Assembly: GCF_017355955.1 (NCBI RefSeq)
Contig: NZ_JAFFID010000003.1
Span: forward strand, 186,001 to 250,000
DNA length: 64,000 bases
Origin: Sabulibacter ruber
GTDB lineage: Bacteria > Bacteroidota > Bacteroidia > Cytophagales > Hymenobacteraceae
Reading direction: 5' to 3'
Part shown: piece by piece, positions 1 to 64,000 of the stretch
How the letters are laid out: each line of letters starts with the position of its first letter
How positions within the stretch are numbered: the first letter of the stretch is position 1
Position numbers and translations under genes: made by a program
Notes under the pieces: generated by a model
Seen by the model: the letters and a program-made list of their open reading frames with translations, nothing else
The model's database searches: none
What the model was told of the DNA's origin: nothing

Positions 1-203
1 ATAACCCACACAAATAGGGCTTTGTCATATTTGTGTGTTCCTTCGTTTATACTTTTTAGAGTAAAGCTTATGCCAACAAATGGATAATAAGTAACATAAC
101 TTAATCTGATCAAACTTATATCACTTTTGAGCCTTTGTACCTATCAACCCTACACCAAGGTATACGATGATGATTTTAACTCATTAAAATAAGATCGCAG
201 AAG
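1..203. other. intergenic start of window, no gene seen
   Basis: AT-rich. A 9-bp inverted repeat (ACACAAATA and TATTTGTGT, around 14-35) could be a terminator for the minus-strand lipoprotein gene that ends at 204, but it has no clear T-tract. No coding sequence is supported. Confidence 0.5.
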
Positions 204-1025
204 TTAATCCCTGATGTATTCCAGGGTTTGCACCAGATCACCGAATCTTATTTCCTTAGGGTAACCTTCAGAATTATACTCGTATTCAATTTTAGTATCA
301 TTTGCATAGAATATATCTGTTTTGATTTCTACAGGATTATTGGGACTAAAAAAGGCGATAAATTGATGCCCAGTTGATAAAATAGAATTTTCAGGAGCAA
401 AGAATACATCAATGAACGGGCTTCCAACTCCGCGCCAAGGGTTTTTCTTTGCATCATAAGTAATCCGTGTTGTGTACTCCTTTATAGATAGGGTAGTATC
501 ATCCAGCCTAAAGAGTTCCTCCTTGATTACATTCCCCCAATCATCAAAAGAAAGCAACAGAGCATGGGATGGTCCAAAGTCTCCCCCAATGTTGACGCGT
601 TTTGGCCTTCCTCCCGTGTCATATACAAATGAATAAGTACGGGTAGTACGAAAGCCCCGATCAAATTCGGTCACTGTAGCCGACTTCAACCTCCCCGTTT
701 TATCATAAATAAGAGTGTCACTATCCTCGGGGTATTGTGCGTGAATGAGGCGCCTGTTATTGTCATAAGTATAACTAGAACTAAAGAGCGACCCAATTAT
801 CTCACTTTTACCCCTATATTCTGTAAGTAAGCCACTCCTGTAAGTATAAGTGAAAGTCAGAAGGTCATTTACATTGATTCTGGTATTCTTAACAAGGACT
901 TTTGAAAGCCTAGGTTCAGAAGGAAGATGAGTCTCTTCATCCTCATCGGAGCAGGAATAAGATAACAATGAAAGGAGTAGAAGCATGTAAAACAGAATCT
1001 GCTTCAAAGGAATGGGAAGTACCAT
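204..1025 (-). CDS. lipoprotein with YD/RHS-like repeats
   Basis: A 273-residue predicted secreted lipoprotein. The first 24 residues are a hydrophobic signal, followed by a Cys at about 25 (LLSYSC, an acceptable but not ideal lipobox) and an acidic SDEDEE tract typical of Bacteroidota surface lipoproteins. The body carries degenerate YD/RHS-like strands: FTYTYRSGLLTEY, YTYDNNRRLIHAQY, LIYDKTGRLKSA, FVYDTGGRPKRV, ITYDAKKNP, YEYNSEGYPKEI. These are short beta-hairpin repeats as in RHS/YD proteins and DUF4595-like Bacteroidota proteins. No catalytic residues are recognised. It stands alone and is followed on its own strand by little more than the window edge. Function unknown; cell-surface location is inferred from the signal. 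Confidence 0.75.
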   Translation of the reverse strand: MVLPIPLKQILFYMLLLLSLLSYSCSDEDEETHLPSEPRLSKVLVKNTRINVNDLLTFTYTYRSGLLTEYRGKSEIIGSLFSSSYTYDNNRRLIHAQYPEDSDTLIYDKTGRLKSATVTEFDRGFRTTRTYSFVYDTGGRPKRVNIGGDFGPSHALLLSFDDWGNVIKEELFRLDDTTLSIKEYTTRITYDAKKNPWRGVGSPFIDVFFAPENSILSTGHQFIAFFSPNNPVEIKTDIFYANDTKIEYEYNSEGYPKEIRFGDLVQTLEYIRD

Positions 1026-1130
1026 TTAAAAGTATAAACTTCTTATTATCAGGTGGATAAAATAATTCTATTTATTGGGTGTTGTTTAGTAGTATTAGAC
1101 TTTTCAATACTGTTCCATCGCAACTAAAAA

Positions 1131-1168
1131 AGAAAAAGCCTTGTAAGTTTTGGCTTACAAGGCTTTTA
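1131..1168 (-). terminator. terminator of tRNA-Leu
   Basis: Perfect 10-bp stem GCCTTGTAAG / CTTACAAGGC around a TTTTGG loop, followed on the minus strand by a T-rich run. It sits about 10 nt past the 3' end of the minus-strand tRNA, as expected for an intrinsic terminator. Confidence 0.85.
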
Positions 1169-1179
1169 GTTGTTACTAG

Positions 1180-1262
1180 TGCGCGCGGGGAGATTCGAAC
1201 TCCCACACCCGTAGGGCACCACCCCCTCAAGATGGCGTGTCTACCAGTTTCACCACGTGCGC
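1180..1262 (-). tRNA. tRNA-Leu (anticodon GAG)
   Basis: Read on the minus strand: acceptor strand GCGCACG, D arm with GGTAGAC, anticodon stem CCATC / GGTGG with loop TTGAGGG (anticodon GAG, reading CUC/CUU), a long class II variable arm, and T arm GGGAG-TTCGAAT-CTCCC. The 3' acceptor strand is CGCGCGC with discriminator A. CCA is not encoded. Pair 5-68 of the acceptor stem is A-C, a mismatch; the other six pairs are canonical. The long variable arm confirms the Leu/Ser class. Confidence 0.93.
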
Positions 1263-2604
1263 AAATCACGAACAAGGCTTTTCCCCGTTTGATGGTACAA
1301 ATGTATACTATCCTTTCATTCTGTGCAAATCCTTTTCTAAAACTTTTAATCCTTCACTAAGCTTCAATCTTAGAAATAACAGTAACCACCATCTACTTAC
1401 ATTTATTCAATACAACAATAAGCTCTATAGCAGAGTTACTGATTTTCCACATTAACTTAAATAATCGAGACATTTGTAACAATACGAATTACATACATCG
1501 TACAAATCTATTCAAGCTTGCTCTTATAAAACAAACACTTAAATTTAAACATATAAACAAATGCTGCAACATATAAAAACCATATATAAATCAGGAAAGG
1601 CATTAAGGAACCTTGAAAAATAGGTCAAAGTTAAAACATAAAATGAATCACTTTAATTTTAACAATACTGACCATTACCAATATATGCACACAGAAGCCA
1701 TTTTACTTCAAGCAATCAGTTAAGAGATTAAATTAACTGTTTAATAAAACAATCTAATTTAAACTACAACATCACCACATCTATTATTAATATAAACTTA
1801 TAATTCATATTTACATTCTAAAACAAAACCCAACTTAGCAATATAACACCTTAAAATAAACAGGTTAAATAGTAATAAATATTTTCTAGCAATAAAGCCT
1901 ATTTTACAACAACTATCTACTTAAAAAATATATTATTAAATAATCATTCACTTAACACTTTAAAATAACGTATTGCTTACATCCTCGAAATCAAGCTGAA
2001 ACAGATTAAATTAAAATAGATGGCATAATAAAAAATTCCATCTACCAACATCTAATTAAACAATAATCAACCCGCAACAAGAATGATATCAATACACAAA
2101 CTTTATAAATAATATATAACGACAATAGAAATTTAACATAACAAACTAGGTGTTAATAAAATCTACAACAATGATATCAAACCTGCGTATAGCATTAAGG
2201 TGTTAAACAATATTTCTACTTCACTAAAGCAGAGTTGTCACTTCATTTTTATTGCTCCCTTAATTGAAAGTGGCCTAACAACATTTAAAGTTAAACAAGA
2301 ACACAAAAATCATATACCCCTGTATATCAAATCATAATACAGTCATATAATACACTAAGCTTTAAATCTTACGATAGGCTTTTCAACACAGTCAAGTCAC
2401 TTCTAGGACTTGTAGGCAATTCTGCCAAGGAACAATGCTAAAATTTTTATCATTAATAACTTCTAGGTTGTCACGTTTTCTATAAATAACTACACTTTGA
2501 TTAATCGAGAAGGAAATAGAAAACTAATTTTCTAATAAATAGTAGTTATTACAGAAACTAAAAATAACGAATTAAAGGCCTTAAACATTAGCAACTAAAC
2601 ACTT
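1263..2604. other. 1.3-kb very AT-rich, G-poor non-coding stretch
   Basis: No open frame of note on either strand. The stretch is visibly far richer in A/T than the flanking genes, and the plus strand is poor in G. Short repeated words occur: AATGATATCAA near 2083 and 2170, AGGTGTTAA near 2148 and 2197. One DnaA-box-like word (TTTTCCACA, 1443-1451) lies at the left end. It could be a long regulatory or structural spacer; no RNA gene could be assigned. Confidence 0.6.
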
Positions 2605-2612
2605 TATTTTTG
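2605..2612 (+). promoter_or_regulatory. -7 promoter element for DUF1206 gene
   Basis: TATTTTTG matches the Bacteroidota -7 consensus TAnnTTTG and ends 19 nt before the ATG at 2632. A convincing -33 element was not identified. Confidence 0.5.
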
Positions 2613-2631
2613 TTTTAATATATTACCGTTA

Positions 2632-3435
2632 ATGGATCAACGCAGAAAAGAATGGATTGAAACGTTTGCTAAAGCTGGATACGTTGCAAAAGGCATGGTG
2701 TACGTACTTGTTGGGGTCCTAACAGCTATGTCTGCTTTTGGCGTGGGAGGACAGAAATCCTCAAATTCTGATGCTTTACTTCAAGTCAAATCACTTCCGG
2801 GAGGGAGTTTTTTGTTAGGCATTCTAGCTGCGGGGTTAGGCGGGTATAGTTTGTGGCGCTTTGTACAAGCAATAAAAGATACAGAGCATAAAGGCAATAG
2901 CGGCAAAGGATTGTTGAAAAGAGCAGCTTATGCCTTTAGTGGGTTTATCTACGGAGCTTTAGCGATATTAGCTTTCAAAATAGGTACAGGAACACAGACA
3001 AATTCTGGTGGAGAGGGTAATAGGGAGCAGATGATTTCCACCGAATTATTAAGTAAACCATTCGGGATGTACCTGGCGATAATTATTGGCTTAATTACCA
3101 TCGGAAACGGTATCTACCAAATCAAAAAAGCAGTGACTGGTTCTTTCATGAAAGAGGTGAAAGGCCTTCCAATTGACAGGTTTAATTTACTGAAAAGAGC
3201 AGGCCAATGGGGCTTTGCTGCCCGCGGAATTGTCTTTAGTATTATTGGTTTCCTATTTGTGAGAGCCGCCTGGTTACACAGGCCTGAAGAAGCAGAAGGA
3301 ACCAAAGGAGCATTTACTTTTCTACAGACCTCCCCTTTCGGGAATGTTTTGTTAGCCATTGTATCGCTGGGATTGATTGGGTACGGTATCTTTATGTTTG
3401 TGCAGGCAAAGTACAGTGACATCTCTGTAGACTGA
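2632..3435 (+). CDS. DUF1206 family membrane protein
   Basis: A 267-residue integral membrane protein made of three copies of the DUF1206 unit, each with two transmembrane helices. The unit signatures are AKAGYVAKGMVYVLVGVLTA near residue 13, LLKRAAYAFSGFIYGALAIL near 88, and LLKRAGQWGFAARGIVFSII near 188. Each begins with a basic helix start and a small-residue-rich first helix, and each second helix ends in a GYGIF/G(Y)SLW-like motif. DUF1206 proteins are inner-membrane proteins of unknown function. The gene stands alone after the AT-rich gap; the start ATG lies just past a TAnnTTTG promoter element. The family assignment is confident; no function can be given. Confidence 0.9.
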   Translation: MDQRRKEWIETFAKAGYVAKGMVYVLVGVLTAMSAFGVGGQKSSNSDALLQVKSLPGGSFLLGILAAGLGGYSLWRFVQAIKDTEHKGNSGKGLLKRAAYAFSGFIYGALAILAFKIGTGTQTNSGGEGNREQMISTELLSKPFGMYLAIIIGLITIGNGIYQIKKAVTGSFMKEVKGLPIDRFNLLKRAGQWGFAARGIVFSIIGFLFVRAAWLHRPEEAEGTKGAFTFLQTSPFGNVLLAIVSLGLIGYGIFMFVQAKYSDISVD

Positions 3436-3596
3436 TTCAGCAGCTGCCCTCCCCCACCTCCTTGATTGCTATAGAAAATGTTAGGGCAGCAACTTACAAA
3501 GCCTATACTCTTTACTTTCAAGGATAAAGACACCACTTACGGCTTCTACCTTCTTCCAAAGCGGCTCATATGGCAGATACTTGCTATCTTCCGGCC

Positions 3597-4526
3597 ATGC
3601 AAACGTTACCTTTTTATATAGTGGATGTTTTCGCCAATGCTCCTTACAAGGGAAACCAGCTGGCAGTATTCCAAAATGCAGATAGCCTCAGCACAGAGCA
3701 GATGCAGCAGATAGCCCAGGAAATTGGGTTCGCAGAATCGTCCTTTATTCTTTCAGATAAGCCTTCTGAGAATGGCTTTGAGACAAAGATCTTCACGGTA
3801 GAATATGAAGTTCCCTTCGCCGGACATCCAACGCTGGGCACTGCCTTTGTGATTCAGCAGTTCCTGGTGCAGAAACAAATACAAGATTTAAGCTTGAGCC
3901 TGAAAGTAGGCCAGATTCCGGTTTCAATCACCTACGCCAACGATTCACCTGATTTTCTTTTGATGCGCCAGATCAATCCCTTTTTTGGCGAAACTATAGC
4001 CAAAGCAGAAATTGCTGATCTTTTCGGCTTGCCCGCAGAAGCCTTGCACCCAGATTTTCCGGTGCAGGAAGTATCCACCGGGTTGCCGTTCCTCATAATT
4101 CCGGTTCATCGTCTTGCAGACATCCAGAAACTACAAACCCAGCCTGAGAAGTTGCTCTCCTTTCTGCAGCACCACGGGCTATATAAATCGCAGCGGGCAG
4201 ACGGTATGACGGTAGCATTTTACTTCTTCTGTCCCGAGACCTACTCCCCAGAGCACCAACTTAACGCCCGCATGCTGGCCTTGGAGAACGGAAGAGTGAT
4301 TGAAGATGCCGCTACCGGAAGTGCCAACGGCTGCCTGTTGGCCTACCTCCTGAAGCATCACTACTTCGGCAAGGATGAAGTGGAGGTTTTGGTGGAGCAA
4401 GGCTACGAAATCAACCGCAACTCTACCATCAAGCTGAAAGGCCGACAAACCGATGCAAAAAATTATGAGCTTTTTGTAGGCGGCCAGGTGCAACTTATCG
4501 CGAAAGGGGAATGGTATGTACGCTAG
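3597..4526 (+). CDS. PhzF family isomerase/epimerase
   Basis: A 309-residue cytoplasmic protein of the PhzF superfamily (diaminopimelate-epimerase fold). The N-terminal signature LPFYIVDVFANAPYKGNQLAVF is followed by IGFAESSFIL, which carries the conserved acid at about E47 (general acid/base in PhzF). GHPTLGTAF near residue 76 and DAATGSANGC near 237 are the two substrate-binding loops. I chose the ATG at 3597 because family members start directly before LPFY; an in-frame ATG at 3570 would add nine unconserved residues. The stop overlaps the next gene by 11 bp, so the two are probably co-translated. Outside phenazine producers the substrate of such proteins is usually unknown. Confidence 0.92.
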   Translation: MQTLPFYIVDVFANAPYKGNQLAVFQNADSLSTEQMQQIAQEIGFAESSFILSDKPSENGFETKIFTVEYEVPFAGHPTLGTAFVIQQFLVQKQIQDLSLSLKVGQIPVSITYANDSPDFLLMRQINPFFGETIAKAEIADLFGLPAEALHPDFPVQEVSTGLPFLIIPVHRLADIQKLQTQPEKLLSFLQHHGLYKSQRADGMTVAFYFFCPETYSPEHQLNARMLALENGRVIEDAATGSANGCLLAYLLKHHYFGKDEVEVLVEQGYEINRNSTIKLKGRQTDAKNYELFVGGQVQLIAKGEWYVR

Positions 4527-5835
4527 TCTAATCAAGTTGCCAAAACCATATCGCTTATGGCTCCCGCTGTTGATGTGGCTGGGGGTTTCCCTGTTTTCGA
4601 AGAGTTTTGCCCAAAACAGCCCCAAAACAGACTCTGCGTTTGTTCTTCGCCCCAGCCAGGTCTTTGACGGGCAGGAACTGCACAAGAACTGGGTTGTAGT
4701 GGTGCAGGGCGAGCGAATTACCGCTGCCGGCCCCGCTTCCTCCCTCACCCTGCCACAGAATGCCCGCACCATTGACCTTCCTGACCAAACCCTGATGCCG
4801 GGGCTTATTGAAGGGCACTCGCACTTACTTTTGCACCCATACAACGAGACCTCCTGGAACGATCAGGTCTTGAAGGAGCCCGATGCCCTGCGGGTGGCCC
4901 GTGCTACGGTACACGCCAGAAACACGCTTTTGGCCGGCTTCACCACCGTTCGAGATTTGGGTTCTGAAGGAGCCGAGTATGCCGATGTAGGCCTGAAACA
5001 AGCCATCGACCAGGGAATTATTCCGGGGCCGCGCATGCTGGTGGCGGGCAAAGCCATCATTGCTACGGGCAGCTACGGCCCTAAAGGTTTTGATCCCGCG
5101 TTTGAGGTACCCCAGGGAGCCGAGGCCGCCGACGGCGTAGACAACATCACCCGTGTGGTACGGGATCAGATTGGTAAAGGAGCCGATATCATCAAAGTGT
5201 ACGCTGATTACCGCTGGGGACCGAACGGAGAAGCCCTGCCCACCTTTACTCTGGCCGAGTTGAAGCTGATGGTAGAAGTTGCGTCCAGCAGCGGTCGTCC
5301 GGTGGTGGCGCACGCCAGTACCCCAGAGGGAATGCGGAGAGCCGCCGAGGCCGGGATTGAAACCATTGAGCACGGTGACAACGGCACCCCTGAAGTATTC
5401 AAGCTGATGGCGAAGAAAAACGTGGCCCTCTGCCCTACCCTGGCCGCCGGAGATGCCATTCTGCAATATAACGGCTGGCGCAAAGGCACTGATCCGGAGC
5501 CTGCCCGCATCACCCAAAAGCGAAACAGCTTTAAAGCCGCTCTTGCCGCCAAGGTGCCCATTAGCGTAGGCGGTGACGTAGGCGTGTTCACTCATGGCGA
5601 CAATGCCCGTGAACTGGAGATGCTGGTAGATTACGGCATGCCAACCTTAGAAGTAGTACGGGCAGCCACCGCAGGAAACGCCAAGCTATTTCACCTGGAT
5701 AACCGGCTGGGCAGGGTAAAAGAAGGCCTACTAGCCGATTTGATTTCGGTGTCAGGAGATCCCACCAAAGACATATCGGCGGTAAGAAAAGTACGGCTGG
5801 TGATGAAAGGCGGCAAGATTTACCGGCAGCGGTAG
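4516..5835 (+). CDS. secreted amidohydrolase (imidazolonepropionase-like)
   Basis: A 439-residue metal-dependent hydrolase with an N-terminal signal peptide (about residues 1-32, cleaved after SFAQ). Amidohydrolase motifs appear in order: the metal-binding HSH in LIEGHSHLLLHP near residue 102, the lysine in DIIKVYADY near 227 (carboxylated in this family), His in VVAHAS near 264, His in IEHGD near 285, and Asp in SVGGDVGVFTHGDN near 355. The C-terminal small beta-sandwich ends in DPTKDISAVRKVRLVMKGGKIYR, normal for the group. Family members hydrolyse dipeptides or cyclic amides in the periplasm; the substrate here is unknown. Its start codon overlaps the PhzF stop, indicating an operon. Confidence 0.9.
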   Translation: MYASLIKLPKPYRLWLPLLMWLGVSLFSKSFAQNSPKTDSAFVLRPSQVFDGQELHKNWVVVVQGERITAAGPASSLTLPQNARTIDLPDQTLMPGLIEGHSHLLLHPYNETSWNDQVLKEPDALRVARATVHARNTLLAGFTTVRDLGSEGAEYADVGLKQAIDQGIIPGPRMLVAGKAIIATGSYGPKGFDPAFEVPQGAEAADGVDNITRVVRDQIGKGADIIKVYADYRWGPNGEALPTFTLAELKLMVEVASSSGRPVVAHASTPEGMRRAAEAGIETIEHGDNGTPEVFKLMAKKNVALCPTLAAGDAILQYNGWRKGTDPEPARITQKRNSFKAALAAKVPISVGGDVGVFTHGDNARELEMLVDYGMPTLEVVRAATAGNAKLFHLDNRLGRVKEGLLADLISVSGDPTKDISAVRKVRLVMKGGKIYRQR

Positions 5836-5856
5836 TTCTGCACACCAGTAAAAAGG

Positions 5857-5908
5857 AAGAAGCTGTTTTGGGCCTGATTACAATAAAACAGGCCTAAAAC
5901 AGCTTCTT
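5857..5908. terminator. bidirectional terminator / 40-bp palindromic element copy
   Basis: 20-bp arms (5857-5876 and 5889-5908) with one G/A difference around a 12-nt loop. It lies between convergent genes ending at 5835 and 5923, so it can terminate both. Its core 5863-5902 runs CTGTTTTGGGCC ... AAAACAGG CCTAAAACAG and is a clear copy of the dispersed 40-bp palindrome family described in the findings. Confidence 0.8.
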
Positions 5909-5922
5909 TGTTTTAGGTTTCT

Positions 5923-6810
5923 CTATAAACTTGCCACAAACGCCAACTGCTCACCGGTTGGGCTTACTGCCAGGCGGGTGATGGTTTTGATGCCGTGCTT
6001 GCTCAGATCAGCGATCTCTTTCCAGCGTGGATCGGTGCCGGGGCGGTAGACAAATATTTTGGCTCCCTGGGCCATGAGCAACCGTCCATCTGGTAGCCAG
6101 GCAAAATCCTGACTGCCCGGTAAGGCTTGAATCAGGGTTTCCCTGGCTCCGGTTTTCAGGGTCAATTGCTTGATTTCAGCAATGGAATCTGAAACAGGAA
6201 CTAGATAGCTGATGGCCGCCTTCCGGGGTACTCTATGCAGGCTTCGGCCTACTGGCTCCTCCAGCTTCACGGGCTCTCCTCCTTTGGTGGCTCCCACGTA
6301 TAAACTCATGGGTGGCTGGTCACGGAACGCGGCCATAAGCAAGGTATCTGGGTTATACCAAACATGATAGCCTATCAACTGAGGCATTTTCATGAGCAAG
6401 GCAGGCTGGCCGGAACCCGGCTTTAACGGAAAGCGCCAGAGATGCTGTTCTTTTCCCCGCACCACAGAGAAGGTCTTGCCATCTGGCGTAACCAGCGGTG
6501 AGTACTCGGCCTCCGGAGTACTGGTGAGCTGTTCCGTTTTTTTGCTTTCCAGAGAGTATTGAAAGATATCGGTTTGCTGGTCGTCTTGCTGGGAGGCATA
6601 CAAAATAAACTTGCCGTCTGGAGTGAAGCTGGGCTGATTGTCATAGCCAGAACGCTGCGTGATATTGGTGGGCTGCCCCACTTGCAGCGTCTCTTTCTGT
6701 TTTTTCAGGAAAACCAGGAAAATCTCAGTGTCCGGGATGCCCTGACCTGCCGCTTCTCCACCTACTATCCCTAGCCAAACCAAGAGCAAACTCCTTTTGA
6801 AGACTTTCAT
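5923..6810 (-). CDS. secreted TolB-like (PD40) beta-propeller protein
   Basis: A 295-residue exported protein with N-terminal signal MKVFKRSLLLVWLGIVGGEAA (cut near AAGQG). PD40/TolB-type blades follow: SGYDNQPSFTPDGKFILYAS near residue 57, STPEAEYSPLVTPDGKTFSVV near 100, and LAVSPTGEQLAFVA at the very C-terminus. The protein is short for a full six-blade propeller. I chose the internal ATG at 6810 because it begins a standard signal peptide; the earlier ATG at 6846 would add 12 residues. It likely binds peptidoglycan-associated or surface partners, but no specific role can be read. The 3' end is convergent with the amidohydrolase gene and shares its terminator. Confidence 0.8.
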   Translation of the reverse strand: MKVFKRSLLLVWLGIVGGEAAGQGIPDTEIFLVFLKKQKETLQVGQPTNITQRSGYDNQPSFTPDGKFILYASQQDDQQTDIFQYSLESKKTEQLTSTPEAEYSPLVTPDGKTFSVVRGKEQHLWRFPLKPGSGQPALLMKMPQLIGYHVWYNPDTLLMAAFRDQPPMSLYVGATKGGEPVKLEEPVGRSLHRVPRKAAISYLVPVSDSIAEIKQLTLKTGARETLIQALPGSQDFAWLPDGRLLMAQGAKIFVYRPGTDPRWKEIADLSKHGIKTITRLAVSPTGEQLAFVASL

Positions 6811-6867
6811 AGAAAACAGGTTGTAAACGGGTGTTATACTTAACATATAATCTAAGCTACAGGCATA

Positions 6868-7332
6868 TTAAAGCTTTGCCTCGCTCATGCTGCGCAAAAC
6901 GGATAAAGTGTTCTGCACATGTTCCAGAGGTTTGGTCATGGAATTAAAGGAATACCGGATGGTGCCCTGCTGATCTATCACAAAGGTGACCCTACCGGGA
7001 ATGAAACCCAGGGTTTTGCCTACCCGGAACTGCTTCCTTACTTTTCCGCCTTCATCGGCTAGCAAAACGAAGGGCAGGTTATGTTTCTGGGCAAATTTCC
7101 CGTGAGAGGCAGCATCATCTGAGCTCACCCCAATCACTTCGGCGCCTTGGCCTTTGAAGTCTTCGTACAGGTCCCGGAAAAAGCAGGCTTCTTTGGTGCA
7201 GCCGGGCGTATCATCTTTGGGGTAGAAATACAGCACCACATTTTTCTCCTTCAGGATATCAGATAACCGAACAAGCTGTCCGGCCTGGTTTGGCAATTCA
7301 AAATCAGGGGCTTTTTCTCCTTCTTTTAACAT
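6868..7332 (-). CDS. bcp: thioredoxin-dependent peroxiredoxin (BCP/PrxQ)
   Basis: A 154-residue cytoplasmic peroxiredoxin. The peroxidatic Cys45 sits in PKDDTPGCTKEACFF, with a resolving Cys50 five residues later, the arrangement of atypical 2-Cys PrxQ/BCP enzymes. PGRVTFVIDQQGTIRYSF is the conserved C-terminal strand pair. It reduces H2O2 and organic hydroperoxides with electrons from thioredoxin. The length is normal for the family. It is transcribed from its own start, 58 bp upstream of the next gene on the same strand (stop 6868, propeller gene start 6810), so the two could be cotranscribed. Confidence 0.96.
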   Translation of the reverse strand: MLKEGEKAPDFELPNQAGQLVRLSDILKEKNVVLYFYPKDDTPGCTKEACFFRDLYEDFKGQGAEVIGVSSDDAASHGKFAQKHNLPFVLLADEGGKVRKQFRVGKTLGFIPGRVTFVIDQQGTIRYSFNSMTKPLEHVQNTLSVLRSMSEAKL

Positions 7333-7498
7333 AGTTCTTGGTGAGTTTACGCCGCTGCCCGCGGCAGGACAAATTAGTGCAACTCCTTGAATTTACCTCG
7401 GTTTGATGCTCATTGTTTTAAACAATCAACCATTCTCTCCTCTTAAGGAATAAGCACCTCTTAATCCTAGCAAAACCACTCGTTCGGGAGATGTTAAA

Positions 7499-7545
7499 AC
7501 AAAGAGGCGCTTCTCTTATAATGAGAAACGCCTCCTTGTTTTAAG
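7499..7545 (-). terminator. intrinsic terminator of DUF2461 gene
   Basis: Inverted repeat AACAAaGAGGCGcTTCTC / GAGAAaCGCCTCcTTGTT around a short AT loop, flanked by T/A runs. It lies about 30 nt past the stop of the minus-strand gene at 7577. Confidence 0.75.
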
Positions 7546-7576
7546 CCTGAATATGGAAAAACAGCACCAAAACTGA

Positions 7577-8266
7577 TTAAACTTCTTCCGCTTTCAGATC
7601 CTGCATGGGGCGCAGGAAGAAATCATTAAGCGGCTTTACGGCTTTCATGGCTCCCAGACATTCCTCGTAGAGGCGTTCACTGGTGACCACTTCATCCGGT
7701 AGCATGTACGTGGTGTTCCAGCTTTTGTGCCGAAGCAGCTCTATGGCCGGGTTCTCGCTGTCATAGCCTTTGGGAGTGGTTTTCAGTTTCTCCCCGCCCA
7801 CCCCGTTGTAGTATTTCTTAAAGGTAGGATCGTTTAAGAGCGCCTTTAGCTCCTCATAATTGTAGTCTATCTCCTGCCGAATGGCTTTCAACTCTGGTGC
7901 GGGCGGCATCCAAACCCCGCCGGCCAGGAAAGATCCATCATCTGGGCTGATGTGCAGGTAAAAGCCGGGGTTGATGGTCTTGCGGCCGCCTTCGGCCATG
8001 TAGGCGCAGATGTGCTCTTTATAAGGCCGCTTGTCGTTTGAGAACCGAACATCGCGGTAGATCCGAAACATGAGGTCTTTGGGTTCCTGTCCGTCCAGAG
8101 CAGGTTCAAAGGCAACGGCTCCTTTCAGGAGGGTGCGCAGGAAAGAGATAAAATCCTGACGGGCGGCCTCGTAGCGGCTGCGGTTCTTCTCAAACCATTC
8201 CCGTTGGTTATTCTGGCGAAGGTCCCGGATAAAATCTAAGGTAGATTGGTCTAGGTATTTTTTCAT
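7577..8266 (-). CDS. DUF2461 family protein
   Basis: A 229-residue soluble protein of the DUF2461 (TIGR02453) family. Diagnostic segments are LDFIRDLRQNNQREWFEKNRSRYEAARQDF at residues 9-38, FRIYRDVRFSNDKRPYKEHICAYM near 68, NPGFYLHISPDDGSFLAGGVWMPPAPELKAIRQEI near 98, and the C-terminal LRPMQDLKAEEV. The family is widespread in bacteria and has no established function. It stands alone between a terminator and a palindromic element. The length is normal. Confidence 0.93.
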   Translation of the reverse strand: MKKYLDQSTLDFIRDLRQNNQREWFEKNRSRYEAARQDFISFLRTLLKGAVAFEPALDGQEPKDLMFRIYRDVRFSNDKRPYKEHICAYMAEGGRKTINPGFYLHISPDDGSFLAGGVWMPPAPELKAIRQEIDYNYEELKALLNDPTFKKYYNGVGGEKLKTTPKGYDSENPAIELLRHKSWNTTYMLPDEVVTSERLYEECLGAMKAVKPLNDFFLRPMQDLKAEEV

Positions 8267-8370
8267 GAGGTCTCGTTAGATGGGCTTGTGCCGTGGGCAG
8301 AACAAACAAGGGTAAAAGTAAGTTCTTCCGGCCAGTTCCCGCAACAAAACGTCTTTCCTCCCCTAAAATT

Positions 8371-8410
8371 CTGTTTCAGCCCTACTTTGATAGAAACAGA
8401 CCTAAAACAG
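8371..8410. repeat. 40-bp palindromic element copy
   Basis: Exactly 40 bp, beginning CTGTTTCAGCCC and ending GACCTAAAACAG, with imperfect self-complementarity. It lies between two minus-strand genes. Confidence 0.7.
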
Positions 8411-8467
8411 CCGATAGGATACCTGCATAGAAGCGATTACTCCATTTCAGGTAACGAACTCAGGAAA

Positions 8468-9070
8468 TCACCTCAACTGGTGCGGGTCATGGTGAAGCAC
8501 AGTTTCTTCTTCCAGGCAGTGGAGTTCTGGCAGCAGGTCTACCTTTAATTGCAATTGAGAAGCGGCTGTAAGGGAGAAGCAGAGAACCTGTTCGGTGCCC
8601 CAGGGAATGTCAGTAAACAATTCAGGCACCAGGTAATTCAGGCCCAGCAGGTAATAACCTCCGCTTTTAGCAGGCCCAAAGACCACATCGCTGGTTTCTA
8701 GCTTTTGGTAGGCCTCTTGCAGTAACTCAGGTGTAAGGTTAGGACAATCACTCCCCACCATGATGATTGGCGAGTAACCTTCTACCAGCCCTTTGGCAAA
8801 CAAAAACTGCAGACGGTAGCCCACTTCTCTGTCAATTGGTACCTGTTGCCGCTCCCATGAACCATCAAACCGGAAATCCTCAGCCGCAAGGTTTTCTTCC
8901 TGGCAAACCCATTTGGTGACGGGTACAGGAAAGTTATTAATGTGGGATTGCTCTGAAAAGTGATTGAAAACCTGATACACTTGCTCACCTCCAAAGGAAT
9001 GAGCCGGATGTGGCTTTGTTTTGCCTACCTCAAGAGTTTGGACTAAAATGAGCAGTAAACGTTTCGTCAT
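8468..9070 (-). CDS. DUF2064 (TIGR04282) glycosyltransferase-like protein
   Basis: A 200-residue protein with the GT-A-like nucleotidyl/glycosyltransferase fold of DUF2064. The signature IIMVGSDCPNLTPELLQEAYQKL appears near residue 105, and VVFGPAKSGGYYLLGL near 130. Family members normally begin with LLIxFVKxPxxGxVKTRLA; here it reads LLLILVQTLEVGKTKPHPAHSFG, so the nucleotide-binding N-terminus has lost the usual TRLA motif and may be impaired. I chose the ATG at 9070 because it starts directly before the conserved strand. Related proteins are annotated as glycosyltransferases with unknown acceptors. Confidence 0.82.
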   Translation of the reverse strand: MTKRLLLILVQTLEVGKTKPHPAHSFGGEQVYQVFNHFSEQSHINNFPVPVTKWVCQEENLAAEDFRFDGSWERQQVPIDREVGYRLQFLFAKGLVEGYSPIIMVGSDCPNLTPELLQEAYQKLETSDVVFGPAKSGGYYLLGLNYLVPELFTDIPWGTEQVLCFSLTAASQLQLKVDLLPELHCLEEETVLHHDPHQLR

Positions 9071-9214
9071 AGAGGTATACCCTGCCAAAAGATACTACAC
9101 AAGGGAAAAGGGAATAATTAGCTTTCCTGTATGATTAGGGAAGTTCATCAGTTACTAATAGAAAGAAAACGCCTCTTTATTTAAAGAAGTAAAAAACTCA
9201 ACTCCAGGGGAATC

Positions 9215-10054
9215 TTATTTACTGTTGCTGTTACCCATCACGTACATTTCCTCCAGCGTAGGGTTTACGCTTCCTCCTTCCGGCTCCAGGGTCACGGCAA
9301 AGGCTTGGGCCTCTTCAATGGCTTTCATGCGCTGCAAGGTACTGTCGGTGGATTTCACCACCCCGGCGTCTATGGGTTTGCCCTGCGCCAGGGCCCATAG
9401 CTGGTATTGCCGACCGGTAGGAGCCTTGGGCAAGCTGGAGGCATCAAAGTAAACCTCTTTGGTTTCCTGGTTCCAGAACACAGTGGCCTGGGCATCGGGG
9501 TGCTGGGTTACGCCTTTCAACTGCACCAACACGGTACTGGGGTTACGGAGCACTCCCAGTAAACTCTCTGATTGGAAATTCCGCTGCTCCAGCTGACTGA
9601 CCTGCAAGGCATACTGCCGGGAGTCCTGGCGGGCAAGTGCCAACTCAGACCGGGTGTTCCGTAAGTTGCTGTAGAGGTACACGTTGAAGCCCACACTCAA
9701 AACCAGCAATACTGCTGCCACCATCTGCCACCAGCGGGAATTAGACCGTTCTGTAAACTCCTCTGTGGCACTTGGGTTTAAAGGCAGAACCCGGCCGTTG
9801 ACCGGCGTGGTTTCTTTGCGGGGCGGGGTAACCGCCTCCATCTGGCGGATGATCTGATCTTCCAGTTCAGGGCGTGGGGCTTTGGCGTGGGTTAAAGCAT
9901 AGGCTTCCATGGTACGGAGGCATTCCTCCAAAGCCATGCGTACCTGGGGGTGTTGCGCAGCTAATCGGTCCACCTCTGCACTCTCGGCAGGGGTCAGTCC
10001 ACCGGCTGCGTACAGCTCCAGCACTCCTGAATCTATATACTCCTGTATGTTCAA
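9215..10054 (-). CDS. anti-sigma factor, RskA family
   Basis: A 279-residue single-pass membrane anti-sigma factor. The cytoplasmic N-terminus (MNIQEYIDSGVLELYAAGGLTPAESAEVDRL, about 1-60) is the sigma-binding zinc-less anti-sigma helix bundle. One transmembrane helix lies near 110-132 (WWQMVAAVLLVLSVGFNVYLYS), and a C-terminal extracytoplasmic RskA domain spans about 165-275 (VFWNQETKEVYFDASSLP, GRQYQLWALAQGKPIDAGVV). It follows the sigma factor gene with a 2-bp gap, so it is cotranscribed and almost certainly sequesters that sigma factor. RskA-type anti-sigmas are released by regulated proteolysis; the signal here is unknown. Confidence 0.92.
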   Translation of the reverse strand: MNIQEYIDSGVLELYAAGGLTPAESAEVDRLAAQHPQVRMALEECLRTMEAYALTHAKAPRPELEDQIIRQMEAVTPPRKETTPVNGRVLPLNPSATEEFTERSNSRWWQMVAAVLLVLSVGFNVYLYSNLRNTRSELALARQDSRQYALQVSQLEQRNFQSESLLGVLRNPSTVLVQLKGVTQHPDAQATVFWNQETKEVYFDASSLPKAPTGRQYQLWALAQGKPIDAGVVKSTDSTLQRMKAIEEAQAFAVTLEPEGGSVNPTLEEMYVMGNSNSK

Positions 10055-10056
10055 CT

Positions 10057-10602
10057 CTATTTGATTAATTTGCTCAAGAATTTAATGGCCATCCGAGCCC
10101 GGGTTTTCACCGTTCCCAATGGAATATTCAGCTCTTCTGCCACTTCGCTCTGGGTGAAACCGTTAAAGTACATTAAATCTATGATTACTTTCTGATCCGG
10201 GTTCAATTGTTCGGTCATTTCCTGCAACCCGATGTGGTCTGGCTTGATTCCGTCACTGCTTACCATGTGCGTGGTAACGGTGTTTTCCATGGGCTGCGTT
10301 TTAGAACTTACGCGGTATTGTTTTGAGCGGATTTTATCAATGGCGAGATTTCTGGCTATGTTGAGCATCCAGGTAAACAACCGGCCCTTCTGCTCATCAT
10401 AGGTAGGAAAAGCGGACCAGATCTTCACGAAACTTTCCTGCAATACGTCCTCGGCTACCTCTTCCTGCTTCACAATACGGAGGATCACCCCGTACAAAGC
10501 TGCCGAGTAGTTACGGTAAAGAAGAGTGATGGCTTTCTGGTCCTGTGCCCGCAACTGGGCCACCAGTTTCTCTTCTGATGAAATATTAGATGATGTATCC
10601 AA
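10057..10602 (-). CDS. ECF RNA polymerase sigma factor
   Basis: A 181-residue sigma-70 family ECF factor. Region 2 (ALYGVILRIVKQEEVAEDVLQESFVKIW, then GRLFTWMLNIARNLAIDKIR) occupies about residues 33-95. Region 4 (LNPDQKVIIDLMYFNGFTQSEVAEELNIPLGTVKTRARMAIKFL) occupies about 133-177 and contains the helix-turn-helix. A 40-residue linker joins them. It is the SigK-like type paired with RskA anti-sigmas, and the partner gene lies immediately downstream. Such pairs are usually autoregulated from the promoter in front of the sigma gene (10603-10800), but I could not assign the promoter sequence. Confidence 0.95.
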   Translation of the reverse strand: MDTSSNISSEEKLVAQLRAQDQKAITLLYRNYSAALYGVILRIVKQEEVAEDVLQESFVKIWSAFPTYDEQKGRLFTWMLNIARNLAIDKIRSKQYRVSSKTQPMENTVTTHMVSSDGIKPDHIGLQEMTEQLNPDQKVIIDLMYFNGFTQSEVAEELNIPLGTVKTRARMAIKFLSKLIK

Positions 10603-10800
10603 CCAATAAAGGTGTTAAGCCGCGCATGTTTGGTGCCGACAGTGATGACTATGCAGGGGAAATGGATGCTCCATGCTTTACGTACTTTTGTAAACACCGT
10701 AAGTGGGGGAATGTTTGAAGCAGGTAAAGCCGAAATTCAAAACTCCGTATTAGTACGCTGCCTAGAGGATTTGGTTTGGGGCATTTTACAAAAAATCAGT

Positions 10801-11565
10801 TCAGGAATAGCCCAGCACTTTATACGTAACAAACCCTACCCATTCATGAATCAGATGCGACCATTTCCAGAGCGCCTCGGGATTGGGGATGAGCAGGTCA
10901 TCCAGGTGAAAGCTGCGGTCATGGGTCTGGAAATCGGCGGGGAAAGTATCCACCGGCAGCCCTACTTTGTCAAAGCAGCCTTTGGCTCTACGCATGTGAA
11001 ACGCCGAGGTGATCAGCACCAGCTTCTTCAAATGACGTTGCCCCTGGAGAAGTTCTTTGGTGAACTGGACGTTCTCGCGGGTGTTATGGCTGCGCTCTTC
11101 CAGCAGCAGATCCAGGGCCGGAACCCCGGCATACAAGGCGGTTTGCTGCAGATTGCTGGCCTCTGTCTTGGCTACCTTTTTTATCGCCCCTGAGCCGCCG
11201 GAGATGACGATTTTCTTCACCTTCCCCATTTTGTAGAGCTGAATGGCATCTAAGATACGTTCGGCCCCCTCGCGGTAATGCACCCGGTCATGCGGTGATT
11301 TGTTTACTTCGGTTACCCCGGTGAGCACAATGGCGGCGTCATATTGAGCTACGTCCCGCATTAAGATGGGCGATGGCTCCCAGGCCAACCAGGCTTCGTT
11401 CAGCAGAAAAGGATTGGTGAAGAACAGCAACAGGAGAATACCGGCACCGTAGGCTTTTCGTTTTTTAGCCGGATTTCTGAAAAGAAGCCCTAAAACAAGC
11501 AGGATAATGATCCAAAGCAGCGGAGAAACTAAGTACTGGAGAAGTTTAGAAAGCAGGAAAAACAT
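10801..11565 (-). CDS. YdcF/ElyC family membrane protein (DUF218)
   Basis: A 254-residue protein with two N-terminal transmembrane helices (about 3-35 and 40-58) followed by a DUF218 domain: YDAAIVLTGVTEV, HYREGAERILDAIQLYKMGKVKKIVISGGSG, EASNLQQTALYAGVPALDLLLEERSHNTRENV, KKLVLITSAFHMRRAKGCFDKVGLPVDTFPADF. This is the ElyC/SanA/YdcF group, implicated in envelope or lipid-carrier metabolism. I prefer the ATG at 11565 (MFFLLSKLL) over 11589. The segment at 11459-11498 that encodes LLFRNPAKKRKAYG has the form of the dispersed 40-bp palindromic element, an unusual location for it. Confidence 0.88.
   Translation of the reverse strand: MFFLLSKLLQYLVSPLLWIIILLVLGLLFRNPAKKRKAYGAGILLLLFFTNPFLLNEAWLAWEPSPILMRDVAQYDAAIVLTGVTEVNKSPHDRVHYREGAERILDAIQLYKMGKVKKIVISGGSGAIKKVAKTEASNLQQTALYAGVPALDLLLEERSHNTRENVQFTKELLQGQRHLKKLVLITSAFHMRRAKGCFDKVGLPVDTFPADFQTHDRSFHLDDLLIPNPEALWKWSHLIHEWVGFVTYKVLGYS
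11459..11498. repeat. degenerate 40-bp palindromic element inside ydcF-like CDS
   Basis: CGTTTTTTAGCCGGATTTCT followed by GAAAAGAAGCCCTAAAACAA. It shares length and half-site spacing with the intergenic copies but lies in frame within the membrane-loop region of the YdcF-like gene. Low-complexity Lys codons could produce the resemblance by chance. Confidence 0.4.
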
Positions 11566-11650
11566 AGAAAGTAAGAAGCCACATGGCAAGCCGCGCGCGC
11601 ACCACGGTACACCACGCTACCAGGAACCTGTGGAAAGCAATTTTTCAAAT

Positions 11651-11878
11651 TCAACTACCAAAGAAACGCCGGATCACCCAAAGCACCAAACTGAGCAGCA
11701 GGCTTAGCAGCAGCATGGTAGTGAACGGGGCGAAGACTTTGAACCCAGGCCGCTCTACCCGCACATCGCCGGGCAAGCGCCCAAACCAGTCCAGGCGCGG
11801 ACCAGCCAACCACAGCAACAGCCCTATACCGGCAATGACTAATCCCAGAACAACTAAATACTTTCCTATGGGCTGCAT
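11651..11878 (-). CDS. DUF2905 family small membrane protein
   Basis: A 75-residue inner-membrane protein with two transmembrane helices (about 5-27 and 50-70) separated by the family motif WFGRLPGDVRVERPGFKVFAPFTTMLLLSL. DUF2905 proteins are short and widespread, with no known function. The length is normal. It sits 86 bp upstream of the YdcF-like start on the same strand and may be cotranscribed with it. Confidence 0.9.
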   Translation of the reverse strand: MQPIGKYLVVLGLVIAGIGLLLWLAGPRLDWFGRLPGDVRVERPGFKVFAPFTTMLLLSLLLSLVLWVIRRFFGS

Positions 11879-11922
11879 CCTTTTCTTAACTTTTTAGCTC
11901 TTTTGTGTAAATAAACTCAGAC

Positions 11923-13845
11923 ATGCGGTTTAGTAAAACAACACGCTTCTTTACCGGGCAAGAAGCCAACTACCCGGCTATTAGCCCTTTTCAACTTATT
12001 CTCCTGCTGCTTGTGCTTGCCGTTTTACCTGTGTACGGCCAAACTTTTTTTGAGACAAAAAACATTTCCGTAGCTGCGCCAGGAAAGATAAACTTCTCTA
12101 TTTCTCGTCCAGATTTTCAAGTTGCCCTCAAAACCAAGTCTGTTCCGGCTCCGCAGATAAGCGCTTCGGTGGCCCGGTTCAAACAAATCAAAGATAGCCT
12201 CAGCCTGCTTCAAAAAACACCTGCCCGGAAGCCCGGCCAAGCCACGCCGCAGACTTTGGGCACGGCAAGGCCGCCCAAAATAGAACACGGATTCTTTGGC
12301 CATGAGTTGCCCGGCATTCCCAATGACGATGACATGGCCATTTCCAACGCGGGGATGATTGTAAGCGTGATGAACGGCCGGATTGCCATCCACAATGAAG
12401 CTGGTACCATGCTAAAAAGCCAGTCGCTTTCGGCTTTCGCGCAAACGCCGGCCGTGAATGGGTTTGATCCGCACGTGGTGTATGACCCAGCCCAGGACCG
12501 GTTTGTGGTGGTTTTCCTGACGGGTAACGTAGCCGCCTCCAGCCAGATTCATGTGGCGGTGTCGGCCTCTGGTGATCCGCTGGGTAACTGGTACACTTAT
12601 CACCTGAACGGCAATCCTTTGAACGATGGTACCTGGAGTGATTTCCCGGCCATTGCCCTTTCGCAGGAAGAACTCTATATCACCTGCAACACCTTTACCG
12701 ATGGCTCGGTCCAGAACTCTGGTTTCCGGCAGTCGGTGATCTGGCAGTTGAGCAAACAGAAGCTGTTCTCGGGTCAGCCGTTAACCCTGGCAGATACCCG
12801 GTACCATCATTCCATCAAGCACAACGGCGTGGCCCTTTTCAACCTCACGCCCGTTAAAAGCAGTACCGTAGCCGGAACGCTGCCCTTTTACTTTCTCTCT
12901 AACGAGGCCATCACGGCCAACCAATCCAGCAAATTGGTTTTGGTTCGGCTTTCCTCCCCTCTAACCAGCAATTCGGCGGCAATCACCATAGTGGAGTGCT
13001 CAGGAGTTACTCCTTATACCTTACCTCCCAACGTTCGGCAAAAGAACTCCACCTATGTCTTTGACCGGAACGATGCCCGTATTTTGCAGGCCTTTCTGCA
13101 CGGTGAGCGCATCCGGTTTGTGATGAATGCCTTGAACGCCTCAGAAGAAAACCCCAGAGCGGGCATTTACTACGGGCAAATCACCAACCTTCAATCGGTT
13201 ACCCCCACGGTGCAGGCCAGCCTGGTGCCCGAGGCGCTGGATGCCGCCTTTCCGTCATTGGTGTACATGGGTTTGACGGAAACCGATCATGCTGCCCTGA
13301 TTGTGTATGCGCACGCCTCTCCTTCTGAGTTCCCGGGTTTCTCGGGTGTTTTCGTGAATTCAGAGGGAGAGTTCTCGGCTCCGGTCCGCATCAGGGAAGG
13401 CGAGAACCATGTTCCCATCCTGGGTGACTACACCGGGGTAAGCCGACAGTTTAACAAACCCGGTATTGCGTGGGTCCAGGGTTGTGCCATTGTGGGCGCA
13501 GGGCCGGGTGGCGGAACACGGCAGCCGTATCTGGCCAAGATTGCAAGCCCCAACGTGCTAAGTTCCCCTTCCCCCGGGTATGCCAAAAGCACCAGAATAC
13601 ACCCCAATCCCACCTCAGCCCGGTTTACGTTACTGTTCAGGATGGAAAAACCGGCAGAACTCACCGTCACCCTGCATACTCTGGAAGGAAAGCTGGTGGC
13701 CGTTCTGCTAAAAGACCATGTGCGGGCGGGCGAAACTACCTTTCTTTTCAGCACAGATTCCCTGCCGGCAGGTGTATATGTCCTTTCCGGGGTGACTCCG
13801 CAAAAAGAAAAGGTCTTCCAGCAGCGCCTGGTGGTTACCAGATAA
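11923..13845 (+). CDS. secreted T9SS type A sorting domain protein
   Basis: A 640-residue exported protein. It has an N-terminal hydrophobic segment about residues 24-40 (LILLLLVLAVLPVYGQ, cut after YGQ) and a large repeat-poor region containing propeller-like strands (HVVYDPAQDRFVVVFLTG, DGTWSDFPAIALSQEELYITC, YVFDRNDARILQAF). The C-terminal Por sorting domain of about 80 residues starts with RIHPNPTSARFTLLF, contains ELTVTLHTLEGKLVAVLL and ends VFQQRLVVTR. It is therefore secreted by the type IX system and released or anchored at the cell surface. No enzymatic motif was recognised. The gene is followed by a copy of the 40-bp palindrome. Confidence 0.85.
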   Translation: MRFSKTTRFFTGQEANYPAISPFQLILLLLVLAVLPVYGQTFFETKNISVAAPGKINFSISRPDFQVALKTKSVPAPQISASVARFKQIKDSLSLLQKTPARKPGQATPQTLGTARPPKIEHGFFGHELPGIPNDDDMAISNAGMIVSVMNGRIAIHNEAGTMLKSQSLSAFAQTPAVNGFDPHVVYDPAQDRFVVVFLTGNVAASSQIHVAVSASGDPLGNWYTYHLNGNPLNDGTWSDFPAIALSQEELYITCNTFTDGSVQNSGFRQSVIWQLSKQKLFSGQPLTLADTRYHHSIKHNGVALFNLTPVKSSTVAGTLPFYFLSNEAITANQSSKLVLVRLSSPLTSNSAAITIVECSGVTPYTLPPNVRQKNSTYVFDRNDARILQAFLHGERIRFVMNALNASEENPRAGIYYGQITNLQSVTPTVQASLVPEALDAAFPSLVYMGLTETDHAALIVYAHASPSEFPGFSGVFVNSEGEFSAPVRIREGENHVPILGDYTGVSRQFNKPGIAWVQGCAIVGAGPGGGTRQPYLAKIASPNVLSSPSPGYAKSTRIHPNPTSARFTLLFRMEKPAELTVTLHTLEGKLVAVLLKDHVRAGETTFLFSTDSLPAGVYVLSGVTPQKEKVFQQRLVVTR

Positions 13846-13848
13846 CCT

Positions 13849-13888
13849 CTGTTTTCAAGCCGTTTTCCAGAAATCGGCCTTAAAACCT
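13849..13888. repeat. 40-bp palindromic element copy
   Basis: CTGTTTTCAAGCCGTTTTCC followed by AGAAATCGGCCTTAAAACCT. It begins 3 bp after the T9SS gene stop and can fold as a weak hairpin, so it may serve as that gene's terminator. Confidence 0.7.
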
Positions 13889-13946
13889 AACGCTGGTTCC
13901 TGTTTATTCCATTGCCGGCTTGCAAAGCACTCCTCTGATTTTTGAA

Positions 13947-13954
13947 TACCTTTG
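13947..13954 (+). promoter_or_regulatory. -7 promoter element for kdsB
   Basis: TACCTTTG matches TAnnTTTG and lies 52 bp upstream of the kdsB ATG. Confidence 0.5.
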
Positions 13955-14006
13955 CCCGCAGTTGTAACGTTAACAAACCCGTAAACCCCACCTGAATCCT
14001 GACTTT

Positions 14007-14753
14007 ATGAATGCTGTTGGAATAATCCCTGCCCGTTTTGCTTCTACCCGATACCCTGGCAAACCCCTGGTGATGCTGGAAGGAAAATCCATGATCCAAC
14101 GGGTGTACGAGCAGGCGAAAAAAGCCAACCTGCAGAAAGTGGTAGTGGCCACCGATGATGAGCGCATCTGGCAACACGTACAGGAATTTGGCGGAAAGGT
14201 GGTCATGACCTCCTCCCATCACCAAAGCGGCACCGACCGCTGCCAGGAAGCTTATTCCCAACTAGGTGAATTGTTTGACGTGGTGGTGAACATCCAGGGC
14301 GATGAGCCTTTCATCCAGCCCGAGCAGATCAATAAAGTTGTAGGCTGCTTTGCCCAACCCGAAGCCCAGATTGCCACCCTCATTAAACCTGTTCAGTCTC
14401 AGGAAGAACTCTTTAACCCCAACAGCCCGAAGGTAGTCATTGGAGCGCAGCAGCAGGCCTTGTACTTCAGCCGCCACCCCGTTCCATACCTGCGCGGCGT
14501 GGATCAGCAGGATTGGCTTTCGGCCCACGGGTTCTATAAGCACATCGGGATTTACGGTTACCGAAGCTCGGTGTTAGCCCAACTCACGCAACTTCAACCT
14601 TCTCCCCTGGAGAAAGCAGAGTCTTTGGAACAGCTCCGGTGGTTGGAGCATGGCTTTAAGATCATCACTGCCGTGACGGAGTTGGAAACTATTGGCATTG
14701 ATACGCCAGCTGATTTGGAGAAAGCAGTTTTGTTTTTGCAGAGCCAAGGGTAA
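14007..14753 (+). CDS. kdsB: 3-deoxy-manno-octulosonate cytidylyltransferase
   Basis: A 248-residue cytoplasmic enzyme that activates Kdo as CMP-Kdo for lipopolysaccharide inner core synthesis. The N-terminal signature is GIIPARFASTRYPGKPLVMLEGKSMIQRVYEQ, with the CTP-binding PARxxSxRxPGKPL motif. VVNIQGDEPFI near residue 93 holds the metal-binding Asp, and YFSRHPVPYLRG near 150 and KHIGIYGYR near 180 are conserved. The C-terminus IGIDTPADLEKA is typical. The length is normal. It is monocistronic in this window. Presence of kdsB supports a Gram-negative outer membrane with Kdo-based LPS. Confidence 0.97.
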   Translation: MNAVGIIPARFASTRYPGKPLVMLEGKSMIQRVYEQAKKANLQKVVVATDDERIWQHVQEFGGKVVMTSSHHQSGTDRCQEAYSQLGELFDVVVNIQGDEPFIQPEQINKVVGCFAQPEAQIATLIKPVQSQEELFNPNSPKVVIGAQQQALYFSRHPVPYLRGVDQQDWLSAHGFYKHIGIYGYRSSVLAQLTQLQPSPLEKAESLEQLRWLEHGFKIITAVTELETIGIDTPADLEKAVLFLQSQG

Positions 14754-14755
14754 GT

Positions 14756-14849
14756 TTCCTTACAGTATTTGGTCCTGTAGTTTGCGATTGCTGGCGATGT
14801 GACCGCTGATCCAGTGACTCATGAACTTGATAGTTTCATAGTTACCCTC
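14756..14849 (-). pseudogene. possible 3' remnant of a hemerythrin-like gene
   Basis: On the minus strand an open tail of about 30 codons reads TEGNYETIKFMSHWISGHIA then SNRKLQDQIL and a stop. The spacing W-x3-HI-x-S resembles the C-terminal helix of bacterial hemerythrin-like proteins (FLxxWLxxHIxxxDKK), but the ligand Asp is replaced by Asn. Upstream coding sequence is missing and replaced by repeat-like DNA, so at best this is a decayed fragment. The resemblance is short and may be accidental. Confidence 0.3.
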
Positions 14850-14870
14850 CGTGCGCTCACGGCCGCGGGG

Positions 14871-15200
14871 TCCAGTCTTCCGCGCTCGCGCTGTACCAGC
14901 TTCCTTTGCTCCCTTTCGGTCGCAATGCCTGTCGGCACCGGTACCTGCTAAGGCGCTCGCCCGAAAGACTGGAATCGGGGAAAGTAATAGAATCGGTGAC
15001 GATATTGGTCCTCGTAGCCTCGTAGAGACAAGGCAGTGCCTTGTCTCCTACAACCATTACCTTTCCTTTCCATGGTTCAAGTCTGTGACTTGGACCTACC
15101 ATGGTCGGCAGTTTGCAACTGCCGTGAGGCAATAGCCTCAAAGACAGGTCCTTAGATCCGCTGGCGCGAGCCTCCGGCTCGTGTCCGCACGTATTCCAGA
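14871..15200. repeat. cluster of REP-like palindromes
   Basis: No gene. Several nested palindromes follow one another: TCCAGTCTT (14871-14879) and AAGACTGGA (14965-14973) enclose a GC-rich unit of about 103 bp; GTAGAGACAAGGCA / TGCCTTGTCTCCTAC at 15022-15051; CAAGTCTGTGACTTG near 15079; GGCAGTTTGCAACTGCC near 15106; and a GCGAGCCTCCGGCTCG core near 15165. The AGAGACAAGGCA palindrome recurs at 44984. This looks like a landing zone for small dispersed palindromic elements. Confidence 0.6.
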
Positions 15201-15382
15201 ATGTCTTTTCTAAGTAGTAGTAATAGCGTCTTTACCAGCTAGCCACTGCTTTTCTCACTTAAAACCAGACTGTTCTAGAAGCAACCTTTCAAACAACAGA
15301 ATCCCTCATCAAAGAGGCAGGAGAATGTTCATCCCAATAGATATATCACCAATCGGGCTTCACCCTCAATCAAATAAAAAAA

Positions 15383-15430
15383 GCCTTCAATTCCGGCCTG
15401 TTTTGATGAAAACAGGCCTAAATCGAAGGC
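15383..15430. terminator. terminator of eIF1-like gene / 40-bp palindromic element copy
   Basis: Arms 15383-15404 and 15409-15430 pair over 22 positions with three mismatches around a GATG loop. The hairpin is preceded on the minus-strand exit side by an A-run (T-run in RNA). It sits 24 nt beyond the stop of the gene at 15455. The inner part GGCCTGTTTT / AAAACAGGCC is the core of the 40-bp family. Confidence 0.8.
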
Positions 15431-15454
15431 GTACCTTTGAGAAAATTACCGGCC

Positions 15455-15799
15455 TCAGCCTCCGGACTTCTTCGCTTTGTAGCCCATATCTATCAGAATC
15501 TGCAGTACTTTGTCTCTAAAATCGCCTTGGATGGTGATTTCGTTTTCTTTGGCGCTGCCGCCTACCCCACATTTGGTTTTCAGGGTTTTCCCCAGGGTCT
15601 GAAGATCGCTGTCCTGGCCTACGAAACCGGTGATGAGCGTAACCTGCTTGCCGCCCCGGCTTTTCTTATCTAGTTGCACGCGCAGGTTTTGCTGTTGCGG
15701 AGGCAGGGTTTGCACCTCCTCGCCTTGCTCGTATTCGTATTCAAAATCGGGGTTGGTGGAGTAGACCACGCCTTCCCGGCCTTTCTTGTTCTTACTCAT
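15455..15799 (-). CDS. SUI1/eIF1-like translation factor (YciH type)
   Basis: A 114-residue protein with a basic N-terminus ([24 protein letters not shown]) and a C-terminal SUI1 domain of about 80 residues: [69 protein letters not shown]. The KCGxGG(S/T) and QGDxR motifs define the bacterial eIF1/YciH group, thought to influence start-codon fidelity. An upstream in-frame extension to 15946 is not conserved and overlaps the lipid kinase gene, so I start at 15799, five bases past that gene's stop; the two are probably cotranscribed. Confidence 0.93.
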
Positions 15800-15804
15800 A
15801 AAAA

Positions 15805-16791
15805 TTATGCTTTTGCCTGTAAAGAGGCCACTACTTCTAACGACTGCGGAAACATCTGCACTGCAAACTCCTTCGCCAAGCCCATGAATTCGCCGTCGGC
15901 GTGGAAGTATTGGGGCTCTTCGCATTGTACGTGAACCGTGGCACAAGTGTGGAACTCGGCCAGACTGGAGGTGGCAATTTGTTTAGTCATGAGCCCATAG
16001 CTCAACTGAAAAGCCTCGGCTACGCCCACGTTCCGGATGAGGCAGACGTCCATCAAACCGTCCTGGATATCGGCCATGGGCGCAATGTAGGCGTTGTTCC
16101 CGTACTGTGACGCGTTGGCGAAGGCCACCACAAAGAACTCAGACGACAACTCCCGGTCTTTGATACGGACGGTGGTTTTCTGGGCTTTGAAGTTCCGGAA
16201 CTCGCGCACCACTAATTGCACGTAGCTGCTCAAACCGCGTTTAGTGCTCTGGGCGAAAGCCGAACTTACCATGGCATCGAACCCAATCCCGGCGGTGCAG
16301 AAAAACGGATGGCCGTTGATGGTGCAGGAATCAATGCGGTGAAAAGTGGGGTGGTTGAGCAAAGCCAGGGCTTTGGGCAAAATCAGGGGAATGCCTAAGT
16401 GGCGGGCTAATCCGTTGCCCGAACCCTTGGGCAGAATACCCAGGGCGGAGGAAGTACCCTTGAGTCCGCGGGCTACTTCGTTCACCGTGCCATCGCCGCC
16501 AACGGCTACTACCAGGCGGGCCCCATCGGCGGCGGCTTGCTGCGCTAGTTCGGTGGCGTGTCCGGCGTACTCGGTAAAGATGAGCTCAGGTTTCCAACGG
16601 TTGGTATCCAGGTGTTGGGCAATCAAGTCGGGCACCGAGACGTTGCTCCGCACCCCAGATCTGGGGTTCAGAATAAAGCAGGCTTTCTCTTGGGCAACCG
16701 TCTCTTGCATGGATCTCTGGGGTATGTGGTCTGATGCAGCAGACTGCCGTGCCTTAAGAAATTCTGGCGTTAGTAAAGAGCGCAATTGCAT
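15805..16791 (-). CDS. diacylglycerol/lipid kinase family protein (YegS-like)
   Basis: A 328-residue cytoplasmic lipid kinase of the DAGK catalytic family. [20 protein letters not shown] opens the domain, [19 protein letters not shown] contains the GGDGT nucleotide-binding motif, and [19 protein letters not shown] is the second signature. The C-terminal beta-sandwich includes [17 protein letters not shown] and FHADGEFMG. It probably phosphorylates diacylglycerol or a related lipid. I chose the ATG at 16791 because AGGAAAGG lies a short distance upstream; a later start at 16710 ([12 protein letters not shown]) would fit family length equally well. The eIF1-like gene follows after 5 bp. Confidence 0.92.
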
Positions 16792-16804
16792 GGGTCTGCC
16801 TTTC

Positions 16805-16844
16805 CTGTTTTTTGGCTGTTTTGGTAAAAATAAACAAAAAAGTG
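16805..16844. repeat. degenerate 40-bp palindromic element
   Basis: CTGTTTTTTGGCTGTTTTGG followed by TAAAAATAAACAAAAAAGTG. It shares length and left half with the family; the right half has decayed. It lies between the lipid kinase start and the gap stop. Confidence 0.45.
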
Positions 16845-16889
16845 GTGCCACCAGAAGGCAGCACCACTTCCTATAAAAGGTTTGGTAAC

Positions 16890-17906
<1,017 letters not shown>

Positions 17907-18015
17907 TTATTAAACCGCGGCAAGTTACATGTTCCCGCAGGCAAAACAAACTAAAAATTTTTGGGCTCATTTTGAGCTATTTAGCGTTTAAACGGATTTT
18001 TTTTGGGAAGGGTGC

Positions 18016-18046
18016 TTTGCAGATAAAAAAACGCCCTCTATATTTG
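18016..18046 (+). promoter_or_regulatory. promoter of tRNA-Glu
   Basis: TTTG at 18016-18019, a 19-nt spacer, then TATATTTG at 18039-18046. This is a near-perfect Bacteroidota promoter (-33 TTTG, -7 TAnnTTTG) ending 20 nt before the tRNA. Confidence 0.8.
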
Positions 18047-18066
18047 CATCATCAAAACGGAAACAT

Positions 18067-18138
18067 GGTCCGTTCGTCTAGGGGTTAGGACACCAGATTT
18101 TCATTCTGGTAACAGGGGTTCGATTCCCCTACGGACTA
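18067..18138 (+). tRNA. tRNA-Glu (anticodon TTC)
   Basis: Acceptor GGTCCGT / ACGGACT (closing G-T), D arm with GGGGTTAGGAC, anticodon stem CCAGA / TCTGG around TTTTCAT (anticodon TTC), and T arm AGGGG-TTCGATT-CCCCT. Discriminator A; CCA is not encoded. A terminator follows immediately. Confidence 0.97.
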
Positions 18139-18146
18139 CAGCAAAA

Positions 18147-18176
18147 GCCAGTAAGAAATCTCTTACTGGCTTTTTT
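18147..18176 (+). terminator. terminator of tRNA-Glu
   Basis: Perfect stem GCCAGTAAGA / TCTTACTGGC around AATC, followed by TTTTTT. Confidence 0.92.
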
Positions 18177-18507
18177 CTTTTAACCGCTTACCTCTTTACG
18201 TACAACTTCTGCTTCTCTACCGTATTATATTACCAGGAAAGCCGATATCCGGGTGGGGCTTCTTGCCGATTCACCCAGCATAGGTTCAGTAGCTTGGACA
18301 GATCAGATGGGGCCTGTTACTCCGGTTGAAACATGTCTGGCCAGGCATGGTAAACAAGATCTCAGAAGGTCTGTTTCTCTGCTCCCCTCCTATTTACCCT
18401 TGCCACAACTTAATTTGGACATTAGTCTTACTTGATAAGTATCACACCAGTCGCGCAAGGAAGTGAGTTGATCAGGACGTGGAAGTGGCTCTTGGGATAA
18501 AATACGA
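18177..18507. other. non-coding left flank of cassette array
   Basis: No gene, RNA or clear repeat recognised. It lies between the tRNA-Glu terminator and the first attC-like site. Confidence 0.5.
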
Positions 18508-18567
18508 ACTTAACGTACTTAGCTGAATGGCGGCGGAGCCCGTCAACGTTTCGCCTAACCGTTAAAT
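18508..18567 (-). repeat. attC-like recombination site (distal end of array)
   Basis: 60 bp bounded on the plus strand by ACTTAAC (fits RYYYAAC) and GTTAAAT (fits GTTRRRY), with a partly self-complementary GC-rich middle. It sits 11 nt past the stop of the minus-strand cassette gene at 18579, where a cassette's own attC belongs. Confidence 0.55.
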
Positions 18568-18578
18568 GCTAGTGTTAT

Positions 18579-19004
18579 TTATTCTTCCTTTAACCTTGTC
18601 ACGCTTCCTCTTAATCCAGGTCTATATCTCCAATAGGCTTTCTTGGCGGAAATCCAGTTAGCGTCTTCGTCTCCAATTTCCCATTCGGGCTCATCAGCCC
18701 AATAATAGATATCTTCTTCTTTTTTGAATGTCACATCATAGATTACCCCATTATAGTCGGGTTGCAATGGATAGAAACTAAACCTGCAGACATCTTCAAA
18801 CTTCAACTCAAGTATTGTATTCTGATCAAATTGACGCTGAAATACTAGAGTAGCAACATTCTTATTGTCAAAGTGCATTGCTAATCTTTCATCTACGTAT
18901 TCTCTTGTCGATATATGGACATCACGCAAGCAACTGTCATGGAAGTATCCATAGTTATGCAGCAGTTCTTCTATATCAGCTTTTGTTATAATCTCTTTCC
19001 ACAT
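18579..19004 (-). CDS. hypothetical cassette protein
   Basis: A 141-residue soluble acidic protein, family not recognised. It begins MWKEIITKADIEELLHNYGYFHDSCLRDVHIS and contains aromatic-rich strands (ILELKFEDVCRFSFYPLQPDYNGVIYDVTF, EEDIYYWADEPEWEIGDED) and a basic C-terminus. The style (FHDSCL near the N-terminus, alternating strands, many W/Y) resembles small immunity-like or DUF-type proteins common in cassettes and toxin-immunity loci, but I could not assign a family. The sequence upstream of the ATG, CTCAGGCGCAA on the minus strand, looks like a decayed cassette core site. It is the last gene of the array. Confidence 0.65.
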   Translation of the reverse strand: MWKEIITKADIEELLHNYGYFHDSCLRDVHISTREYVDERLAMHFDNKNVATLVFQRQFDQNTILELKFEDVCRFSFYPLQPDYNGVIYDVTFKKEEDIYYWADEPEWEIGDEDANWISAKKAYWRYRPGLRGSVTRLKEE

Positions 19005-19173
19005 ATTTTCACTTGCGCCTGAGGGTTTGCAGCTTGGCGCAGGGCCAGATTTTCAGCACTAAAGCTCCTACGAAGAACAAATGTTTATTTTACAACATCA
19101 TTTCTAAGAAGCTCTTCAGCCCGCCTTTTACAAGCCGCAAACGAATAGGGGTTCGTTGTTTTTTATATTACCC

Positions 19174-19599
19174 TTAAAACTTTGATTCAAATTCCACAAT
19201 CCATTCAATCCCGTACTTGTCTCTAAACATTCCAAAGCATGATCCCTCAGGATTGTCTCCAATAGGCACTTCTATGTCCCCTTCTGCAGAAAGCCCATAA
19301 AATAATTTGTCAGCTTCTTCACGGCTTTCTGCACTAACAGATATTTTAGATCTATTTTCGTTTTCATTAACTTTTCCCATGAATCCGGGGACATCATTGC
19401 CAATTAAAACGTTATCACCAATTGGCAAAGAAATGTGCATTATCTTATTTGTCTCATCTTCTGCTACTGTATACTCAGGGTTCGATATATCTTTATAGCG
19501 TATGATTTTTGCAAACTTTCCGCCAAATACTGATCTGTAAAAGGTAAATGCTTCTTCGGCATTCCCATTGAAGTTAATGTGAGGATTAATTAGCGCCAT
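19174..19599 (-). CDS. VOC/PhnB-like protein in cassette array
   Basis: A 141-residue protein of the vicinal oxygen chelate superfamily, PhnB/YjdN-like. It begins MALINPHINFNGNAEEAFTFYRSVFGGKFAKIIRYKD, continues with IMHISLPIGDNVLIGNDVP and KISVSAESREEADKLFYGLSAEGDIEVPIGD, and ends SCFGMFRDKYGIEWIVEFESKF. The two beta-alpha-beta-beta-beta modules are complete. Members act as resistance proteins or have unknown substrates. I start at 19599 because family proteins begin there; a longer frame to 19692 runs into the recombination-site region. GTTAGAA on the minus strand lies about 25 nt upstream. Confidence 0.85.
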   Translation of the reverse strand: MALINPHINFNGNAEEAFTFYRSVFGGKFAKIIRYKDISNPEYTVAEDETNKIMHISLPIGDNVLIGNDVPGFMGKVNENENRSKISVSAESREEADKLFYGLSAEGDIEVPIGDNPEGSCFGMFRDKYGIEWIVEFESKF

Positions 19600-19757
19600 A
19601 GTTATTAAATTGATTCCCAGGGTTCTAACATACTGCTTAACAGGAAAAGGAATAAGGTGTAATCGCGTCATAAAAGAGGTTGATTGCGACAAAGGTTACA
19701 TGAATATGCTAGTATGAATTAGCGTAAGCCGCAATCACAATGAATCCAAACGTGATG

Positions 19758-19812
19758 GACTAACCGGCGGTGGTGGCCATAGACCAAGGCTAGAGTTTAG
19801 GTGTTGTTAGGC
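19758..19812 (-). repeat. probable attC-like site, less conserved
   Basis: Plus-strand GACTAAC at 19758 and GTTAGGC at 19806-19812. The GTTAGGC end lies 10 nt past the stop of the gene at 19822, as in the other sites, but the internal arms pair poorly. The true site may extend toward a second core near 19623 (TTCTAAC). Confidence 0.45.
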
Positions 19813-19821
19813 AAAGTTTTT

Positions 19822-20301
19822 CTAATTAAACTCTTCAAACAGCCAGTAGAATAAGTAGCCAACCAGTAACAGACGGAGCGCAATACTGATAAGAGAATAT
19901 TTTACGCTCCCGCTTTCTAAAGTTATTGGCAGGACATTTTGCTCAGTCCATTCGCGGTTCATTTGCATTCCGAACTGGTAGTTCTCTTTATCCTTTGTTT
20001 CTAGTTTAAGTACCTGACCAGGTCCGAAGGTTGTGTTGATTTTTACAAGCTGGGCCGATTCGATACTGTCAAGGGGAATGTCCCACTTACCGCATTTAAC
20101 CCTTTTGTCAGTCAGTAAGACTACAGCTCTCTGTGAAGTAGCCCAGTCCAAGCTTCTTTGTGTGGCTTTATTGCCTTTGGTCATTATTCCTTTTGAAGCG
20201 TCCGCTGCAAGTACAGTTTCATTAGGATATTGTGTAGAGTAGTTTCTCCTCACCTTTTCAGTACCGTAGATAGCGTCGGTTATTTTCTTCAGGATTTCCA
20301 T
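19822..20301 (-). CDS. hypothetical PH-like membrane protein in cassette array
   Basis: A 159-residue protein, family not firmly recognised. Residues 20-130 look like a bacterial PH-like beta barrel (ETVLAADASKGIMTKGNKATQRSLDWATSQRAVVLLTDKRVKCGKWDIPLDSIESAQLVKINTTFGPGQVLKLETKDKENYQFGM), and the last 25 residues form one transmembrane helix (LISIALRLLLVGYLFYWLFEEF). The function is unknown; membrane anchoring with the soluble part N-terminal is inferred. The ATG lies 20 nt downstream of the CGTTAGCC core of the adjacent attC-like site. Confidence 0.7.
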   Translation of the reverse strand: MEILKKITDAIYGTEKVRRNYSTQYPNETVLAADASKGIMTKGNKATQRSLDWATSQRAVVLLTDKRVKCGKWDIPLDSIESAQLVKINTTFGPGQVLKLETKDKENYQFGMQMNREWTEQNVLPITLESGSVKYSLISIALRLLLVGYLFYWLFEEFN

Positions 20302-20316
20302 TGTTGTTTTAAATTT

Positions 20317-20384
20317 GGCTAACGTACTGGGCTAAACTACGGCGAGGCCGTCGGCCGTAGCTTGTTGTTTATGCGATGTTGGGT
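20317..20384 (-). repeat. attC-like recombination site
   Basis: 68 bp bounded on the plus strand by GGCTAAC (one mismatch to RYYYAAC) and GTTGGGT (fits GTTRRRY). The interior contains complementary arms AACTACGGC and GGCCGTAGCTT around GAGGCCGTC, the expected hairpin of an attC. It overlaps the 3' end of the gene at 20332. Confidence 0.7.
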
Positions 20385-20910
20385 GCTGCAATTTTAATTC
20401 ACTAACCAATTGGCTTACTCTCTTTCTGTTCAGTCCAAACAGAGAAGGGAATCTACCATTTCCTGTGCCTATGTGTTTGACATTGATGTAGATGTAGTTT
20501 TCACTAGAAATCACAACCATCCTTTGCCCAAGCAAACCGTAAACCGAACTAATCTGTGCGGCAATCAGGTTTTTGTTCTTTTCAACAATTGTCCAACTCA
20601 AATTTTCTAAACAGGCGCTCACAGCCCTTTGATTGGTAGGAGCATCTAAACCTGTATAAACCTTCTGCAAATCATCTTCTATTAAGAATCTTAGCAATTG
20701 GTAGTTGAATAAGGTGCCTAGGACAATGAAGAGAGGCCACGTCGTAAATCCGCTAACCCGAGCTTCTTCATACTTCAGGGGTATAGCCGCTAATACCCAT
20801 AAGGCAAAAAATATGAACAAACCTGCTATTGAACTGGTTTTATCTTTCCAATAGTCTTCGTTGCGCAGTCTCTCTGTTTCTATGGATTTATTTATTAGCT
20901 CTTTATTCAT
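20332..20910 (-). CDS. hypothetical two-helix membrane protein in cassette array
   Basis: A 192-residue protein with two transmembrane helices (about 30-47 SIAGLFIFFALWVLAAIPL and 58-73 WPLFIVLGTLFNYQLL) and a cytoplasmic C-terminal domain (residues 80-175) of unknown family containing TNQRAVSACLENLSWTIVEKNKNLIAAQ. I start at the ATG at 20910, preceded by the core GTTAGGTGCAAC about 12 nt upstream; a longer frame to 20952 would read through the recombination site. The last 17 codons (QHPTSHKQQATADGLAVV) lie inside the downstream attC-like site, a feature seen in integron cassettes. Confidence 0.75.
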   Translation of the reverse strand: MNKELINKSIETERLRNEDYWKDKTSSIAGLFIFFALWVLAAIPLKYEEARVSGFTTWPLFIVLGTLFNYQLLRFLIEDDLQKVYTGLDAPTNQRAVSACLENLSWTIVEKNKNLIAAQISSVYGLLGQRMVVISSENYIYINVKHIGTGNGRFPSLFGLNRKRVSQLVSELKLQHPTSHKQQATADGLAVV

Positions 20911-20922
20911 TTTACTTGTTGC

Positions 20923-20990
20923 ACCTAACGGTTTCGTATAAACGACGCTCAAGGCCGTTGCTGAAGGGCGACGTTTATGCAGTATTAAGT
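20923..20990 (-). repeat. attC-like recombination site
   Basis: 68 bp from ACCTAAC (20923-20929) to ATTAAGT (20984-20990, one mismatch to GTTRRRY) on the plus strand. Inner arms GTATAAACGAC and GACGTTTATGC are complementary around an AAGGCCGTTGCTGAAG loop. It is identical in length to the site at 20317. Confidence 0.7.
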
Positions 20991-21002
20991 GCTGATATTT
21001 TA

Positions 21003-21494
21003 TTAATTTATTACTTCAGAAATGCTTTTAAGATAGAAATAATGAAAGGTTCCTTCCTGCACTCTAACATCAATTAGAGAAGATGGTGTCTTTAAACTTT
21101 TAAGAAGCTTATTTTTGCTCTTTTTATTTATTACTCCTTGTTCATAGAAATTGACAATTAAGTCAGAGTATTTTTGAGGCAATTCAACATCTACAAAAAC
21201 ACGAGGTACTACATAATAATAATTTTCTTTTGTATCTCTTAGTTTGATTATTTCTTGTACATCTTCAGGTCGTCCTTCAAAATGGAGTTTTGTCAAAAGG
21301 TCAACTAGTTCTTTATTAGTAGTTATCTCTCCTCTTACTACTCTTTCTGATAATTCCAAGTATGCAGGTCCAGAAATTAGTTCGTGACGCTTGAAAGTAT
21401 CTAGTGTTCTTGCTAAGGGATTGTTCTCCATTGTTTGAGAATATGACATAAAGTTTCCGCTACAAATCAAAAAGCAGATGATTAATAACCTCAT
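21003..21494 (-). CDS. hypothetical secreted protein in cassette array
   Basis: A 163-residue protein with an N-terminal signal peptide (MRLLIICFLICSGNFMSYSQ, cut after YSQ). The mature part is helical and acidic/basic mixed (LARTLDTFKRHELISGPAYLELSERVVRGEITTNKELVDLLTKLHF, then DVELPQKYSDLIVNFYEQGVINKKSKNKLLKSL). No family recognised. It is exported to the periplasm or beyond by inference. GTTAGGTGC lies 17 nt upstream of the ATG on the minus strand, the expected position of a cassette core. Confidence 0.7.
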   Translation of the reverse strand: MRLLIICFLICSGNFMSYSQTMENNPLARTLDTFKRHELISGPAYLELSERVVRGEITTNKELVDLLTKLHFEGRPEDVQEIIKLRDTKENYYYVVPRVFVDVELPQKYSDLIVNFYEQGVINKKSKNKLLKSLKTPSSLIDVRVQEGTFHYFYLKSISEVIN

Positions 21495-21511
21495 TTATGT
21501 AAATTATTTGC

Positions 21512-21575
21512 ACCTAACGTTTAGTATATGCAAAGGCCGCAGCGAGGCAAGGGTTTTGTATATACAGTGTTAGGC
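21512..21575 (-). repeat. attC-like recombination site (best copy)
   Basis: 64 bp bounded by ACCTAAC and GTTAGGC, both perfect fits to RYYYAAC / GTTRRRY. Inner arms GTATATGCAAA and TTTTGTATATAC pair with extrahelical bases around a GGCCGCAGCGAGGC loop, the classical attC architecture. Confidence 0.8.
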
Positions 21576-21654
21576 AACCGTTATTTATTTTTTATTTTGC
21601 TCTGGTTTCTAAAGTATAGGTATCCAGAACATAATAACGGTTCTAATTATTTAT

Positions 21655-21909
21655 CTACTGAAGCATATTATTGAGGTTGAACTTAAATTCATCATAAGTT
21701 TCATAGGTGAAATCTGGAATGGTGCTAAAATCATATTTATCCACTTCGCTTAAACCAAATTTATTATCAAATAGCTGAATACAATAAAATTTATCATCCT
21801 TCCAGATATCAATCATATAAGCACCAGAATCAAATGTGTGTACATCTGTTTTTTGGATTTTTGTATTAAGTTTTAGCTCTTCAATAATCTTCTCGACAAT
21901 TTCTTTCAT
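21655..21909 (-). CDS. small hypothetical cassette protein
   Basis: An 84-residue soluble protein, family not recognised. It begins MKEIVEKIIEELKLNTKIQKTDVHTFDSGAYMIDIWKDDKFYCIQLFDNKFGLSEVDKYDFSTIPDFTYETYDEFKFNLNNML. It is acidic, with predicted helix-beta-beta-beta-helix order, of the kind often seen in small immunity or structural cassette proteins. It is the first gene of the array; a GTTAGGC core lies 9 nt upstream of its ATG on the minus strand. Confidence 0.65.
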   Translation of the reverse strand: MKEIVEKIIEELKLNTKIQKTDVHTFDSGAYMIDIWKDDKFYCIQLFDNKFGLSEVDKYDFSTIPDFTYETYDEFKFNLNNMLQ

Positions 21910-21918
21910 TATAATGTT

Positions 21919-21925
21919 GCCTAAC
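21919..21925 (-). other. cassette core site at proximal end of array
   Basis: Plus-strand GCCTAAC, i.e. GTTAGGC on the minus strand, directly upstream of the first cassette gene. A poor partner GTTATCT lies at 21949. It may be an attI-like site or half of a disrupted attC. Confidence 0.45.
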
Positions 21926-22068
21926 TACTGTATATACCACAACATACGGTTATCTGCACTATGTATGTAACTCCAGCAGCTTGCTTTCGAGCCATCATGG
22001 TGGCTGTGTTTAAGAAGTAGTGTAGACAGGTACATGATCATATATGTTGTAGCTAATGTAACAGTTTG

Positions 22069-22165
22069 CTAGAGATTATCCAGCGAGCTGATGATCTTAT
22101 CTAGGGCGTGAGCGGTGAGGTGGGTGTAGATCTTGGTGGTTTTGCTGTACTTGATCCAAACGGCC
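22069..22165 (-). pseudogene. C-terminal remnant of a tyrosine recombinase
   Basis: On the minus strand the frame ending in TAG at 22069-22071 reads KTTKIYTHLTAHALDKIISS then LDNL, the typical C-terminal end of Bacteroidota Xer/integrase proteins (SSKTTEIYTHLT...LDKIKSPLDNL). The segment contains the catalytic Tyr of IYTH. Just upstream the frame shifts (an alternative frame gives GSST before AK), and everything N-terminal is missing. It is a decayed fragment adjacent to the cassette array. Confidence 0.65.
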
Positions 22166-22172
22166 CCTCTTT

Positions 22173-22493
22173 CAGGCGCTTAGAGATAAAGGGGTAGCGA
22201 TTTAAGACTTGGTGCCATTTGAGCATTACCATACCTATGACCTCAATAAACGGGGCTTGAAAAAGCTACCTGGCCAGCCTGCGAACCAAACCGCCACTAT
22301 CGTCGGAAATCAGATTGCATTCACCCGGGATGAAACTATCTTTATGGACATATTCCAGAAATATTCGTTGGAGGAGATCTGGGAACTTGCCCATAGCTCA
22401 GGGTTTGAGCCTGTTTACTCCTGCTCTGATCCGAAGGACTGGTTTATGGATACGTTCTGGGCCGCGGTTTTAAGGCTGGATTTTCTAAACTAA
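22173..22493 (+). pseudogene. truncated egtD (histidine N-alpha-methyltransferase), C-terminal part
   Basis: Residues matching only the last third of EgtD: FEHYHTYDLNKRGLKKLPGQPANQTATIVGNQIAF, then ETIFMDIFQKYSLEEIWELAHSSGFEPVYSCSDPKDWFMDTFWAAVLR. Homology can be followed back to about 22173 (QALRDKGVAI) but is interrupted by an in-frame TAA at 22203-22205. The SAM-binding N-terminal two thirds are absent. A start at TTG 22209 would give a 94-residue fragment with no methyltransferase motif. egtB follows after 7 bp, so the original order was egtD-egtB. Confidence 0.85.
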
Positions 22494-22500
22494 GACGAAA

Positions 22501-23655
22501 ATGAATAATCTATTGGAGCAATACAGGGTAGTAAGGAAACTCACCGAGGAGATCTGCGCCCCCCTGGAGAAAGAGGATTATGTGGTGCAGCCCATCGGGG
22601 ACGTTAGCCCTCCCAAGTGGCACCTGGGGCACACGGCCTGGTTTTTCGAGACGTTCGTGCTCTTGCCCAACCTACCCGGCTACCGCGAGTATGACCCGCA
22701 ATATAACTTCGTCTTCAACAGTTACTATGAGACGGTGGGCGCCCGGGTGGTGCGCACGGACAGGGGCAACCTGAGCCGTCCCTCGGTGGAAGATGTGTAT
22801 TCCTATCGCCGCCATGTAGACAGGGGCATGGAGCACCTGCTGCAAACAGATCAGTTACCTTCAGATGTTTCTGAACTCATCATCCTGGGGCTTAATCATG
22901 AGCAGCAGCACCAGGAACTACTCTACACCGATATTAAGTACATCCTTGGCCACAACCCCCTGCTGCCGGTTTACAGCCCTCAGGTAAAAGTAAGTCAATC
23001 CCAGAATTCCACAGACGAGTTCCTGACCCTGGAAGCAGGGGTGTACGATATAGGCTTTGAAGGGGAAGGCTTCTGCTTTGACAATGAGTTGGGCCGGCAT
23101 AAGGTGTACCTGCAGGAGTACAGGATAGCCCAAAACCTAGTCACCAACGGAGAATACCTGGCTTTTATAGAGGCCGGAGGCTACCGCGACTTCCGATTCT
23201 GGCACGCCGAAGGCTGGGATTGGGTCAGGCAAAAGAACGCCAGCCAGCCCCTGTACTGGCACCAGATGGACGGAAAGTGGATGCACTACACGCTTGCCGG
23301 CTTGCAGGAAATTCAGCTAAGTGAACCCGTCTGCCACGTCAGTTACTACGAGGCGGCCGCCTACGCCGCCTGGAAAGGGAAACGGCTGCCCACAGAGGCG
23401 GAGTGGGAAGTCGCTGCCGACAGGTTCTCCTGGGGCACCCGTTGGGAATGGACTAACAGCGCTTACCTGCCCTACCCCGGATTTACCCGGGCCCCGGGTG
23501 CAGTTGGGGAATACAACGGAAAGTTCATGGTGAACCAGATGGTGCTGCGCGGCGCCTCAGTGGCCACGCCCGCCCGTCACAGCCGCAAGACCTATCGCAA
23601 TTTCTTCCACCCGCAGCACCAATGGCAGTTCACCGGAATCAGGCTCGCTGAGTAA
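22501..23655 (+). CDS. egtB: ergothioneine biosynthesis protein EgtB
   Basis: A 384-residue iron-dependent sulfoxide synthase. The N-terminal DinB-like domain carries [15 protein letters not shown] (His44) and [15 protein letters not shown] (His133, His137), the three-His iron site. The C-terminal FGE-sulfatase domain has [59 protein letters not shown] and [20 protein letters not shown]. EgtB joins hercynine with cysteine or gamma-glutamylcysteine. It needs hercynine from EgtD, but the adjacent egtD is truncated, so either an intact egtD lies elsewhere or the pathway relies on imported hercynine. The length is normal and the sequence is intact. Confidence 0.95.
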
Positions 23656-24138
23656 TCAGGCTATTTTATGAAAAGATTGCCCAAAAAATACCTGAAATTC
23701 ACCAACACCCTATTCGTCGTCTTCTAGATGACTTTGCTAAGGCCTTTTGTGAACATTCTTTGAAGCTATGGTTTTAATGAAGGTTGGCTTGCCAAAGCAA
23801 GTCACGCGTAATACGTGATGTTTCCGGCGGCCAGCCACGCTGGCTTCCTTATCATTCTGGTATCCCGGGGTTTGGCAGAAAAGGTAGTTGCCAGGAATTA
23901 AGTATTTACTTTCTTAAGAAGAATGGTAGAGGAAAAGGTTCCCTAGTCAAAGGTGGGATTCAGTTTCAAAGTATGAATAAACACTCTGGTAGAAGTTTTT
24001 GTACTAGCTTACGATGTAACCTCTACGTTAGCTATTCTATACCTCTAAGGGCTTATTAATATTTGCTTTACTTATGGAAAAATTAGTGGTTCAAGGGGAG
24101 AGATACATGAAACTAGTCAAGGCTTGAGGTACTATGAC
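23656..24138. repeat. non-coding spacer with REP-like palindromes
   Basis: No gene. Palindromes occur close together around 23790-23870: CACGCGTAATACGTG and GCCAGCCACGCTGGC. They resemble the palindromes in the 14.9-15.2 kb cluster in style but not in sequence. Confidence 0.5.
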
Positions 24139-24405
24139 CTAATTGTTCCACTCCTTGTCAAACTCTTCTTTTGGTATGATGTAATTATCAAATTCAGCCA
24201 AGTCTAGACTCTGATCACTCAGCATTCCAAAATCATCAGCAGGGTTCTCCAGGCTATACTTTAGTCTTTTGCCATTGCTATAAACTTCAATTTGCCGAAT
24301 GGGCCACCCTGTTGGATCTACTTCAAAATAGTAAACAGGAATGCCCCATTCTTCATTTTCATAGAACACAACTTCATCCCAACTTCTTTTATAATACATG
24401 TTCAT
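24139..24405 (-). CDS. small DUF6881-like protein
   Basis: An 88-residue soluble acidic protein starting MNMYYKRSWDEVVFYENEEWGIPVYYFEVDPTGWPIRQIEVYSNGKRLKYSLENPADDFGM and ending YIIPKEEFDKEWNN. The pattern (W near the start, YFEVD..WPIRQIEVYxNGKxLKY) resembles the DUF6881 group of small proteins found in immunity-type loci. I start at 24405 because upstream residues to 24489 are hydrophobic and unconserved. It stands alone, near an accessory region. Confidence 0.65.
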   Translation of the reverse strand: MNMYYKRSWDEVVFYENEEWGIPVYYFEVDPTGWPIRQIEVYSNGKRLKYSLENPADDFGMLSDQSLDLAEFDNYIIPKEEFDKEWNN

Positions 24406-24632
24406 CTTGATAAAAGAAATTCTATAAAAAAAACTGACAGGGATAGAAAGTCCAGTTACCATCCGGTAAGTAGTTAGACCTTGCTCCACAATTAACTTGA
24501 AGTATTTGACCAGACACTCTTTTGCTTTCTAATTTATTTTATAAAGCTCATCTACTGAAGCACTATAAATCCATATATTTACCTTACTCAATATTTTATA
24601 CCAACCTAAGTCTTTATTTGAAAAGGGTATAC

Positions 24633-27600
24633 ATGAAAAAACTTCTACTGCTGATTTTAACGCTGATTCCATATTTCTATTCATTTGCTCAAAACTCCCC
24701 ATATCAGAAAAAGTTTGAAATAGGTAGTGTGCCTGCTATGAATATTTATAGCATGGCGATGGATAACGAAAAAAACTTCTACCTAACAGAAATGTCCAGA
24801 GTTGTGAAAGTGAAGGACGGAAAAATTCTTTTGGACTTCAGGGTAAATGTAGAGGATTACAATGCCGGGTATAATAATAGTGAGGGTGTGTTTTTAAGTC
24901 TGGTGGTTGATCAGGAACAATTCATCTATATTCTAAACGCACAGCAAAAACGCATTGAAAAGCATGATCAGAAAGGTAAGCTTATAAAGACGTTCCCTCC
25001 AGTAGAAGAAGAGATTTCTGGAGCAAATCTGAGGATACTTCTTGATCGAAATGATCATGTCACTCTATTTGATCCTATTAACCGGAAGGTTCACGTATAT
25101 AACTCAGAAGGCGTTGTTCTAGAAACTATTACACTTGAAAACCCTAATCCAATCTGGAATTCAGATTACATAAACCTCACCTTTGATAACCAGAATAATT
25201 TTTATGTAGCTGAGGTCCAAACAAGTGCATGGAGTCCAACTGCCTACATAACACTCCTGAACCGTGAGGGTAAGATCATACAGCGTATCAGCGATGCTGT
25301 TATGAAAGAAACCGGGTTTAACAAGTCTTACGCCATAGCAATAGAGGTAGATAAAAACGGTGACCTCTACGCCTACAACAACGGTTCCATATACATCAAT
25401 ACAATCAATTGGCCTATCGTTGTCTTTTCTCCAGATGGCACTTTGAAAAAAAGACTTCCAATCAATGCGGAAAGGGGAAGTTTGATTTTTTTCGATGATG
25501 AGAATAATATGTACATGAAAATGGTTAGTACAACTGGAGACCACATCTTGAAATATGATCAGGAGCATAAGTTGGTTGAAAGAATAGGTAACCAGAGACG
25601 CCCTTATGAAGTTACCTTTGATAAACTTGACAATTTCTATGTACTGGATCATATAAAAGGACAACTCATTAAATACAATGCAGCAGGGGAGGAAGATAAA
25701 ACCTTTAAACTAAACGTTGCTTATCTCCTGAACCCTTTAACAGTTACAATAGATGAAAAGGGCTTTATTTATATTTTAGAATACTACGGTTCATTCTCCC
25801 ACATCAAAAAATTTGATTCTGAAGGGAAGCAGATCACAACGTTTGTAGGCCCAAAGCCGGGTCTCTACCATGGTACTCAAAGACAGTATGTCACAGCAGG
25901 TTTAGCAGTTGACCATGAAGGTAATATCTATGTAACCAGCTATGAAAATGGCGATAATCACGCCTTATTGAAACTAGATTCAAATGGAAAAACTATCGCA
26001 AAAATTGGACCTGTTGGGAAAGGCCTCGGACAATTACATAGGCCCTCAGATGTTACGGTAGATGCGGCCGGAAATGTCTTTGTCTTAGATTTAAATGGCA
26101 AACGGATACAGAAATTTTCCTCTTCCGGAAAGTTTATCCAACAATACGGTTCCTTTGATGTGAAAGAAGAAGATTACTATGCTATTCGTTCCAGTATCTC
26201 TTCAGATGCATTCGGGAATATTCTGGTAGCTACACTGGGAGACAGCCATTTAGGCGTAAGAGGTGCTTATGTAAAATATTATGACCTGACCGGGAGGTTG
26301 AATTTTGCCCTCCCCATCAACACACCAAGTGTGGCTATGAACAAAAGCGGCAGCCTATTGGCCATGGCTGACCCGCAATATGATATAGTCACAGTCTATT
26401 CAACTGCATCGCCTAAAGAATACAACCTGATTGAGGGCAACATCTTCCTTGATAATAACTTTAACTGTGTGGTTGATGCCAATGAAACCCAACTTGCCGA
26501 TATCATTGTGAAAGCCGAGCCGGGCCCGTACTATGGGGCAACGGATGAGAATGGCAACTACCGGCTCCTGGTGGGAAAAGGCACTTATACAGTAAGGCCG
26601 CTGGCAGAAAATACCTCAGGCAAATCCCTGACCACCACCTGTATGTCTGGTGACGCTGCCCGAGGGGTTCACTTTGAGAGCTTTGGCAACTATTCTGCCG
26701 GCAACAACTTCGGGACCAAAGTCACCCTATCCCCCTATCTCAACGTAAGTGTTTCCTCTGACCGCCGGCGTAGGTGCTTCCGCAACACCACTACAGTCTC
26801 TTACTCAAACACTGGCTTTGCGGCTGCTTCCAATGCACAGGTGACAGTACGCCTGCCAGAATTTGTCTCCTTTATTTCTGCCAGTGTGCCGCATACTAAG
26901 GACGAGGACGGGAATTTTGTTTTCCAACTTGGTAACCTGCAGCCTAACCAACGCGGCACTATCACCATCACAGATTCGGTTTCCTGTGCCGACCCCACAA
27001 TCCGGGGACTTACGGTTTGCACCAAAGCCTGGATCACCCCTTCCAACTCTTACCCTTTTGAGTCTGGTTACAGCAAGGCAGACATGGTGATCACCGGCAG
27101 TGATCTGGGTGAGGGCCAAACCCGGTTTGTGGTGAAAAACCAGGGCGCAGGCGATATGGCAGATAGCCTTTCATTCCGTGTTTTTCAGGACCTGGAGCTC
27201 TCCCTTTCCAGCAAGTACAAGCTTTCTGCTGGCGACAGCTTGGTGCTGCGCTTCCCCACCGATGGCCGGGTAGTGCGGGTGGAGGCAGACCAGCCCCAAG
27301 GTCACCCGCTCAAGACTCTGGCCAGCGCCAATCTGGAAATACAGGCCCGGAACAACGGTATCCCTGCCCTGCCCATGATGGCGTTCCCTCCCGATGATGC
27401 CGAGCCAGAAATCACCGAAGAATGCCTTCCCATCATTGACTCCTTTGACCCCAATGACAAACAAGTAATTCCGGTGGGGCAAACCGCTGAGCACTACACT
27501 CCTACCAACACCCCGCTGCGCTACACCGTCAGGTTCCAGAACACGGGCACAGACTACGCTTACCGGGTGGTAGTGGTAGATACCTTGTCGGCAGATCTGG

Positions 27601-29162
27601 ATATGAGTACTTTTCAGGTTGGGGCGGTCTCGCACCCTTATCGGATGAGTGTGAGCGGGAAGGAACGGCCGGTGGTTACCTTTACCTTTGACAACATCAT
27701 GCTGCCAGACAGCGCCCGCGACCAGGCAGGCAGCAACGGAGCCATCCAATTCAGTGTCAAACCCAGGGCAGGCCTACCGGAGAAACACCTTATTGAGAAC
27801 TTCGCCGATATTTTCTTCGACTACAACGAGCCCGTGCGGACCAACACTACCCAAAACCGCATCTATGACATGCCTCCCGTGGTAAGTAGAGACAAGCAGC
27901 TCTCCACAGATAAAGTAGTGGCCTCCCCCACCATCACGGGCATCACGCCAAATAAAGGTAAGGCCGGAACCTTGGTGACAATCACTGGCAAAGCTTTCTC
28001 AGTAGTTGCGGCAAACAACAAGGTCACCTTCAACGGAGTGGTTGCGCCGGTAGAAACCGCAAGCCTTACAGAACTGAGGGTGCGGGTACCCTCAAACGCC
28101 ATTTCTGGTAAGTTACAACTAGTCACTCCAGACGGGGTGGCCACTGGTTCTGATAACTTCATTATTTACCATCCGCCCACCATCGCTTCAGTTTCTCCTT
28201 CCGAAGGCGTAGTAGGCTCAGAGGTGATCTTGCAGGGAGAGAATCTAAGCGCTGATCTGGTAGAAACGGTCCAATTAGGGTTACTCACCTGTGAGATAGT
28301 GCGCTTTACCCAAAAATCTGTAACCATCAAAGTACCAGCCGGATCTACCACAGGCAAGTTCACCCTCCTGAGCAAAGGCGGAACCGCTACCAGTACTACG
28401 CTTTACACCGTATGGCACACCCCACATATAGCTGGTTTTGATAAAGTCAGACAGCGGGTTGACCGAAACCTAACCATTCTGGGAGAGAACTTTGCCCCTG
28501 CGGCCCTTCGAAACAAGGTTATGTTTGAAGACAAGGAAGCAACTGTGTTGCAAGCAAGTGAAAGCAGTTTAGTGGTGCGCGTACCCAATGGAGCCAGAAC
28601 CGGGAATGTAAGCCTGACTACCCCTGGCGGTACTTCCACCCACCCTTTTGAAATTATTCCCGCCCCGGTACTCACCCAGGTGCTGCCTGAAGCAGCAAGT
28701 GTTGGTACCGTGGTAGAACTGAAGGGAGAGAATTTTTACACCTTGGGAGCACAGGATACAGTGAGCTTTGGAGACGCTAAGGCGGTGGTGCTGCAGGCCT
28801 CTGCCACCAACCTGAAAGTGAAAGTGCCGCGCGGGGCTGTCACCGGTAAAATAATGGTCGCAGGTTTGGGTGGCCGGGCGGAAAAAGACTTTACCGTGGA
28901 AGAACTCACCCCAGATCAGGCCATACAAGTGTACCCTAACCCCAGCTCAGGCCGGTTCACGGTTGACTTCACCAAAGCCGATTTTGATGTGCAGACCGTG
29001 CAGGTATTTGACCCAACAGGAAAGCTCGTTTACTCTGAAAAGGTGAATTCGGGGTATTCTGAGCAAATTAAGGTAAATCTAACAAGCAAGAAGCCCGGGC
29101 TCTTTCTGGTGGTAGTACAAACCAGTCGAGGCAATGTAGTGAAAAAGATATCGCTGCTGTAG
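24633..29162 (+). CDS. giant secreted NHL / DUF7619 / IPT protein with T9SS sorting domain
   Basis: A 1509-residue exported protein. Signal peptide MKKLLLLILTLIPYFYSFAQ; the ATG at 24633 is chosen because it begins the signal. An N-terminal NHL-like propeller spans about residues 25-580 (blades such as VDAAGNVFVLDLNGKRIQKF and VDHEGNIYVTSYENG). A carboxypeptidase-regulatory-like (SdrD B) unit follows near 592 (IEGNIFLDNNFNCVVDANET), then a DUF11-like domain with DRRRRCF near 702, a DUF7619 domain about 936-1079 (DSFDPNDKQV ... FADIFFDYNEPVRTNTT), four IPT/TIG domains about 1100-1420, and a Por C-terminal sorting domain from YPNPSSGRFTVDF near 1434. It is a probable surface adhesin or scaffold, paralogous to the gene at 35350. 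Confidence 0.9.
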   Translation: MKKLLLLILTLIPYFYSFAQNSPYQKKFEIGSVPAMNIYSMAMDNEKNFYLTEMSRVVKVKDGKILLDFRVNVEDYNAGYNNSEGVFLSLVVDQEQFIYILNAQQKRIEKHDQKGKLIKTFPPVEEEISGANLRILLDRNDHVTLFDPINRKVHVYNSEGVVLETITLENPNPIWNSDYINLTFDNQNNFYVAEVQTSAWSPTAYITLLNREGKIIQRISDAVMKETGFNKSYAIAIEVDKNGDLYAYNNGSIYINTINWPIVVFSPDGTLKKRLPINAERGSLIFFDDENNMYMKMVSTTGDHILKYDQEHKLVERIGNQRRPYEVTFDKLDNFYVLDHIKGQLIKYNAAGEEDKTFKLNVAYLLNPLTVTIDEKGFIYILEYYGSFSHIKKFDSEGKQITTFVGPKPGLYHGTQRQYVTAGLAVDHEGNIYVTSYENGDNHALLKLDSNGKTIAKIGPVGKGLGQLHRPSDVTVDAAGNVFVLDLNGKRIQKFSSSGKFIQQYGSFDVKEEDYYAIRSSISSDAFGNILVATLGDSHLGVRGAYVKYYDLTGRLNFALPINTPSVAMNKSGSLLAMADPQYDIVTVYSTASPKEYNLIEGNIFLDNNFNCVVDANETQLADIIVKAEPGPYYGATDENGNYRLLVGKGTYTVRPLAENTSGKSLTTTCMSGDAARGVHFESFGNYSAGNNFGTKVTLSPYLNVSVSSDRRRRCFRNTTTVSYSNTGFAAASNAQVTVRLPEFVSFISASVPHTKDEDGNFVFQLGNLQPNQRGTITITDSVSCADPTIRGLTVCTKAWITPSNSYPFESGYSKADMVITGSDLGEGQTRFVVKNQGAGDMADSLSFRVFQDLELSLSSKYKLSAGDSLVLRFPTDGRVVRVEADQPQGHPLKTLASANLEIQARNNGIPALPMMAFPPDDAEPEITEECLPIIDSFDPNDKQVIPVGQTAEHYTPTNTPLRYTVRFQNTGTDYAYRVVVVDTLSADLDMSTFQVGAVSHPYRMSVSGKERPVVTFTFDNIMLPDSARDQAGSNGAIQFSVKPRAGLPEKHLIENFADIFFDYNEPVRTNTTQNRIYDMPPVVSRDKQLSTDKVVASPTITGITPNKGKAGTLVTITGKAFSVVAANNKVTFNGVVAPVETASLTELRVRVPSNAISGKLQLVTPDGVATGSDNFIIYHPPTIASVSPSEGVVGSEVILQGENLSADLVETVQLGLLTCEIVRFTQKSVTIKVPAGSTTGKFTLLSKGGTATSTTLYTVWHTPHIAGFDKVRQRVDRNLTILGENFAPAALRNKVMFEDKEATVLQASESSLVVRVPNGARTGNVSLTTPGGTSTHPFEIIPAPVLTQVLPEAASVGTVVELKGENFYTLGAQDTVSFGDAKAVVLQASATNLKVKVPRGAVTGKIMVAGLGGRAEKDFTVEELTPDQAIQVYPNPSSGRFTVDFTKADFDVQTVQVFDPTGKLVYSEKVNSGYSEQIKVNLTSKKPGLFLVVVQTSRGNVVKKISLL

Positions 29163-29257
29163 ACGATAAATTCATTTTACTTCATTTCGGTTGACAGCTT
29201 TTAATAGATGATATGCTTTGATTACAGCCTTTGAATCAATAATCCTTCCTATGATCA

Positions 29258-29289
29258 AAAAGCCCTTAGCTGATGCTGAGGGCTTTTTT
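29258..29289 (+). terminator. terminator of giant T9SS gene
   Basis: AGCCCTtAGC / GCTgAGGGCT around TGAT, with an A-run before and TTTTTT after. It lies about 95 nt past the stop. Confidence 0.85.
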
Positions 29290-29553
29290 GTGATACAGTG
29301 CTCCTGATAGAGATTATTTACCGGTTTTCCTCTGGTCAGCAAATGTATTTACCTCACAAAGGTTTACTGTCCAGATCTGTGGCACCTTCAATCTTCAATG
29401 GTTCCGTTTTTTGCCTTGATTTTGTAAAAAGAACGCAGAAACTGAAAACCAGGATTTGGATTGATGCCTCAAGCAAATGAGATCTATCTACCCGCAGAGC
29501 ACTTGAATCTTATTCAAGTTAACTGACATCCACCATATTACCTCTTACCCCGC

Positions 29554-31107
29554 TTAGCGCTTTGAGGAAGCAGGTTCTGTATTCATTTTCAGCATTTTAT
29601 CGGCCCAGGGGATGAAGAACTTGAAGTTGGGGGCATCGGTGTGGCCGCCGTCGTGCTGGCGCCAGGCCAGTTCCCCGTCCAGCAGGCTCACGTTTACGCC
29701 CGGCATTTTGGCAATTTTGTAATCGTGTCCAACGCCCAGGTCACGGGCGCCCAGCAACTTGAACGCCGGTCCGGCCGCCACGGTGGCCATGTAGCTGCCC
29801 TGCTGGTCCAGCCACTTGGCGTCGCCTTGCTCGGGGATACCGTAGCTGATGAAGGTGGGCCGGGGGGCGCACAGCGCGATGAGCTGGTGCGCGTCCACCG
29901 GCAGGTCATTAGCGGTCTTGGAACCGAAGGTAGCCTCCGAGGCGCCGTATTTCAGGAAGTTGCCGGCCATCCAGTGGTACTCATAGCTGCTGGTGAGGCT
30001 TTCCACGGCCTCGCCGAAGTTACGGCGGTGCAGCTTGGCCCCGCCCTCGCCGGAAGACCCGATGAGACCTACCGCGAACCGCTGGTCAAAGGCCTGCGCC
30101 ACCAGCGCCGCCTTCCCGAACCGCGACACACCCTCGATGCCCACCCGCTTGGCGTCTACCATCGGGTCGGTTTCCAGGTAGTCCAGTCCGCGGGAGGCGC
30201 CCCAGGCCCAGGCGCGCAGGGCACCCCAATCCTCAGGATTCCGCGGCTGGCCTTTGTTCACCAGCCCGATGATGCCCTTGGTGAGGCCCGCGCCGTTGTC
30301 GGCCTGGATGCTGCCGGGCTCAATCAGGACGTAGCCCCAACCGGCTGCCAATAACTGGTGCGTGGGAGGTGGATCTCCGGCCGGGGGCGGACCAATCGGA
30401 GGAGGCCCCTGCGGGGCGATGGGCGTGTAGGCGGGGTACTGCTCAAAGACGGCCTTCAGCGAGGGGTCTGCCTCCACCAGCAGTTTCTTCATGGCGGCGT
30501 TGATCTTCTCCAGGCTTTCCTTGGGCGGCTGCGCCGGGGCCGGCAAGGCGCTGCGCCCGAACATCATGAGCACCGGCACCGGACCCTTGGCGTTGGCGGG
30601 CGTGACCACCGTCATGTTGATGTTCACCTCCAGCAAGGGGTACTGCGAGTTGTCTACCTGGCCTACCAGTTGTTTGGCGTTCACCGGAATCCAGCCTACC
30701 ATCTCGCGCTCCGAGACCAGGGTCTTCCAGGTCACTTTGGGCACGTTTTTGGGAATCCGGCCGAAAATCTCCCGTTCAAACTCCTCCACTATCTCGGGCC
30801 GCCGCTGGTTCCACCATTGGCCCGGGGTAGTCACTTTCTTGCCGTTTTTGAGGGTGAGCAGCTCGGGCAGGTTGGGGTACGGGTTGGCCTTGGCCTCGTC
30901 GTAGTTGGCTGCGTTGGGGGACTTCTCGTCTCCGCTGGGCCCGGGCCGGAGCGCCTTGATGCCCAGCTGCCTCATCATGTGCTGGTGGTCCTGCTCGGCG
31001 GTGAAGTTCACCGGGGCCGGATAGTTCGTATTTGCTTTGGTTGCCGCCTGCTGCGCCGTGGCAGAAGAAACTGAAAAGGCAAACAGAAGGTAAAAGGCTT
31101 TTTTCAA
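29554..31107 (-). CDS. CE15-like glucuronoyl esterase family protein
   Basis: A 517-residue exported alpha/beta hydrolase. Signal peptide MKKAFYLLFAFSVSSATAQQ. The catalytic serine lies in GVSRFGKAALVAQAFDQRFAVGLIGSSGEGGAKL (GxSRxGK is the carbohydrate esterase family 15 nucleophile motif). LPVDAHQLIALCAPRPTFISYGIPEQGDAKW and the C-terminal WRQHDGGHTDAPNFKFF, with a candidate catalytic His, complete the pattern. CE15 enzymes cleave ester links between lignin alcohols and glucuronic acid on xylan. The proline-rich stretch near residue 245 (APQGPPPIGPPPAGDPPPT) is an insertion. Function in plant-polymer use is inferred from family. Confidence 0.87.
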   Translation of the reverse strand: MKKAFYLLFAFSVSSATAQQAATKANTNYPAPVNFTAEQDHQHMMRQLGIKALRPGPSGDEKSPNAANYDEAKANPYPNLPELLTLKNGKKVTTPGQWWNQRRPEIVEEFEREIFGRIPKNVPKVTWKTLVSEREMVGWIPVNAKQLVGQVDNSQYPLLEVNINMTVVTPANAKGPVPVLMMFGRSALPAPAQPPKESLEKINAAMKKLLVEADPSLKAVFEQYPAYTPIAPQGPPPIGPPPAGDPPPTHQLLAAGWGYVLIEPGSIQADNGAGLTKGIIGLVNKGQPRNPEDWGALRAWAWGASRGLDYLETDPMVDAKRVGIEGVSRFGKAALVAQAFDQRFAVGLIGSSGEGGAKLHRRNFGEAVESLTSSYEYHWMAGNFLKYGASEATFGSKTANDLPVDAHQLIALCAPRPTFISYGIPEQGDAKWLDQQGSYMATVAAGPAFKLLGARDLGVGHDYKIAKMPGVNVSLLDGELAWRQHDGGHTDAPNFKFFIPWADKMLKMNTEPASSKR

Positions 31108-31160
31108 TAAAGTAGATTTTTAAGGTGGGGCATGGCATTAGTAGGTCAATGACTATTCTT

Positions 31161-31200
31161 CTGTTTTGGTTGCTCTTTCTGTAAAACACAGCGGAAATAC
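31161..31200. repeat. degenerate 40-bp palindromic element
   Basis: CTGTTTTGGTTGCTCTTTCT followed by GTAAAACACAGCGGAAATAC, upstream of the esterase gene start. Confidence 0.5.
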
Positions 31201-31375
31201 GGAACTCACTTAGGGCCAACCTCTACCCGCTCTAATAAAGTACACATTTTCCCTGAGAGTAGCTAAAGGCCAGGTTCGGTATTTAGTTTACCCTCCCAAT
31301 CGGGTGATAAGATGCTCCGTAGCTGAAGATTAACCCAAAGCGTGCCAGGGACAAGATGCTACTAAGAAGCCTTCT

Positions 31376-33115
31376 TTAACTTAAGAATTCCCGCTCCAAC
31401 CACTCCAGTCCGTTGGGCAGGTCCAGGCAGTTGAATTCCAGGTGGATTACCCGGCGGTGCCTTTCGTCTTCGGTTTTGGAGGAGGCGTGTAGGGTCAGGG
31501 GCTTCATCAGGTGCGCTCCACCTCGCAGCACTTTACAGCATTTGCTTTCCTCCGCCTCCCGCATATGCGCTATTTCTTCGTTCGTCAAAATTTGGAAGTG
31601 GGTTTTGGGAATCACGCGCAGGGCGCCGTTTTTATGGTCGGTATCGTCCAGGTGGATGCGCACGGTGAAGGCTTTCTGCAGGTATTCCAGCGGCGGGATC
31701 ACGCTCACCAGGCCGGCTTTGTTGGTCCACCCCCGGAAACCCTCCGTTTCCACTCTCTCCTGCACATTGATGGGCACATCCTGGTGCCAGGTCACATACC
31801 AGTTAGATTTTGGTGGTTTGTCAAAGTAAATGGCCTTGGTGAGGAAATAGTCTTGCCCAAATCCTTCCTTCACTAGGGAGCAAAGGTTCTGGTTGAAGAG
31901 CACCGGTTTCAGCTTAGGGATTTCCTGCAGCAAGCCCCGGATGGCAAACAGGTCATCGGTCCTTCTGAAACGGTTGGGGTCTTCTGTGGCGCGATGGATG
32001 ATGGACAGCATTTTGCCTACCTCCTTCTGCGTGTACATGCCGTCCAGAATGGCCGTGCCGCTGCGCAACAGTTTCTTGCGGCTAGATTCCAGTTCAATCA
32101 GGCGCAGTTCCTTTTCATACAGCTCAGCGGCGTTCTTCATTTTGTCCTGGATCCGGCGTTTCAACCGTTCGGGTTTGAGGACCTTGATGCAGTCGCCAAA
32201 GCCCAGGATCTCCCGCTCCAGCTCAAAGTTCAGCTGCACCTGAATCTGGATGATGATGCCGTTACTGGTTCTTTCCAGCAGTTTTTGGGTGAGGTGGAAA
32301 GGTTTGGTGAGCACGTAGGGCGCATTGTCGGCGTTGACATACAACTCCACCGTCTGGGGTTCATCGTTGGCCACGGTTACGCCAATCACGTCTTTGAAAT
32401 AGGTGCTTACGTCCAACGTGGTGTTCTCCACGTAGGGCACCACCGCGTCTCCCACGGAGATGATGCGGTCCAGCGCCAGGGTGAGCACCGGCTGGTCTTT
32501 TTTCCGCACCCCCACCAGGAACCAGCGGTTTCGGTACTCTTTCAGAAAATAAGGATGAAAATGGAAAGCACTCGCCTCCCTGGCCCGGAACGACTGGTAC
32601 GTAAGGCTGATGGCTTTCTTCTTCAGGATGGCCTGGTACAGCGTGTCAATGTGCTCCAGGCCTTTCAGGTGCTCGTTTTTCTCCAGATCAATAATGGGTG
32701 CCTGTTTGGTTTTGGCCGTGTGGATGCGGTCTTCCAGTTTCTGCACCATGCCGTTGAGTTCGTTGAAGTGCGTGAAGCCCTTGAACTGCCGCAGGATTTC
32801 CACCACTTCGGTGAGCTTGCCCAGGTCCTGGTCGGTGAGCGGGATGTTGGTGATGGAATAGTTTGGGTCTTCGTAGGTGTAGTACTTCTTGTCTACCACC
32901 ACAATGGGCGCGTTATAGCCCAGTTTGTCACTGCGCATCAGCTGCAGGTCCATCTGCACCGAGCGGCGGCTCACGCCTTTGTCAATGCCCTCGTATTCAT
33001 ACAGCGCCTCGGAACAGGCTTCAATCAGGTCTTCCAGGGTCCATTTACGGTAGCGGTTTCTGAGACAATTGTCAATGGTTCTGAACCGGATGAGGGCGTT
33101 GCGGTTAACGGGCAT
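31376..33115 (-). CDS. WYL-domain regulator fused to PhyH-like 2OG-Fe(II) dioxygenase
   Basis: A 579-residue soluble fusion. Residues 1-80 form a winged-helix N-terminus (RFRTIDNCLRNRYRKWTLEDLIEACSEAL, SRRSVQMDLQLMRSDKLGYNAPIV). The WYL domain is about 150-230 (LKKKAISLTYQSFRAREASAFHFHPYFLKEYRNRWFLVGV), followed by a WCX region to about 335 (ERTSNGIIIQIQVQLNFELEREILGFGDCIKVLKPERLKRRIQ). From about 350 to the end there is a PhyH/phytanoyl-CoA dioxygenase-like domain: iron ligands His444 and Asp446 in WYVTWHQD, distal His543 in LTLHASSK and a 2OG-binding Arg about ten residues later (HRRVIHLEF). WYL regulators sense nucleic-acid or nucleotide ligands; the attached oxygenase suggests redox/2OG sensing or RNA modification. 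It is divergent from the nucleotidyltransferase operon, with the shared dyad operator between them. Confidence 0.92.
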   Translation of the reverse strand: MPVNRNALIRFRTIDNCLRNRYRKWTLEDLIEACSEALYEYEGIDKGVSRRSVQMDLQLMRSDKLGYNAPIVVVDKKYYTYEDPNYSITNIPLTDQDLGKLTEVVEILRQFKGFTHFNELNGMVQKLEDRIHTAKTKQAPIIDLEKNEHLKGLEHIDTLYQAILKKKAISLTYQSFRAREASAFHFHPYFLKEYRNRWFLVGVRKKDQPVLTLALDRIISVGDAVVPYVENTTLDVSTYFKDVIGVTVANDEPQTVELYVNADNAPYVLTKPFHLTQKLLERTSNGIIIQIQVQLNFELEREILGFGDCIKVLKPERLKRRIQDKMKNAAELYEKELRLIELESSRKKLLRSGTAILDGMYTQKEVGKMLSIIHRATEDPNRFRRTDDLFAIRGLLQEIPKLKPVLFNQNLCSLVKEGFGQDYFLTKAIYFDKPPKSNWYVTWHQDVPINVQERVETEGFRGWTNKAGLVSVIPPLEYLQKAFTVRIHLDDTDHKNGALRVIPKTHFQILTNEEIAHMREAEESKCCKVLRGGAHLMKPLTLHASSKTEDERHRRVIHLEFNCLDLPNGLEWLEREFLS

Positions 33116-33153
33116 GGAGTTGAATTTGGAAGAAAATTAGAAAAAACTTTCTG

Positions 33154-33190
33154 CTGCGCAAAAACACTGCGCAGTGCCTCCTTTCTTTTG
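33154..33190 (+). promoter_or_regulatory. operator dyad and promoter of nucleotidyltransferase operon
   Basis: CTGCGCA (33154-33160), 7 nt, TGCGCAG (33168-33174), then TTTG at 33187-33190, 13 nt past the second TGCGCA. The ATG at 33212 follows. The same dyad and spacing precede rtcB and the Ro60 gene. It lies in the divergent gap with the WYL-PhyH gene, so autoregulation is plausible. Confidence 0.82.
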
Positions 33191-33211
33191 AGGCATCAAA
33201 AGAGACCGAAG

Positions 33212-33994
33212 ATGAGAAACGAGATTCTACAGAAGCTTCTGGAACTGGAGCGCACCCACCAGATCACCATTCTGTTTGCGGTGGAGAGCGGCAGCCGGGC
33301 CTGGGGCTTCCCTTCTCCTGACAGCGACTACGATGTGCGCTTTGTCTATACTCACCAACCCGACTGGTACCTTACGCTGGAAGAACAGAAAGACACCCTG
33401 GAATGGCTGGAAGGCGACCTGGACTTTGTTGGCTGGGAACTGAGGAAGGCACTTAGGCTAATGCGTAAGTCCAATGCCTCTGTGTTTGAGAAAATGCAGT
33501 CACCTATCCTGTACCTGAAAAGGGGCTCTTTTCTGGAAAAGATGCAGGAAACGGCTCCGGCGTACTTCTCGGCCAGGGCGGGCCTCCACCACTACCTGAG
33601 CATGGCCTACAACTATTACAACTCCTGTGCGCCGGAACCCGAAGTGAAGCTCAAAAGCTACTTCTACCTGCTGCGCACCGCTTTAGCCAGCCTCTGGATT
33701 GTGGAGAATAAGAGTATTCCGCCCCTGCTGTTTCAGGACCTGCTTCCTCTGGTGAAGGACCAAACCATGCGGGAAGAGATTCAGCAACTACTCCAGGTAA
33801 AGACGAAGGTTGATGAGAGTTACCGCCATCCCAAACAAGAAACATTAGAAACCTTCGTAATGGGTCTGCTGCAATACTGCGAAGCAAAAGCCGGTAGCTT
33901 ACCCAAGGCGCAAGGCTCCACCACAGCGCTAAACCAACTTCTGCGTAACACAATTCTTGATTATGACACTCAGCCTCCACAACTTGTCTTCTAG
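33212..33994 (+). CDS. pol-beta superfamily nucleotidyltransferase, YcgL/COG3541 type
   Basis: A 260-residue cytoplasmic protein. The active-site signature is GSRAWGFPSPDSDYDVRFVY at residues 27-44: the GS motif followed by the metal-binding D39-x-D41 pair. WLEGDLDFVGWELRKALRLMRKSNASVFEKMQSPILY continues the catalytic domain, with a third carboxylate candidate in GDLDFVG. A helical C-terminus (AYNYYNSCAPEPEVKLKSYFYLLRTALASLWI) follows. Proteins of this family are associated with RNA ligases in surveys of bacterial RNA-repair operons; terminal nucleotide addition to RNA is the expected activity but unproven. I start at the ATG at 33212, just behind the operator-promoter. The gene overlaps the next by 32 bp. 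Confidence 0.9.
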   Translation: MRNEILQKLLELERTHQITILFAVESGSRAWGFPSPDSDYDVRFVYTHQPDWYLTLEEQKDTLEWLEGDLDFVGWELRKALRLMRKSNASVFEKMQSPILYLKRGSFLEKMQETAPAYFSARAGLHHYLSMAYNYYNSCAPEPEVKLKSYFYLLRTALASLWIVENKSIPPLLFQDLLPLVKDQTMREEIQQLLQVKTKVDESYRHPKQETLETFVMGLLQYCEAKAGSLPKAQGSTTALNQLLRNTILDYDTQPPQLVF

Positions 33995-35030
33995 AAACCT
34001 GCTGCTGCTGGAAACCATCAGCGGCAGCAGAGCCTACGGACTTGACACCGCCACCTCAGATACTGACATCCGGGGAGTGTACCTCCTTCCGCAGGAAGAC
34101 CTTTACGGGTTAACCTATACTGACCAGCTCAGCAACGAGAGCAACGACATTGTTTATTATGAATTGAAGCGATTTTTGGAATTACTGGGCAAAAACAACC
34201 CTAACATGCTGGAGTTGCTGGCCATGCCGCAGGACTGCATTCTGTATCAGCATCCTTTGTTCCGGCACCTTACCCCCGGGTTATTTCTTTCCAGGTTATG
34301 CCAAAACACCTTTGCCGGGTACGCGCTCACCCAGGTGAAGAAAGCCAAGGGGCTCAACAAGAAAATAGTGAACCCCGTGGAGCCGGAGCGTAAATCTGTG
34401 CTTGATTTCTGCTATGTGCCGCAAGGCCAGGGAGCGGTACCGGTCCAGGAGTTTCTAAAAGCCAAAGGGTTAAAACAGGAAGATTGCGGCCTGGCCAAGA
34501 TCCCGCATATGCCAGAACTCTACGGGCTCTATTTTGCGGAGGATGTAAAATTCAAGGGGATTGTACAAAGCGAGGTAGCCAATGATATCTCACTCAGTTC
34601 CATCCCTAAGGGATTGCCCCCTATGGCGGTGATGTCCTTCAACAAAAACGGGTATTCCACTTACTGCAGAGAGTACAAGGAGTATTGGGAATGGGTAGAG
34701 AAACGCAACGATGCCCGCTACCAGAACACCCTCTCACACGGCAAGAACTATGACGCCAAAAACCTGATGCACACGTTCCGGCTGCTGGACATGGCCGAGG
34801 AAATTGCCCGCACCGGCCAGATTGTGGTACGCCGGCCCAACCGGGAGTTCCTGCTAAAAATCCGCTCCGGAGCTTTTGAGTATGCAGACCTGGTTGCCAT
34901 GGCCGAAGAACGAATCGGAAAGATGGATTCTCTCTACGCCGCATCAGACTTGCCCGATGAACCGGACCTGGAAAGAATCAACCAAACGCTGGTGCAGATA
35001 CGGCAGGAGTTCTACCATGAATTCAATTGA
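33963..35030 (+). CDS. second pol-beta superfamily nucleotidyltransferase
   Basis: A 355-residue cytoplasmic protein. ETISGSRAYGLDTATSDTDIRGVYLLP at residues 17-43 holds the GS motif and D33-x-D35. YELKRFLELLGKNNPNMLELLAMPQDCILYQHPLF completes the nucleotidyltransferase fold. The remainder is a helical domain (DFCYVPQGQGAVPVQEFLKAKGLKQEDCGLAKIPHMPELYGLYF, then KNYDAKNLMHTFRLLDMAEEIARTGQIVVRRPNREFLLKIRSG). It is only distantly similar to the preceding enzyme, so this is a pair of different nucleotidyltransferases rather than a recent duplication. The ATG at 33963 lies inside the preceding gene (32-bp overlap), implying translational coupling. Expected role: RNA end processing in the RtcB/Ro60 system. 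Confidence 0.9.
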   Translation: MTLSLHNLSSRNLLLLETISGSRAYGLDTATSDTDIRGVYLLPQEDLYGLTYTDQLSNESNDIVYYELKRFLELLGKNNPNMLELLAMPQDCILYQHPLFRHLTPGLFLSRLCQNTFAGYALTQVKKAKGLNKKIVNPVEPERKSVLDFCYVPQGQGAVPVQEFLKAKGLKQEDCGLAKIPHMPELYGLYFAEDVKFKGIVQSEVANDISLSSIPKGLPPMAVMSFNKNGYSTYCREYKEYWEWVEKRNDARYQNTLSHGKNYDAKNLMHTFRLLDMAEEIARTGQIVVRRPNREFLLKIRSGAFEYADLVAMAEERIGKMDSLYAASDLPDEPDLERINQTLVQIRQEFYHEFN

Positions 35031-35052
35031 AAATCATGGTAGAACTCCTGCC
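35002..35052 (+). terminator. 19-bp perfect hairpin across a stop codon
   Basis: Arms 35002-35020 and 35034-35052 are perfectly complementary; the 13-nt loop contains the TGA stop of the nucleotidyltransferase (35028-35030). A weakly T-rich segment follows. It probably terminates or stabilises the operon mRNA. Confidence 0.7.
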
Positions 35053-35349
35053 CTTATTTGGCTTTTGGCATTTCCTTTTCAGGTAGAACTCTCTCATTCT
35101 AAACCAAATTAAAGTAATTTAACAACCTATGATTGATTAAGAAGCCGCCTTTGCTAACTCAATGTCCTGGTCTTGTTTTTAGCTTATTATAGCAAAACAA
35201 GCCTACATCAGATTTGGCAGTAAATACATGATCCCACGATTTTCTATTTTTTGCTCCTAACTAAAATCACTATTACTTAATTAGGTTCTTTGGCTTACCT
35301 TTATCTCAATAAATTATAAAATATTGAATCTTTCCTAACCCGCTTGCTT

Positions 35350-38300
35350 ATGAGAATAGCTTTACAAAAGCTACCTTTAGTTTTCTTCTTTTTACTACTT
35401 TCTTTCCAATTACGGGCTCAAAACACCGGCTTCACCTTTTCCCGTACTTTAGGCACACCCCTATCTACTCCCTTTCAACTAGAATTAGATCAGGAAGGAA
35501 ACATGGTGGTCTTGGAGCACAACATCCTAAAAACCCTTGATAAAGATGGAAATCTCCTTAAAAAATTGGATCTGGTAAGAGACAATGATCCAGGAACTTT
35601 CCAGTCGTTTGAACTAGATAAAGAGGGCAACATCTATTTAGTGGATGTTTATCACTCTAACCTGCAGAAGCTTAATTCCAAAGGGGAAGTGGTTATGAAA
35701 GTAGGCTCCGAAGGAATAGGGCCTCAAAATTTCTATCATCCCAATGATCTTACTCTGGATAAACAGGGGGATATTTATGTAGCAGACACCTATAATAACC
35801 GAATACAGAAACTCAACAACAAAGGCGAATTTCTGAAAAGTTATGTGTTCCCCGGTGATACAGTCCACAAAAAAGCTGTCGCTATTGAAAGTGGCCCTAG
35901 TGGTACTTTGTATGTACTGGGCATTTATGGTAAACTCTATAAATTAACAGAAGACCTGCAGTTGATTGACAGCATGCAGATTCAGTTTGAAAACAACCCA
36001 ACGTTCAATATTTCTAATTCTTTAGGGCTTGATAAAGAAGAGAACATTTATGTGTTCAACACCAGTCCTGCAAGAGTAGACAAATACTCCTCTTCCGGTC
36101 AGTTTCTTCAAAGCTATACCTCCTCGGTAAATGGAGTCAGCAGCTTTACGGGTAGCCGATTTGAAATCACTATTTCCGATAACGGAGACGTCTATGTGAC
36201 AAACAGAGGCAACATTGGTACAGGCACCATACAAGTTTTCAGCGCCAGTGGTGAACTAAAGAAGAAAATTGGCAACGAGAAAGAGTTTATTGGTATAACG
36301 CAAGATGATCAAGGACAATTTTTTCTTTTGCAAAGAGAACCTACCTATGCTATCCGGCACTATAACTCTTTTGGGGTATTTGTAAAGGAATTTGCTTATA
36401 AAGGCAATGAAGATGGTCCTCAATGGACTCCTATCACTATAAAGTCAGACAGAGCAGGTAATATCTATTGTTTAGAGATTAAGTCTACGGATACAGGCCG
36501 AGCTAGAATACAGAAGTTCTCAAATGAGGGGAAATTTATTAAAACTGCTGTTGAAGTTGCCCTTGATCCTGCCAATTACTATGCCTACTTAAAAGGTGAC
36601 TTCCAGATAGATTACTATGGAAATTTCATGTTGTTAGACTGTTATAGAGGGACTATAAAAAAATACAATCCTCTGGGCCAGCTAATTACCACCTACGGGC
36701 TCAGCACAAATAGCCGGCGCTTGTATATGCCTTCTAATCTTGCCCTGGACCCAGATGGCAATATGTTTGTCTTAGATATGGATGGGTATAGGATTCATAA
36801 ATTCAACTCAAAAGCTGAATTACTACATGTATTTGAAACCCCAAAGCAAGAGGGATTTATGTTTGCCGGATTTAAACTCCAAGCCTCTTCCATGGCGACA
36901 GATGGCCATGGCAATCTGTATCTCTGGAATGGGATAGGCAATATCATTCGTATTTATAACCCGTCAGGAACTCAGATAAACCAAATCAATGGCTCTTCTG
37001 GGTATTTATCTATAAACAGGAAAAACACAAAACTCCTAGTATTGAATCTCTCTTATGTGAATGAGCATATTTCAAACGAAGAAACTTCTAGTGCTCCAAT
37101 TAAAGTCTCAGTGATCACTGGCAGGGTTTTCAAAGACTCTAATTCTAATTGTGTACAAGATGTAACAGAAACCCCTTTAGCTGGAATTGTAATGAAAGCT
37201 GAGCCTGGGCCCTATTACGGAATATCAGATGATACCGGTCTATACACAATTCCTGTTGATACAGGTAGATACACAGTAAGCCCTATCTTACCTGGAGAAG
37301 AAGTTGGAAGGGACATTAGATTTAACTGCCCTTCTTCCACTATAGTGCCGGTCAAAAGCTATCTTAGTCAGGTTTCTGGTCCTGATATAGGCCTTAGTGT
37401 CCGTTTATCCCCCTTCCTGAATGTTAGTGTTAGCTCAGACCGCCGGCGTAGGTGTTTTCAGAATGTAACCACGGTCTCTTACTCCAACATGGGGTTTGCC
37501 GTAGCAAGGGGGGCACAGGTAAAGCTGCAGTTGCCGCAAGAAGTTAGTTTTATCTCCGCCTCTTTGCCTCATTACCAGGACCATAAAGGCAATTACGTCT
37601 TTGAGGTGGGTAACCTGGAGCCCGGCCAGCACGGTACCATCTCCATCATTGACTCCGTATCCTGCGATAATCCTGACATAAGAGGACTGACGGTCTGCAC
37701 CAAAGCCTGGATTACACCTGCCAATGCCAAACCAGAACCTTCCCACTGGAACAAAGCTGAAATAGCGGTAAGTGGAGCGGCCACCGAGAGCACCCAAGCC
37801 CGCTTTGTCATCCAGAACCAGGGCACCGGCGACATGACCGACAGCCTCTCCTACCGGGTTCTCCAGGATGCCGAATTGGCGTTGAACAGCCGGTATAAAC
37901 TGGCCGCCGGCGATAGTTTGGTGCTACGGTTTCCCACAACGGGCCGGGTGATACGCGTAGAGGCCGACCAGCCCACAGGATATCCTATCAAGCCCCTCGC
38001 CAGTGCGAACGTGGAAATAAAGCAACGCAACACCGGAATACCCGCCATACCCATGATGGCTTTCCCCGTGGATGATCCTGAGCCAGAGAAAACAGAGCAA
38101 TGTCTCCCCATTATTGACTCTTTTGACCCTAATGACAAGCAGGTAGAACCCGTAGGCCTCACCGCTGAGCACTACACGCCCACGAACACTCCTCTGCGCT
38201 ACACGGTGCGGTTCCAGAACACGGGTACCGATGTGGCTTATCGGGTGGTAGTGGTAGACACGCTTTCCGCCGATGTAGATCTGGGGTCCTTGCAAATAGG

Positions 38301-40338
38301 CGCTGTTTCACACCCCTACAAATTGACTGTGACAGGCAAAGAGCGCCCAGTGCTCACCTTCACGTTCAACAACATCATGCTGCCAGACAGCTCGGTAGAC
38401 CAGGCAAGAAGTAACGGTTCTATCCAGTTCAGTGTCAACCCCAAGGCCAACCTCCCCGAGAAACACCTGATAGAAAACTTCGCAGATATCTTCTTTGACT
38501 ACAACGAGCCGGTAAGAACCAACACCACTGTAAACCGTCTCTATGACATGCCGCCGGTTGTAAACGCTGATAAACAGCTTTCGGCCAGCGAAGTGGTTGC
38601 TTCACCTTCTATCACCAATTTCACCCCAACGCAAAGCCGGGCAGCCCAGATAATCATCATCTCCGGCAGGAACTTCGCGGTACCTGCGGCAAAAAACCAG
38701 GTCACGTTCAACGGAGTACCGGCACAGGTGCTAGATGCTAGTGAAGCTTCCTTAAAGGTGGTGGTACCTTCCAACGCTTTTACCGGCAAAATCAAAATAA
38801 TCACCGCAGACGGAGCCGTTACCAGCAGCAGTGACTTTGTCATTTATCTGCCCCCTGTCCTCACTTCTGTTAGCCCGCAGGAAGCTGTTCCCGGCCAGGT
38901 GGTGACACTTACAGGCAATCATTTCTCTCCAATACTTCTGCAGGACACGGTGACCATCAACGGAGCAGAAGCCCAAGTGCTGGAAGCCACCGAAAACCAG
39001 TTAAAAATAAGAGTGCCAGAAAACGCCTATTCTGGTAAAATCAAGTTGAAAACGCTGGGCGGCCAGGTAGAGACTGCAGAAAACTTCAAAGTATGGCATC
39101 ACCTGGTTATTGCTGGTTTCTCCCCATCAGCCGGGAAACATGGTGCTGAGGTAGTCATCACGGGTACTAAGTTTTCAGGCAGCACCCAGAATAACAAAGT
39201 GTGGTTCAATAACCAACTGGCCGAAGTGGTGTCTGCTCAGCCTACTTCGCTCACCGTAAAGGTGCCTGCAGGAGCTACTACTGGCCCCATCAAAGTGGAA
39301 ACCGAACACGGCCATGGGACCAGCAATTCAGCTTTTACGGTGTACCAACCACCGGTAATCTCAAGCTTCAGCCCCGCCGAAGGTATCATCGGCGCTGTGG
39401 TCACTCTGGAGGGCAACCATCTTTCTGAAGACCTGGTGGAAAGTATTACCCTGGGTACCATCCCGTGCTCCATCATCGGCTTTGGGCCCAATTCTGTGCG
39501 GGTATGGGTTCCTGCCAGGGCAGAATCAGGGAAGTTTAGCATTCAGACGAAAGGAGGTATAGCCCAGAGTACCTCTGTTTACCATGTCTGGTACCCACCG
39601 GTGATTTCAGGCGTGGACAAACTGAGAGAGCGGGTAGGCGGAAACCTTACGCTTTCCGGATCAAACTTTGCCCCACAGGCTAGCCGTAACAGCGTCTTGT
39701 TTGGGGAAAAGCCTGCTCAGGTGCTACAGGCAAGCGAAACCCAACTGCTGGTCCGTATTCCGGAGGGAGCCACTTCTGGTCAGGTAAACGTGACCACGCC
39801 GGGCGGAACAGCTTCCCATGGATTTGAGATCATTCCAGCTCCCGTGCTCACCCAGATCAAACCCGCCTCGGCCAGCATGGGGTCGGTAGTGGAACTCATG
39901 GGGCAGGAATTCATGACCCTGAACCAAACCGACACCGTGTATTTTGCCGGAGTGCAAGCGGCTGTTTTAAGTACCTCGGCTTCTGTGCTGAAAGTTCGGG
40001 TGCCCAGGGGAGCCGTCACCGGGAAGGTTACCGTTGCAGGTGCCGGCGGCAGAGCCGAGGCGAGCTTCCAGGTGGAGGAACTTACCCCAGACCAAGCCAT
40101 CCAAATCTACCCTAACCCCACCCCAGACCGGCTTACCGTAGATTTCATCAAAGCAGACTTTGACGTGCAAGCTGTACAGGTCTTTGACCTGGCTGGCAAG
40201 CTGCTAATATCTGCGCCTATTGCAAGTTCCCAGTTAGCCCAGGTGGAAATCAACCTTGACTCCTCTCCTACCGGCATCTACGTTCTGGTAATTCAAACAT
40301 CCAGAGTGAAAGTGGTGAAACGGATCAACCTTCTGTAG
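35350..40338 (+). CDS. giant secreted NHL / DUF7619 / IPT protein with T9SS sorting domain
   Basis: A 1662-residue paralogue of the protein at 24633. Signal peptide MRIALQKLPLVFFFLLLSFQLRAQ (ATG 35350). It has NHL-like blades about residues 30-570 (LDKQGDIYVADTYNNRIQKL, LDPDGNMFVLDMDGYRIHKF), an SdrD-B-like unit near 588 (ITGRVFKDSNSNCVQDVTET), a DUF11-like unit with DRRRRCF near 695, DUF7619 about 923-1070, six IPT/TIG domains about 1088-1577 (two more than its paralogue), and a Por sorting domain from YPNPTPDRLTVDF near 1587. It is inserted between two loci of the RNA-repair regulon but has no dyad operator of its own. It is a probable surface protein; its ligand is unknown. Confidence 0.9.
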   Translation: MRIALQKLPLVFFFLLLSFQLRAQNTGFTFSRTLGTPLSTPFQLELDQEGNMVVLEHNILKTLDKDGNLLKKLDLVRDNDPGTFQSFELDKEGNIYLVDVYHSNLQKLNSKGEVVMKVGSEGIGPQNFYHPNDLTLDKQGDIYVADTYNNRIQKLNNKGEFLKSYVFPGDTVHKKAVAIESGPSGTLYVLGIYGKLYKLTEDLQLIDSMQIQFENNPTFNISNSLGLDKEENIYVFNTSPARVDKYSSSGQFLQSYTSSVNGVSSFTGSRFEITISDNGDVYVTNRGNIGTGTIQVFSASGELKKKIGNEKEFIGITQDDQGQFFLLQREPTYAIRHYNSFGVFVKEFAYKGNEDGPQWTPITIKSDRAGNIYCLEIKSTDTGRARIQKFSNEGKFIKTAVEVALDPANYYAYLKGDFQIDYYGNFMLLDCYRGTIKKYNPLGQLITTYGLSTNSRRLYMPSNLALDPDGNMFVLDMDGYRIHKFNSKAELLHVFETPKQEGFMFAGFKLQASSMATDGHGNLYLWNGIGNIIRIYNPSGTQINQINGSSGYLSINRKNTKLLVLNLSYVNEHISNEETSSAPIKVSVITGRVFKDSNSNCVQDVTETPLAGIVMKAEPGPYYGISDDTGLYTIPVDTGRYTVSPILPGEEVGRDIRFNCPSSTIVPVKSYLSQVSGPDIGLSVRLSPFLNVSVSSDRRRRCFQNVTTVSYSNMGFAVARGAQVKLQLPQEVSFISASLPHYQDHKGNYVFEVGNLEPGQHGTISIIDSVSCDNPDIRGLTVCTKAWITPANAKPEPSHWNKAEIAVSGAATESTQARFVIQNQGTGDMTDSLSYRVLQDAELALNSRYKLAAGDSLVLRFPTTGRVIRVEADQPTGYPIKPLASANVEIKQRNTGIPAIPMMAFPVDDPEPEKTEQCLPIIDSFDPNDKQVEPVGLTAEHYTPTNTPLRYTVRFQNTGTDVAYRVVVVDTLSADVDLGSLQIGAVSHPYKLTVTGKERPVLTFTFNNIMLPDSSVDQARSNGSIQFSVNPKANLPEKHLIENFADIFFDYNEPVRTNTTVNRLYDMPPVVNADKQLSASEVVASPSITNFTPTQSRAAQIIIISGRNFAVPAAKNQVTFNGVPAQVLDASEASLKVVVPSNAFTGKIKIITADGAVTSSSDFVIYLPPVLTSVSPQEAVPGQVVTLTGNHFSPILLQDTVTINGAEAQVLEATENQLKIRVPENAYSGKIKLKTLGGQVETAENFKVWHHLVIAGFSPSAGKHGAEVVITGTKFSGSTQNNKVWFNNQLAEVVSAQPTSLTVKVPAGATTGPIKVETEHGHGTSNSAFTVYQPPVISSFSPAEGIIGAVVTLEGNHLSEDLVESITLGTIPCSIIGFGPNSVRVWVPARAESGKFSIQTKGGIAQSTSVYHVWYPPVISGVDKLRERVGGNLTLSGSNFAPQASRNSVLFGEKPAQVLQASETQLLVRIPEGATSGQVNVTTPGGTASHGFEIIPAPVLTQIKPASASMGSVVELMGQEFMTLNQTDTVYFAGVQAAVLSTSASVLKVRVPRGAVTGKVTVAGAGGRAEASFQVEELTPDQAIQIYPNPTPDRLTVDFIKADFDVQAVQVFDLAGKLLISAPIASSQLAQVEINLDSSPTGIYVLVIQTSRVKVVKRINLL

Positions 40339-40363
40339 AGGGAGCTTTTTCTTTCTCTAAAAG

Positions 40364-40399
40364 ATAAAGCCAAGGCTCCACTCCTTGGCTTTATTTTTT
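40364..40399 (+). terminator. terminator of giant T9SS gene
   Basis: AAAGCCAAGG / CCTTGGCTTT around CTCCACT, followed by a T-rich run. Confidence 0.9.
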
Positions 40400-40443
40400 T
40401 GAGAAAGTCAGGTTGATGCATGTACCTCCTTAGTTCAAGTCAA

Positions 40444-40483
40444 CTGATTTCAAGCCGTTTAACAAAAAACACGCTAAAAACTT
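40444..40483. repeat. degenerate 40-bp palindromic element
   Basis: CTGATTTCAAGCCGTTTAAC followed by AAAAAACACGCTAAAAACTT. It lies 17 bp upstream of the rtcB operator. Confidence 0.5.
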
Positions 40484-40499
40484 ACTTCATGCAATTTGC

Positions 40500-40535
40500 T
40501 GCGCAAAAACACTGCGCACCTACCTTTTCTCTTTG
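40500..40535 (+). promoter_or_regulatory. operator dyad and promoter of rtcB
   Basis: TGCGCA (40500-40505), AAAACAC, TGCGCA (40513-40518), then 13 nt to TTTG (40532-40535). The dyad with its left flank GC is identical to the site at 33154 over 21 bases. Confidence 0.82.
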
Positions 40536-40565
40536 CCATAGTTCACCACTTACCTATTGAAAACT

Positions 40566-41987
40566 ATGGCAAATACTTCTATCCTCACCGGCAAAGACCT
40601 TCTTGCCTTGGGGTACCCTGAAGGAAAGACGATTGGCATTAGCCTTCGCCTGATGGCGCAGCATTACCACCACTTTTCTTTAGAAGATCAGATTCGGCTT
40701 ACGGCTCAGGTTCTGGCAAATCCAGCGGAGTTTCTGACGCACGAAAAACTTGCTTCACTGGCCGAGGCGCTGACAGAACAAGTAAATCCCGGTGTTATCC
40801 CCTTGCACGAAGCTCCGCTGCCCTTTGCAGTGTACGATGGGGCGGGGATTCAGGAGGGCGCCAAACGGCAGATGGAAACGGCCATGCGCTTGCCAGTGGC
40901 AGTAGCCGGTGCCCTCATGCCCGATGCCCACCAGGGCTATGGCTTGCCCATTGGCGGGGTACTGGCTACCCGTAATGCGGTGATCCCCTATGGCGTGGGC
41001 GTAGACATCGGGTGCCGAATGTGCCTTACCCTCTACCCTGCCCCATCTGGGTTTATAGACCAGAACCGTGGGCCATTAAAGAAGATTTTGGTGGATAACA
41101 CCCGCTTTGGAAGGGCAACGTTTCAGAAGCCTATGGACCATGCCGTAATGGACCGAGCAGAGTTCACCGAGATTCCGGTGCTGCGCAGCCTGAAAGACCG
41201 TGCCTTTTCTCAATTGGGTTCTTCAGGGGGCGGAAACCACTTTGTGGAGTTCGGGACGGTTGCCCTCCCCGATGCTCAGAATGAATTTGGGTTGCCTGTG
41301 GGCGATTACCTGGCGGTTCTTTCCCACTCGGGTTCGCGTGGATTGGGGGCCAACATTGCCGGATACTACACCAAACTGGCCATGCAGAACTGCCCGCTGC
41401 CCCAGGAGGCCCGCCACTTAGCCTGGCTGGACCTGACCACTGAGGCGGGTCAGGAATACTGGCTCGCCATGAACCTGGCCGGTGACTACGCCAGCGCGTG
41501 CCACCACCAGATTCATGACCGTCTAGCCAAGGCTTTGGCCCTGGAACCACTGGCGAGGGTAGAGAACCACCACAACTTCGCCTGGAAAGAACAGGATGCC
41601 AATGGTCAGGAGTTGATTGTACACCGCAAAGGCGCCACCCCCGCCGGCATGGGTGTGCTGGGAATTATTCCGGGTTCTATGACGGCTCCCGGCTATATTG
41701 TGCGGGGGCGCGGAACAGCCGCCTCGGTGAACTCTGCCTCGCACGGAGCCGGACGCCAGATGTCCCGCACCCAGGCTAAGAACACGCTTTCCGCGGCCCA
41801 GGTACAGCGGCATTTACAGGAAGCAGGCGTTGACGTAATCGGGTCCGGACTGGATGAAGCTCCCATGGCATACAAAGACATTCGCCAGGTGATGGCTGCG
41901 CAACAAGATTTGGTAGAAGTCGTGGGAACCTTCTCGCCCAAGATTGTGCGCATGTGCGGCGATGAGCAGTATTTAGAGAATGATTAA
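40566..41987 (+). CDS. rtcB: RNA 3'-phosphate/2',3'-cyclic phosphate ligase RtcB
   Basis: A 473-residue GTP- and Mn-dependent RNA ligase joining 2',3'-cyclic-phosphate or 3'-phosphate ends to 5'-OH ends. Motifs in order: MPDAHQGYGLPIGGVLA, the metal-binding Asp-x-x-Cys in GVGVDIGCRM near 150, SSGGGNHFVEFG near 222, HSGSRGLG near 254, NHHNFAW near 335, and the guanylylated His in NSASHGAGRQMSR near 394. All metal and nucleotide ligands appear present. I start at the ATG at 40566; a TTG three codons earlier is possible. No archease or RtcA gene is adjacent. The upstream dyad operator ties it to the nucleotidyltransferase and Ro60 genes. Confidence 0.96.
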   Translation: MANTSILTGKDLLALGYPEGKTIGISLRLMAQHYHHFSLEDQIRLTAQVLANPAEFLTHEKLASLAEALTEQVNPGVIPLHEAPLPFAVYDGAGIQEGAKRQMETAMRLPVAVAGALMPDAHQGYGLPIGGVLATRNAVIPYGVGVDIGCRMCLTLYPAPSGFIDQNRGPLKKILVDNTRFGRATFQKPMDHAVMDRAEFTEIPVLRSLKDRAFSQLGSSGGGNHFVEFGTVALPDAQNEFGLPVGDYLAVLSHSGSRGLGANIAGYYTKLAMQNCPLPQEARHLAWLDLTTEAGQEYWLAMNLAGDYASACHHQIHDRLAKALALEPLARVENHHNFAWKEQDANGQELIVHRKGATPAGMGVLGIIPGSMTAPGYIVRGRGTAASVNSASHGAGRQMSRTQAKNTLSAAQVQRHLQEAGVDVIGSGLDEAPMAYKDIRQVMAAQQDLVEVVGTFSPKIVRMCGDEQYLEND

Positions 41988-41995
41988 TAAAAAGG

Positions 41996-42041
41996 AAAGC
42001 CTCCCCTGGCACGATTAGCCAATGGGAGGCTTTACTTTTTT
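41996..42041. terminator. bidirectional terminator between rtcB and lipoprotein gene
   Basis: AAAGCCTCCC / GGGAGGCTTT around an 18-nt loop, with A-run and T-run flanks. It lies between convergent genes ending at 41987 and 42069. Confidence 0.88.
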
Positions 42042-42068
42042 AAGTACGGGTTAGTTTCACCCTTTGCT

Positions 42069-43133
42069 TCAATTCACCGTAACCTCATACACCCCGCCTT
42101 TGTAAAGGCCCATGTACAGCCTGGTTTGGTTACCAGATTTAACCTGCACCATGTCCCACACCCCTCCAAACAGAGTTGCGTCCTTATGCGCAAATTCTTC
42201 CCAATTGGCTCCACCGTCTCGGGAAATGTAGAGGATAAGCGGCTGCGGATGATCAAAGTTCTTTAGCCAGCTAGCCGCGTAAATGGTTTTATTGTCTGTT
42301 TCGTCTATTTCAACCCCAAAGTAAAAGCGGGCTTTGTGGTCATCGTGCTTGATGGTAGTCCAGGTAGCGCCATTGTCGGTGGTTTTGATGATACCGTCTT
42401 CCCCGCCAATGAGTAAAGTATTGGCATTAGTCTTATCAAAGGCAATATCCTTGGCTACACTGGGGGCCGGCAGCAGACCTTGCCAGCTACTCCAACTTTT
42501 ATGAGCCTGGGAGTATTTAAAAAGGGTAAAGCTTTCTATTCCATTCTGTCCGCCAGACCAAAGATCCCCGTTCAAAGGGTTCGCCTGAACAAAATCCAGC
42601 CCCGATCCCAAGCCCTGCCATTCTCCTTGCAGGGGTGTCCAGGTACTTCCCAGATCGGTGGATTTGGCAATGACCGTGTTCCCTACCGCAAGTATTTCCT
42701 GGCTGTTTTCCAGGTAGAAGAAATTGTTCAGTGATTCTGGAAAACCACCGCCAAAATTGTTTGCCACCTCCTGAAAAGCAGCACTGCCACCCACCTTCTT
42801 ATAGATTTTATACGTGGTCTTGCTTTGGTTTGAGCCGGCGGCAAGGATAACGTTGTTTGGCAGGAAGACCATAGTCTTGACAATCTCCCCCTGTAAGCCT
42901 ACCGGCTGCCAATCTGCTGCTCCGGTAAGATTTCTGGAAAACAATCCATTATCTGTGGCAGCATACAGGAACCCATCTTTTGTCTTCAGTTCATACACGA
43001 TTCTGTTCGCCAATCCAAAATTTTTGAAGGCAACAGGTTGGGGCTCGCCAATGGTTTCTTCGTCGTCCTCGCTACACCCCATCAGGAAGGTGAAAAGGAT
43101 AAATACCTTGAGCAGCAAATAACTTTTCTTCAT
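42069..43133 (-). CDS. lipoprotein with BNR/sialidase-like propeller repeats
   Basis: A 354-residue surface lipoprotein. The signal ends in the lipobox FLMGC (Cys20) and is followed by SEDDEETIGE, an acidic export signal of Bacteroidota surface lipoproteins. BNR-like Asp-box repeats appear: ATDNGLFSRN, STDLGSTWTPL, TTDNGATWTTI, SRDGGANWEEF. A seven-bladed propeller of the sialidase/YCF48 kind is likely, without sialidase catalytic residues. It sits between rtcB and the Ro60 gene on the opposite strand and has no dyad operator, so a role in RNA repair is unlikely. Confidence 0.85.
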   Translation of the reverse strand: MKKSYLLLKVFILFTFLMGCSEDDEETIGEPQPVAFKNFGLANRIVYELKTKDGFLYAATDNGLFSRNLTGAADWQPVGLQGEIVKTMVFLPNNVILAAGSNQSKTTYKIYKKVGGSAAFQEVANNFGGGFPESLNNFFYLENSQEILAVGNTVIAKSTDLGSTWTPLQGEWQGLGSGLDFVQANPLNGDLWSGGQNGIESFTLFKYSQAHKSWSSWQGLLPAPSVAKDIAFDKTNANTLLIGGEDGIIKTTDNGATWTTIKHDDHKARFYFGVEIDETDNKTIYAASWLKNFDHPQPLILYISRDGGANWEEFAHKDATLFGGVWDMVQVKSGNQTRLYMGLYKGGVYEVTVN

Positions 43134-43350
43134 TTCATTAACTTATAAGAACTACTAAAAAGAGCCTTCTGCCCAAAGAATGGTTGCATACCACTGTTGT
43201 CTTCTGGTTGCTTGCTCGGCTTAGCTGCATTGAGAGAGTTGAATAATAAAGCAGTAGAATTTGAAAGCTGAACTTATAGAAGGTATCCTATTGCTGAAGC
43301 TGTATTCCTCTCCCCAAAAAATTTTCAAAAAAATTCTTCTCCTCTTCATC

Positions 43351-43386
43351 TGCGCAAAAAGACTGCGCAGGAGCCCTCCACCTTTG
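43351..43386 (+). promoter_or_regulatory. operator dyad and promoter of Ro60 gene
   Basis: TGCGCA (43351-43356), AAAAGAC, TGCGCA (43364-43369), then 13 nt to TTTG (43383-43386). The spacer differs by one base from the other two copies; spacing to TTTG is identical. Confidence 0.82.
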
Positions 43387-43410
43387 TATCGTTCACTAAC
43401 CACAAAGGCG

Positions 43411-44928
43411 ATGCGATTCAACGTATTCAAAGCAAAAGAAACCGAGACCCTGAACCATGAGGGAGCCTTGGCCTGGAAGCTGGGCCCAAAAGCAGAGCTG
43501 TATGCCGCCACGGTAACAGCTTCGTTGCAGGACTCTTTCTATCAGACCGCTACTGCCCGTCTGGAGCAGTTGCAGGTGCTGGTGGCCCAGAACGAACCGG
43601 AGTTTGTAGCAAAACTGGCCCTCTACGCCCGAACGCACATGCACCTGCGCAGCGTTCCTTTGGTGCTGTTAGTGGAACTTGCCTTGGTACACCGCGGCGA
43701 TAACCTGGTGAGCCGGGCCGTGGCCCAGACCCTGCAGCGCGCCGATGAAATCACCGAGTTGCTGGCGTATTACCAGTTCCGTAACGGGCGTACCGGCACC
43801 AAGAAGCTGCACAAGTTGTCCAAGCAGTTGCAGCGGGGTATTGCCATGGCTTTCAACCGGTTTGATGCCTACCAGTTTGCCAAGTACAACCGGGAGGCCG
43901 AGATCAAACTGAGAGATGCCTTGTTTCTGGCCCACCCGGTGCCCAAAGACGCGCAGCAGCAAACCATCTTCAATCAAATCGCCACCAACACCTTGCCCAC
44001 TCCCTATACCTGGGAAACCGAGTTGTCGGGGCTGGGGCAGCAGCAGTTTGACTTTGCCGAGGAAAAGGCATTGGCATTCTGCGCCAAATGGGAAGAACTC
44101 ATTGACAGCGGCAAACTGGGGTACATGGCCTTGTTGCGTAACCTGCGTAACATTCTGGAGGCCGAGGTATCGGCGGCCCACATTCAGAAAGTGTGTCAAA
44201 CGTTGGCTGATCCCGTGGCGGTGCAGAAAGCCAGGCAGTTGCCCTTCCGGTTTCTGTCTGCGTACCGGGAGGTACAGGTGCTAAAGTACCCAGACACCGC
44301 ACGCGTGCTGGATGCCCTGGAACAAGCCGTGCAGCACAGCGTGCGCAACCTGCCCGGCTTCTCGCAGGAACAGAAGGTGGTGGTGGCCTGTGACGTATCG
44401 GGATCCATGCAGAAATCCATTTCGCCTAAAAGCAAGGTGCAGCTGTATGACATCGGGCTGATGCTGGGCATGCTGTTGCAGCACCGCTGCGAGCGTGTGG
44501 TTTCGGGCATGTTCGGTGACACCTGGAAGGTCATCAATCTGCCTCGCGGACGCGTGCTGGCCAATGTGCAGGAGTTCCATCGCCGCGAGGGCGAGGTAGG
44601 TTACAGTACCAACGGGTACCTGGTGTTGCAAAACCTTAGGAAATGCAAGGTGCAGGCAGACAAAATCATGTTCTTCACCGATTGCCAACTGTGGGACAAC
44701 AGCGGTTACCAACGCAGCCTCACCCAGGAATGGAAACTGTACAAAGCCCTGTACCCCAGTGCCCGCCTGTACCTCTTCGATCTGGCCGGTTACGGCTCCT
44801 CGCCTCTCAACCTATTACAGGAAGACGTCTTCCTGATTGCCGGTTGGTCAGACAAGATCTTTGAGGTGCTGCAGGCCATTGAAAACGGCGCAGATGCTCT
44901 GGAAATGGTGGAGAAAATGGAAGTGTAG
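43411..44928 (+). CDS. rsr: Ro60-like TROVE domain protein
   Basis: A 505-residue cytoplasmic RNA-binding protein. The TROVE HEAT-repeat ring is about residues 15-310 (NHEGALAWKLGPKAELYAATVTASLQD, FVAKLALYARTHMHLRSVPLVLLVELAL, RGIAMAFNRFDAYQFAKYNR). The vWA domain is about 320-505, with the complete MIDAS motif ACDVSGSMQKS near 328. Ro60 rings bind the ends of misfolded RNAs through the central hole and Y RNAs on the outer surface, and in bacteria they work with PNPase and RtcB systems. I use the ATG at 43411, after the operator; an in-frame ATG at 43261 would run through the operator. Three Y-RNA-like genes follow on the same strand. Confidence 0.95.
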   Translation: MRFNVFKAKETETLNHEGALAWKLGPKAELYAATVTASLQDSFYQTATARLEQLQVLVAQNEPEFVAKLALYARTHMHLRSVPLVLLVELALVHRGDNLVSRAVAQTLQRADEITELLAYYQFRNGRTGTKKLHKLSKQLQRGIAMAFNRFDAYQFAKYNREAEIKLRDALFLAHPVPKDAQQQTIFNQIATNTLPTPYTWETELSGLGQQQFDFAEEKALAFCAKWEELIDSGKLGYMALLRNLRNILEAEVSAAHIQKVCQTLADPVAVQKARQLPFRFLSAYREVQVLKYPDTARVLDALEQAVQHSVRNLPGFSQEQKVVVACDVSGSMQKSISPKSKVQLYDIGLMLGMLLQHRCERVVSGMFGDTWKVINLPRGRVLANVQEFHRREGEVGYSTNGYLVLQNLRKCKVQADKIMFFTDCQLWDNSGYQRSLTQEWKLYKALYPSARLYLFDLAGYGSSPLNLLQEDVFLIAGWSDKIFEVLQAIENGADALEMVEKMEV

Positions 44929-44933
44929 CAAAG

Positions 44934-44973
44934 TTGATTTCCGGCCTGTTTCTGCAAAACCGGCCGGAAACGG
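44934..44973 (+). terminator. terminator of Ro60 gene / 40-bp palindromic element copy
   Basis: TTTCCGGCC / GGCCGGAAA with an inner GTTT / AAAC pair. It begins five bases past the Ro60 stop. It has the length and half-site spacing of the 40-bp family. Confidence 0.65.
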
Positions 44974-44983
44974 GGAACGCAAC

Positions 44984-45008
44984 AGAGACAAGGCAGTGCC
45001 TTGTCTCT
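44984..45008. repeat. perfect palindrome shared with 15 kb repeat cluster
   Basis: AGAGACAAGGCA, G, TGCCTTGTCTCT: 12-bp perfect arms. The same palindrome occurs at 15022-15051. It lies between the Ro60 gene and the first Y-RNA-like gene. Confidence 0.75.
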
Positions 45009-45046
45009 ACAAACAAACCAAAATTGATGACAGAATAGAAGATAAG

Positions 45047-45155
45047 GAAAGGTGCCGTAGGTGCGTGATACTTCGTGGTAACGTCTTTGGACAAAGCAGG
45101 TTCGAACCCTGCCCGCTGGCAACAGCGGAAAGCACGTGCCGCTTGTAGCCCTTTC
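45047..45155 (+). ncRNA. Y RNA-like transcript 1
   Basis: About 109 nt. The ends pair as GAAAGG / CCTTTC; next come the invariant loop TGCCGTA (5') and GCTTGTAGC (3'), then an upper stem GGTGCGTG / CACGTGCC. The inner module has a T-arm mimic GCAGG-TTCGAAC-CCTGC (45096-45112) directly followed by a capped acceptor-like hairpin CCGCTG-GCAA-CAGCGG. A clear D arm is absent; CTTT-GGAC-AAAG may replace it. The Ro-binding-like stem with an internal loop reading GGUGCCGUAGG ... UUG/UAGCC resembles the conserved Y RNA stem. Location directly 3' of Ro60 supports the call. Confidence 0.8.
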
Positions 45156-45190
45156 TATTTTAAAGCTAATTTCAGAAAACAAAGCAAAAA

Positions 45191-45327
45191 CGAGCGGTGC
45201 CGTAGGTGGGAGTTACTTCGATCTGATATCCGTGTGTCGGGGGTTCGATTCCCTCCATTTCCCCTCGGGGAGGTGTAGCTCAGCTGGTAGAGCAACGTAC
45301 AGTCTCCTGCCGCCTGTTGCCCGCTCG
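45191..45327 (+). ncRNA. Y RNA-like transcript 2, with full tRNA mimic
   Basis: About 137 nt. Terminal stem CGAGCGG / CCGCTCG, invariant TGCCGTA opposite GCCTGTTGC, and upper stem GGTGGGAG / CTCCTGCC. The inner module is a circularly permuted tRNA: T arm GGGGG-TTCGATT-CCCTC (45239-45255), acceptor stem CATTTCCC / GGGAGGTG capped by a CTCG tetraloop (45256-45275), then TA and a D arm GCTC-AGCTGGTA-GAGC (45278-45293). The RNA enters and leaves where a tRNA's anticodon stem would be, as in YrlA-type bacterial Y RNAs. T-rich sequence follows the 3' end. Confidence 0.85.
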
Positions 45328-45364
45328 TTCTTTGTTTTTGTTCTACAATTGAAAAAATAGCCAG

Positions 45365-45508
45365 GAAACGGTGCCGTAGGCAAGAGTTACTTCGATTCAG
45401 GTTCGGGAAATGCAGGTTCAAATCCTGCTCTTTCTTGCTGTGCTTCAGGCGGAAAGATAGTGTAAGGGTAGCACGCCAAAAAGTCTCTTACCGGCTGTTG
45501 CCCGTTTC
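45365..45508 (+). ncRNA. Y RNA-like transcript 3, with tRNA mimic
   Basis: About 144 nt. Terminal stem GAAACGG / CCGTTTC, invariant TGCCGTA opposite GGCTGTTGC, and upper stem GGCAAGAG / CTCTTACC with one C-A. T arm GCAGG-TTCAAAT-CCTGC (45412-45428), a longer imperfect capped acceptor-like hairpin opening with TCTTTC and closing with GAAAGA (45429-45457), TA, and a D arm GTGT-AAGGGTA-GCAC (45460-45474). The D arm resembles that of tRNA-Gln. Stems differ in sequence from copies 1 and 2 but keep pairing. Confidence 0.83.
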
Positions 45509-45537
45509 TCTGGTTATGTATCAAACTGCTACAATAA

Positions 45538-45597
45538 CAAAGCAGATCTGTTTTGGCCCTTTTTTCCAGAAATCAGGGCTAAAACAGATCTGCTTTG
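45538..45597. terminator. long hairpin after Y RNA array / 40-bp palindromic element copy
   Basis: 23-bp arms (45538-45560, 45575-45597) with one G/A difference around 14 nt. Core 45548-45587 is a full copy of the 40-bp family. It separates the Y RNA array from the convergent receptor gene and can terminate both. Confidence 0.82.
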
Positions 45598-45674
45598 CAT
45601 TTGCCCGGCGTAATCCGGCTCAGGGCTGTTAGCTAAACTCAAACTTTGGAGCCAGACTTCACGCTCCTTCCGGT

Positions 45675-48131
45675 TTAATTCCCCCCGGCCCGTTTCCGTT
45701 CTTCTTCTGAGCTGGTTTCCCGTTTGGTGGCGGCTTTCATTTTCCGGTTCCCGAAATTTCTGGAGTACGTGAGCCGCACTACGCGTGGGTCTGAGAAAAC
45801 TCCGTCAAAATCTGAGTATAGGTTAAGATCCTTTAAATCGGACAGCAGCCTGAAGCGCCGGGTCCAGAATATATCTTCTATGGCTAACCGCAGCACTCCC
45901 TTTTCATTGGGCAGTTCTTTCTGCAAACCGGCGTTGAGGGACCCAAAGGGTTTTCCGTAGGCGATGCCCATGGGCCTGCGGGAAAGGTAAAAGCCAGAGA
46001 GCTCCGCCGAAAAGGATTTAGGCAGCTTGAAACTCTGCGAGATATTGACGCTGGCGAAACCGCCGTTGATGGTGACTTCCTGGCCATCGTAGAGCCCGGT
46101 GTTGCTGATCCAGATGCCCATCAGGTTGCTCTGGATCTGCCACCAGTTGGTGGGGCTCAACGGGAAAGAGAAATTGAGGGAGAAGTTGTGCGCGTACTTG
46201 AGGTTCTCTGCCCGGGCGTATTGTTTGTTGGTCTCGGGGTCCAGGTGCAGTTGCCAGGCCACAATGGGGGTTTTATCATAGCTGTAGCCCACAGAAAGCA
46301 GGTAGCTGTCCAGGAAGCGGTAGGTGCCCTGGTAGGCATTGGTGATGGTGGGCCGCAGGTTGGTGTTCCCTGACAGAAACGAATTGGGATCAATGAAAAA
46401 GACGAAGGGCGCCAGGTTGTTGTAGGTGGGCCGGGTGATCCGGCGGCTATAGGAGACCTGCACACTGCTTTTCTTGGTCAGATCCCGCGACACGAAAATA
46501 CTGGGGAAAAAATTTCCGTAGCGTCTGTCTACAATGCGCTGGCGCTCAATGGTGGCCAAATCTGTGTGGGTGTACTCATACCGCAGCCCGGTCTGCAGCT
46601 TGATTTTATACGGGAGCTGGTGCCTGACATTGAGGTAAGCAGCGCCAATATCTTCTAACATACGAATATGCTGGCTGAATTCAGGGTTGGGCTCCCACAC
46701 GCCATCCCGGTAATTCTGCACCTCCACTTTGTTCCGCAACTTGGAGAGGGTCACCTTCACCCCGGCCTCCAGGGAGGTATTTTCAGCCAGGGAATTGCGG
46801 TAATCCAGTTTACTTACCCACAACTTGATGGGGGTGGTTTTCTCCATTCCCAGTTGCTCCTCCATCCGCTCCGCAGATTCATACCATTCATAATTGAAGG
46901 TGTAATGGTGCGGATTTCGGTCATGGTAATAGAGGTAATCGGTGTCAATAGTGATTTCCTGGTTCTGGGGGAGTTTGTGGGTCAGGTTGAGGTTGCCCAT
47001 CAGGTGGCGCCAATGGTTCACCTCCCGGTGCTGCGTCCGGACCACCGACTCCAGGTTCCCGTTGATTCGGGTTTCCGAAGTCCCTACTTCGTCTTTCGGT
47101 CCGGTATCCCATCGGTCACTGAACCCAGACACCAACCCGCTGAGAGTGGTTTTGGGCGTAAGGGTGTAGTCAAACCCCACCCGCCCGGTGTGGTTGGTGG
47201 TCACCGGTTGCCTGCTGTTGAAACTGCTGGTTTGCGTCACCTGCCCCTGATGTGTGGTTTGCCGGAAAGTTTCTATGCCGTTGTATTCATGATCCCGGCT
47301 GAAGGAATAATCAGAGTAGAGATTCAGCTTTTCGGTTCTATGGTTCAGGTTGAAGGTACCGGCTGGTTTTTCGTACCAGCCGTATCCCATGGTGAGGGAA
47401 TAAGCGCCATTGGTGCCATAGTTTTCATTCTTTTTCAACACCAGGTTGATGATTCCGGCGTTTCCTTCGGCATCGTACTGGGCCGAGGGAGTGGTGATGA
47501 TCTCAACCTTCTCTATGTTACCGGCGTTCATGCCGCTCAGCATCTGAAAGATAGAGGAAATAGGCACACGGCTTTGTTTTCCGTTGATCATCACAATCAC
47601 GCCATCTTTCCCGCTGATACTAATGGAATTGCTCTGTCGGTTGAGGGTGATACCCGGGGAACGCTCCAGCACATCTAGGGCCGTGGACCCCGCCGACACG
47701 ATGCTTCCCTGCACGTTCACCACCAGACGGTCCAGTTGCTGCTCAAACAAGGGTTTCTGGCCCACTACCTGCACTTCCTTCAACTGCGTGCTTCCGCCGG
47801 GAAGAACCAAATGGATTACCTTCTTGCCACTGGGCGCCTCGGGCACCGTAAAAGCCGGACTGAAGGTTTTCCCCGATCCCACCATGGAGGCCGCCAACAG
47901 GTATTTGCCAGGTTTGATGTTCTCAATCAGGTACGTGCCGTTGTCCCCGGCCAGTACCCCTTTCACCAAAGCCGAATCAGTGGCGTTTAACAGCAGCACA
48001 TTGGCGAAAGGCGTTGGTTCACCGGCCGCTTCCTCCACCCTCCCTGAAACCGAGAACTGCCCAAAGGCGCGGGAGCTACACAGCAGACCGGCAACAACAC
48101 AAAGGCAACGGAAAAGAAAAAAAGGTTTCAT
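45675..48131 (-). CDS. outer membrane beta-barrel receptor with carboxypeptidase-regulatory domain
   Basis: An 818-residue outer-membrane protein. Signal peptide MKPFFLFRCLCVVAGLLCSSRAFG. An N-terminal CarboxypepD_reg-like domain (FSVSGRVEEAAGEPTPFANVLLLNATDSALVKGVLAGDNGTYLIENIKPGKYLLAAS, about 25-85) is followed by a TonB-plug-like region (LDRLVVNVQGSIVSAGSTALDVLERSPGITLNRQSNSISISGKDGVIVMINGK, about 130-185) and a C-terminal barrel (OMP_b-brl_3 type) with many aromatic strand ends. This class resembles TonB-dependent receptors but often lacks SusD partners, and none is seen here. It probably takes up a small nutrient or siderophore. The substrate is unknown. Confidence 0.9.
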   Translation of the reverse strand: MKPFFLFRCLCVVAGLLCSSRAFGQFSVSGRVEEAAGEPTPFANVLLLNATDSALVKGVLAGDNGTYLIENIKPGKYLLAASMVGSGKTFSPAFTVPEAPSGKKVIHLVLPGGSTQLKEVQVVGQKPLFEQQLDRLVVNVQGSIVSAGSTALDVLERSPGITLNRQSNSISISGKDGVIVMINGKQSRVPISSIFQMLSGMNAGNIEKVEIITTPSAQYDAEGNAGIINLVLKKNENYGTNGAYSLTMGYGWYEKPAGTFNLNHRTEKLNLYSDYSFSRDHEYNGIETFRQTTHQGQVTQTSSFNSRQPVTTNHTGRVGFDYTLTPKTTLSGLVSGFSDRWDTGPKDEVGTSETRINGNLESVVRTQHREVNHWRHLMGNLNLTHKLPQNQEITIDTDYLYYHDRNPHHYTFNYEWYESAERMEEQLGMEKTTPIKLWVSKLDYRNSLAENTSLEAGVKVTLSKLRNKVEVQNYRDGVWEPNPEFSQHIRMLEDIGAAYLNVRHQLPYKIKLQTGLRYEYTHTDLATIERQRIVDRRYGNFFPSIFVSRDLTKKSSVQVSYSRRITRPTYNNLAPFVFFIDPNSFLSGNTNLRPTITNAYQGTYRFLDSYLLSVGYSYDKTPIVAWQLHLDPETNKQYARAENLKYAHNFSLNFSFPLSPTNWWQIQSNLMGIWISNTGLYDGQEVTINGGFASVNISQSFKLPKSFSAELSGFYLSRRPMGIAYGKPFGSLNAGLQKELPNEKGVLRLAIEDIFWTRRFRLLSDLKDLNLYSDFDGVFSDPRVVRLTYSRNFGNRKMKAATKRETSSEEERKRAGGN

Positions 48132-48492
48132 AGATCAGCCAGTGGAAATTCCGGGAAGCAGATGCATTAAAACCAGGAACAGGTTACTTGGGGCAGTAAC
48201 CCTCAGAGAGACGCGTTAACCAAATTTTGAAGCAGTTTTTTGATTCCAGTTCATGCCCTGGGAATGCCTGTAAAAGGAACCAACGAAGGCCAATGGAGAA
48301 GTCTGCTCGTTCATAAGAGCAGAAAGGAGGCGGGAATGCAGAAACAGGAAATCTGTTGTCTGCCAGAAGGTTACATAACAAACCTACTCAAACAAAATAG
48401 AATTTAAAACAGATAAGATAAGAATTTATCTATCTTTTTCTAAAATAGTTCATAGTTGAACCTGAGAGAAACAGAGGAAGGGATGAGCGAAA

Positions 48493-48532
48493 TTGTTTCG
48501 GGCCTGTTTTCTCTAAAACAGGCCCGAAACAG
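48493..48532. terminator. perfect 40-bp palindrome, terminator of sialate esterase gene
   Basis: 17-bp perfect arms (48494-48510, 48515-48531) around CTCT. It lies six bases past the stop of the minus-strand gene at 48539. It is the cleanest copy of the 40-bp family: TGTTTCGGGCCTGTTTT and its complement. Confidence 0.85.
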
Positions 48533-48538
48533 TTGTGC

Positions 48539-50563
48539 CTACTTGGCGGCTACCGTTAGCCCCGGCCAGGTATCGGTACGGAAAGGCGAGGCCGGGAGAC
48601 CCGCTCCGTTGTACAGGTTCACACTGGGGTTGTTGGCCCAGCCGTACCGCACGGCCACCGGGTTGGGCACCTTGGGGCTGGTCACCACTACTTCATTGCC
48701 TACTATCTTGGCATCGGCCCAGTAGTATTTCTTATCTGCTCCGGCAATGGCAAAGCCGGTGAGCGGTTTTCCGTCTTTGGCCTGCAGGCCACCATTGGTA
48801 TGCTGGAAGGTAAGCCTGATGCTGTTGCCTTCGGTTTTCATACTTTGGTACAGCGGCCCGGAAAAAGGGATTTTCTTGCCGTATGTCTGCGCCAAAGCGG
48901 CCAAGGCCAGCCGGTACCCTACGTCCTGCTTGTTTTTGGGGTGGATGTCTTTCTCCTCGCCCAGGTCAATGGCAACGGCCATGCCGGTGTGGGGCAGCTT
49001 CAAGGTCATGAGCTGGGCTTCGCGCAGCTCGGCCCAGTCTGAGTCAACGGGTTCAGAGGTAGGAGCCATGAAATTAGCCAGCTGCACAAAGTAGAAAGGC
49101 AGTGCGGGGCGGTTCCAGCTTTTGCGCCAGTCATTGATAAGCGTGGGAAACAACGTACGGTACTGGTATGCCCTACCGGCATTGCTTTCGCCCTGATACC
49201 AGATCACGCCTTTTACCGGTACGCTGGTAAACGGATACACCATGGCGTTGTACAGCACCGTTGGTTGGTTTGGCCCCAGCGGGTTTGTTGGAGCAGCCGG
49301 AAGCTCAGCTAAACGTACCCCGGGTTTGTATTTCCAATCTCCCGTAAGCGGCTCTTTCTCGCCGGCCGCATTTGCCAGGTATATTTCCTGCGCATTGCCG
49401 TAAATGCCACCCCCGTTTTCTTTGTCACTCACGCGAACGGTAACCACGTTTTCGCCGGCTTTCACCAGGTGGGCCGGCACTTTGTACAGGCGCGGTTTAT
49501 CCCATCCCTCGGTGGCGCCTACCTGTTCGCCGTTGAAGAACGTGATTTCGTCATCGTCCACCGGTCCCAGGCTTATCGTTAGTTCTTTCCCGGCCCAGGA
49601 GGCAGGGACCGTAACGGTACGCCTCACCCACAGGATGCCGTCAAACCCGGGCAGGCCCTGATTTTCCCAAAGCCCGGGCACTTTGATCTGGTTCCAGGAG
49701 CTGGTATTCAGGTCTGTTGCAGCCCAGGCGGCCCGCCCCTGCGCATAGCCGGCATCTTTGCTGTTAATCAACTTCCTGAAGTCAAGCTGAGCCTGCTGAT
49801 AGTCAGCCAAGATCGTTTCTTGGGTTTTGCCCGTGCTGGCCACTTTTTCTATGTCCTCTACCTTGCTTGCAAACTCGGGCATGGATTTGAGGGAGGAGCC
49901 GCTGGTCCAGGCTTCGGCTATGGTGCCACCCCACGAGGTGTTGATGATCCCGATGGGCACGTTCAGGTTCTTGTGCAGCTCCCGCCCGAAAAAATAGGCC
50001 ACCGCCGAAAACTTCTGCATGGCCTCCGGAGTGCACACCTGCCACCCGCCGGTACTTACCTGGGCATCTTTCAAGGGCGAAAAGCTGGAATTCTTGTCTA
50101 CCTGCAGCAACCGGATGTCTGGGTAATTAGCGGCAGCGATTTCCTGGGGTGCGTTCCTGATGTCCCCGAACATACCGGTGGGCCACATTTCCATGTTGGA
50201 CTGCCCGGAAGCCACCCACACTTCGCCAGCCGCCACGTTTGTAAGGGTGAGCTCTTCGCCATCATTGAACGAGATGGTAAAGCCCCTGCCTGCCGCCGGG
50301 GTGGGCACCGTCACCTGCCAGTTCCCGTTCTTGTCGGCCTGGGTGGTGTATTTCTTTTTGTTCCAGGACGGGGACACCGTGACGGTTTTGCCCGCAGCAG
50401 CGGTACCGTGAAATGGCACTTTGTCTTTCTGCTGGAGCACCATGTGGCTGCTGAACACCGCCGGCAAGGTCACTTTTGCCTGCGCCAGGTGTTGCTGAAA
50501 CAATAAGCCCGACAGTACCAGTAAACTGCCTTTCAGCCAGGGGGAAGTCTTGGGTTTGTTCAT
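48539..50563 (-). CDS. sialate O-acetylesterase family protein
   Basis: A 674-residue exported SGNH-fold hydrolase. Signal peptide about residues 1-30 (WLKGSLLVLSGLLFQQHLAQA). The catalytic serine lies in VASGQSNMEMWPTG, the oxyanion/Asn block in IGIINTSWGGTIAEAW, and the second block in VKGVIWYQGESNAGRAYQYRTLFPTLINDWR. KDIHPKNKQDVGYRLAL holds the catalytic Asp-x-His. A jelly-roll-like insert (PGLWENQGLPGFDGILWVRRTVTVPASWAGKELTISLGPVDDDEITFFNGEQVG) lies in the middle. It removes O-acetyl groups from sialic acids or other glycans in the periplasm. I start at the ATG at 50563, before the signal. Confidence 0.93.
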   Translation of the reverse strand: MNKPKTSPWLKGSLLVLSGLLFQQHLAQAKVTLPAVFSSHMVLQQKDKVPFHGTAAAGKTVTVSPSWNKKKYTTQADKNGNWQVTVPTPAAGRGFTISFNDGEELTLTNVAAGEVWVASGQSNMEMWPTGMFGDIRNAPQEIAAANYPDIRLLQVDKNSSFSPLKDAQVSTGGWQVCTPEAMQKFSAVAYFFGRELHKNLNVPIGIINTSWGGTIAEAWTSGSSLKSMPEFASKVEDIEKVASTGKTQETILADYQQAQLDFRKLINSKDAGYAQGRAAWAATDLNTSSWNQIKVPGLWENQGLPGFDGILWVRRTVTVPASWAGKELTISLGPVDDDEITFFNGEQVGATEGWDKPRLYKVPAHLVKAGENVVTVRVSDKENGGGIYGNAQEIYLANAAGEKEPLTGDWKYKPGVRLAELPAAPTNPLGPNQPTVLYNAMVYPFTSVPVKGVIWYQGESNAGRAYQYRTLFPTLINDWRKSWNRPALPFYFVQLANFMAPTSEPVDSDWAELREAQLMTLKLPHTGMAVAIDLGEEKDIHPKNKQDVGYRLALAALAQTYGKKIPFSGPLYQSMKTEGNSIRLTFQHTNGGLQAKDGKPLTGFAIAGADKKYYWADAKIVGNEVVVTSPKVPNPVAVRYGWANNPSVNLYNGAGLPASPFRTDTWPGLTVAAK

Positions 50564-50591
50564 AGAGGATGGGTTGAGTCTTTCATCAGGA

Positions 50592-50631
50592 TTGTTTCTG
50601 CGTTCTTTTCCGTAAAACAGCACTGAAACAG
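50592..50631. repeat. 40-bp palindromic element copy
   Basis: TTGTTTCTGCGTTCTTTTCC followed by GTAAAACAGCACTGAAACAG, just upstream of the sialate esterase start. Confidence 0.65.
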
Positions 50632-50859
50632 AAAGATACATATTATTCAATTTCTTGCCAGTTTACTCGCAAAGTCTTGAAGGCATTGGGTCTCAGAGAA
50701 GTGCTTGCCTTTCTTCTGCATCTCCTGTCAGGCAGCAAGATGATTATGACAGGATGGAAGGTGTGAGTTTCTCTTTCGGCTGAGGTTCAGAACTTCTTAG
50801 AAAGATACGCTTGAGTATATCCCTTTCACTTCTTTCTTCCGGTCAGAACTAAGCCAAAG

Positions 50860-50895
50860 AAAAAGCCTTTCAACAGGGCTGCTGAAAGGCTTTTT
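50860..50895 (-). terminator. terminator of aldo/keto reductase gene
   Basis: AAAGCCTTTCA / TGAAAGGCTTT around a 10-nt loop, with A- and T-run flanks. It lies about 20 nt past the minus-strand stop at 50916. Confidence 0.85.
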
Positions 50896-50915
50896 CGTTA
50901 TAAACTCAGTTCTGA

Positions 50916-51977
50916 TTAAAACTCCTGATCACCGAATCTCTCATAGAATTTGGGCAGCGGATTCAGTCTGGTGTTTTGCCGTTGGTGCCAGTACGGGTAA
51001 ATAGTGGGGATCTCGCTGGCGGCATCCAAGCGTTTTACCTGGTCAAGGGTGAGGTTCCAGCCCACGGCGCCCAGGTTCTGCTTTAGTTGTTCTTCGTTGC
51101 GGGCTCCTATGATGATGTTGGCCACGGTGGGGCGTTGCAGAAGCCAGTTCAGGGCTACCTGGGCCACGGTTTTGCCGGTTTCCTCGGCTACTTCGTCCAA
51201 AACATCAATGGTGCGGTAAAATACTTCTTCGTTCACCACGGCTTCGGGTACCGGGCTGCCGCCTTGTGCCACCCGACTGTCTGGGGGCAGAGGCTGGTTG
51301 CGGCGGTACTTCCCTCCTAATCTTCCGGCGGCCAGCGGCGACCAGACAATGGCACCCACGTTCTGGTCAATACCCAGCGGCATCAGTTCCCACTCGTACT
51401 CGCGGTTAGCCAGGGAATAATACACCTGGTGGGCGATGTAGCGGTTCCAGCCGTATCGCTCCGAAACCGAAAGCGATTTCATGAGGTGCCAGCCCGAAAA
51501 ATTGGAAGCCGCAATGTACCGGATCTTTCCGGCCTGGATCAGATCATCCAGGGTACGCAGGGTCTCTTCCACGGGCGTGTTGCCGTCAAACCCGTGCATG
51601 TGGTAGATGTCAATATAATCGGTGTTCATGCGCTTGAGGCTACCTTCCACCTGCTGGATTAAGCGGAAACGCGACGAGCCCTGGTTATTGGGTCCTTCGC
51701 CAAACGGGAAAGTGCCTTTGGTGGAAATCAGCACCTGATCGCGCCGACCGGCGATGGCTTTGCCCAGGATCTCCTCGGCCAACCCCTGGGAGTAGGTATC
51801 AGCGGTGTCAAAGAAGTTCACGCCTGCCTCCAGGCAAAGATCCACTAAACGGGTGGCTTCGTCTACCTGCGTACTGCCCCAGGCCTTGAAAAACTCGTTG
51901 CCACCGCCAAAGGTAGCCGTACCAAAACTCAGCACCGGAACCATCAGTCCAGATGCGCCTAGTTGTCTGTATTCCAT
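50916..51977 (-). CDS. aldo/keto reductase
   Basis: A 353-residue NADPH-dependent oxidoreductase with the TIM-barrel of the AKR superfamily (group of YajO/Tas-like enzymes). Catalytic residues are in NFFDTADTYSQGLAEEILG (Asp and Tyr), VLISTKGTFPF (Lys) and IDIYHMHGFDGNTPVEETLRTL (His). The cofactor region is VANIIIGARNEEQLKQNLGAVGW. The length is slightly long for a bacterial AKR. Substrate unknown. It is monocistronic with its own terminator. Confidence 0.95.
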   Translation of the reverse strand: MEYRQLGASGLMVPVLSFGTATFGGGNEFFKAWGSTQVDEATRLVDLCLEAGVNFFDTADTYSQGLAEEILGKAIAGRRDQVLISTKGTFPFGEGPNNQGSSRFRLIQQVEGSLKRMNTDYIDIYHMHGFDGNTPVEETLRTLDDLIQAGKIRYIAASNFSGWHLMKSLSVSERYGWNRYIAHQVYYSLANREYEWELMPLGIDQNVGAIVWSPLAAGRLGGKYRRNQPLPPDSRVAQGGSPVPEAVVNEEVFYRTIDVLDEVAEETGKTVAQVALNWLLQRPTVANIIIGARNEEQLKQNLGAVGWNLTLDQVKRLDAASEIPTIYPYWHQRQNTRLNPLPKFYERFGDQEF

Positions 51978-52186
51978 GGGAGATGATGTAATGTTTTGGG
52001 TAAAGAAACGGGATTTATTTTCAGGAGTTAAGATGCCCGGGAGAAAATGCCACCAAACAGCACTTGCTTCCTCTCCTGAATGAATCTGCCCGCGCTGTTT
52101 TCAAGGTGTTTACAGGAAAACAAGTTTAAAATCCTCTAAGCGCTGCCTGCCTCTTTCTGCTCGGGTGTTGAATTGAATACAGTCTG

Positions 52187-52226
52187 CTGTTGCAAACCCG
52201 GTTTTAAGAAAATAGCCCTAAAACAG
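52187..52226. repeat. 40-bp palindromic element copy
   Basis: CTGTTGCAAACCCGGTTTTA followed by AGAAAATAGCCCTAAAACAG; intergenic, between two minus-strand genes. Confidence 0.65.
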
Positions 52227-52230
52227 AAAA

Positions 52231-52263
52231 GGGACTAAGTGCTCTGTAGAACACTTAATCCCT
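52231..52263 (-). terminator. terminator of radical SAM gene
   Basis: GGGACTAAGTG / CACTTAATCCC with one mismatch. It lies about 50 nt past the minus-strand stop at 52314. Confidence 0.6.
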
Positions 52264-52313
52264 CTTAGGTACTGCTGTCTTCTCACCAGAAGTGAAAAGA
52301 CTTTGAAGTTGAT

Positions 52314-53345
52314 TTAGAATATGTAGCGGATGGTACACCACGGAATCACCTCCTGTTGCAACTTCCGGAAGTCATTGATCCAGCCGGCTTTTAACTGATA
52401 CTGGTAGCGGATGTTGATGCCCCCAAACTGGCTTTTCTTGGATTCCTGAATTTCCGGAGCCCAGATCAGGTCTTCGGCTTTGGGGTTGATGGAAAGGTTG
52501 ATGTTGTGCTGCCACTGGTTATGGGTAAGGAAAATGACCTCGCAATCCATCTGCTTTTTCAGGTTAGGGTGCACCACCTCGTTGAGCTGCTCAAACAGTT
52601 CGCGGTAATCGTCCAGCCAGCCTTCGTAGACAATCACCGGCGAGAAGTTGACGTGCACGTCATAACCGGCCTGGTAGAAGTCGTTGATGGCGGCTAACCG
52701 TTTCTCCAGACTGTCGGTGCGAACGTCTACCAGCTTGCTGACTTTGCGGGGCAACAGACTGAACCGGATGCGGGTTTTGCCCTGCGGGTCATAGGTGAGC
52801 ATCTGTGGGTTCACAAACTTGGTGGCGAAGGTGGCAAATGCCTTGGGGTGCTCCCTGAAAAAATGCACCGCCGTTTCTACGCTGTCTGAGATGGAGGCAT
52901 CCACGGATACGTCTGAGTTACAGCCAATGTCATAGGTGTAGAACTGGGCATGCGTCTGGTTGGGCACTTTGGGCCAGGCTTGCTGCTGCACGTGTTTGTC
53001 TACCGCCAGCAAGATTTCCTCGGTGTTGGTGAAGAGCGTGATGGGGTTCACGGCCTTGTTGCGGTCTACGTAACAATAGGCGCAGGCGCCCATACACCCG
53101 TTGGCCAGGCTAGGCGCAATGAAATCTGAACTGCGTCCGCTCTCGCGGCACACCAGCGTTTTAAGGCGCCCCAGCACCAGCACATTGGATTTCACCTGGT
53201 AGTGGTTTCCCTCTAGTTCGGGCAAACGGTTGTGCTGTTTAATCTCCTGCTGAATAGCCTCTGGGTAAGTGAGCAGAGCCCTTTTCCCGCGTTCGTTCAG
53301 GGCATCGGGCGTGTAAAGAATGGTGGAAGGATTGAAGTGCTGCAT
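52314..53345 (-). CDS. spore photoproduct lyase-family radical SAM protein
   Basis: A 343-residue protein of the SPL-like radical SAM group. The iron-sulfur CxxxCxxC motif is Cys84, Cys88, Cys91 in ANGCMGACAYCYVDRNKAV. IRFSLLPRKVSKLVDVRTDSLEKRLAAINDFYQAGYDVHVNFSPVIVYEGWLDDY is the conserved barrel region with the DVHVNFSPVI strand. Classical SPL repairs spore photoproduct thymine dimers; in non-sporulating bacteria such homologues have no proven role, and DNA photolesion repair is only suggested. It is divergent from a second SPL-like gene 205 bp away. Confidence 0.9.
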   Translation of the reverse strand: MQHFNPSTILYTPDALNERGKRALLTYPEAIQQEIKQHNRLPELEGNHYQVKSNVLVLGRLKTLVCRESGRSSDFIAPSLANGCMGACAYCYVDRNKAVNPITLFTNTEEILLAVDKHVQQQAWPKVPNQTHAQFYTYDIGCNSDVSVDASISDSVETAVHFFREHPKAFATFATKFVNPQMLTYDPQGKTRIRFSLLPRKVSKLVDVRTDSLEKRLAAINDFYQAGYDVHVNFSPVIVYEGWLDDYRELFEQLNEVVHPNLKKQMDCEVIFLTHNQWQHNINLSINPKAEDLIWAPEIQESKKSQFGGINIRYQYQLKAGWINDFRKLQQEVIPWCTIRYIF

Positions 53346-53550
53346 ACCCTTTCTTAACAGTTAAACCACCTTTCGAGTTCAGGCAAATAATTATACAACT
53401 CCTTGATTTCCAGTATTTTAAAATGTTTTTCCAAAACTTAAAATTGAATCATAGAGGCTACAGGAATGTTCTTTTACTAGCAACAGAAAAGCTCTTTTTA
53501 GGGCATTTTGTGAGGCTTTACCCAATTATAGATCTGAGGAAAGTAGAAGA

Positions 53551-54633
53551 ATGGAAACCGTTCAGGAGAAAGTAAGCCCAACCATAGCACCTCGCCCCGC
53601 CAAGCTCTGGATGCCCAAGCAAGTGTTGATTACCCCGGCTGCGTTAGACGAACCCTGGGGAAGGCAGATATACGAGCATGTCATCTCATTGGGCCTGCCG
53701 GTACAGGAACTGAAGCAAAACCGGATTACGGGCCTGCGCGGGGAAGACGAACGCGAAACGTACCGCAAAGCCAAAAGCACACTGGCCATTGTGACGGCTC
53801 CGCCAAGCGCCCTCAAACTACAGCCTATTCCGCCCTCCGCCGACTGGCAGTTTCACCTGGCCGAAGGCTGCCCTGCCCACTGCCAGTATTGCTATTTAGC
53901 CGGAAGTCTGCAGGGTCCGCCGGTGATCAGGACCTTCGCCAACTTACCTACCATTCTGGAGAACCTGACCAACTACCGCCAACCGGGAAAGGTGACTACG
54001 TTTGAGGCAAGCTGTTATACCGATCCGTTGGGGATTGAGCACCTCACCGGTAGCCTGGCCGAGACCATCCGCTTTTTTGGTGAGCAGGAAGACATGCACC
54101 TACGATGGGTTTCCAAGTTTGACCAGGTAGACGGGCTGCTTTCCTTGCCGCATAACGGGCATACGCACCCCAGAATCAGCCTGAACGCCGACTTTATCTC
54201 CCGCAGAATGGAAGGCGGCACGGCCTCTATGGAAGCCCGTTTGGGCGCCATCCGGAAACTGGCCTTGCCAAAAGCTGAGGGCGGAGGAGGCTACAAAGTT
54301 GGCCTGGTGATTGCCCCTATCATGGCCATTCCAGATTGGGAAGAGCAGTACACTCATTTGCTGGACAGGCTGGAGCAAACCCTGGATTTCCCCTGTGACA
54401 TTACGTTTGAGTTGATCAGCCACCGGTTCACGCCGGGTTCCAAAGCGCTGTTGCAGGAGTGGTACCCTAACACCCTCATTGACTTTGACGAGACCAACCG
54501 GTCTATGAAGTTCAATAAGTTTGGCGGCAAGAAGTACGTGTACGATGCCTCCACCATGGGCATGCTCCGCAGTTTCTTCTACTCAGAATTGAAGAAACGC
54601 TTCCCCAGTGCTCCTGTTCTGTACTGGACCTAA
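53551..54633 (+). CDS. second SPL-family radical SAM protein
   Basis: A 360-residue radical SAM protein. The CxxxCxxC motif is Cys107, Cys111, Cys114 in LAEGCPAHCQYCYLAGS. Conserved SPL segments are VTTFEASCYTDPLGIEHLTGSLAETIRFF, LRWVSKFDQVDGLL, HPRISLNADFISRRMEGGTASMEARLGAIRKL, YKVGLVIAPIMAIPDWEEQYTHLLDRLEQ and TFELISHRFTPGSK. The sequence is only distantly similar to its divergent neighbour, so the pair probably acts on different substrates. Its C-terminus contains a conserved Tyr-rich segment (KYVYDASTMGMLRSFFYSEL). Role in photoproduct repair or another radical reaction is inferred from family only. Confidence 0.9.
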   Translation: METVQEKVSPTIAPRPAKLWMPKQVLITPAALDEPWGRQIYEHVISLGLPVQELKQNRITGLRGEDERETYRKAKSTLAIVTAPPSALKLQPIPPSADWQFHLAEGCPAHCQYCYLAGSLQGPPVIRTFANLPTILENLTNYRQPGKVTTFEASCYTDPLGIEHLTGSLAETIRFFGEQEDMHLRWVSKFDQVDGLLSLPHNGHTHPRISLNADFISRRMEGGTASMEARLGAIRKLALPKAEGGGGYKVGLVIAPIMAIPDWEEQYTHLLDRLEQTLDFPCDITFELISHRFTPGSKALLQEWYPNTLIDFDETNRSMKFNKFGGKKYVYDASTMGMLRSFFYSELKKRFPSAPVLYWT

Positions 54634-54664
54634 TAGCCGGTTGGTGCTCATTCAATGCCGGAGC

Positions 54665-54705
54665 CTATTTTCTAGCAAGATTTCTGAAAAGTAGCCCTTA
54701 AACAG
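54665..54705. repeat. degenerate 40-bp palindromic element
   Basis: CTATTTTCTAGCAAGATTTC followed by TGAAAAGTAGCCCTTAAACA; downstream of the radical SAM gene. Confidence 0.5.
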
Positions 54706-54723
54706 GCGAACTACACCTAAGAA

Positions 54724-54754
54724 AAGCCCGCCAAGTATACTGGCGGGCTTTTTT
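54724..54754 (+). terminator. terminator of radical SAM gene
   Basis: AAGCCCGCCA / TGGCGGGCTT around AGTATAC, then TTTTTT. Confidence 0.92.
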
Positions 54755-54881
54755 CGTGCTTGGCGTAACACCAACTACGCGCCGTTCTGCCGAAGGTAAG
54801 TATGTCGTATTTGTACAAGCCTGCCAACTTGTGTACGCCTACTTTTGGGTTAAAAGAAATAAATCCTTAGCTTAATCCAAC

Positions 54882-55766
54882 ATGAAAGCCGAGATTTTCA
54901 AACCCAGTCCATCGCTCAGCCGGTACATTGATAACTACATGCTGGTAGATATCAACTGGCAGGATACCGCATCTGTGGCTTCGGTGTGGCGGTTGATTCC
55001 GTACGGCAAGGTTTCCATGCTGTTTCTGTACGGCGATTCGCATGAGTATAACCTGACGGGTCCGGCCGATACGATGCTAAAAACCCGCCAGGCGTTCATG
55101 GTAGGGCAACTCACCCAACCTATCTGGCTGCGGTTCAGCGGACACACCCGGCTCATCAAGATTCAGTTCAAGCCCACCGGGCTGCAGCAGTTTCTGCCCA
55201 TGAACATGGAGGAATTCACCAACGTACCCAGCCTAGATCTGGAAGCCGTGTGGGGCAGGGCAACCGCTACCCTTTTGGAGCAACTGCATGAGTCTGCAAC
55301 GGACCAGGACCGAATCCAGCACCTCAATTCCTTTCTGGAGAAACGGTTGCTGCCCGCATCAGATATGATTGATTACGTGGATTTCACCCTGGCCCAACTG
55401 AAGAACCAGCAAGGCAACGTTTCCATCAAAAGCCTGGAAGGGCAACTGGGTATCAGCACCCGGCATCTGGAGAGATTGTTCCGGGCTAAACTGGGTTTAT
55501 CACCGAAGGAAATGAGCAAGATTATCCGGCTCAATGCGGCGTTCTCAAACCTGGAGGCAAATCCGTCTACTTCGCTGACGCAGGTTTCTTATGAGGCCGG
55601 GTACTTTGACCAGTCGCACTTCTCCAGGGACTTCAAAGGAATAGCTGGCGTAAGTCCTTCTAAATTGTTTTCCCAAACCTCGCAGGAGCTTTTTGTCACG
55701 CATGGGCAGTGCTTTGTTAAGCAACAGCCCGCCCCATCTTTTTACAGGTCTGGCCTGGCTTCTTAG
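54882..55766 (+). CDS. AraC family transcriptional regulator
   Basis: A 294-residue regulator. The N-terminal ligand/dimer domain (about 1-160, DUF6597-like: SLSRYIDNYMLVDINWQ, RLIPYGKVSMLFLYGDSHEY, HTRLIKIQFKPTGLQQFLP) is followed by an AraC-type double helix-turn-helix about 185-285 (ISTRHLERLFRAKLGLSPKEMSKIIRLNAAFSNLEANPSTSLTQVSYEAGYFDQSHFSRDFKGIAGVSPSKLF). It lies 186 bp upstream of a cupin gene on the same strand and probably controls it, but no operator was identified. Confidence 0.93.
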   Translation: MKAEIFKPSPSLSRYIDNYMLVDINWQDTASVASVWRLIPYGKVSMLFLYGDSHEYNLTGPADTMLKTRQAFMVGQLTQPIWLRFSGHTRLIKIQFKPTGLQQFLPMNMEEFTNVPSLDLEAVWGRATATLLEQLHESATDQDRIQHLNSFLEKRLLPASDMIDYVDFTLAQLKNQQGNVSIKSLEGQLGISTRHLERLFRAKLGLSPKEMSKIIRLNAAFSNLEANPSTSLTQVSYEAGYFDQSHFSRDFKGIAGVSPSKLFSQTSQELFVTHGQCFVKQQPAPSFYRSGLAS

Positions 55767-55913
55767 CTCTTCCATTGGGTCAAAAATTCAGATAGGCTCT
55801 TTCTCTTCACCAGAGAAAGACAAACCCATTTTCATCCAATCAAACACCTACCATAGCTTTAACCACTAACACAACAGGTCGGTTTTGTACAATTTAACCA
55901 CTCCTCCCGCTTC

Positions 55914-55921
55914 TATCTTTG
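55914..55921 (+). promoter_or_regulatory. -7 promoter element for cupin gene
   Basis: TATCTTTG matches TAnnTTTG and lies about 30 nt upstream of the cupin ATG. Confidence 0.6.
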
Positions 55922-55952
55922 TAACGTTGTTAATCACTAAACCATTACAATG

Positions 55953-56432
55953 ATGCAGACAGTAACACAAACAAGCACCAACCCGCAGGAAAGTGCTTAC
56001 CGCAATTACCAGGGAGGATTTTTCAAGGTGTTGATCTCCCCTGAAGAAACTCAGGGAAGCTTTGCTTTGGTAGACATGACCCTACCCAGAGGAGTGGAAC
56101 CACCGGTGCACATCCACACCCGGGAAGACGAGACCTTTTATGTGCTGGACGGAGAAATGACTTTTCACGTGGGGGAAAAAGCGATAAAAGCTGGCGTGGG
56201 AGAATCGGTTTTCTCGCCGAGGCAGGTGCAGCACCATTTTGAAATCAATACCCCCACGGCTCGGTTCCTTACCTTTATTACTCCCGGCCAGTTTCTGGAG
56301 TATTTTCTGCAGTTCAGCTTTCCGGCCGCTGAGCAAGTGCAGGTGACACCGCCGCAAGGCCCACCTCCGGCAGAACACATTGCCTTTATGACTTCTCAAC
56401 TGGAAGAGAAATATGGGGTGTTGTTCCTCTAA
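55953..56432 (+). CDS. cupin domain protein (quercetinase-like)
   Basis: A 159-residue single-domain cupin. Motif 1 is PPVHIHTREDETFYVLDGEMTFHVGEK (two His, Glu and a later His as metal ligands) and motif 2 is VFSPRQVQHHFEINTPTARFL. The C-terminal extension (FLEYFLQFSFPAAEQVQVTPPQGPPPAEHIAFMTSQLEEKYGVLF) is typical of quercetin-2,3-dioxygenase-like small cupins. I use the second ATG (55953) of a double ATG; either is possible. The AraC-type regulator precedes it, so the cupin may detoxify or bind an aromatic inducer. The substrate is unknown. Confidence 0.9.
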   Translation: MQTVTQTSTNPQESAYRNYQGGFFKVLISPEETQGSFALVDMTLPRGVEPPVHIHTREDETFYVLDGEMTFHVGEKAIKAGVGESVFSPRQVQHHFEINTPTARFLTFITPGQFLEYFLQFSFPAAEQVQVTPPQGPPPAEHIAFMTSQLEEKYGVLFL

Positions 56433-56468
56433 GGCCTCAGTCCGGTTTATCCCCTAATTTTCATAAAG

Positions 56469-56831
56469 ATGCCTAAAACCTCCATCCTCTTCAAAGCACC
56501 AACGGTAGCAGTGCACAAGCAGACTCCCATGAGGGATGGAGTGTCACTGGATTCTGCCGCTTTGCTGGTCTCGGGGAAGCAAAACATTTTCCTGGACCCC
56601 GAGGCTACTGAACTGCTGGTGGGCTATTTGCAGGTCATCAGGGCGTATTTTGGTTCTTTCCACCAATCAAGACAGGTGCTAAAAGGCTTGTTTGAACAGG
56701 TAATTGCATCCCTGGCGGCTACCCAGCAGCAACCGGGAAAACAAGTCCTCACCAACCAGGACATTTCTGATCTGATCCAGGAACTAGGTTGCCTGGAAGA
56801 TTGGAAGCACCAGTATGCCCATTTGGAATAA
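56469..56831 (+). CDS. hypothetical protein, cotranscribed with cupin
   Basis: A 120-residue soluble protein, family not recognised. It begins MPKTSILFKAPTVAVHKQTPMRDGVSLDSAALLVSGKQNIFLDPEATELLVGYLQVIRAYFGSFHQSRQVLKGLFEQVIASLAATQQQPGKQVLTNQDISDLIQELGCLEDWKHQYAHLE. It has a mixed N-terminal part and a helical C-terminal half. It begins 36 bp past the cupin stop on the same strand, so the two are probably one operon. Codon use matches the neighbours, supporting a real gene. No function assigned. Confidence 0.65.
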   Translation: MPKTSILFKAPTVAVHKQTPMRDGVSLDSAALLVSGKQNIFLDPEATELLVGYLQVIRAYFGSFHQSRQVLKGLFEQVIASLAATQQQPGKQVLTNQDISDLIQELGCLEDWKHQYAHLE

Positions 56832-56837
56832 ATACTT

Positions 56838-56877
56838 CTGAAATAAGTCTCTTTTTGTAAAAACAGGCAGAAAACAG
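56838..56877. repeat. degenerate 40-bp palindromic element
   Basis: CTGAAATAAGTCTCTTTTTG followed by TAAAAACAGGCAGAAAACAG. It lies six bases past the stop of the hypothetical gene. Confidence 0.55.
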
Positions 56878-57052
56878 CTAGCGCTGGCTGTACCTTCTGC
56901 TGGTAATGCGGGTGCCCACCCTCACCGCACCTCTACGCTTATTCTTTCTCAACTCTATTTTAACCAATTGCTATTTACATCTGAATAGCCCGGCCACTTT
57001 GTGCCTTTTAAAATCGATGATCAATTCTAAAACAACCCTTAAAACTACCTCT

Positions 57053-57688
57053 ATGAAATCTATCAACATCCTTCTGATAATGCTATTAGCCAACTTCGGA
57101 TTTCTGCTGGCAGGCTGCGAAACCGATGACGCGGAAGTAAATGAAACAAAAACGAGTTACACCCTTGATGCCGAAACCTCGGTGGTGAAATGGATAGGCT
57201 CTGGTCCGGGCGTAACGCATGATGGTTCCTTTGCCGTTAGCAGCCAGAACCTGGAAGTAGTGAACGGCCAGATCAGAAAAGGAACGTTTACCATCCCTAT
57301 CTCCTCTATCAAAAACTTTGACTTGCCCCCCAACCTGCAACCGGCTCTGCTGGAGCACCTAAAAAGCCCTGACTTTTTCAACATGGTTTTGTACCCGGAG
57401 GCCAGCTTTACCATCACTGAGGTGAAACCTTACAAAGGGAAAACACCGGAGGGCGTTGACGGAGCAAACTACCTCATCACAGGAGATTTCAAGATGCTGA
57501 ACAAAACCCACCAAATCAGTTTTCCGGCAAACGTTACGTTCCAGGCTTCCACCCTTTCGGCCAAAGCTACCTTCAAAATAGACCGGACCAAATGGGGCAT
57601 GACCTACGCCGCTGATCCTGCCTTGGGCGAGCACCACATTTACCCCGAGGTAGCCCTTGAACTGAACCTCACCGGTCGGAAACTCTAA
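57053..57688 (+). CDS. YceI family lipoprotein
   Basis: A 211-residue lipoprotein with lipobox LLAGC (Cys22) after a hydrophobic signal. The mature part is a YceI lipocalin-like beta barrel: TSYTLDAETSVVKWIGSGPGVTHDGSFAVSSQNLEVVNGQIRKGTFTIPISSIKNFDL, FFNMVLYPEASFTITEVKPY, NYLITGDFKMLNKTHQISFPANVTF, ATFKIDRTKWGM. YceI domains bind polyprenyl lipids. The ATG at 57053 is chosen at the signal; the upstream in-frame region to 56906 is unconserved. It ends before a strong terminator. Confidence 0.94.
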   Translation: MKSINILLIMLLANFGFLLAGCETDDAEVNETKTSYTLDAETSVVKWIGSGPGVTHDGSFAVSSQNLEVVNGQIRKGTFTIPISSIKNFDLPPNLQPALLEHLKSPDFFNMVLYPEASFTITEVKPYKGKTPEGVDGANYLITGDFKMLNKTHQISFPANVTFQASTLSAKATFKIDRTKWGMTYAADPALGEHHIYPEVALELNLTGRKL

Positions 57689-57716
57689 CAACCTTCTTCA
57701 TGCGCCTGAAAACAGC

Positions 57717-57749
57717 GAAGCCACTCAGATTTGGTATCTGAGTGGCTTC
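57717..57749. terminator. bidirectional terminator after YceI gene
   Basis: Perfect 14-bp stem GAAGCCACTCAGAT / ATCTGAGTGGCTTC around TTGGT. It lies between convergent genes ending at 57688 and 57770. Confidence 0.85.
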
Positions 57750-57769
57750 ACGGGATAAAGGGTGTTTAT

Positions 57770-58051
57770 TTATTGCTGTGAATTATTTCTTGCGTTTTGG
57801 AGCACCCCATAAATTACGGGGCTGAAGTAGCGCAGATTTTCCAGAATGTAGGTCATACTGAAGAACTTGCCCGGTTCAATCTCCTTTTCCTCCGCCATGG
57901 CTTCTAACACCGCGTCAAGGGCTGCCACGTAATTTGCATCAAATTCTTCTTCTGTCATATCTAGTAAGTATGCCCCTAATATAGGCGATAATTCTTTCCT
58001 CTGCTCAACCGAGCTCAACTGCCTTCTCTGGCTAAACAGATTTAACGCCAA
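57770..58051 (-). CDS. small hypothetical protein
   Basis: A 93-residue acidic, helical soluble protein, family not recognised: MALNLFSQRRQLSSVEQRKELSPILGAYLLDMTEEEFDANYVAALDAVLEAMAEEKEIEPGKFFSMTYILENLRYFSPVIYGVLQNARNNSQQ. The acidic middle (TEEEFDANYVAALDAVLEAMAEEKEIE) may be a coiled coil. It is separated from both neighbours by terminators, so it has its own transcription unit. No function assigned. Confidence 0.65.
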   Translation of the reverse strand: MALNLFSQRRQLSSVEQRKELSPILGAYLLDMTEEEFDANYVAALDAVLEAMAEEKEIEPGKFFSMTYILENLRYFSPVIYGVLQNARNNSQQ

Positions 58052-58132
58052 AGGGATTCAATGGAACACCAATGATTATGATTCATTTGCACTTGGGTTG
58101 AACTGGCCAGTTCCGTTTAGTCTGATAAACAA

Positions 58133-58159
58133 AGAGGTCTCCTGTCACTGGAGACCTCT
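58133..58159 (-). terminator. terminator of PA14/SprB gene
   Basis: AGAGGTCTCC / GGAGACCTCT around a 7-nt loop. It lies about 25 nt past the minus-strand stop at 58184. Confidence 0.8.
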
Positions 58160-58183
58160 CTGTCAAAAAGAAAATGTATTAGG

Positions 58184-60583
58184 TTACCGGTTCAGTACCA
58201 GCCTTTTGATGGTTGATTTGCCGCCAACGGTGAACCTACAGATGTAAACTCCATTGGTGTATTTTGAGCCGTCAAACTGGTATTGGTACGTCTGGCCTGC
58301 AATGGCTCTTCCGGCATGTAAGGCTTGTAGCCGCTGCCCTTGCAAATTGAAAACCTCCAGGTTAACCTCTCCCTCCGCTTCCACCGTGAAACTGATGTTA
58401 GTCTTATGGCTGAAAGGATTAGGACTGGCAATGAACGCCTCTTGGGCAGGTTTTTCGGCTAACGCAGACTTCAGTTCTGACCGTTGGCTTGCAGATAGCA
58501 TTGGGGCAGACATGTACGGGATGAGGCTGGAACCGGGTATGGTCTCCATCATGCCATCAGGCTTGGTCCAGGCCACGGAGAGGTGATCTTTGAACCGGAA
58601 CTCCCGCATCACCGCCTCTATGTAGTACCGGCGCCCTGCCTCCAGGTAAATCACCTCAGACTGCTGGGTAGGGAATTCGGTATACTTATCAGGCTTAGTA
58701 GCCTTGCGCACCCAGGCAATCTGCATCTTGTTAGCAGGGTCTTCGTCTGTGCTCAGCAGAAGTTCAGCCCTGTCGTCGGCGGCCAGGTAGAAGCGGTACT
58801 CCCCAGACACCGGCACGCACAAATACCCTCTTAACCGGGTGAAGTAATTCTCGCCCATGTTGGAAGGTATCATGAAGGAACTAAGGGTGTTGGTACTGGT
58901 AGGCGGCGTATCAGAGGGCAGGTGGTGAAGTTCTACAAGTTTAGAGGAGACACTGCTCCAAAGCTCATACGAGATACCACCGGTATCGGGGCAGGTCATG
59001 GTGGTGTCACCCTGTATGGTGAAAGTGGTATCCTGCATACAAGCACCCGTAGAATCTACCACCATTACGGTATAGGTACCGGGCATCAAGCCCATCACAT
59101 CCTCAGTTGTGCTGCCGTTGGACCAGGTGTACGTATACGGTGCAATGCCGCCGCTCACGGTCAAGTCAATTGAACCATCGGCGGCTCCGGGTGCAGACAC
59201 GTGGGTGACAGTTCCGGTCAGCATGAGATCACAGGCAACTTCCTCCTGGATGGTGAAAGAAGCCGTTTGCCGGCAGGAACCCGTGGCATCTACCACGGTT
59301 ACGTTGTAAGTGCCCGCCGCTAATCCTTCCAGATCCTCGGAGGTGCTGCCGTTAGACCAGTTATACGTGTACGGAGCTGTGCCGCCGCTTACCGTTAGGT
59401 TAATGGCGCCGTCATTGGCTCCCGGAGAAGACACATTAGAAGCATCGGCCTCTATCGTCAGTACGCAACTGGAGACATTGATGGTCACAGAGGTGATGGT
59501 CTGGTTTCCGCTGCTGTCTTCGGCTACAAACGTAACCACATAAGAACCTGCGGTAGTAGGGGTCCAGTTAAAAGCCGTCTGGACCGGATTCCCTAAAACA
59601 ATCCGAGGAAACAAGGATGCGCCCGCCGGCATACCCAGGGCGAAAATGGTGACCAGATCTGTTTCCGAGTCATCGGTTGCCCTTATCCTGAAACCTACCA
59701 GTTGACCTACCAGCGCCTCTATGGGCACAGACGGAGTAGGAGTAACTGTGAAGTCAAAAGCGGGTGGCGGCGGTGGCACCGCCTGTACAGATATAATGAA
59801 ATCTACCACTATTTTGGCGCCCTTGGTATCTGTGATTGCAACGGCCGCATTATAAAGACCATCTTCTAAACCCATGGTTGTCCAGGTTACGAAACCCGTG
59901 GTAGGGTTCACGGTTAATCCCTCTGGGTTGGACCCGCCTCCCATCTCGGTAGAAGTGGCTAATCTATAGCTGAGCACATCTCCCTCAAAGTCAGTGGCCG
60001 GGATGGGGAACGTGGCAGCCATCTGGTCGTTTGGCAAGGTTCTGATTGGCGGCAGGGTGGCCACCGGCGAATTATTGCCCCCTCCTACCTGTACAGTGGT
60101 TTCTACCCGGTAGTTAAGATCTGAATTGTTTTTCAAGGAAACTAACCGGCAGCAGCTGCTGAAATTTGCGGTATAGGTACCTTCTTCTGAGTAGGTATGG
60201 GTAAACGTTGCCACTCCATAGAACCAGTCCTGCGCCTCATTGACTGCCGTTACCAGTAAGGGAATATCGCGGGAGGAGCCGTCTCCAAAAGAAAAATCAA
60301 CATCGGGCACCAAGGTGGATCCAACTTCCGGGTTCCCAAAGTAGCCACTCCTATATGCTTGCGAAACTTTGAACTCTATTGTTTTGGGCCCCACCACCCG
60401 CCAGGAAATACTCCCATACCTAAAATGGGATGCCTGGACATCAATGAACGAGACCAGAACCAAGCAAAAAACAAACAAGAATTTCAGATAGGAGTTTACC
60501 CTACCCTTCTCTCTTGAAAGACTAAGGGTAGTTACCTTGTCATGTGAATAGCTTTGTGGGCCTAAGGAGTCAAATTCTTCCAT
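58184..60583 (-). CDS. secreted PA14 / SprB-repeat protein with T9SS sorting domain
   Basis: A 799-residue exported protein with a long, polar n-region before the signal helix (YLKFLFVFCLVLVSFIDVQA, about 33-52). Next come a PKD/cadherin-like segment with FRYGSISWRVVGPKTIEFKV, two putative-Ig (YALATSTE...) repeats, two SprB repeats (ANDGAINLTVSGGTAPYTYNWSNGSTSEDLEGLAAGTYNVTVVDATG and its copy), a PA14 domain near 560-680 (FTRLRGYLCVPVSGEYRFYLAADDRAELLLSTD), and a Por sorting domain from SPNPFSHKTNISF to the end. It is probably a surface adhesin or glycan-binding protein; the substrate is unknown. The start at 60583 is preferred; 60604 is possible. Confidence 0.88.
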   Translation of the reverse strand: MEEFDSLGPQSYSHDKVTTLSLSREKGRVNSYLKFLFVFCLVLVSFIDVQASHFRYGSISWRVVGPKTIEFKVSQAYRSGYFGNPEVGSTLVPDVDFSFGDGSSRDIPLLVTAVNEAQDWFYGVATFTHTYSEEGTYTANFSSCCRLVSLKNNSDLNYRVETTVQVGGGNNSPVATLPPIRTLPNDQMAATFPIPATDFEGDVLSYRLATSTEMGGGSNPEGLTVNPTTGFVTWTTMGLEDGLYNAAVAITDTKGAKIVVDFIISVQAVPPPPPAFDFTVTPTPSVPIEALVGQLVGFRIRATDDSETDLVTIFALGMPAGASLFPRIVLGNPVQTAFNWTPTTAGSYVVTFVAEDSSGNQTITSVTINVSSCVLTIEADASNVSSPGANDGAINLTVSGGTAPYTYNWSNGSTSEDLEGLAAGTYNVTVVDATGSCRQTASFTIQEEVACDLMLTGTVTHVSAPGAADGSIDLTVSGGIAPYTYTWSNGSTTEDVMGLMPGTYTVMVVDSTGACMQDTTFTIQGDTTMTCPDTGGISYELWSSVSSKLVELHHLPSDTPPTSTNTLSSFMIPSNMGENYFTRLRGYLCVPVSGEYRFYLAADDRAELLLSTDEDPANKMQIAWVRKATKPDKYTEFPTQQSEVIYLEAGRRYYIEAVMREFRFKDHLSVAWTKPDGMMETIPGSSLIPYMSAPMLSASQRSELKSALAEKPAQEAFIASPNPFSHKTNISFTVEAEGEVNLEVFNLQGQRLQALHAGRAIAGQTYQYQFDGSKYTNGVYICRFTVGGKSTIKRLVLNR

Positions 60584-60604
60584 AATGTTGATTTGATTGA
60601 GCAT

Positions 60605-61474
60605 GTAAGGAGCTTTTCATGTTGAAATCAGAGGTACTCATGCGGGAAGGCATGCAACGGAGAATCCGGACAGGTGAGCGAGGGGGACTATAAGAGAGGT
60701 AAGCAGAGCAGAAGACGGTTGTGGCAACTTTAAATACGTCCTTGAACCTGACAAAAACAGGTTACCGGCTCGTTTAAGCCGATCTGCCGCAAGAAGGTAG
60801 TGGCAACTTAAACATGCGGGGAATAAAACACCTAAGCAGTAGATGGGAGTAAAGGGTTTTGAGAAGGTAGCCGATCACCGAAGAAAGTTCAGGCAAGAAA
60901 GTATTCATAGGACAATCTTTGAAGATAAACACCTATAAGCAAGTCATTTAATCTCAATAACACGGCTTTTTAGAAGCTGAGTCCAATTCTGTGGGATTGA
61001 ACTTTGCCGTACAATCTGTTTGCTGGTAAGACCTTGTATTTGATTTGCCCAATTTATGGACAATTTCAAACCAGCCTATTTCATTATTTTAAGCTCTTGT
61101 TTTTGTACCCAAATTTCAAAAATGAAGCAAATACAAGATGAATACCCTAGCCTACTTCCAACAACAGGGCTTCTTTATCTGTTTGTGATTCAGCATAGTA
61201 CAAACTGAATAAATAATTGATAAAGCTCTGGCGTTTATATGGTTTTTCTTATAAACTATTCAGCCTTTGGGTAAAAAGTAGTTTTAGTTTCTATGAAAGT
61301 AAAATTATGAAATTTCTTCACTTATCAAATGCATAATTAAACTTTATTAATAAGAGTGTGCTTTTTATTATTTGAAAGTGTCGTAAACAAGTGGACCTCC
61401 TGTCTTTTGTTCTTATGTAGGAGAAGTACTGAGCCAATGCTTTTGACTTTATAGTTGCAACCGGGCAAAAAGAA
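60605..61474. other. 870-bp non-coding spacer
   Basis: No gene supported. It contains two REP-like hairpins (AACCTG / CAGGTT near 60749 and CGGCT / AGCCG near 60765), a repeated word GTGGCAACTT near 60720 and 60798, and an AT-rich right half that probably holds the promoter of the PA14/SprB gene on the minus strand. Confidence 0.5.
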
Positions 61475-61508
61475 AACAGCCGCTAAGGATTCTTCCTCAG
61501 CGGCTGTT
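61475..61508 (-). terminator. terminator of small gene at 61535
   Basis: AACAGCCGCT / AGCGGCTGTT with a partly paired 14-nt interior, preceded by an A-run. It lies about 27 nt past the minus-strand stop. Confidence 0.8.
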
Positions 61509-61534
61509 ACGGTATTGTAAGATTAAAGACTCAA

Positions 61535-61786
61535 TCAGGCATTCTCCGGAACATCAAGTTCCTGGATATAGGGTTCAATGATATCCATGTAAGGAGCCTC
61601 GGATTGGAAAGAGGCAACCACCTCTATTCCCATTTTGTTCCAAACTTCCATCAGGCGGTTTTCAAACGAGAACAGGGTAATGGCCCAGCCTTTGAATTCT
61701 CGCTGGGCAAGAGCAATACCCTTTTGCTCCAGAAGCTGGGCTTGGTTTCTGGGGGGAAGTTTATGAAAAAGCGAATGTTCTAGCAT
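61535..61786 (-). CDS. small hypothetical protein
   Basis: An 83-residue soluble protein, family not recognised: MLEHSLFHKLPPRNQAQLLEQKGIALAQREFKGWAITLFSFENRLMEVWNKMGIEVVASFQSEAPYMDIIEPYIQELDVPENA. It is predicted alpha/beta, with a W-rich middle (GWAITLFSFENRLMEVWNK). It has its own terminator and codon use like its neighbours, so I believe it is real. It resembles short proteins conserved across Hymenobacteraceae only in general style; no function assigned. Confidence 0.6.
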   Translation of the reverse strand: MLEHSLFHKLPPRNQAQLLEQKGIALAQREFKGWAITLFSFENRLMEVWNKMGIEVVASFQSEAPYMDIIEPYIQELDVPENA

Positions 61787-61943
61787 GTCAATTCTCTAAG
61801 CGGGAATACTCCCTCATAAGCTTATCTGGAATGATTTAGTTTCATCAAGCCCGGTAAGAAAGTAATCCCAAAAACAAGGGCAAACTAACTTCTAAAATGG
61901 AAATTCAAGTAACCCGAAAGTAAACAAACTATAAAAGGCTAAT

Positions 61944-61983
61944 CTGTTTTAGACCCGTTTTCGTCAAAAATGCCTTGAAACAG
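61944..61983. repeat. 40-bp palindromic element copy
   Basis: CTGTTTTAGACCCGTTTTCG followed by TCAAAAATGCCTTGAAACAG; downstream of the pirin gene. Confidence 0.68.
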
Positions 61984-62029
61984 ACCTTCACTTAGCTTCA
62001 AAAGACATTCCTTCAGAAATACAGAATTG

Positions 62030-62893
62030 CTAGTCTGCGAAACTGCCCATTGTGCCGCTTTCAAAGTCTTCTATGGCTTGCACCAGTTCCTGGTTTGTAT
62101 TCATCACGAAGGGGCCGTAGGTAGCCAATGGTTCTTCAATGGGCTCCCCGGCCAGCACCAGGAACGTTGAATCCTCTTCAAAGGCGACTTCAATCCCGTC
62201 TGCATCCCACCCAAAGACCACCAACTGTTTGGTCTGGGCAGCGCGGTTGCCGTGCAGTTGCACACTTCCTTTCACCACATAGATACCCACGTTGTAAGCG
62301 GCCGGCAACTGTAATTGCAGAGTCGTGCCTTTGGGTTGATGCACATCCAGGATGGTAATGGGCGAGAAAGTTTCGGCGGGACCAGAAACCCCTGCGTAGC
62401 TACCCGAGATAACCCGGATGGCCCCTTTCCCCTCTGCGGTGGCAATTACCGGGATGGTTCCGCTTCTGAGTTCCTGGTAACGGGGCGGAAACATCTTGTC
62501 TTTTTTGGGCACGTTCACCCACAGTTGAATCAGTTCCAGTACGCCACCTTGCCGGGCAAATTCCTTTTCGTGCCGTTCCTCGTGGAGCAGTCCGGCGCCA
62601 GCGGTCATCCACTGCACATCGCCCGGACCGATTTTGCCGCTGTACCCAGCCGTGTCTCTGTGGGCCAGGTAACCCTGGTACACAATGGTGACCGTTTCAA
62701 AGCCCCGGTGCGGGTGCGGATCTGCCCCCAACGGAGACTCGGTAGGCTCCACTTGCATGGGTCCGGTATGGTCAATCAGGAGAAAAGGGCTCAGCTGCCT
62801 AATTCTGGAACCAGGCATGGGGCTGGTCACCTGAAAGCCCTCCCCTACCTGTTTCTTCACACCGTCAATTACCTGAAATATCCTTCGGTTCAT
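62030..62893 (-). CDS. pirin family protein
   Basis: A 287-residue bicupin. Metal ligands are His60 and His62 in GADPHPHRGFETVTIV, and His104 and Glu106 in TAGAGLLHEERHEKEF, all in the pirin N-terminal domain. The C-terminal cupin contains YNVGIYVVKGSVQLHGNR and FLVLAGEPIEEPLATYGPFVMNTNQELVQAIEDF. Bacterial pirins are proposed to be quercetinases or redox-linked regulators, but no substrate is established. The length is normal. It is convergent with no neighbour and has a 40-bp palindrome at each side. Confidence 0.95.
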   Translation of the reverse strand: MNRRIFQVIDGVKKQVGEGFQVTSPMPGSRIRQLSPFLLIDHTGPMQVEPTESPLGADPHPHRGFETVTIVYQGYLAHRDTAGYSGKIGPGDVQWMTAGAGLLHEERHEKEFARQGGVLELIQLWVNVPKKDKMFPPRYQELRSGTIPVIATAEGKGAIRVISGSYAGVSGPAETFSPITILDVHQPKGTTLQLQLPAAYNVGIYVVKGSVQLHGNRAAQTKQLVVFGWDADGIEVAFEEDSTFLVLAGEPIEEPLATYGPFVMNTNQELVQAIEDFESGTMGSFAD

Positions 62894-62947
62894 CTGTTAT
62901 TCATTTAAATGGAGTGGCGGAGCCCGTGCTTTTCAACAGCACCTTTC

Positions 62948-62987
62948 CTGTTTAAAGCCTCTTTTTCTAAAATAAGCTGTAAACTAC
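62948..62987. repeat. degenerate 40-bp palindromic element overlapping a stop codon
   Basis: CTGTTTAAAGCCTCTTTTTC followed by TAAAATAAGCTGTAAACTAC. Its last bases contain the stop codon of the minus-strand gene ending at 62984. Confidence 0.5.
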
Positions 62988-64000
62988 CCGTTGATGTACA
63001 CCGGATGGATCATGTTTTCAAAAGAATAGATTTCATCCCACTTCTGCTGGGTGATGAGTTTGCGCTCCAGTACCACAATCTGGTGGATGGATTTACCGGT
63101 GGCCAGCGCCTCTTTGGCAATGGAGGCCGAGGTCTCGTAGCCCAACAAGGGGTTAAGGGCGGTCACAATGCCAATGCTGCGCATTACCTCTTCGCGACAC
63201 ACATCCACGTTGGCCACAATGCCGTCAACACATTTGGTACGCAGGGTGGTAATGGCGTTGATCATGTAGTTCATGGAGGTAAACAAGCTGAACGCAATCA
63301 CCGGCTCCATGACGTTGAGCTGCAACTGACCGGCTTCGGCGGCTATGGAAATAGTAACATCGGCGCCCATCACGTAGAAAGCGGTTTGGTTCACCACTTC
63401 CGGAATCACGGGGTTCACCTTACCCGGCATGATGGACGAGCCCGGCTGCATGGGCGGCAGTTTGATCTCGTTCAATCCGGCCCGGGGACCAGATGAAAGC
63501 AAGCGCAGGTCATTACAAATTTTGGAAATCTTAAGGGCACTGCGTTTTAGCATGGCCGACACCAGCACATAGGTTCCCATGTCAGAAGACGCTTCTATCA
63601 GATCAGGTGCCAGGGTGATAGGCAGTTTGGTAATTTGAGCCAGGTAGCGCGTGCAGAGCTCTGGGTATCCCTGCGGGGCGTTGATACTGGTACCAATGGC
63701 GGTACCGCCCATGTTGCACTCCCGCAGCTTGCGTTGGGCTTCGCGCAGGTGCTTGATATCGTCGTTGATGGTGGTGGCAAAACTATGGAATTCCTGGCCT
63801 AAAGTCATGGGCACGGCATCCTGCAACTGGGTGCGGCCCATCTTCAAGACATTCTTGAACTCTTCCGCTTTGCGCAAGAAGGATTTCCGGAGGGCATCCA
63901 GGGCTTTCAGGTACACATCCACTTTCAGATGCACCGCCATCATGATAGACGTGGGGTACGTGTCATTGGTGGATTGGGAACAGTTGACGTGGTTGTTGGG
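62984..64000 (-). CDS. aspA: aspartate ammonia-lyase, 3' part (truncated by window end)
   Basis: The C-terminal 338 residues of an aspartase/fumarase-superfamily enzyme; the start lies beyond position 64000. NNHVNCSQSTNDTYPTSIM (substrate site, near the window edge), GRTQLQDAVPMTLGQEF, and the mobile loop with the catalytic Ser in GSSIMPGKVNPVIPEVVNQ identify the superfamily. The conserved C-terminus (LERKLITQQKWDEIYSFENMIHP) matches AspA rather than FumC. It converts L-aspartate to fumarate and ammonia. Aspartase versus fumarase is decided from the C-terminal sequence only, so it is slightly uncertain. Confidence 0.9.
   Translation of the reverse strand, partial: PNNHVNCSQSTNDTYPTSIMMAVHLKVDVYLKALDALRKSFLRKAEEFKNVLKMGRTQLQDAVPMTLGQEFHSFATTINDDIKHLREAQRKLRECNMGGTAIGTSINAPQGYPELCTRYLAQITKLPITLAPDLIEASSDMGTYVLVSAMLKRSALKISKICNDLRLLSSGPRAGLNEIKLPPMQPGSSIMPGKVNPVIPEVVNQTAFYVMGADVTISIAAEAGQLQLNVMEPVIAFSLFTSMNYMINAITTLRTKCVDGIVANVDVCREEVMRSIGIVTALNPLLGYETSASIAKEALATGKSIHQIVVLERKLITQQKWDEIYSFENMIHPVYING

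Follow-up and report, generated by a model that had tools for sequence, protein, structure and literature searches.

Probable Y RNA genes in tandem behind the Ro60 gene of Sabulibacter ruber and their differing tRNA-like modules

Introduction

Behind the gene for a Ro60 protein of Sabulibacter ruber, a member of the Bacteroidota, three units of similar layout follow one another on the same strand, which raises the question of what RNAs they encode and why one Ro60 should be accompanied by several; in our judgement, the reason for several Y RNAs per Ro60 is a question common to animals and bacteria. The window is the whole stretch of 64,000 nucleotides that was analysed (contig NZ_JAFFID010000003.1, positions 186,001 to 250,000), and coordinates refer to it unless a locus is named. 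An earlier, sequence-only reading had described three tandem Y RNA-like genes at 45047-45508; the letters that it quoted and the three units are present, and these limits are right within a few bases. The units are almost certainly Y RNAs. Very probably they encode bacterial Y RNAs (Yrl) acting as partners of the Ro60/Rsr protein whose gene lies upstream; most likely the stem would dock on the protein and the tRNA-like end would recruit a partner. They thus belong to a known kind, the bacterial Y RNA, and the mixed set of effector modules is the interesting part.

The Ro60 locus

The surroundings of the array contain the following features:

40557..41987, + strand: RtcB RNA ligase, upstream of Ro60 (Pfam RtcB, 1.6e-83)
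43411..44928, + strand: Ro60/Rsr orthologue, 505 aa, with TROVE and vWA-like domains (Pfam TROVE, E 3.8e-33)
44985..45007, no strand: 23-bp palindrome GAGACAAGGCAGTGCCTTGTCTC, between Ro60 and unit 1, also at 15025-15047

The start of Ro60 is the ATG where relatives align. The vWA-like part of the protein is weak (vWA_Ro60, E 8.5e-4, below the Pfam cut-off), its orthologues in Rufibacter ruber and R. roseus are 80 and 77% identical to it, and its solved relatives, 9l5y and 9kop, are titled TROVE domain-containing protein. One opposite-strand gene lies between RtcB and Ro60; a functional link between RtcB and the Ro60 array may exist.

The palindrome GAGACAAGGCAGTGCCTTGTCTC, found at 33 places in the genome with at most one mismatch, is a dispersed palindromic genome repeat and is probably outside the Y RNA system. 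Palindromes of the form GGCCTGTTTT....AAAACAGGCC occur at 15395-15418 and 48501-48524, and a degenerate palindrome behind Ro60, at about 44939-44971, resembles them by eye; they may be a second dispersed repeat or a terminator type.

Anatomy of the three units

The units, with the covariance model R1 used as reference, and their predicted parts are:

45045..45157, + strand: Y RNA unit 1, 113 nt, predicted Ro60-binding stem, T arm and closed hairpin, no D arm (R1 56.8 bits)
45096..45112, + strand: T-arm-like stem-loop of unit 1 (GCAGG TTCGAAC CCTGC)
45113..45128, + strand: closed acceptor-like hairpin of unit 1 (CCGCTG GCAA CAGCGG)
45190..45328, + strand: Y RNA unit 2, 139 nt, YrlA type (R1 133.2 bits; Rfam YrlA 43 bits)
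45239..45255, + strand: T arm of unit 2 (GGGGG TTCGATT CCCTC)
45256..45275, + strand: closed acceptor-like hairpin of unit 2 (CATTTCCC-CTCG-GGGAGGTG; alignment A1, columns 68-103, helix 5)
45278..45293, + strand: D arm of unit 2 (GCTC ... GAGC), 3' of the T arm, a permuted order
45364..45509, + strand: Y RNA unit 3, 146 nt, YrlA type with a divergent D arm (R1 104.6 bits; Rfam YrlA 18 bits, effector part only)
45412..45428, + strand: T arm of unit 3 (GCAGG TTCAAAT CCTGC)
45429..45457, + strand: closed acceptor-like hairpin of unit 3 (A1, columns 68-103)
45460..45474, + strand: D arm of unit 3 (GTGT AAGGGTA GCAC)

The training set of R1 includes units 2 and 3 but not unit 1. Apart from the three units, the highest score in 44900-45700 is 7.4 bits, and R1 detects no fourth unit in the window at E <= 0.001. 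The first unit starts 116 bases after the Ro60 stop at 44928, on the same strand; the 118 nt given previously follow from a slightly different choice of its start.

Each unit consists of an 8-nt strand, TGCCGTA, a second 8-nt strand, one base, TACTTCG, the effector and then the 3' strands, namely an 8-nt strand, about 9 nt ending in NYTGTYGC and a last 8-nt strand. The paired 8-nt strands form two helices per unit, a terminal and an upper one, separated by an internal loop in which TGCCGTA stands opposite NYTGTYGC. The terminal stems of units 1, 2 and 3 are paired at 7, 8 and 8 of 8 positions, and the upper helices are GGTGCGTG/CACGTGCC in unit 1, GGTGGGAG/CTCCTGCC in unit 2 and, with one mismatch, GGCAAGAG/CTCTTACC in unit 3. 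Thus the upper stems keep their pairing, as the sequence-only reading had noticed, but the 4 bp that it assigned to them are too few, the helix being of 8 bp.

The tRNA-like effector modules inside the units had no place in that earlier account. Units 2 and 3 have a permuted module in which a T arm, a closed acceptor-like hairpin and a D arm follow one another; it corresponds to a tRNA whose acceptor end has been closed and whose arms stand in rotated order, as they do in YrlA. In unit 1 the T arm and the hairpin are present and the D arm is absent, so that the YrlA module is incomplete; the upper helix directly follows the GCAA-closed hairpin, and R1 skips 18 model positions at the place of the D arm. 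When unit 3 is folded alone, its thermodynamic fold differs from the Y RNA fold (z -1.67); its structure rests on homologues.

Linkage to Ro60 and covariation

Homologous units were sought with the motif TGCCGT, 10 nt, TACTTC, allowing at most one mismatch of 12 and demanding no pairing, in 81 loci, that is, the window and the best 80 (L003-L082) of 146 Ro60 loci. The named loci include near relatives and doubtful MAG labels (L056, L062), and all counts are of loci and not of independent events; for loci given at default coordinates, position 6500 served as the end of Ro60 in the motif count and position 6510 in the survey of tRNA and RtcB neighbours. Within 3 kb of Ro60 the motif pair occurs 366 times (341 downstream and 25 upstream), while it is found only 6 times farther than 3 kb on the same strand and 4 times on the other strand. 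At least one match lies within 3 kb of Ro60 in 80 of the 81 loci; the remaining one, L069, has a truncated unit at the contig edge.

The pairing of the stems exceeds chance. A candidate 3' strand exists for 334 units, and in 182 of these the terminal stem has 7 or 8 of its 8 positions paired, as against a mean of 20 and a maximum of 37 in 1000 trials in which the 5' strands were swapped among units, and each terminal pair is represented by up to six standard pair types in the 234 units with at least six terminal pairs. These 234 delimited units were placed by the terminal stem alone, and their upper helix has on average 7.18 of 8 pairs, the largest mean of the swapped control being 5.3 (500 trials). 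Conservation of their heptamer positions is 91-100%, in part because the first six letters belong to the search motif.

An alignment of 39 YrlA-type units, two of them from the window (A1), has 94.2% of its cells paired, compared with 65.9% in shuffles and 43.5-50.8% in slides, and 31 of its 37 pairs are changed on both sides. The covariation score of A1 is 0.741 versus 0.201 in shuffles and at most 0.179 in slides, and the compensatory changes that had been read from the terminal stems of the three units are borne out. RNAalifold, unaided, recovers from A1 five of the six helices (34 pairs) and misses the two junction pairs. Of the sequences, 37 come from 71 units with a T arm followed by a D arm, picked for the length of the middle linker and for spread, and the other two, L004 7241 and L005 6649, have divergent D arms and were included by eye. 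Since terminal pairing, T arm and D arm (in 37 of 39) served as selection criteria, these helices are favoured. The helices outside the criteria covary as well: the upper helix is 93.6% paired with 8 of 8 pairs double-changed, the acceptor-like hairpin 88.0% and the two junction pairs 96.2% paired.

In the 81 Ro60 loci, R1 finds 420 matches at E <= 0.001 (196 + 224), 419 of them on the Ro60 strand. Fourteen of the matches are confined to the central part of the model (about positions 23-117): seven span the border of two annotated tRNA genes, two touch one such gene, one touches none and four lie in a second RNA-like element described below; moreover, two weak full-span matches in L073 (481, 726) overlap tRNA genes. 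Taken together, the motif linkage, the covariation and the R1 matches bear out the proposal of Y RNA-like genes beside Ro60.

Orthology and joint distribution

Each unit of the window has its own orthologue in Rufibacter, and unit 1 also has one in Pontibacter. Unit 1 shares 84% identity with a unit of Rufibacter ruber and with one of R. roseus, and 76% with one of Pontibacter pamirensis; for unit 2 the values are 84% (R. ruber) and 80% (R. roseus), and for unit 3 they are 83% (R. roseus) and 67% (R. ruber). The paralogues of the window are 55-62% identical among themselves, and thus the three are old separate genes. R. roseus has four units, and R. ruber has at least five in a record that ends soon after them, one being a minimal unit of 72 nt; no minimal unit was found in the genome of the window.

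In 194 genomes of the order, Ro60 is present in 49 and the exact motif in 49, with both in 42 (odds ratio 118, Fisher p 7e-28), which leaves seven Ro60 genomes without exact motif and seven motif genomes without Ro60. The exact motif undercounts: G017 was scored as having Ro60 only, yet L066, the probable counterpart of its contig (G017:C461), holds a unit of 120.6 bits. No TROVE match was detected in the seven motif-only genomes; one of them, G109, has two convincing units near a contig end, and its lack of Ro60 is likely to be an assembly gap.

Among 16 genomes of the genus, Ro60 is intact in three, to which all 12 full-length R1 matches above 50 bits are restricted (3, 5 and 4, respectively), so that Ro60 and the units are also absent together; one further full-length match, of 33 bits, is found in G207. 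G208, of the same genus, carries a decayed Ro60 with several in-frame stops (L154:1200-2300) and no R1 match near it, and is consistent with joint loss of Ro60 and Y RNAs.

Many genomes of the genus, whether they have Ro60 or lack it, show partial R1 matches (positions 31-116, 31-45 bits). In the genomes that lack it these are probably borders of tandem tRNA genes, like those found in related loci, the T arm of one gene being followed by the D arm of the next; the YrlA effector module may have arisen from a border of this kind. Four genomes (G024, G040, G072, G097) have two Ro60 genes, the second being 46-47% identical to that of the window, and in G024, G040 and G072 exact Y RNA motifs lie close to both copies.

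Copy number and subtypes in Bacteroidota

Three Y RNAs for one Bacteroidota Ro60 had seemed unusual from the sequence alone, a view that the relatives do not sustain: by motif hits within 3 kb on each side, 68 of the 81 loci (the window and the best 80 of 146) have at least three units and 57 have more than three. One locus has none, 5 have one, 7 two, 11 three, 16 four, 15 five, 13 six, 7 seven and 6 eight units, four being the commonest count and eight the maximum; with this distribution, three copies are ordinary and slightly low.

The 234 delimited units fall into 71 with a T arm and then a D arm, 87 with a T arm alone, 2 with a D arm alone and 74 with neither, counts that are approximate because the D-arm test is strict and undercounts (it misses L004 7241 and L005 6649), so that some units with a divergent D arm are counted under T arm alone. 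When the interiors were shuffled, a set yielded on average 1.35 'T only' and 0.7 'D only' units, and none with T then D. The minimal units, of 69-92 nt and with no recognised T arm, number 39 in 34 of 75 loci; this is an upper figure, since the delimiting rule sometimes cuts units short, as at L022 7990, wrongly listed as minimal where R1 gives 7982-8127. R1 also yields full-span matches of 70-90 nt (e.g., in L003, L006, L028, L034, L065 and L068). The upper helix of the minimal units has 7.38 pairs versus at most 5.59 after swapping, and three examples from relatives fold to the shared stem. By the delimiting rule, a T-bearing and a minimal unit occur together in 30 of 75 loci, and in fifteen loci a form with a hairpin before the T arm, in a GGG/CCC frame, was picked by eye and then aligned.

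A substitute for the D arm was looked for as a small GG-loop hairpin formed by TACTTCG, just before the T arm, in the 83 units without later D arm; it was found in 12, as against 17.5 expected from shuffles, and is not supported as a general rule.

The abstract of Chen et al. 2014 (RNA) reportedly places likely Y RNAs near Ro60 in over 250 species, and at least one Y RNA per species is said to have a tRNA-like domain, which implies several per species. In the open literature searched, which leaves out most subscription journals, no paper on Bacteroidota Y RNA arrays was found; the D-arm-less variant and multi-gene arrays across Bacteroidota were not met there, and Chen et al. 2014 may contain them. 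As such, Bacteroidota Y RNAs are not new, since Ro60 particles immunoprecipitated from Bacteroides thetaiotaomicron include Y RNAs, according to excerpts of a review (PMC11277228).

Proposed function and alternative explanations

The RNA ends are predicted to form a bulged double stem, with 8 bp, UGCCGUA opposite NYUGUYGC and another 8 bp, which would be the Ro60-binding half; the other half would be the effector module, a permuted tRNA mimic in units 2 and 3 and a shortened, D-arm-less version in unit 1. Once transcribed, the RNAs would bind Ro60 through the shared stem, which would dock on the Ro60 ring and gate it, and the tRNA-like end of units 2 and 3 could recruit PNPase as in RYPER, leading to the degradation of structured or damaged RNA. 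PNPase is encoded in the same genome (948 bits), and by analogy its tethering by the units has roughly even chances. Units that lack the D arm or the whole module could act as gates of the ring and tether nothing, and several RNAs per Ro60 could then provide different adaptors, or different gating, for one protein.

A true adaptor specialisation of the units is put forward tentatively. It is likewise possible, while we lean against it, that Bacteroidota Ro60 works with a permanent set of paralogous Y RNAs, commonly three to eight in number, with a shared docking stem and differing effector modules, the subtypes being inherited separately and the adaptors swapped. The modules proposed as part of this set, with the same reserve, would be the full permuted tRNA mimic, the T arm with hairpin (unit 1), the hairpin-then-T-arm form in the GGG/CCC frame (15 loci) and the minimal form of about 70-90 nt, which lacks any tRNA-like part. 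If the adaptor set is true, one Ro60 ring would swap RNAs to recruit, gate or exclude partners. In these loci, paralogues that share a docking stem and differ stepwise in their modules (full mimic, T arm only, none) form a natural series, by which the tether and gate roles could be told apart.

A different role has been considered for the same Y RNAs, namely that the tRNA-like end is a decoy or sensor for enzymes that cut or modify tRNAs, together with RtcB-type repair, each unit baiting a different enzyme. RtcB lies upstream here and is matched in 37 of 80 related Ro60 loci (tblastn with RtcB of the window; loci mostly <=5 kb either side), tRNA genes stand within or beside the array in 16 of the 80, and the YrlA tRNA-like domain is proposed as a possible competitive inhibitor of anticodon nuclease in the accessible portion of PMC7790460. 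We consider the decoy rather unlikely, however: PNPase is present, its tethering is the function described for the Y RNA of Deinococcus radiodurans (PMC8394870 and PMC4726728, in excerpt), and the present analysis ties no unit to a nuclease.

The tRNA genes in or beside Y RNA arrays (L058:2960-4927, L064:3239-4927 and 14 further loci) are close neighbours of the units. In the range from -10 to 49 nt, 23 Y RNA/tRNA gaps were gathered, 22 of which measure -2 to +11 nt; this spacing hints at cleavage of the Y RNA ends by tRNA-processing enzymes.

The preferred reading, of separate Y RNAs that partner Ro60, also has to be weighed against a long 3' UTR of Ro60, in which the structures would be a cis-acting RNA controlling or protecting the mRNA and not free RNAs. 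The array is on the same strand, close behind Ro60; no sigma-70-like promoter was found in the array region, Bacteroidota promoters being outside the predictor's scope, and the single terminator-like site there is the T arm of unit 3, no more than chance would give. Conversely, each unit is closed by its own terminal stem, all motif hits within 3 kb lie upstream of Ro60 in three of the 81 loci (L041, L058, L064), and in Emticicia (L058, L064) the units alternate with tRNA genes a few bases apart, which makes a 3' UTR a very improbable explanation. That the units are functionless remains of tRNA genes, made of T-arm and D-arm fragments, can be practically dismissed: the arms are tRNA-like and tandem tRNA borders match the middle of R1, but the outer stems, unlike those of tRNAs, covary strongly and already contradict this origin, the order of T arm and then D arm recurs in 71 of 234 delimited units and in no shuffled interior, ARAGORN calls no tRNA in the array, and the Rfam tRNA model (cut-off 29) reaches 19.4 bits at 45379-45436, in unit 3 only.

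A second RNA-like element in relatives

An unannotated RNA-like element is present at L064:6772-7030, L044:4991-5220, L017:7838-8050 and L058:6666-6830, and also near 1501 in L157-L159. Behind a conserved start, CCTGATRAGRGYTTC...GTRTTG, it carries permuted tRNA-like modules; L064 has two of them in succession, and there Rfam gives tRNA and sub-threshold YrlA matches only. Its pattern, with at most 3 mismatches, occurs in 3 of the 194 genomes of the order and gives 0 control hits; none of the three genomes has a Ro60 match, and a Band_7/SPFH gene lies near the element in all three. L064 and L044 hold a gene that by eye looks the same as this Band_7/SPFH gene and is followed by RtcB. No exact match to the element was found in viral contigs.

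Comparison with known systems

Animal Y RNAs (Y1, Y3, Y4, Y5) are closed by a bulged stem, with a CCGNAGG-type strand, and in humans several of them serve one Ro60. The units of the window are likewise closed by a bulged stem and several per Ro60, and differ in having a tRNA-like effector in place of the animal loop; the 13 Rfam matches listed (E up to 10, with 3 lower-scoring within-clan overlaps left out) do not include the animal Y RNA family. Thus the likeness to Y RNAs seen in the sequence-only reading was right as to the kind of RNA, while its comparison with animals missed the nearer relatives, namely the YrlA RNAs of bacteria (RF02553, to which unit 2 scores 43 bits).

In Salmonella, the rsr-yrlBA-rtcBA repair operon (PMC9879122 and PMC7790460, as far as their accessible text goes) resembles the window in that Ro60 and RtcB are neighbours of more than one Y RNA gene, whereas in the window RtcB is upstream with an opposite-strand gene in between. 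The Y RNA/RYPER system of D. radiodurans, as excerpts of PMC8394870 and PMC4726728 present it, shares with the present case Ro60, a Y RNA of two modules (predicted here) and a PNPase encoded in the genome; the window differs in having several Y RNAs.

Finally, YrlA (RF02553; Salmonella and others), whose anatomy is described together with RYPER in parts of PMC8394870 and PMC9879122, is matched end to end by unit 2 (E 4e-8) and only in its middle by unit 3, with unit 1 unmatched. Sub-threshold YrlA matches occur in 44 of 98 relatives, 0 of 98 being over the cut-off, and also in 7 of 14 control genomes, and for this reason they prove little alone; R1 recovers the Bacteroidota Y RNAs that the Rfam YrlA model leaves below cut-off. 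The window differs from YrlA in its scores below the 69-bit cut-off, in its three paralogous genes and in unit 1 without D arm; it agrees with it in the position next to rsr/Ro60, in the long terminal stem and, for units 2 and 3, in the permuted order of T arm, closed acceptor-like hairpin and D arm.
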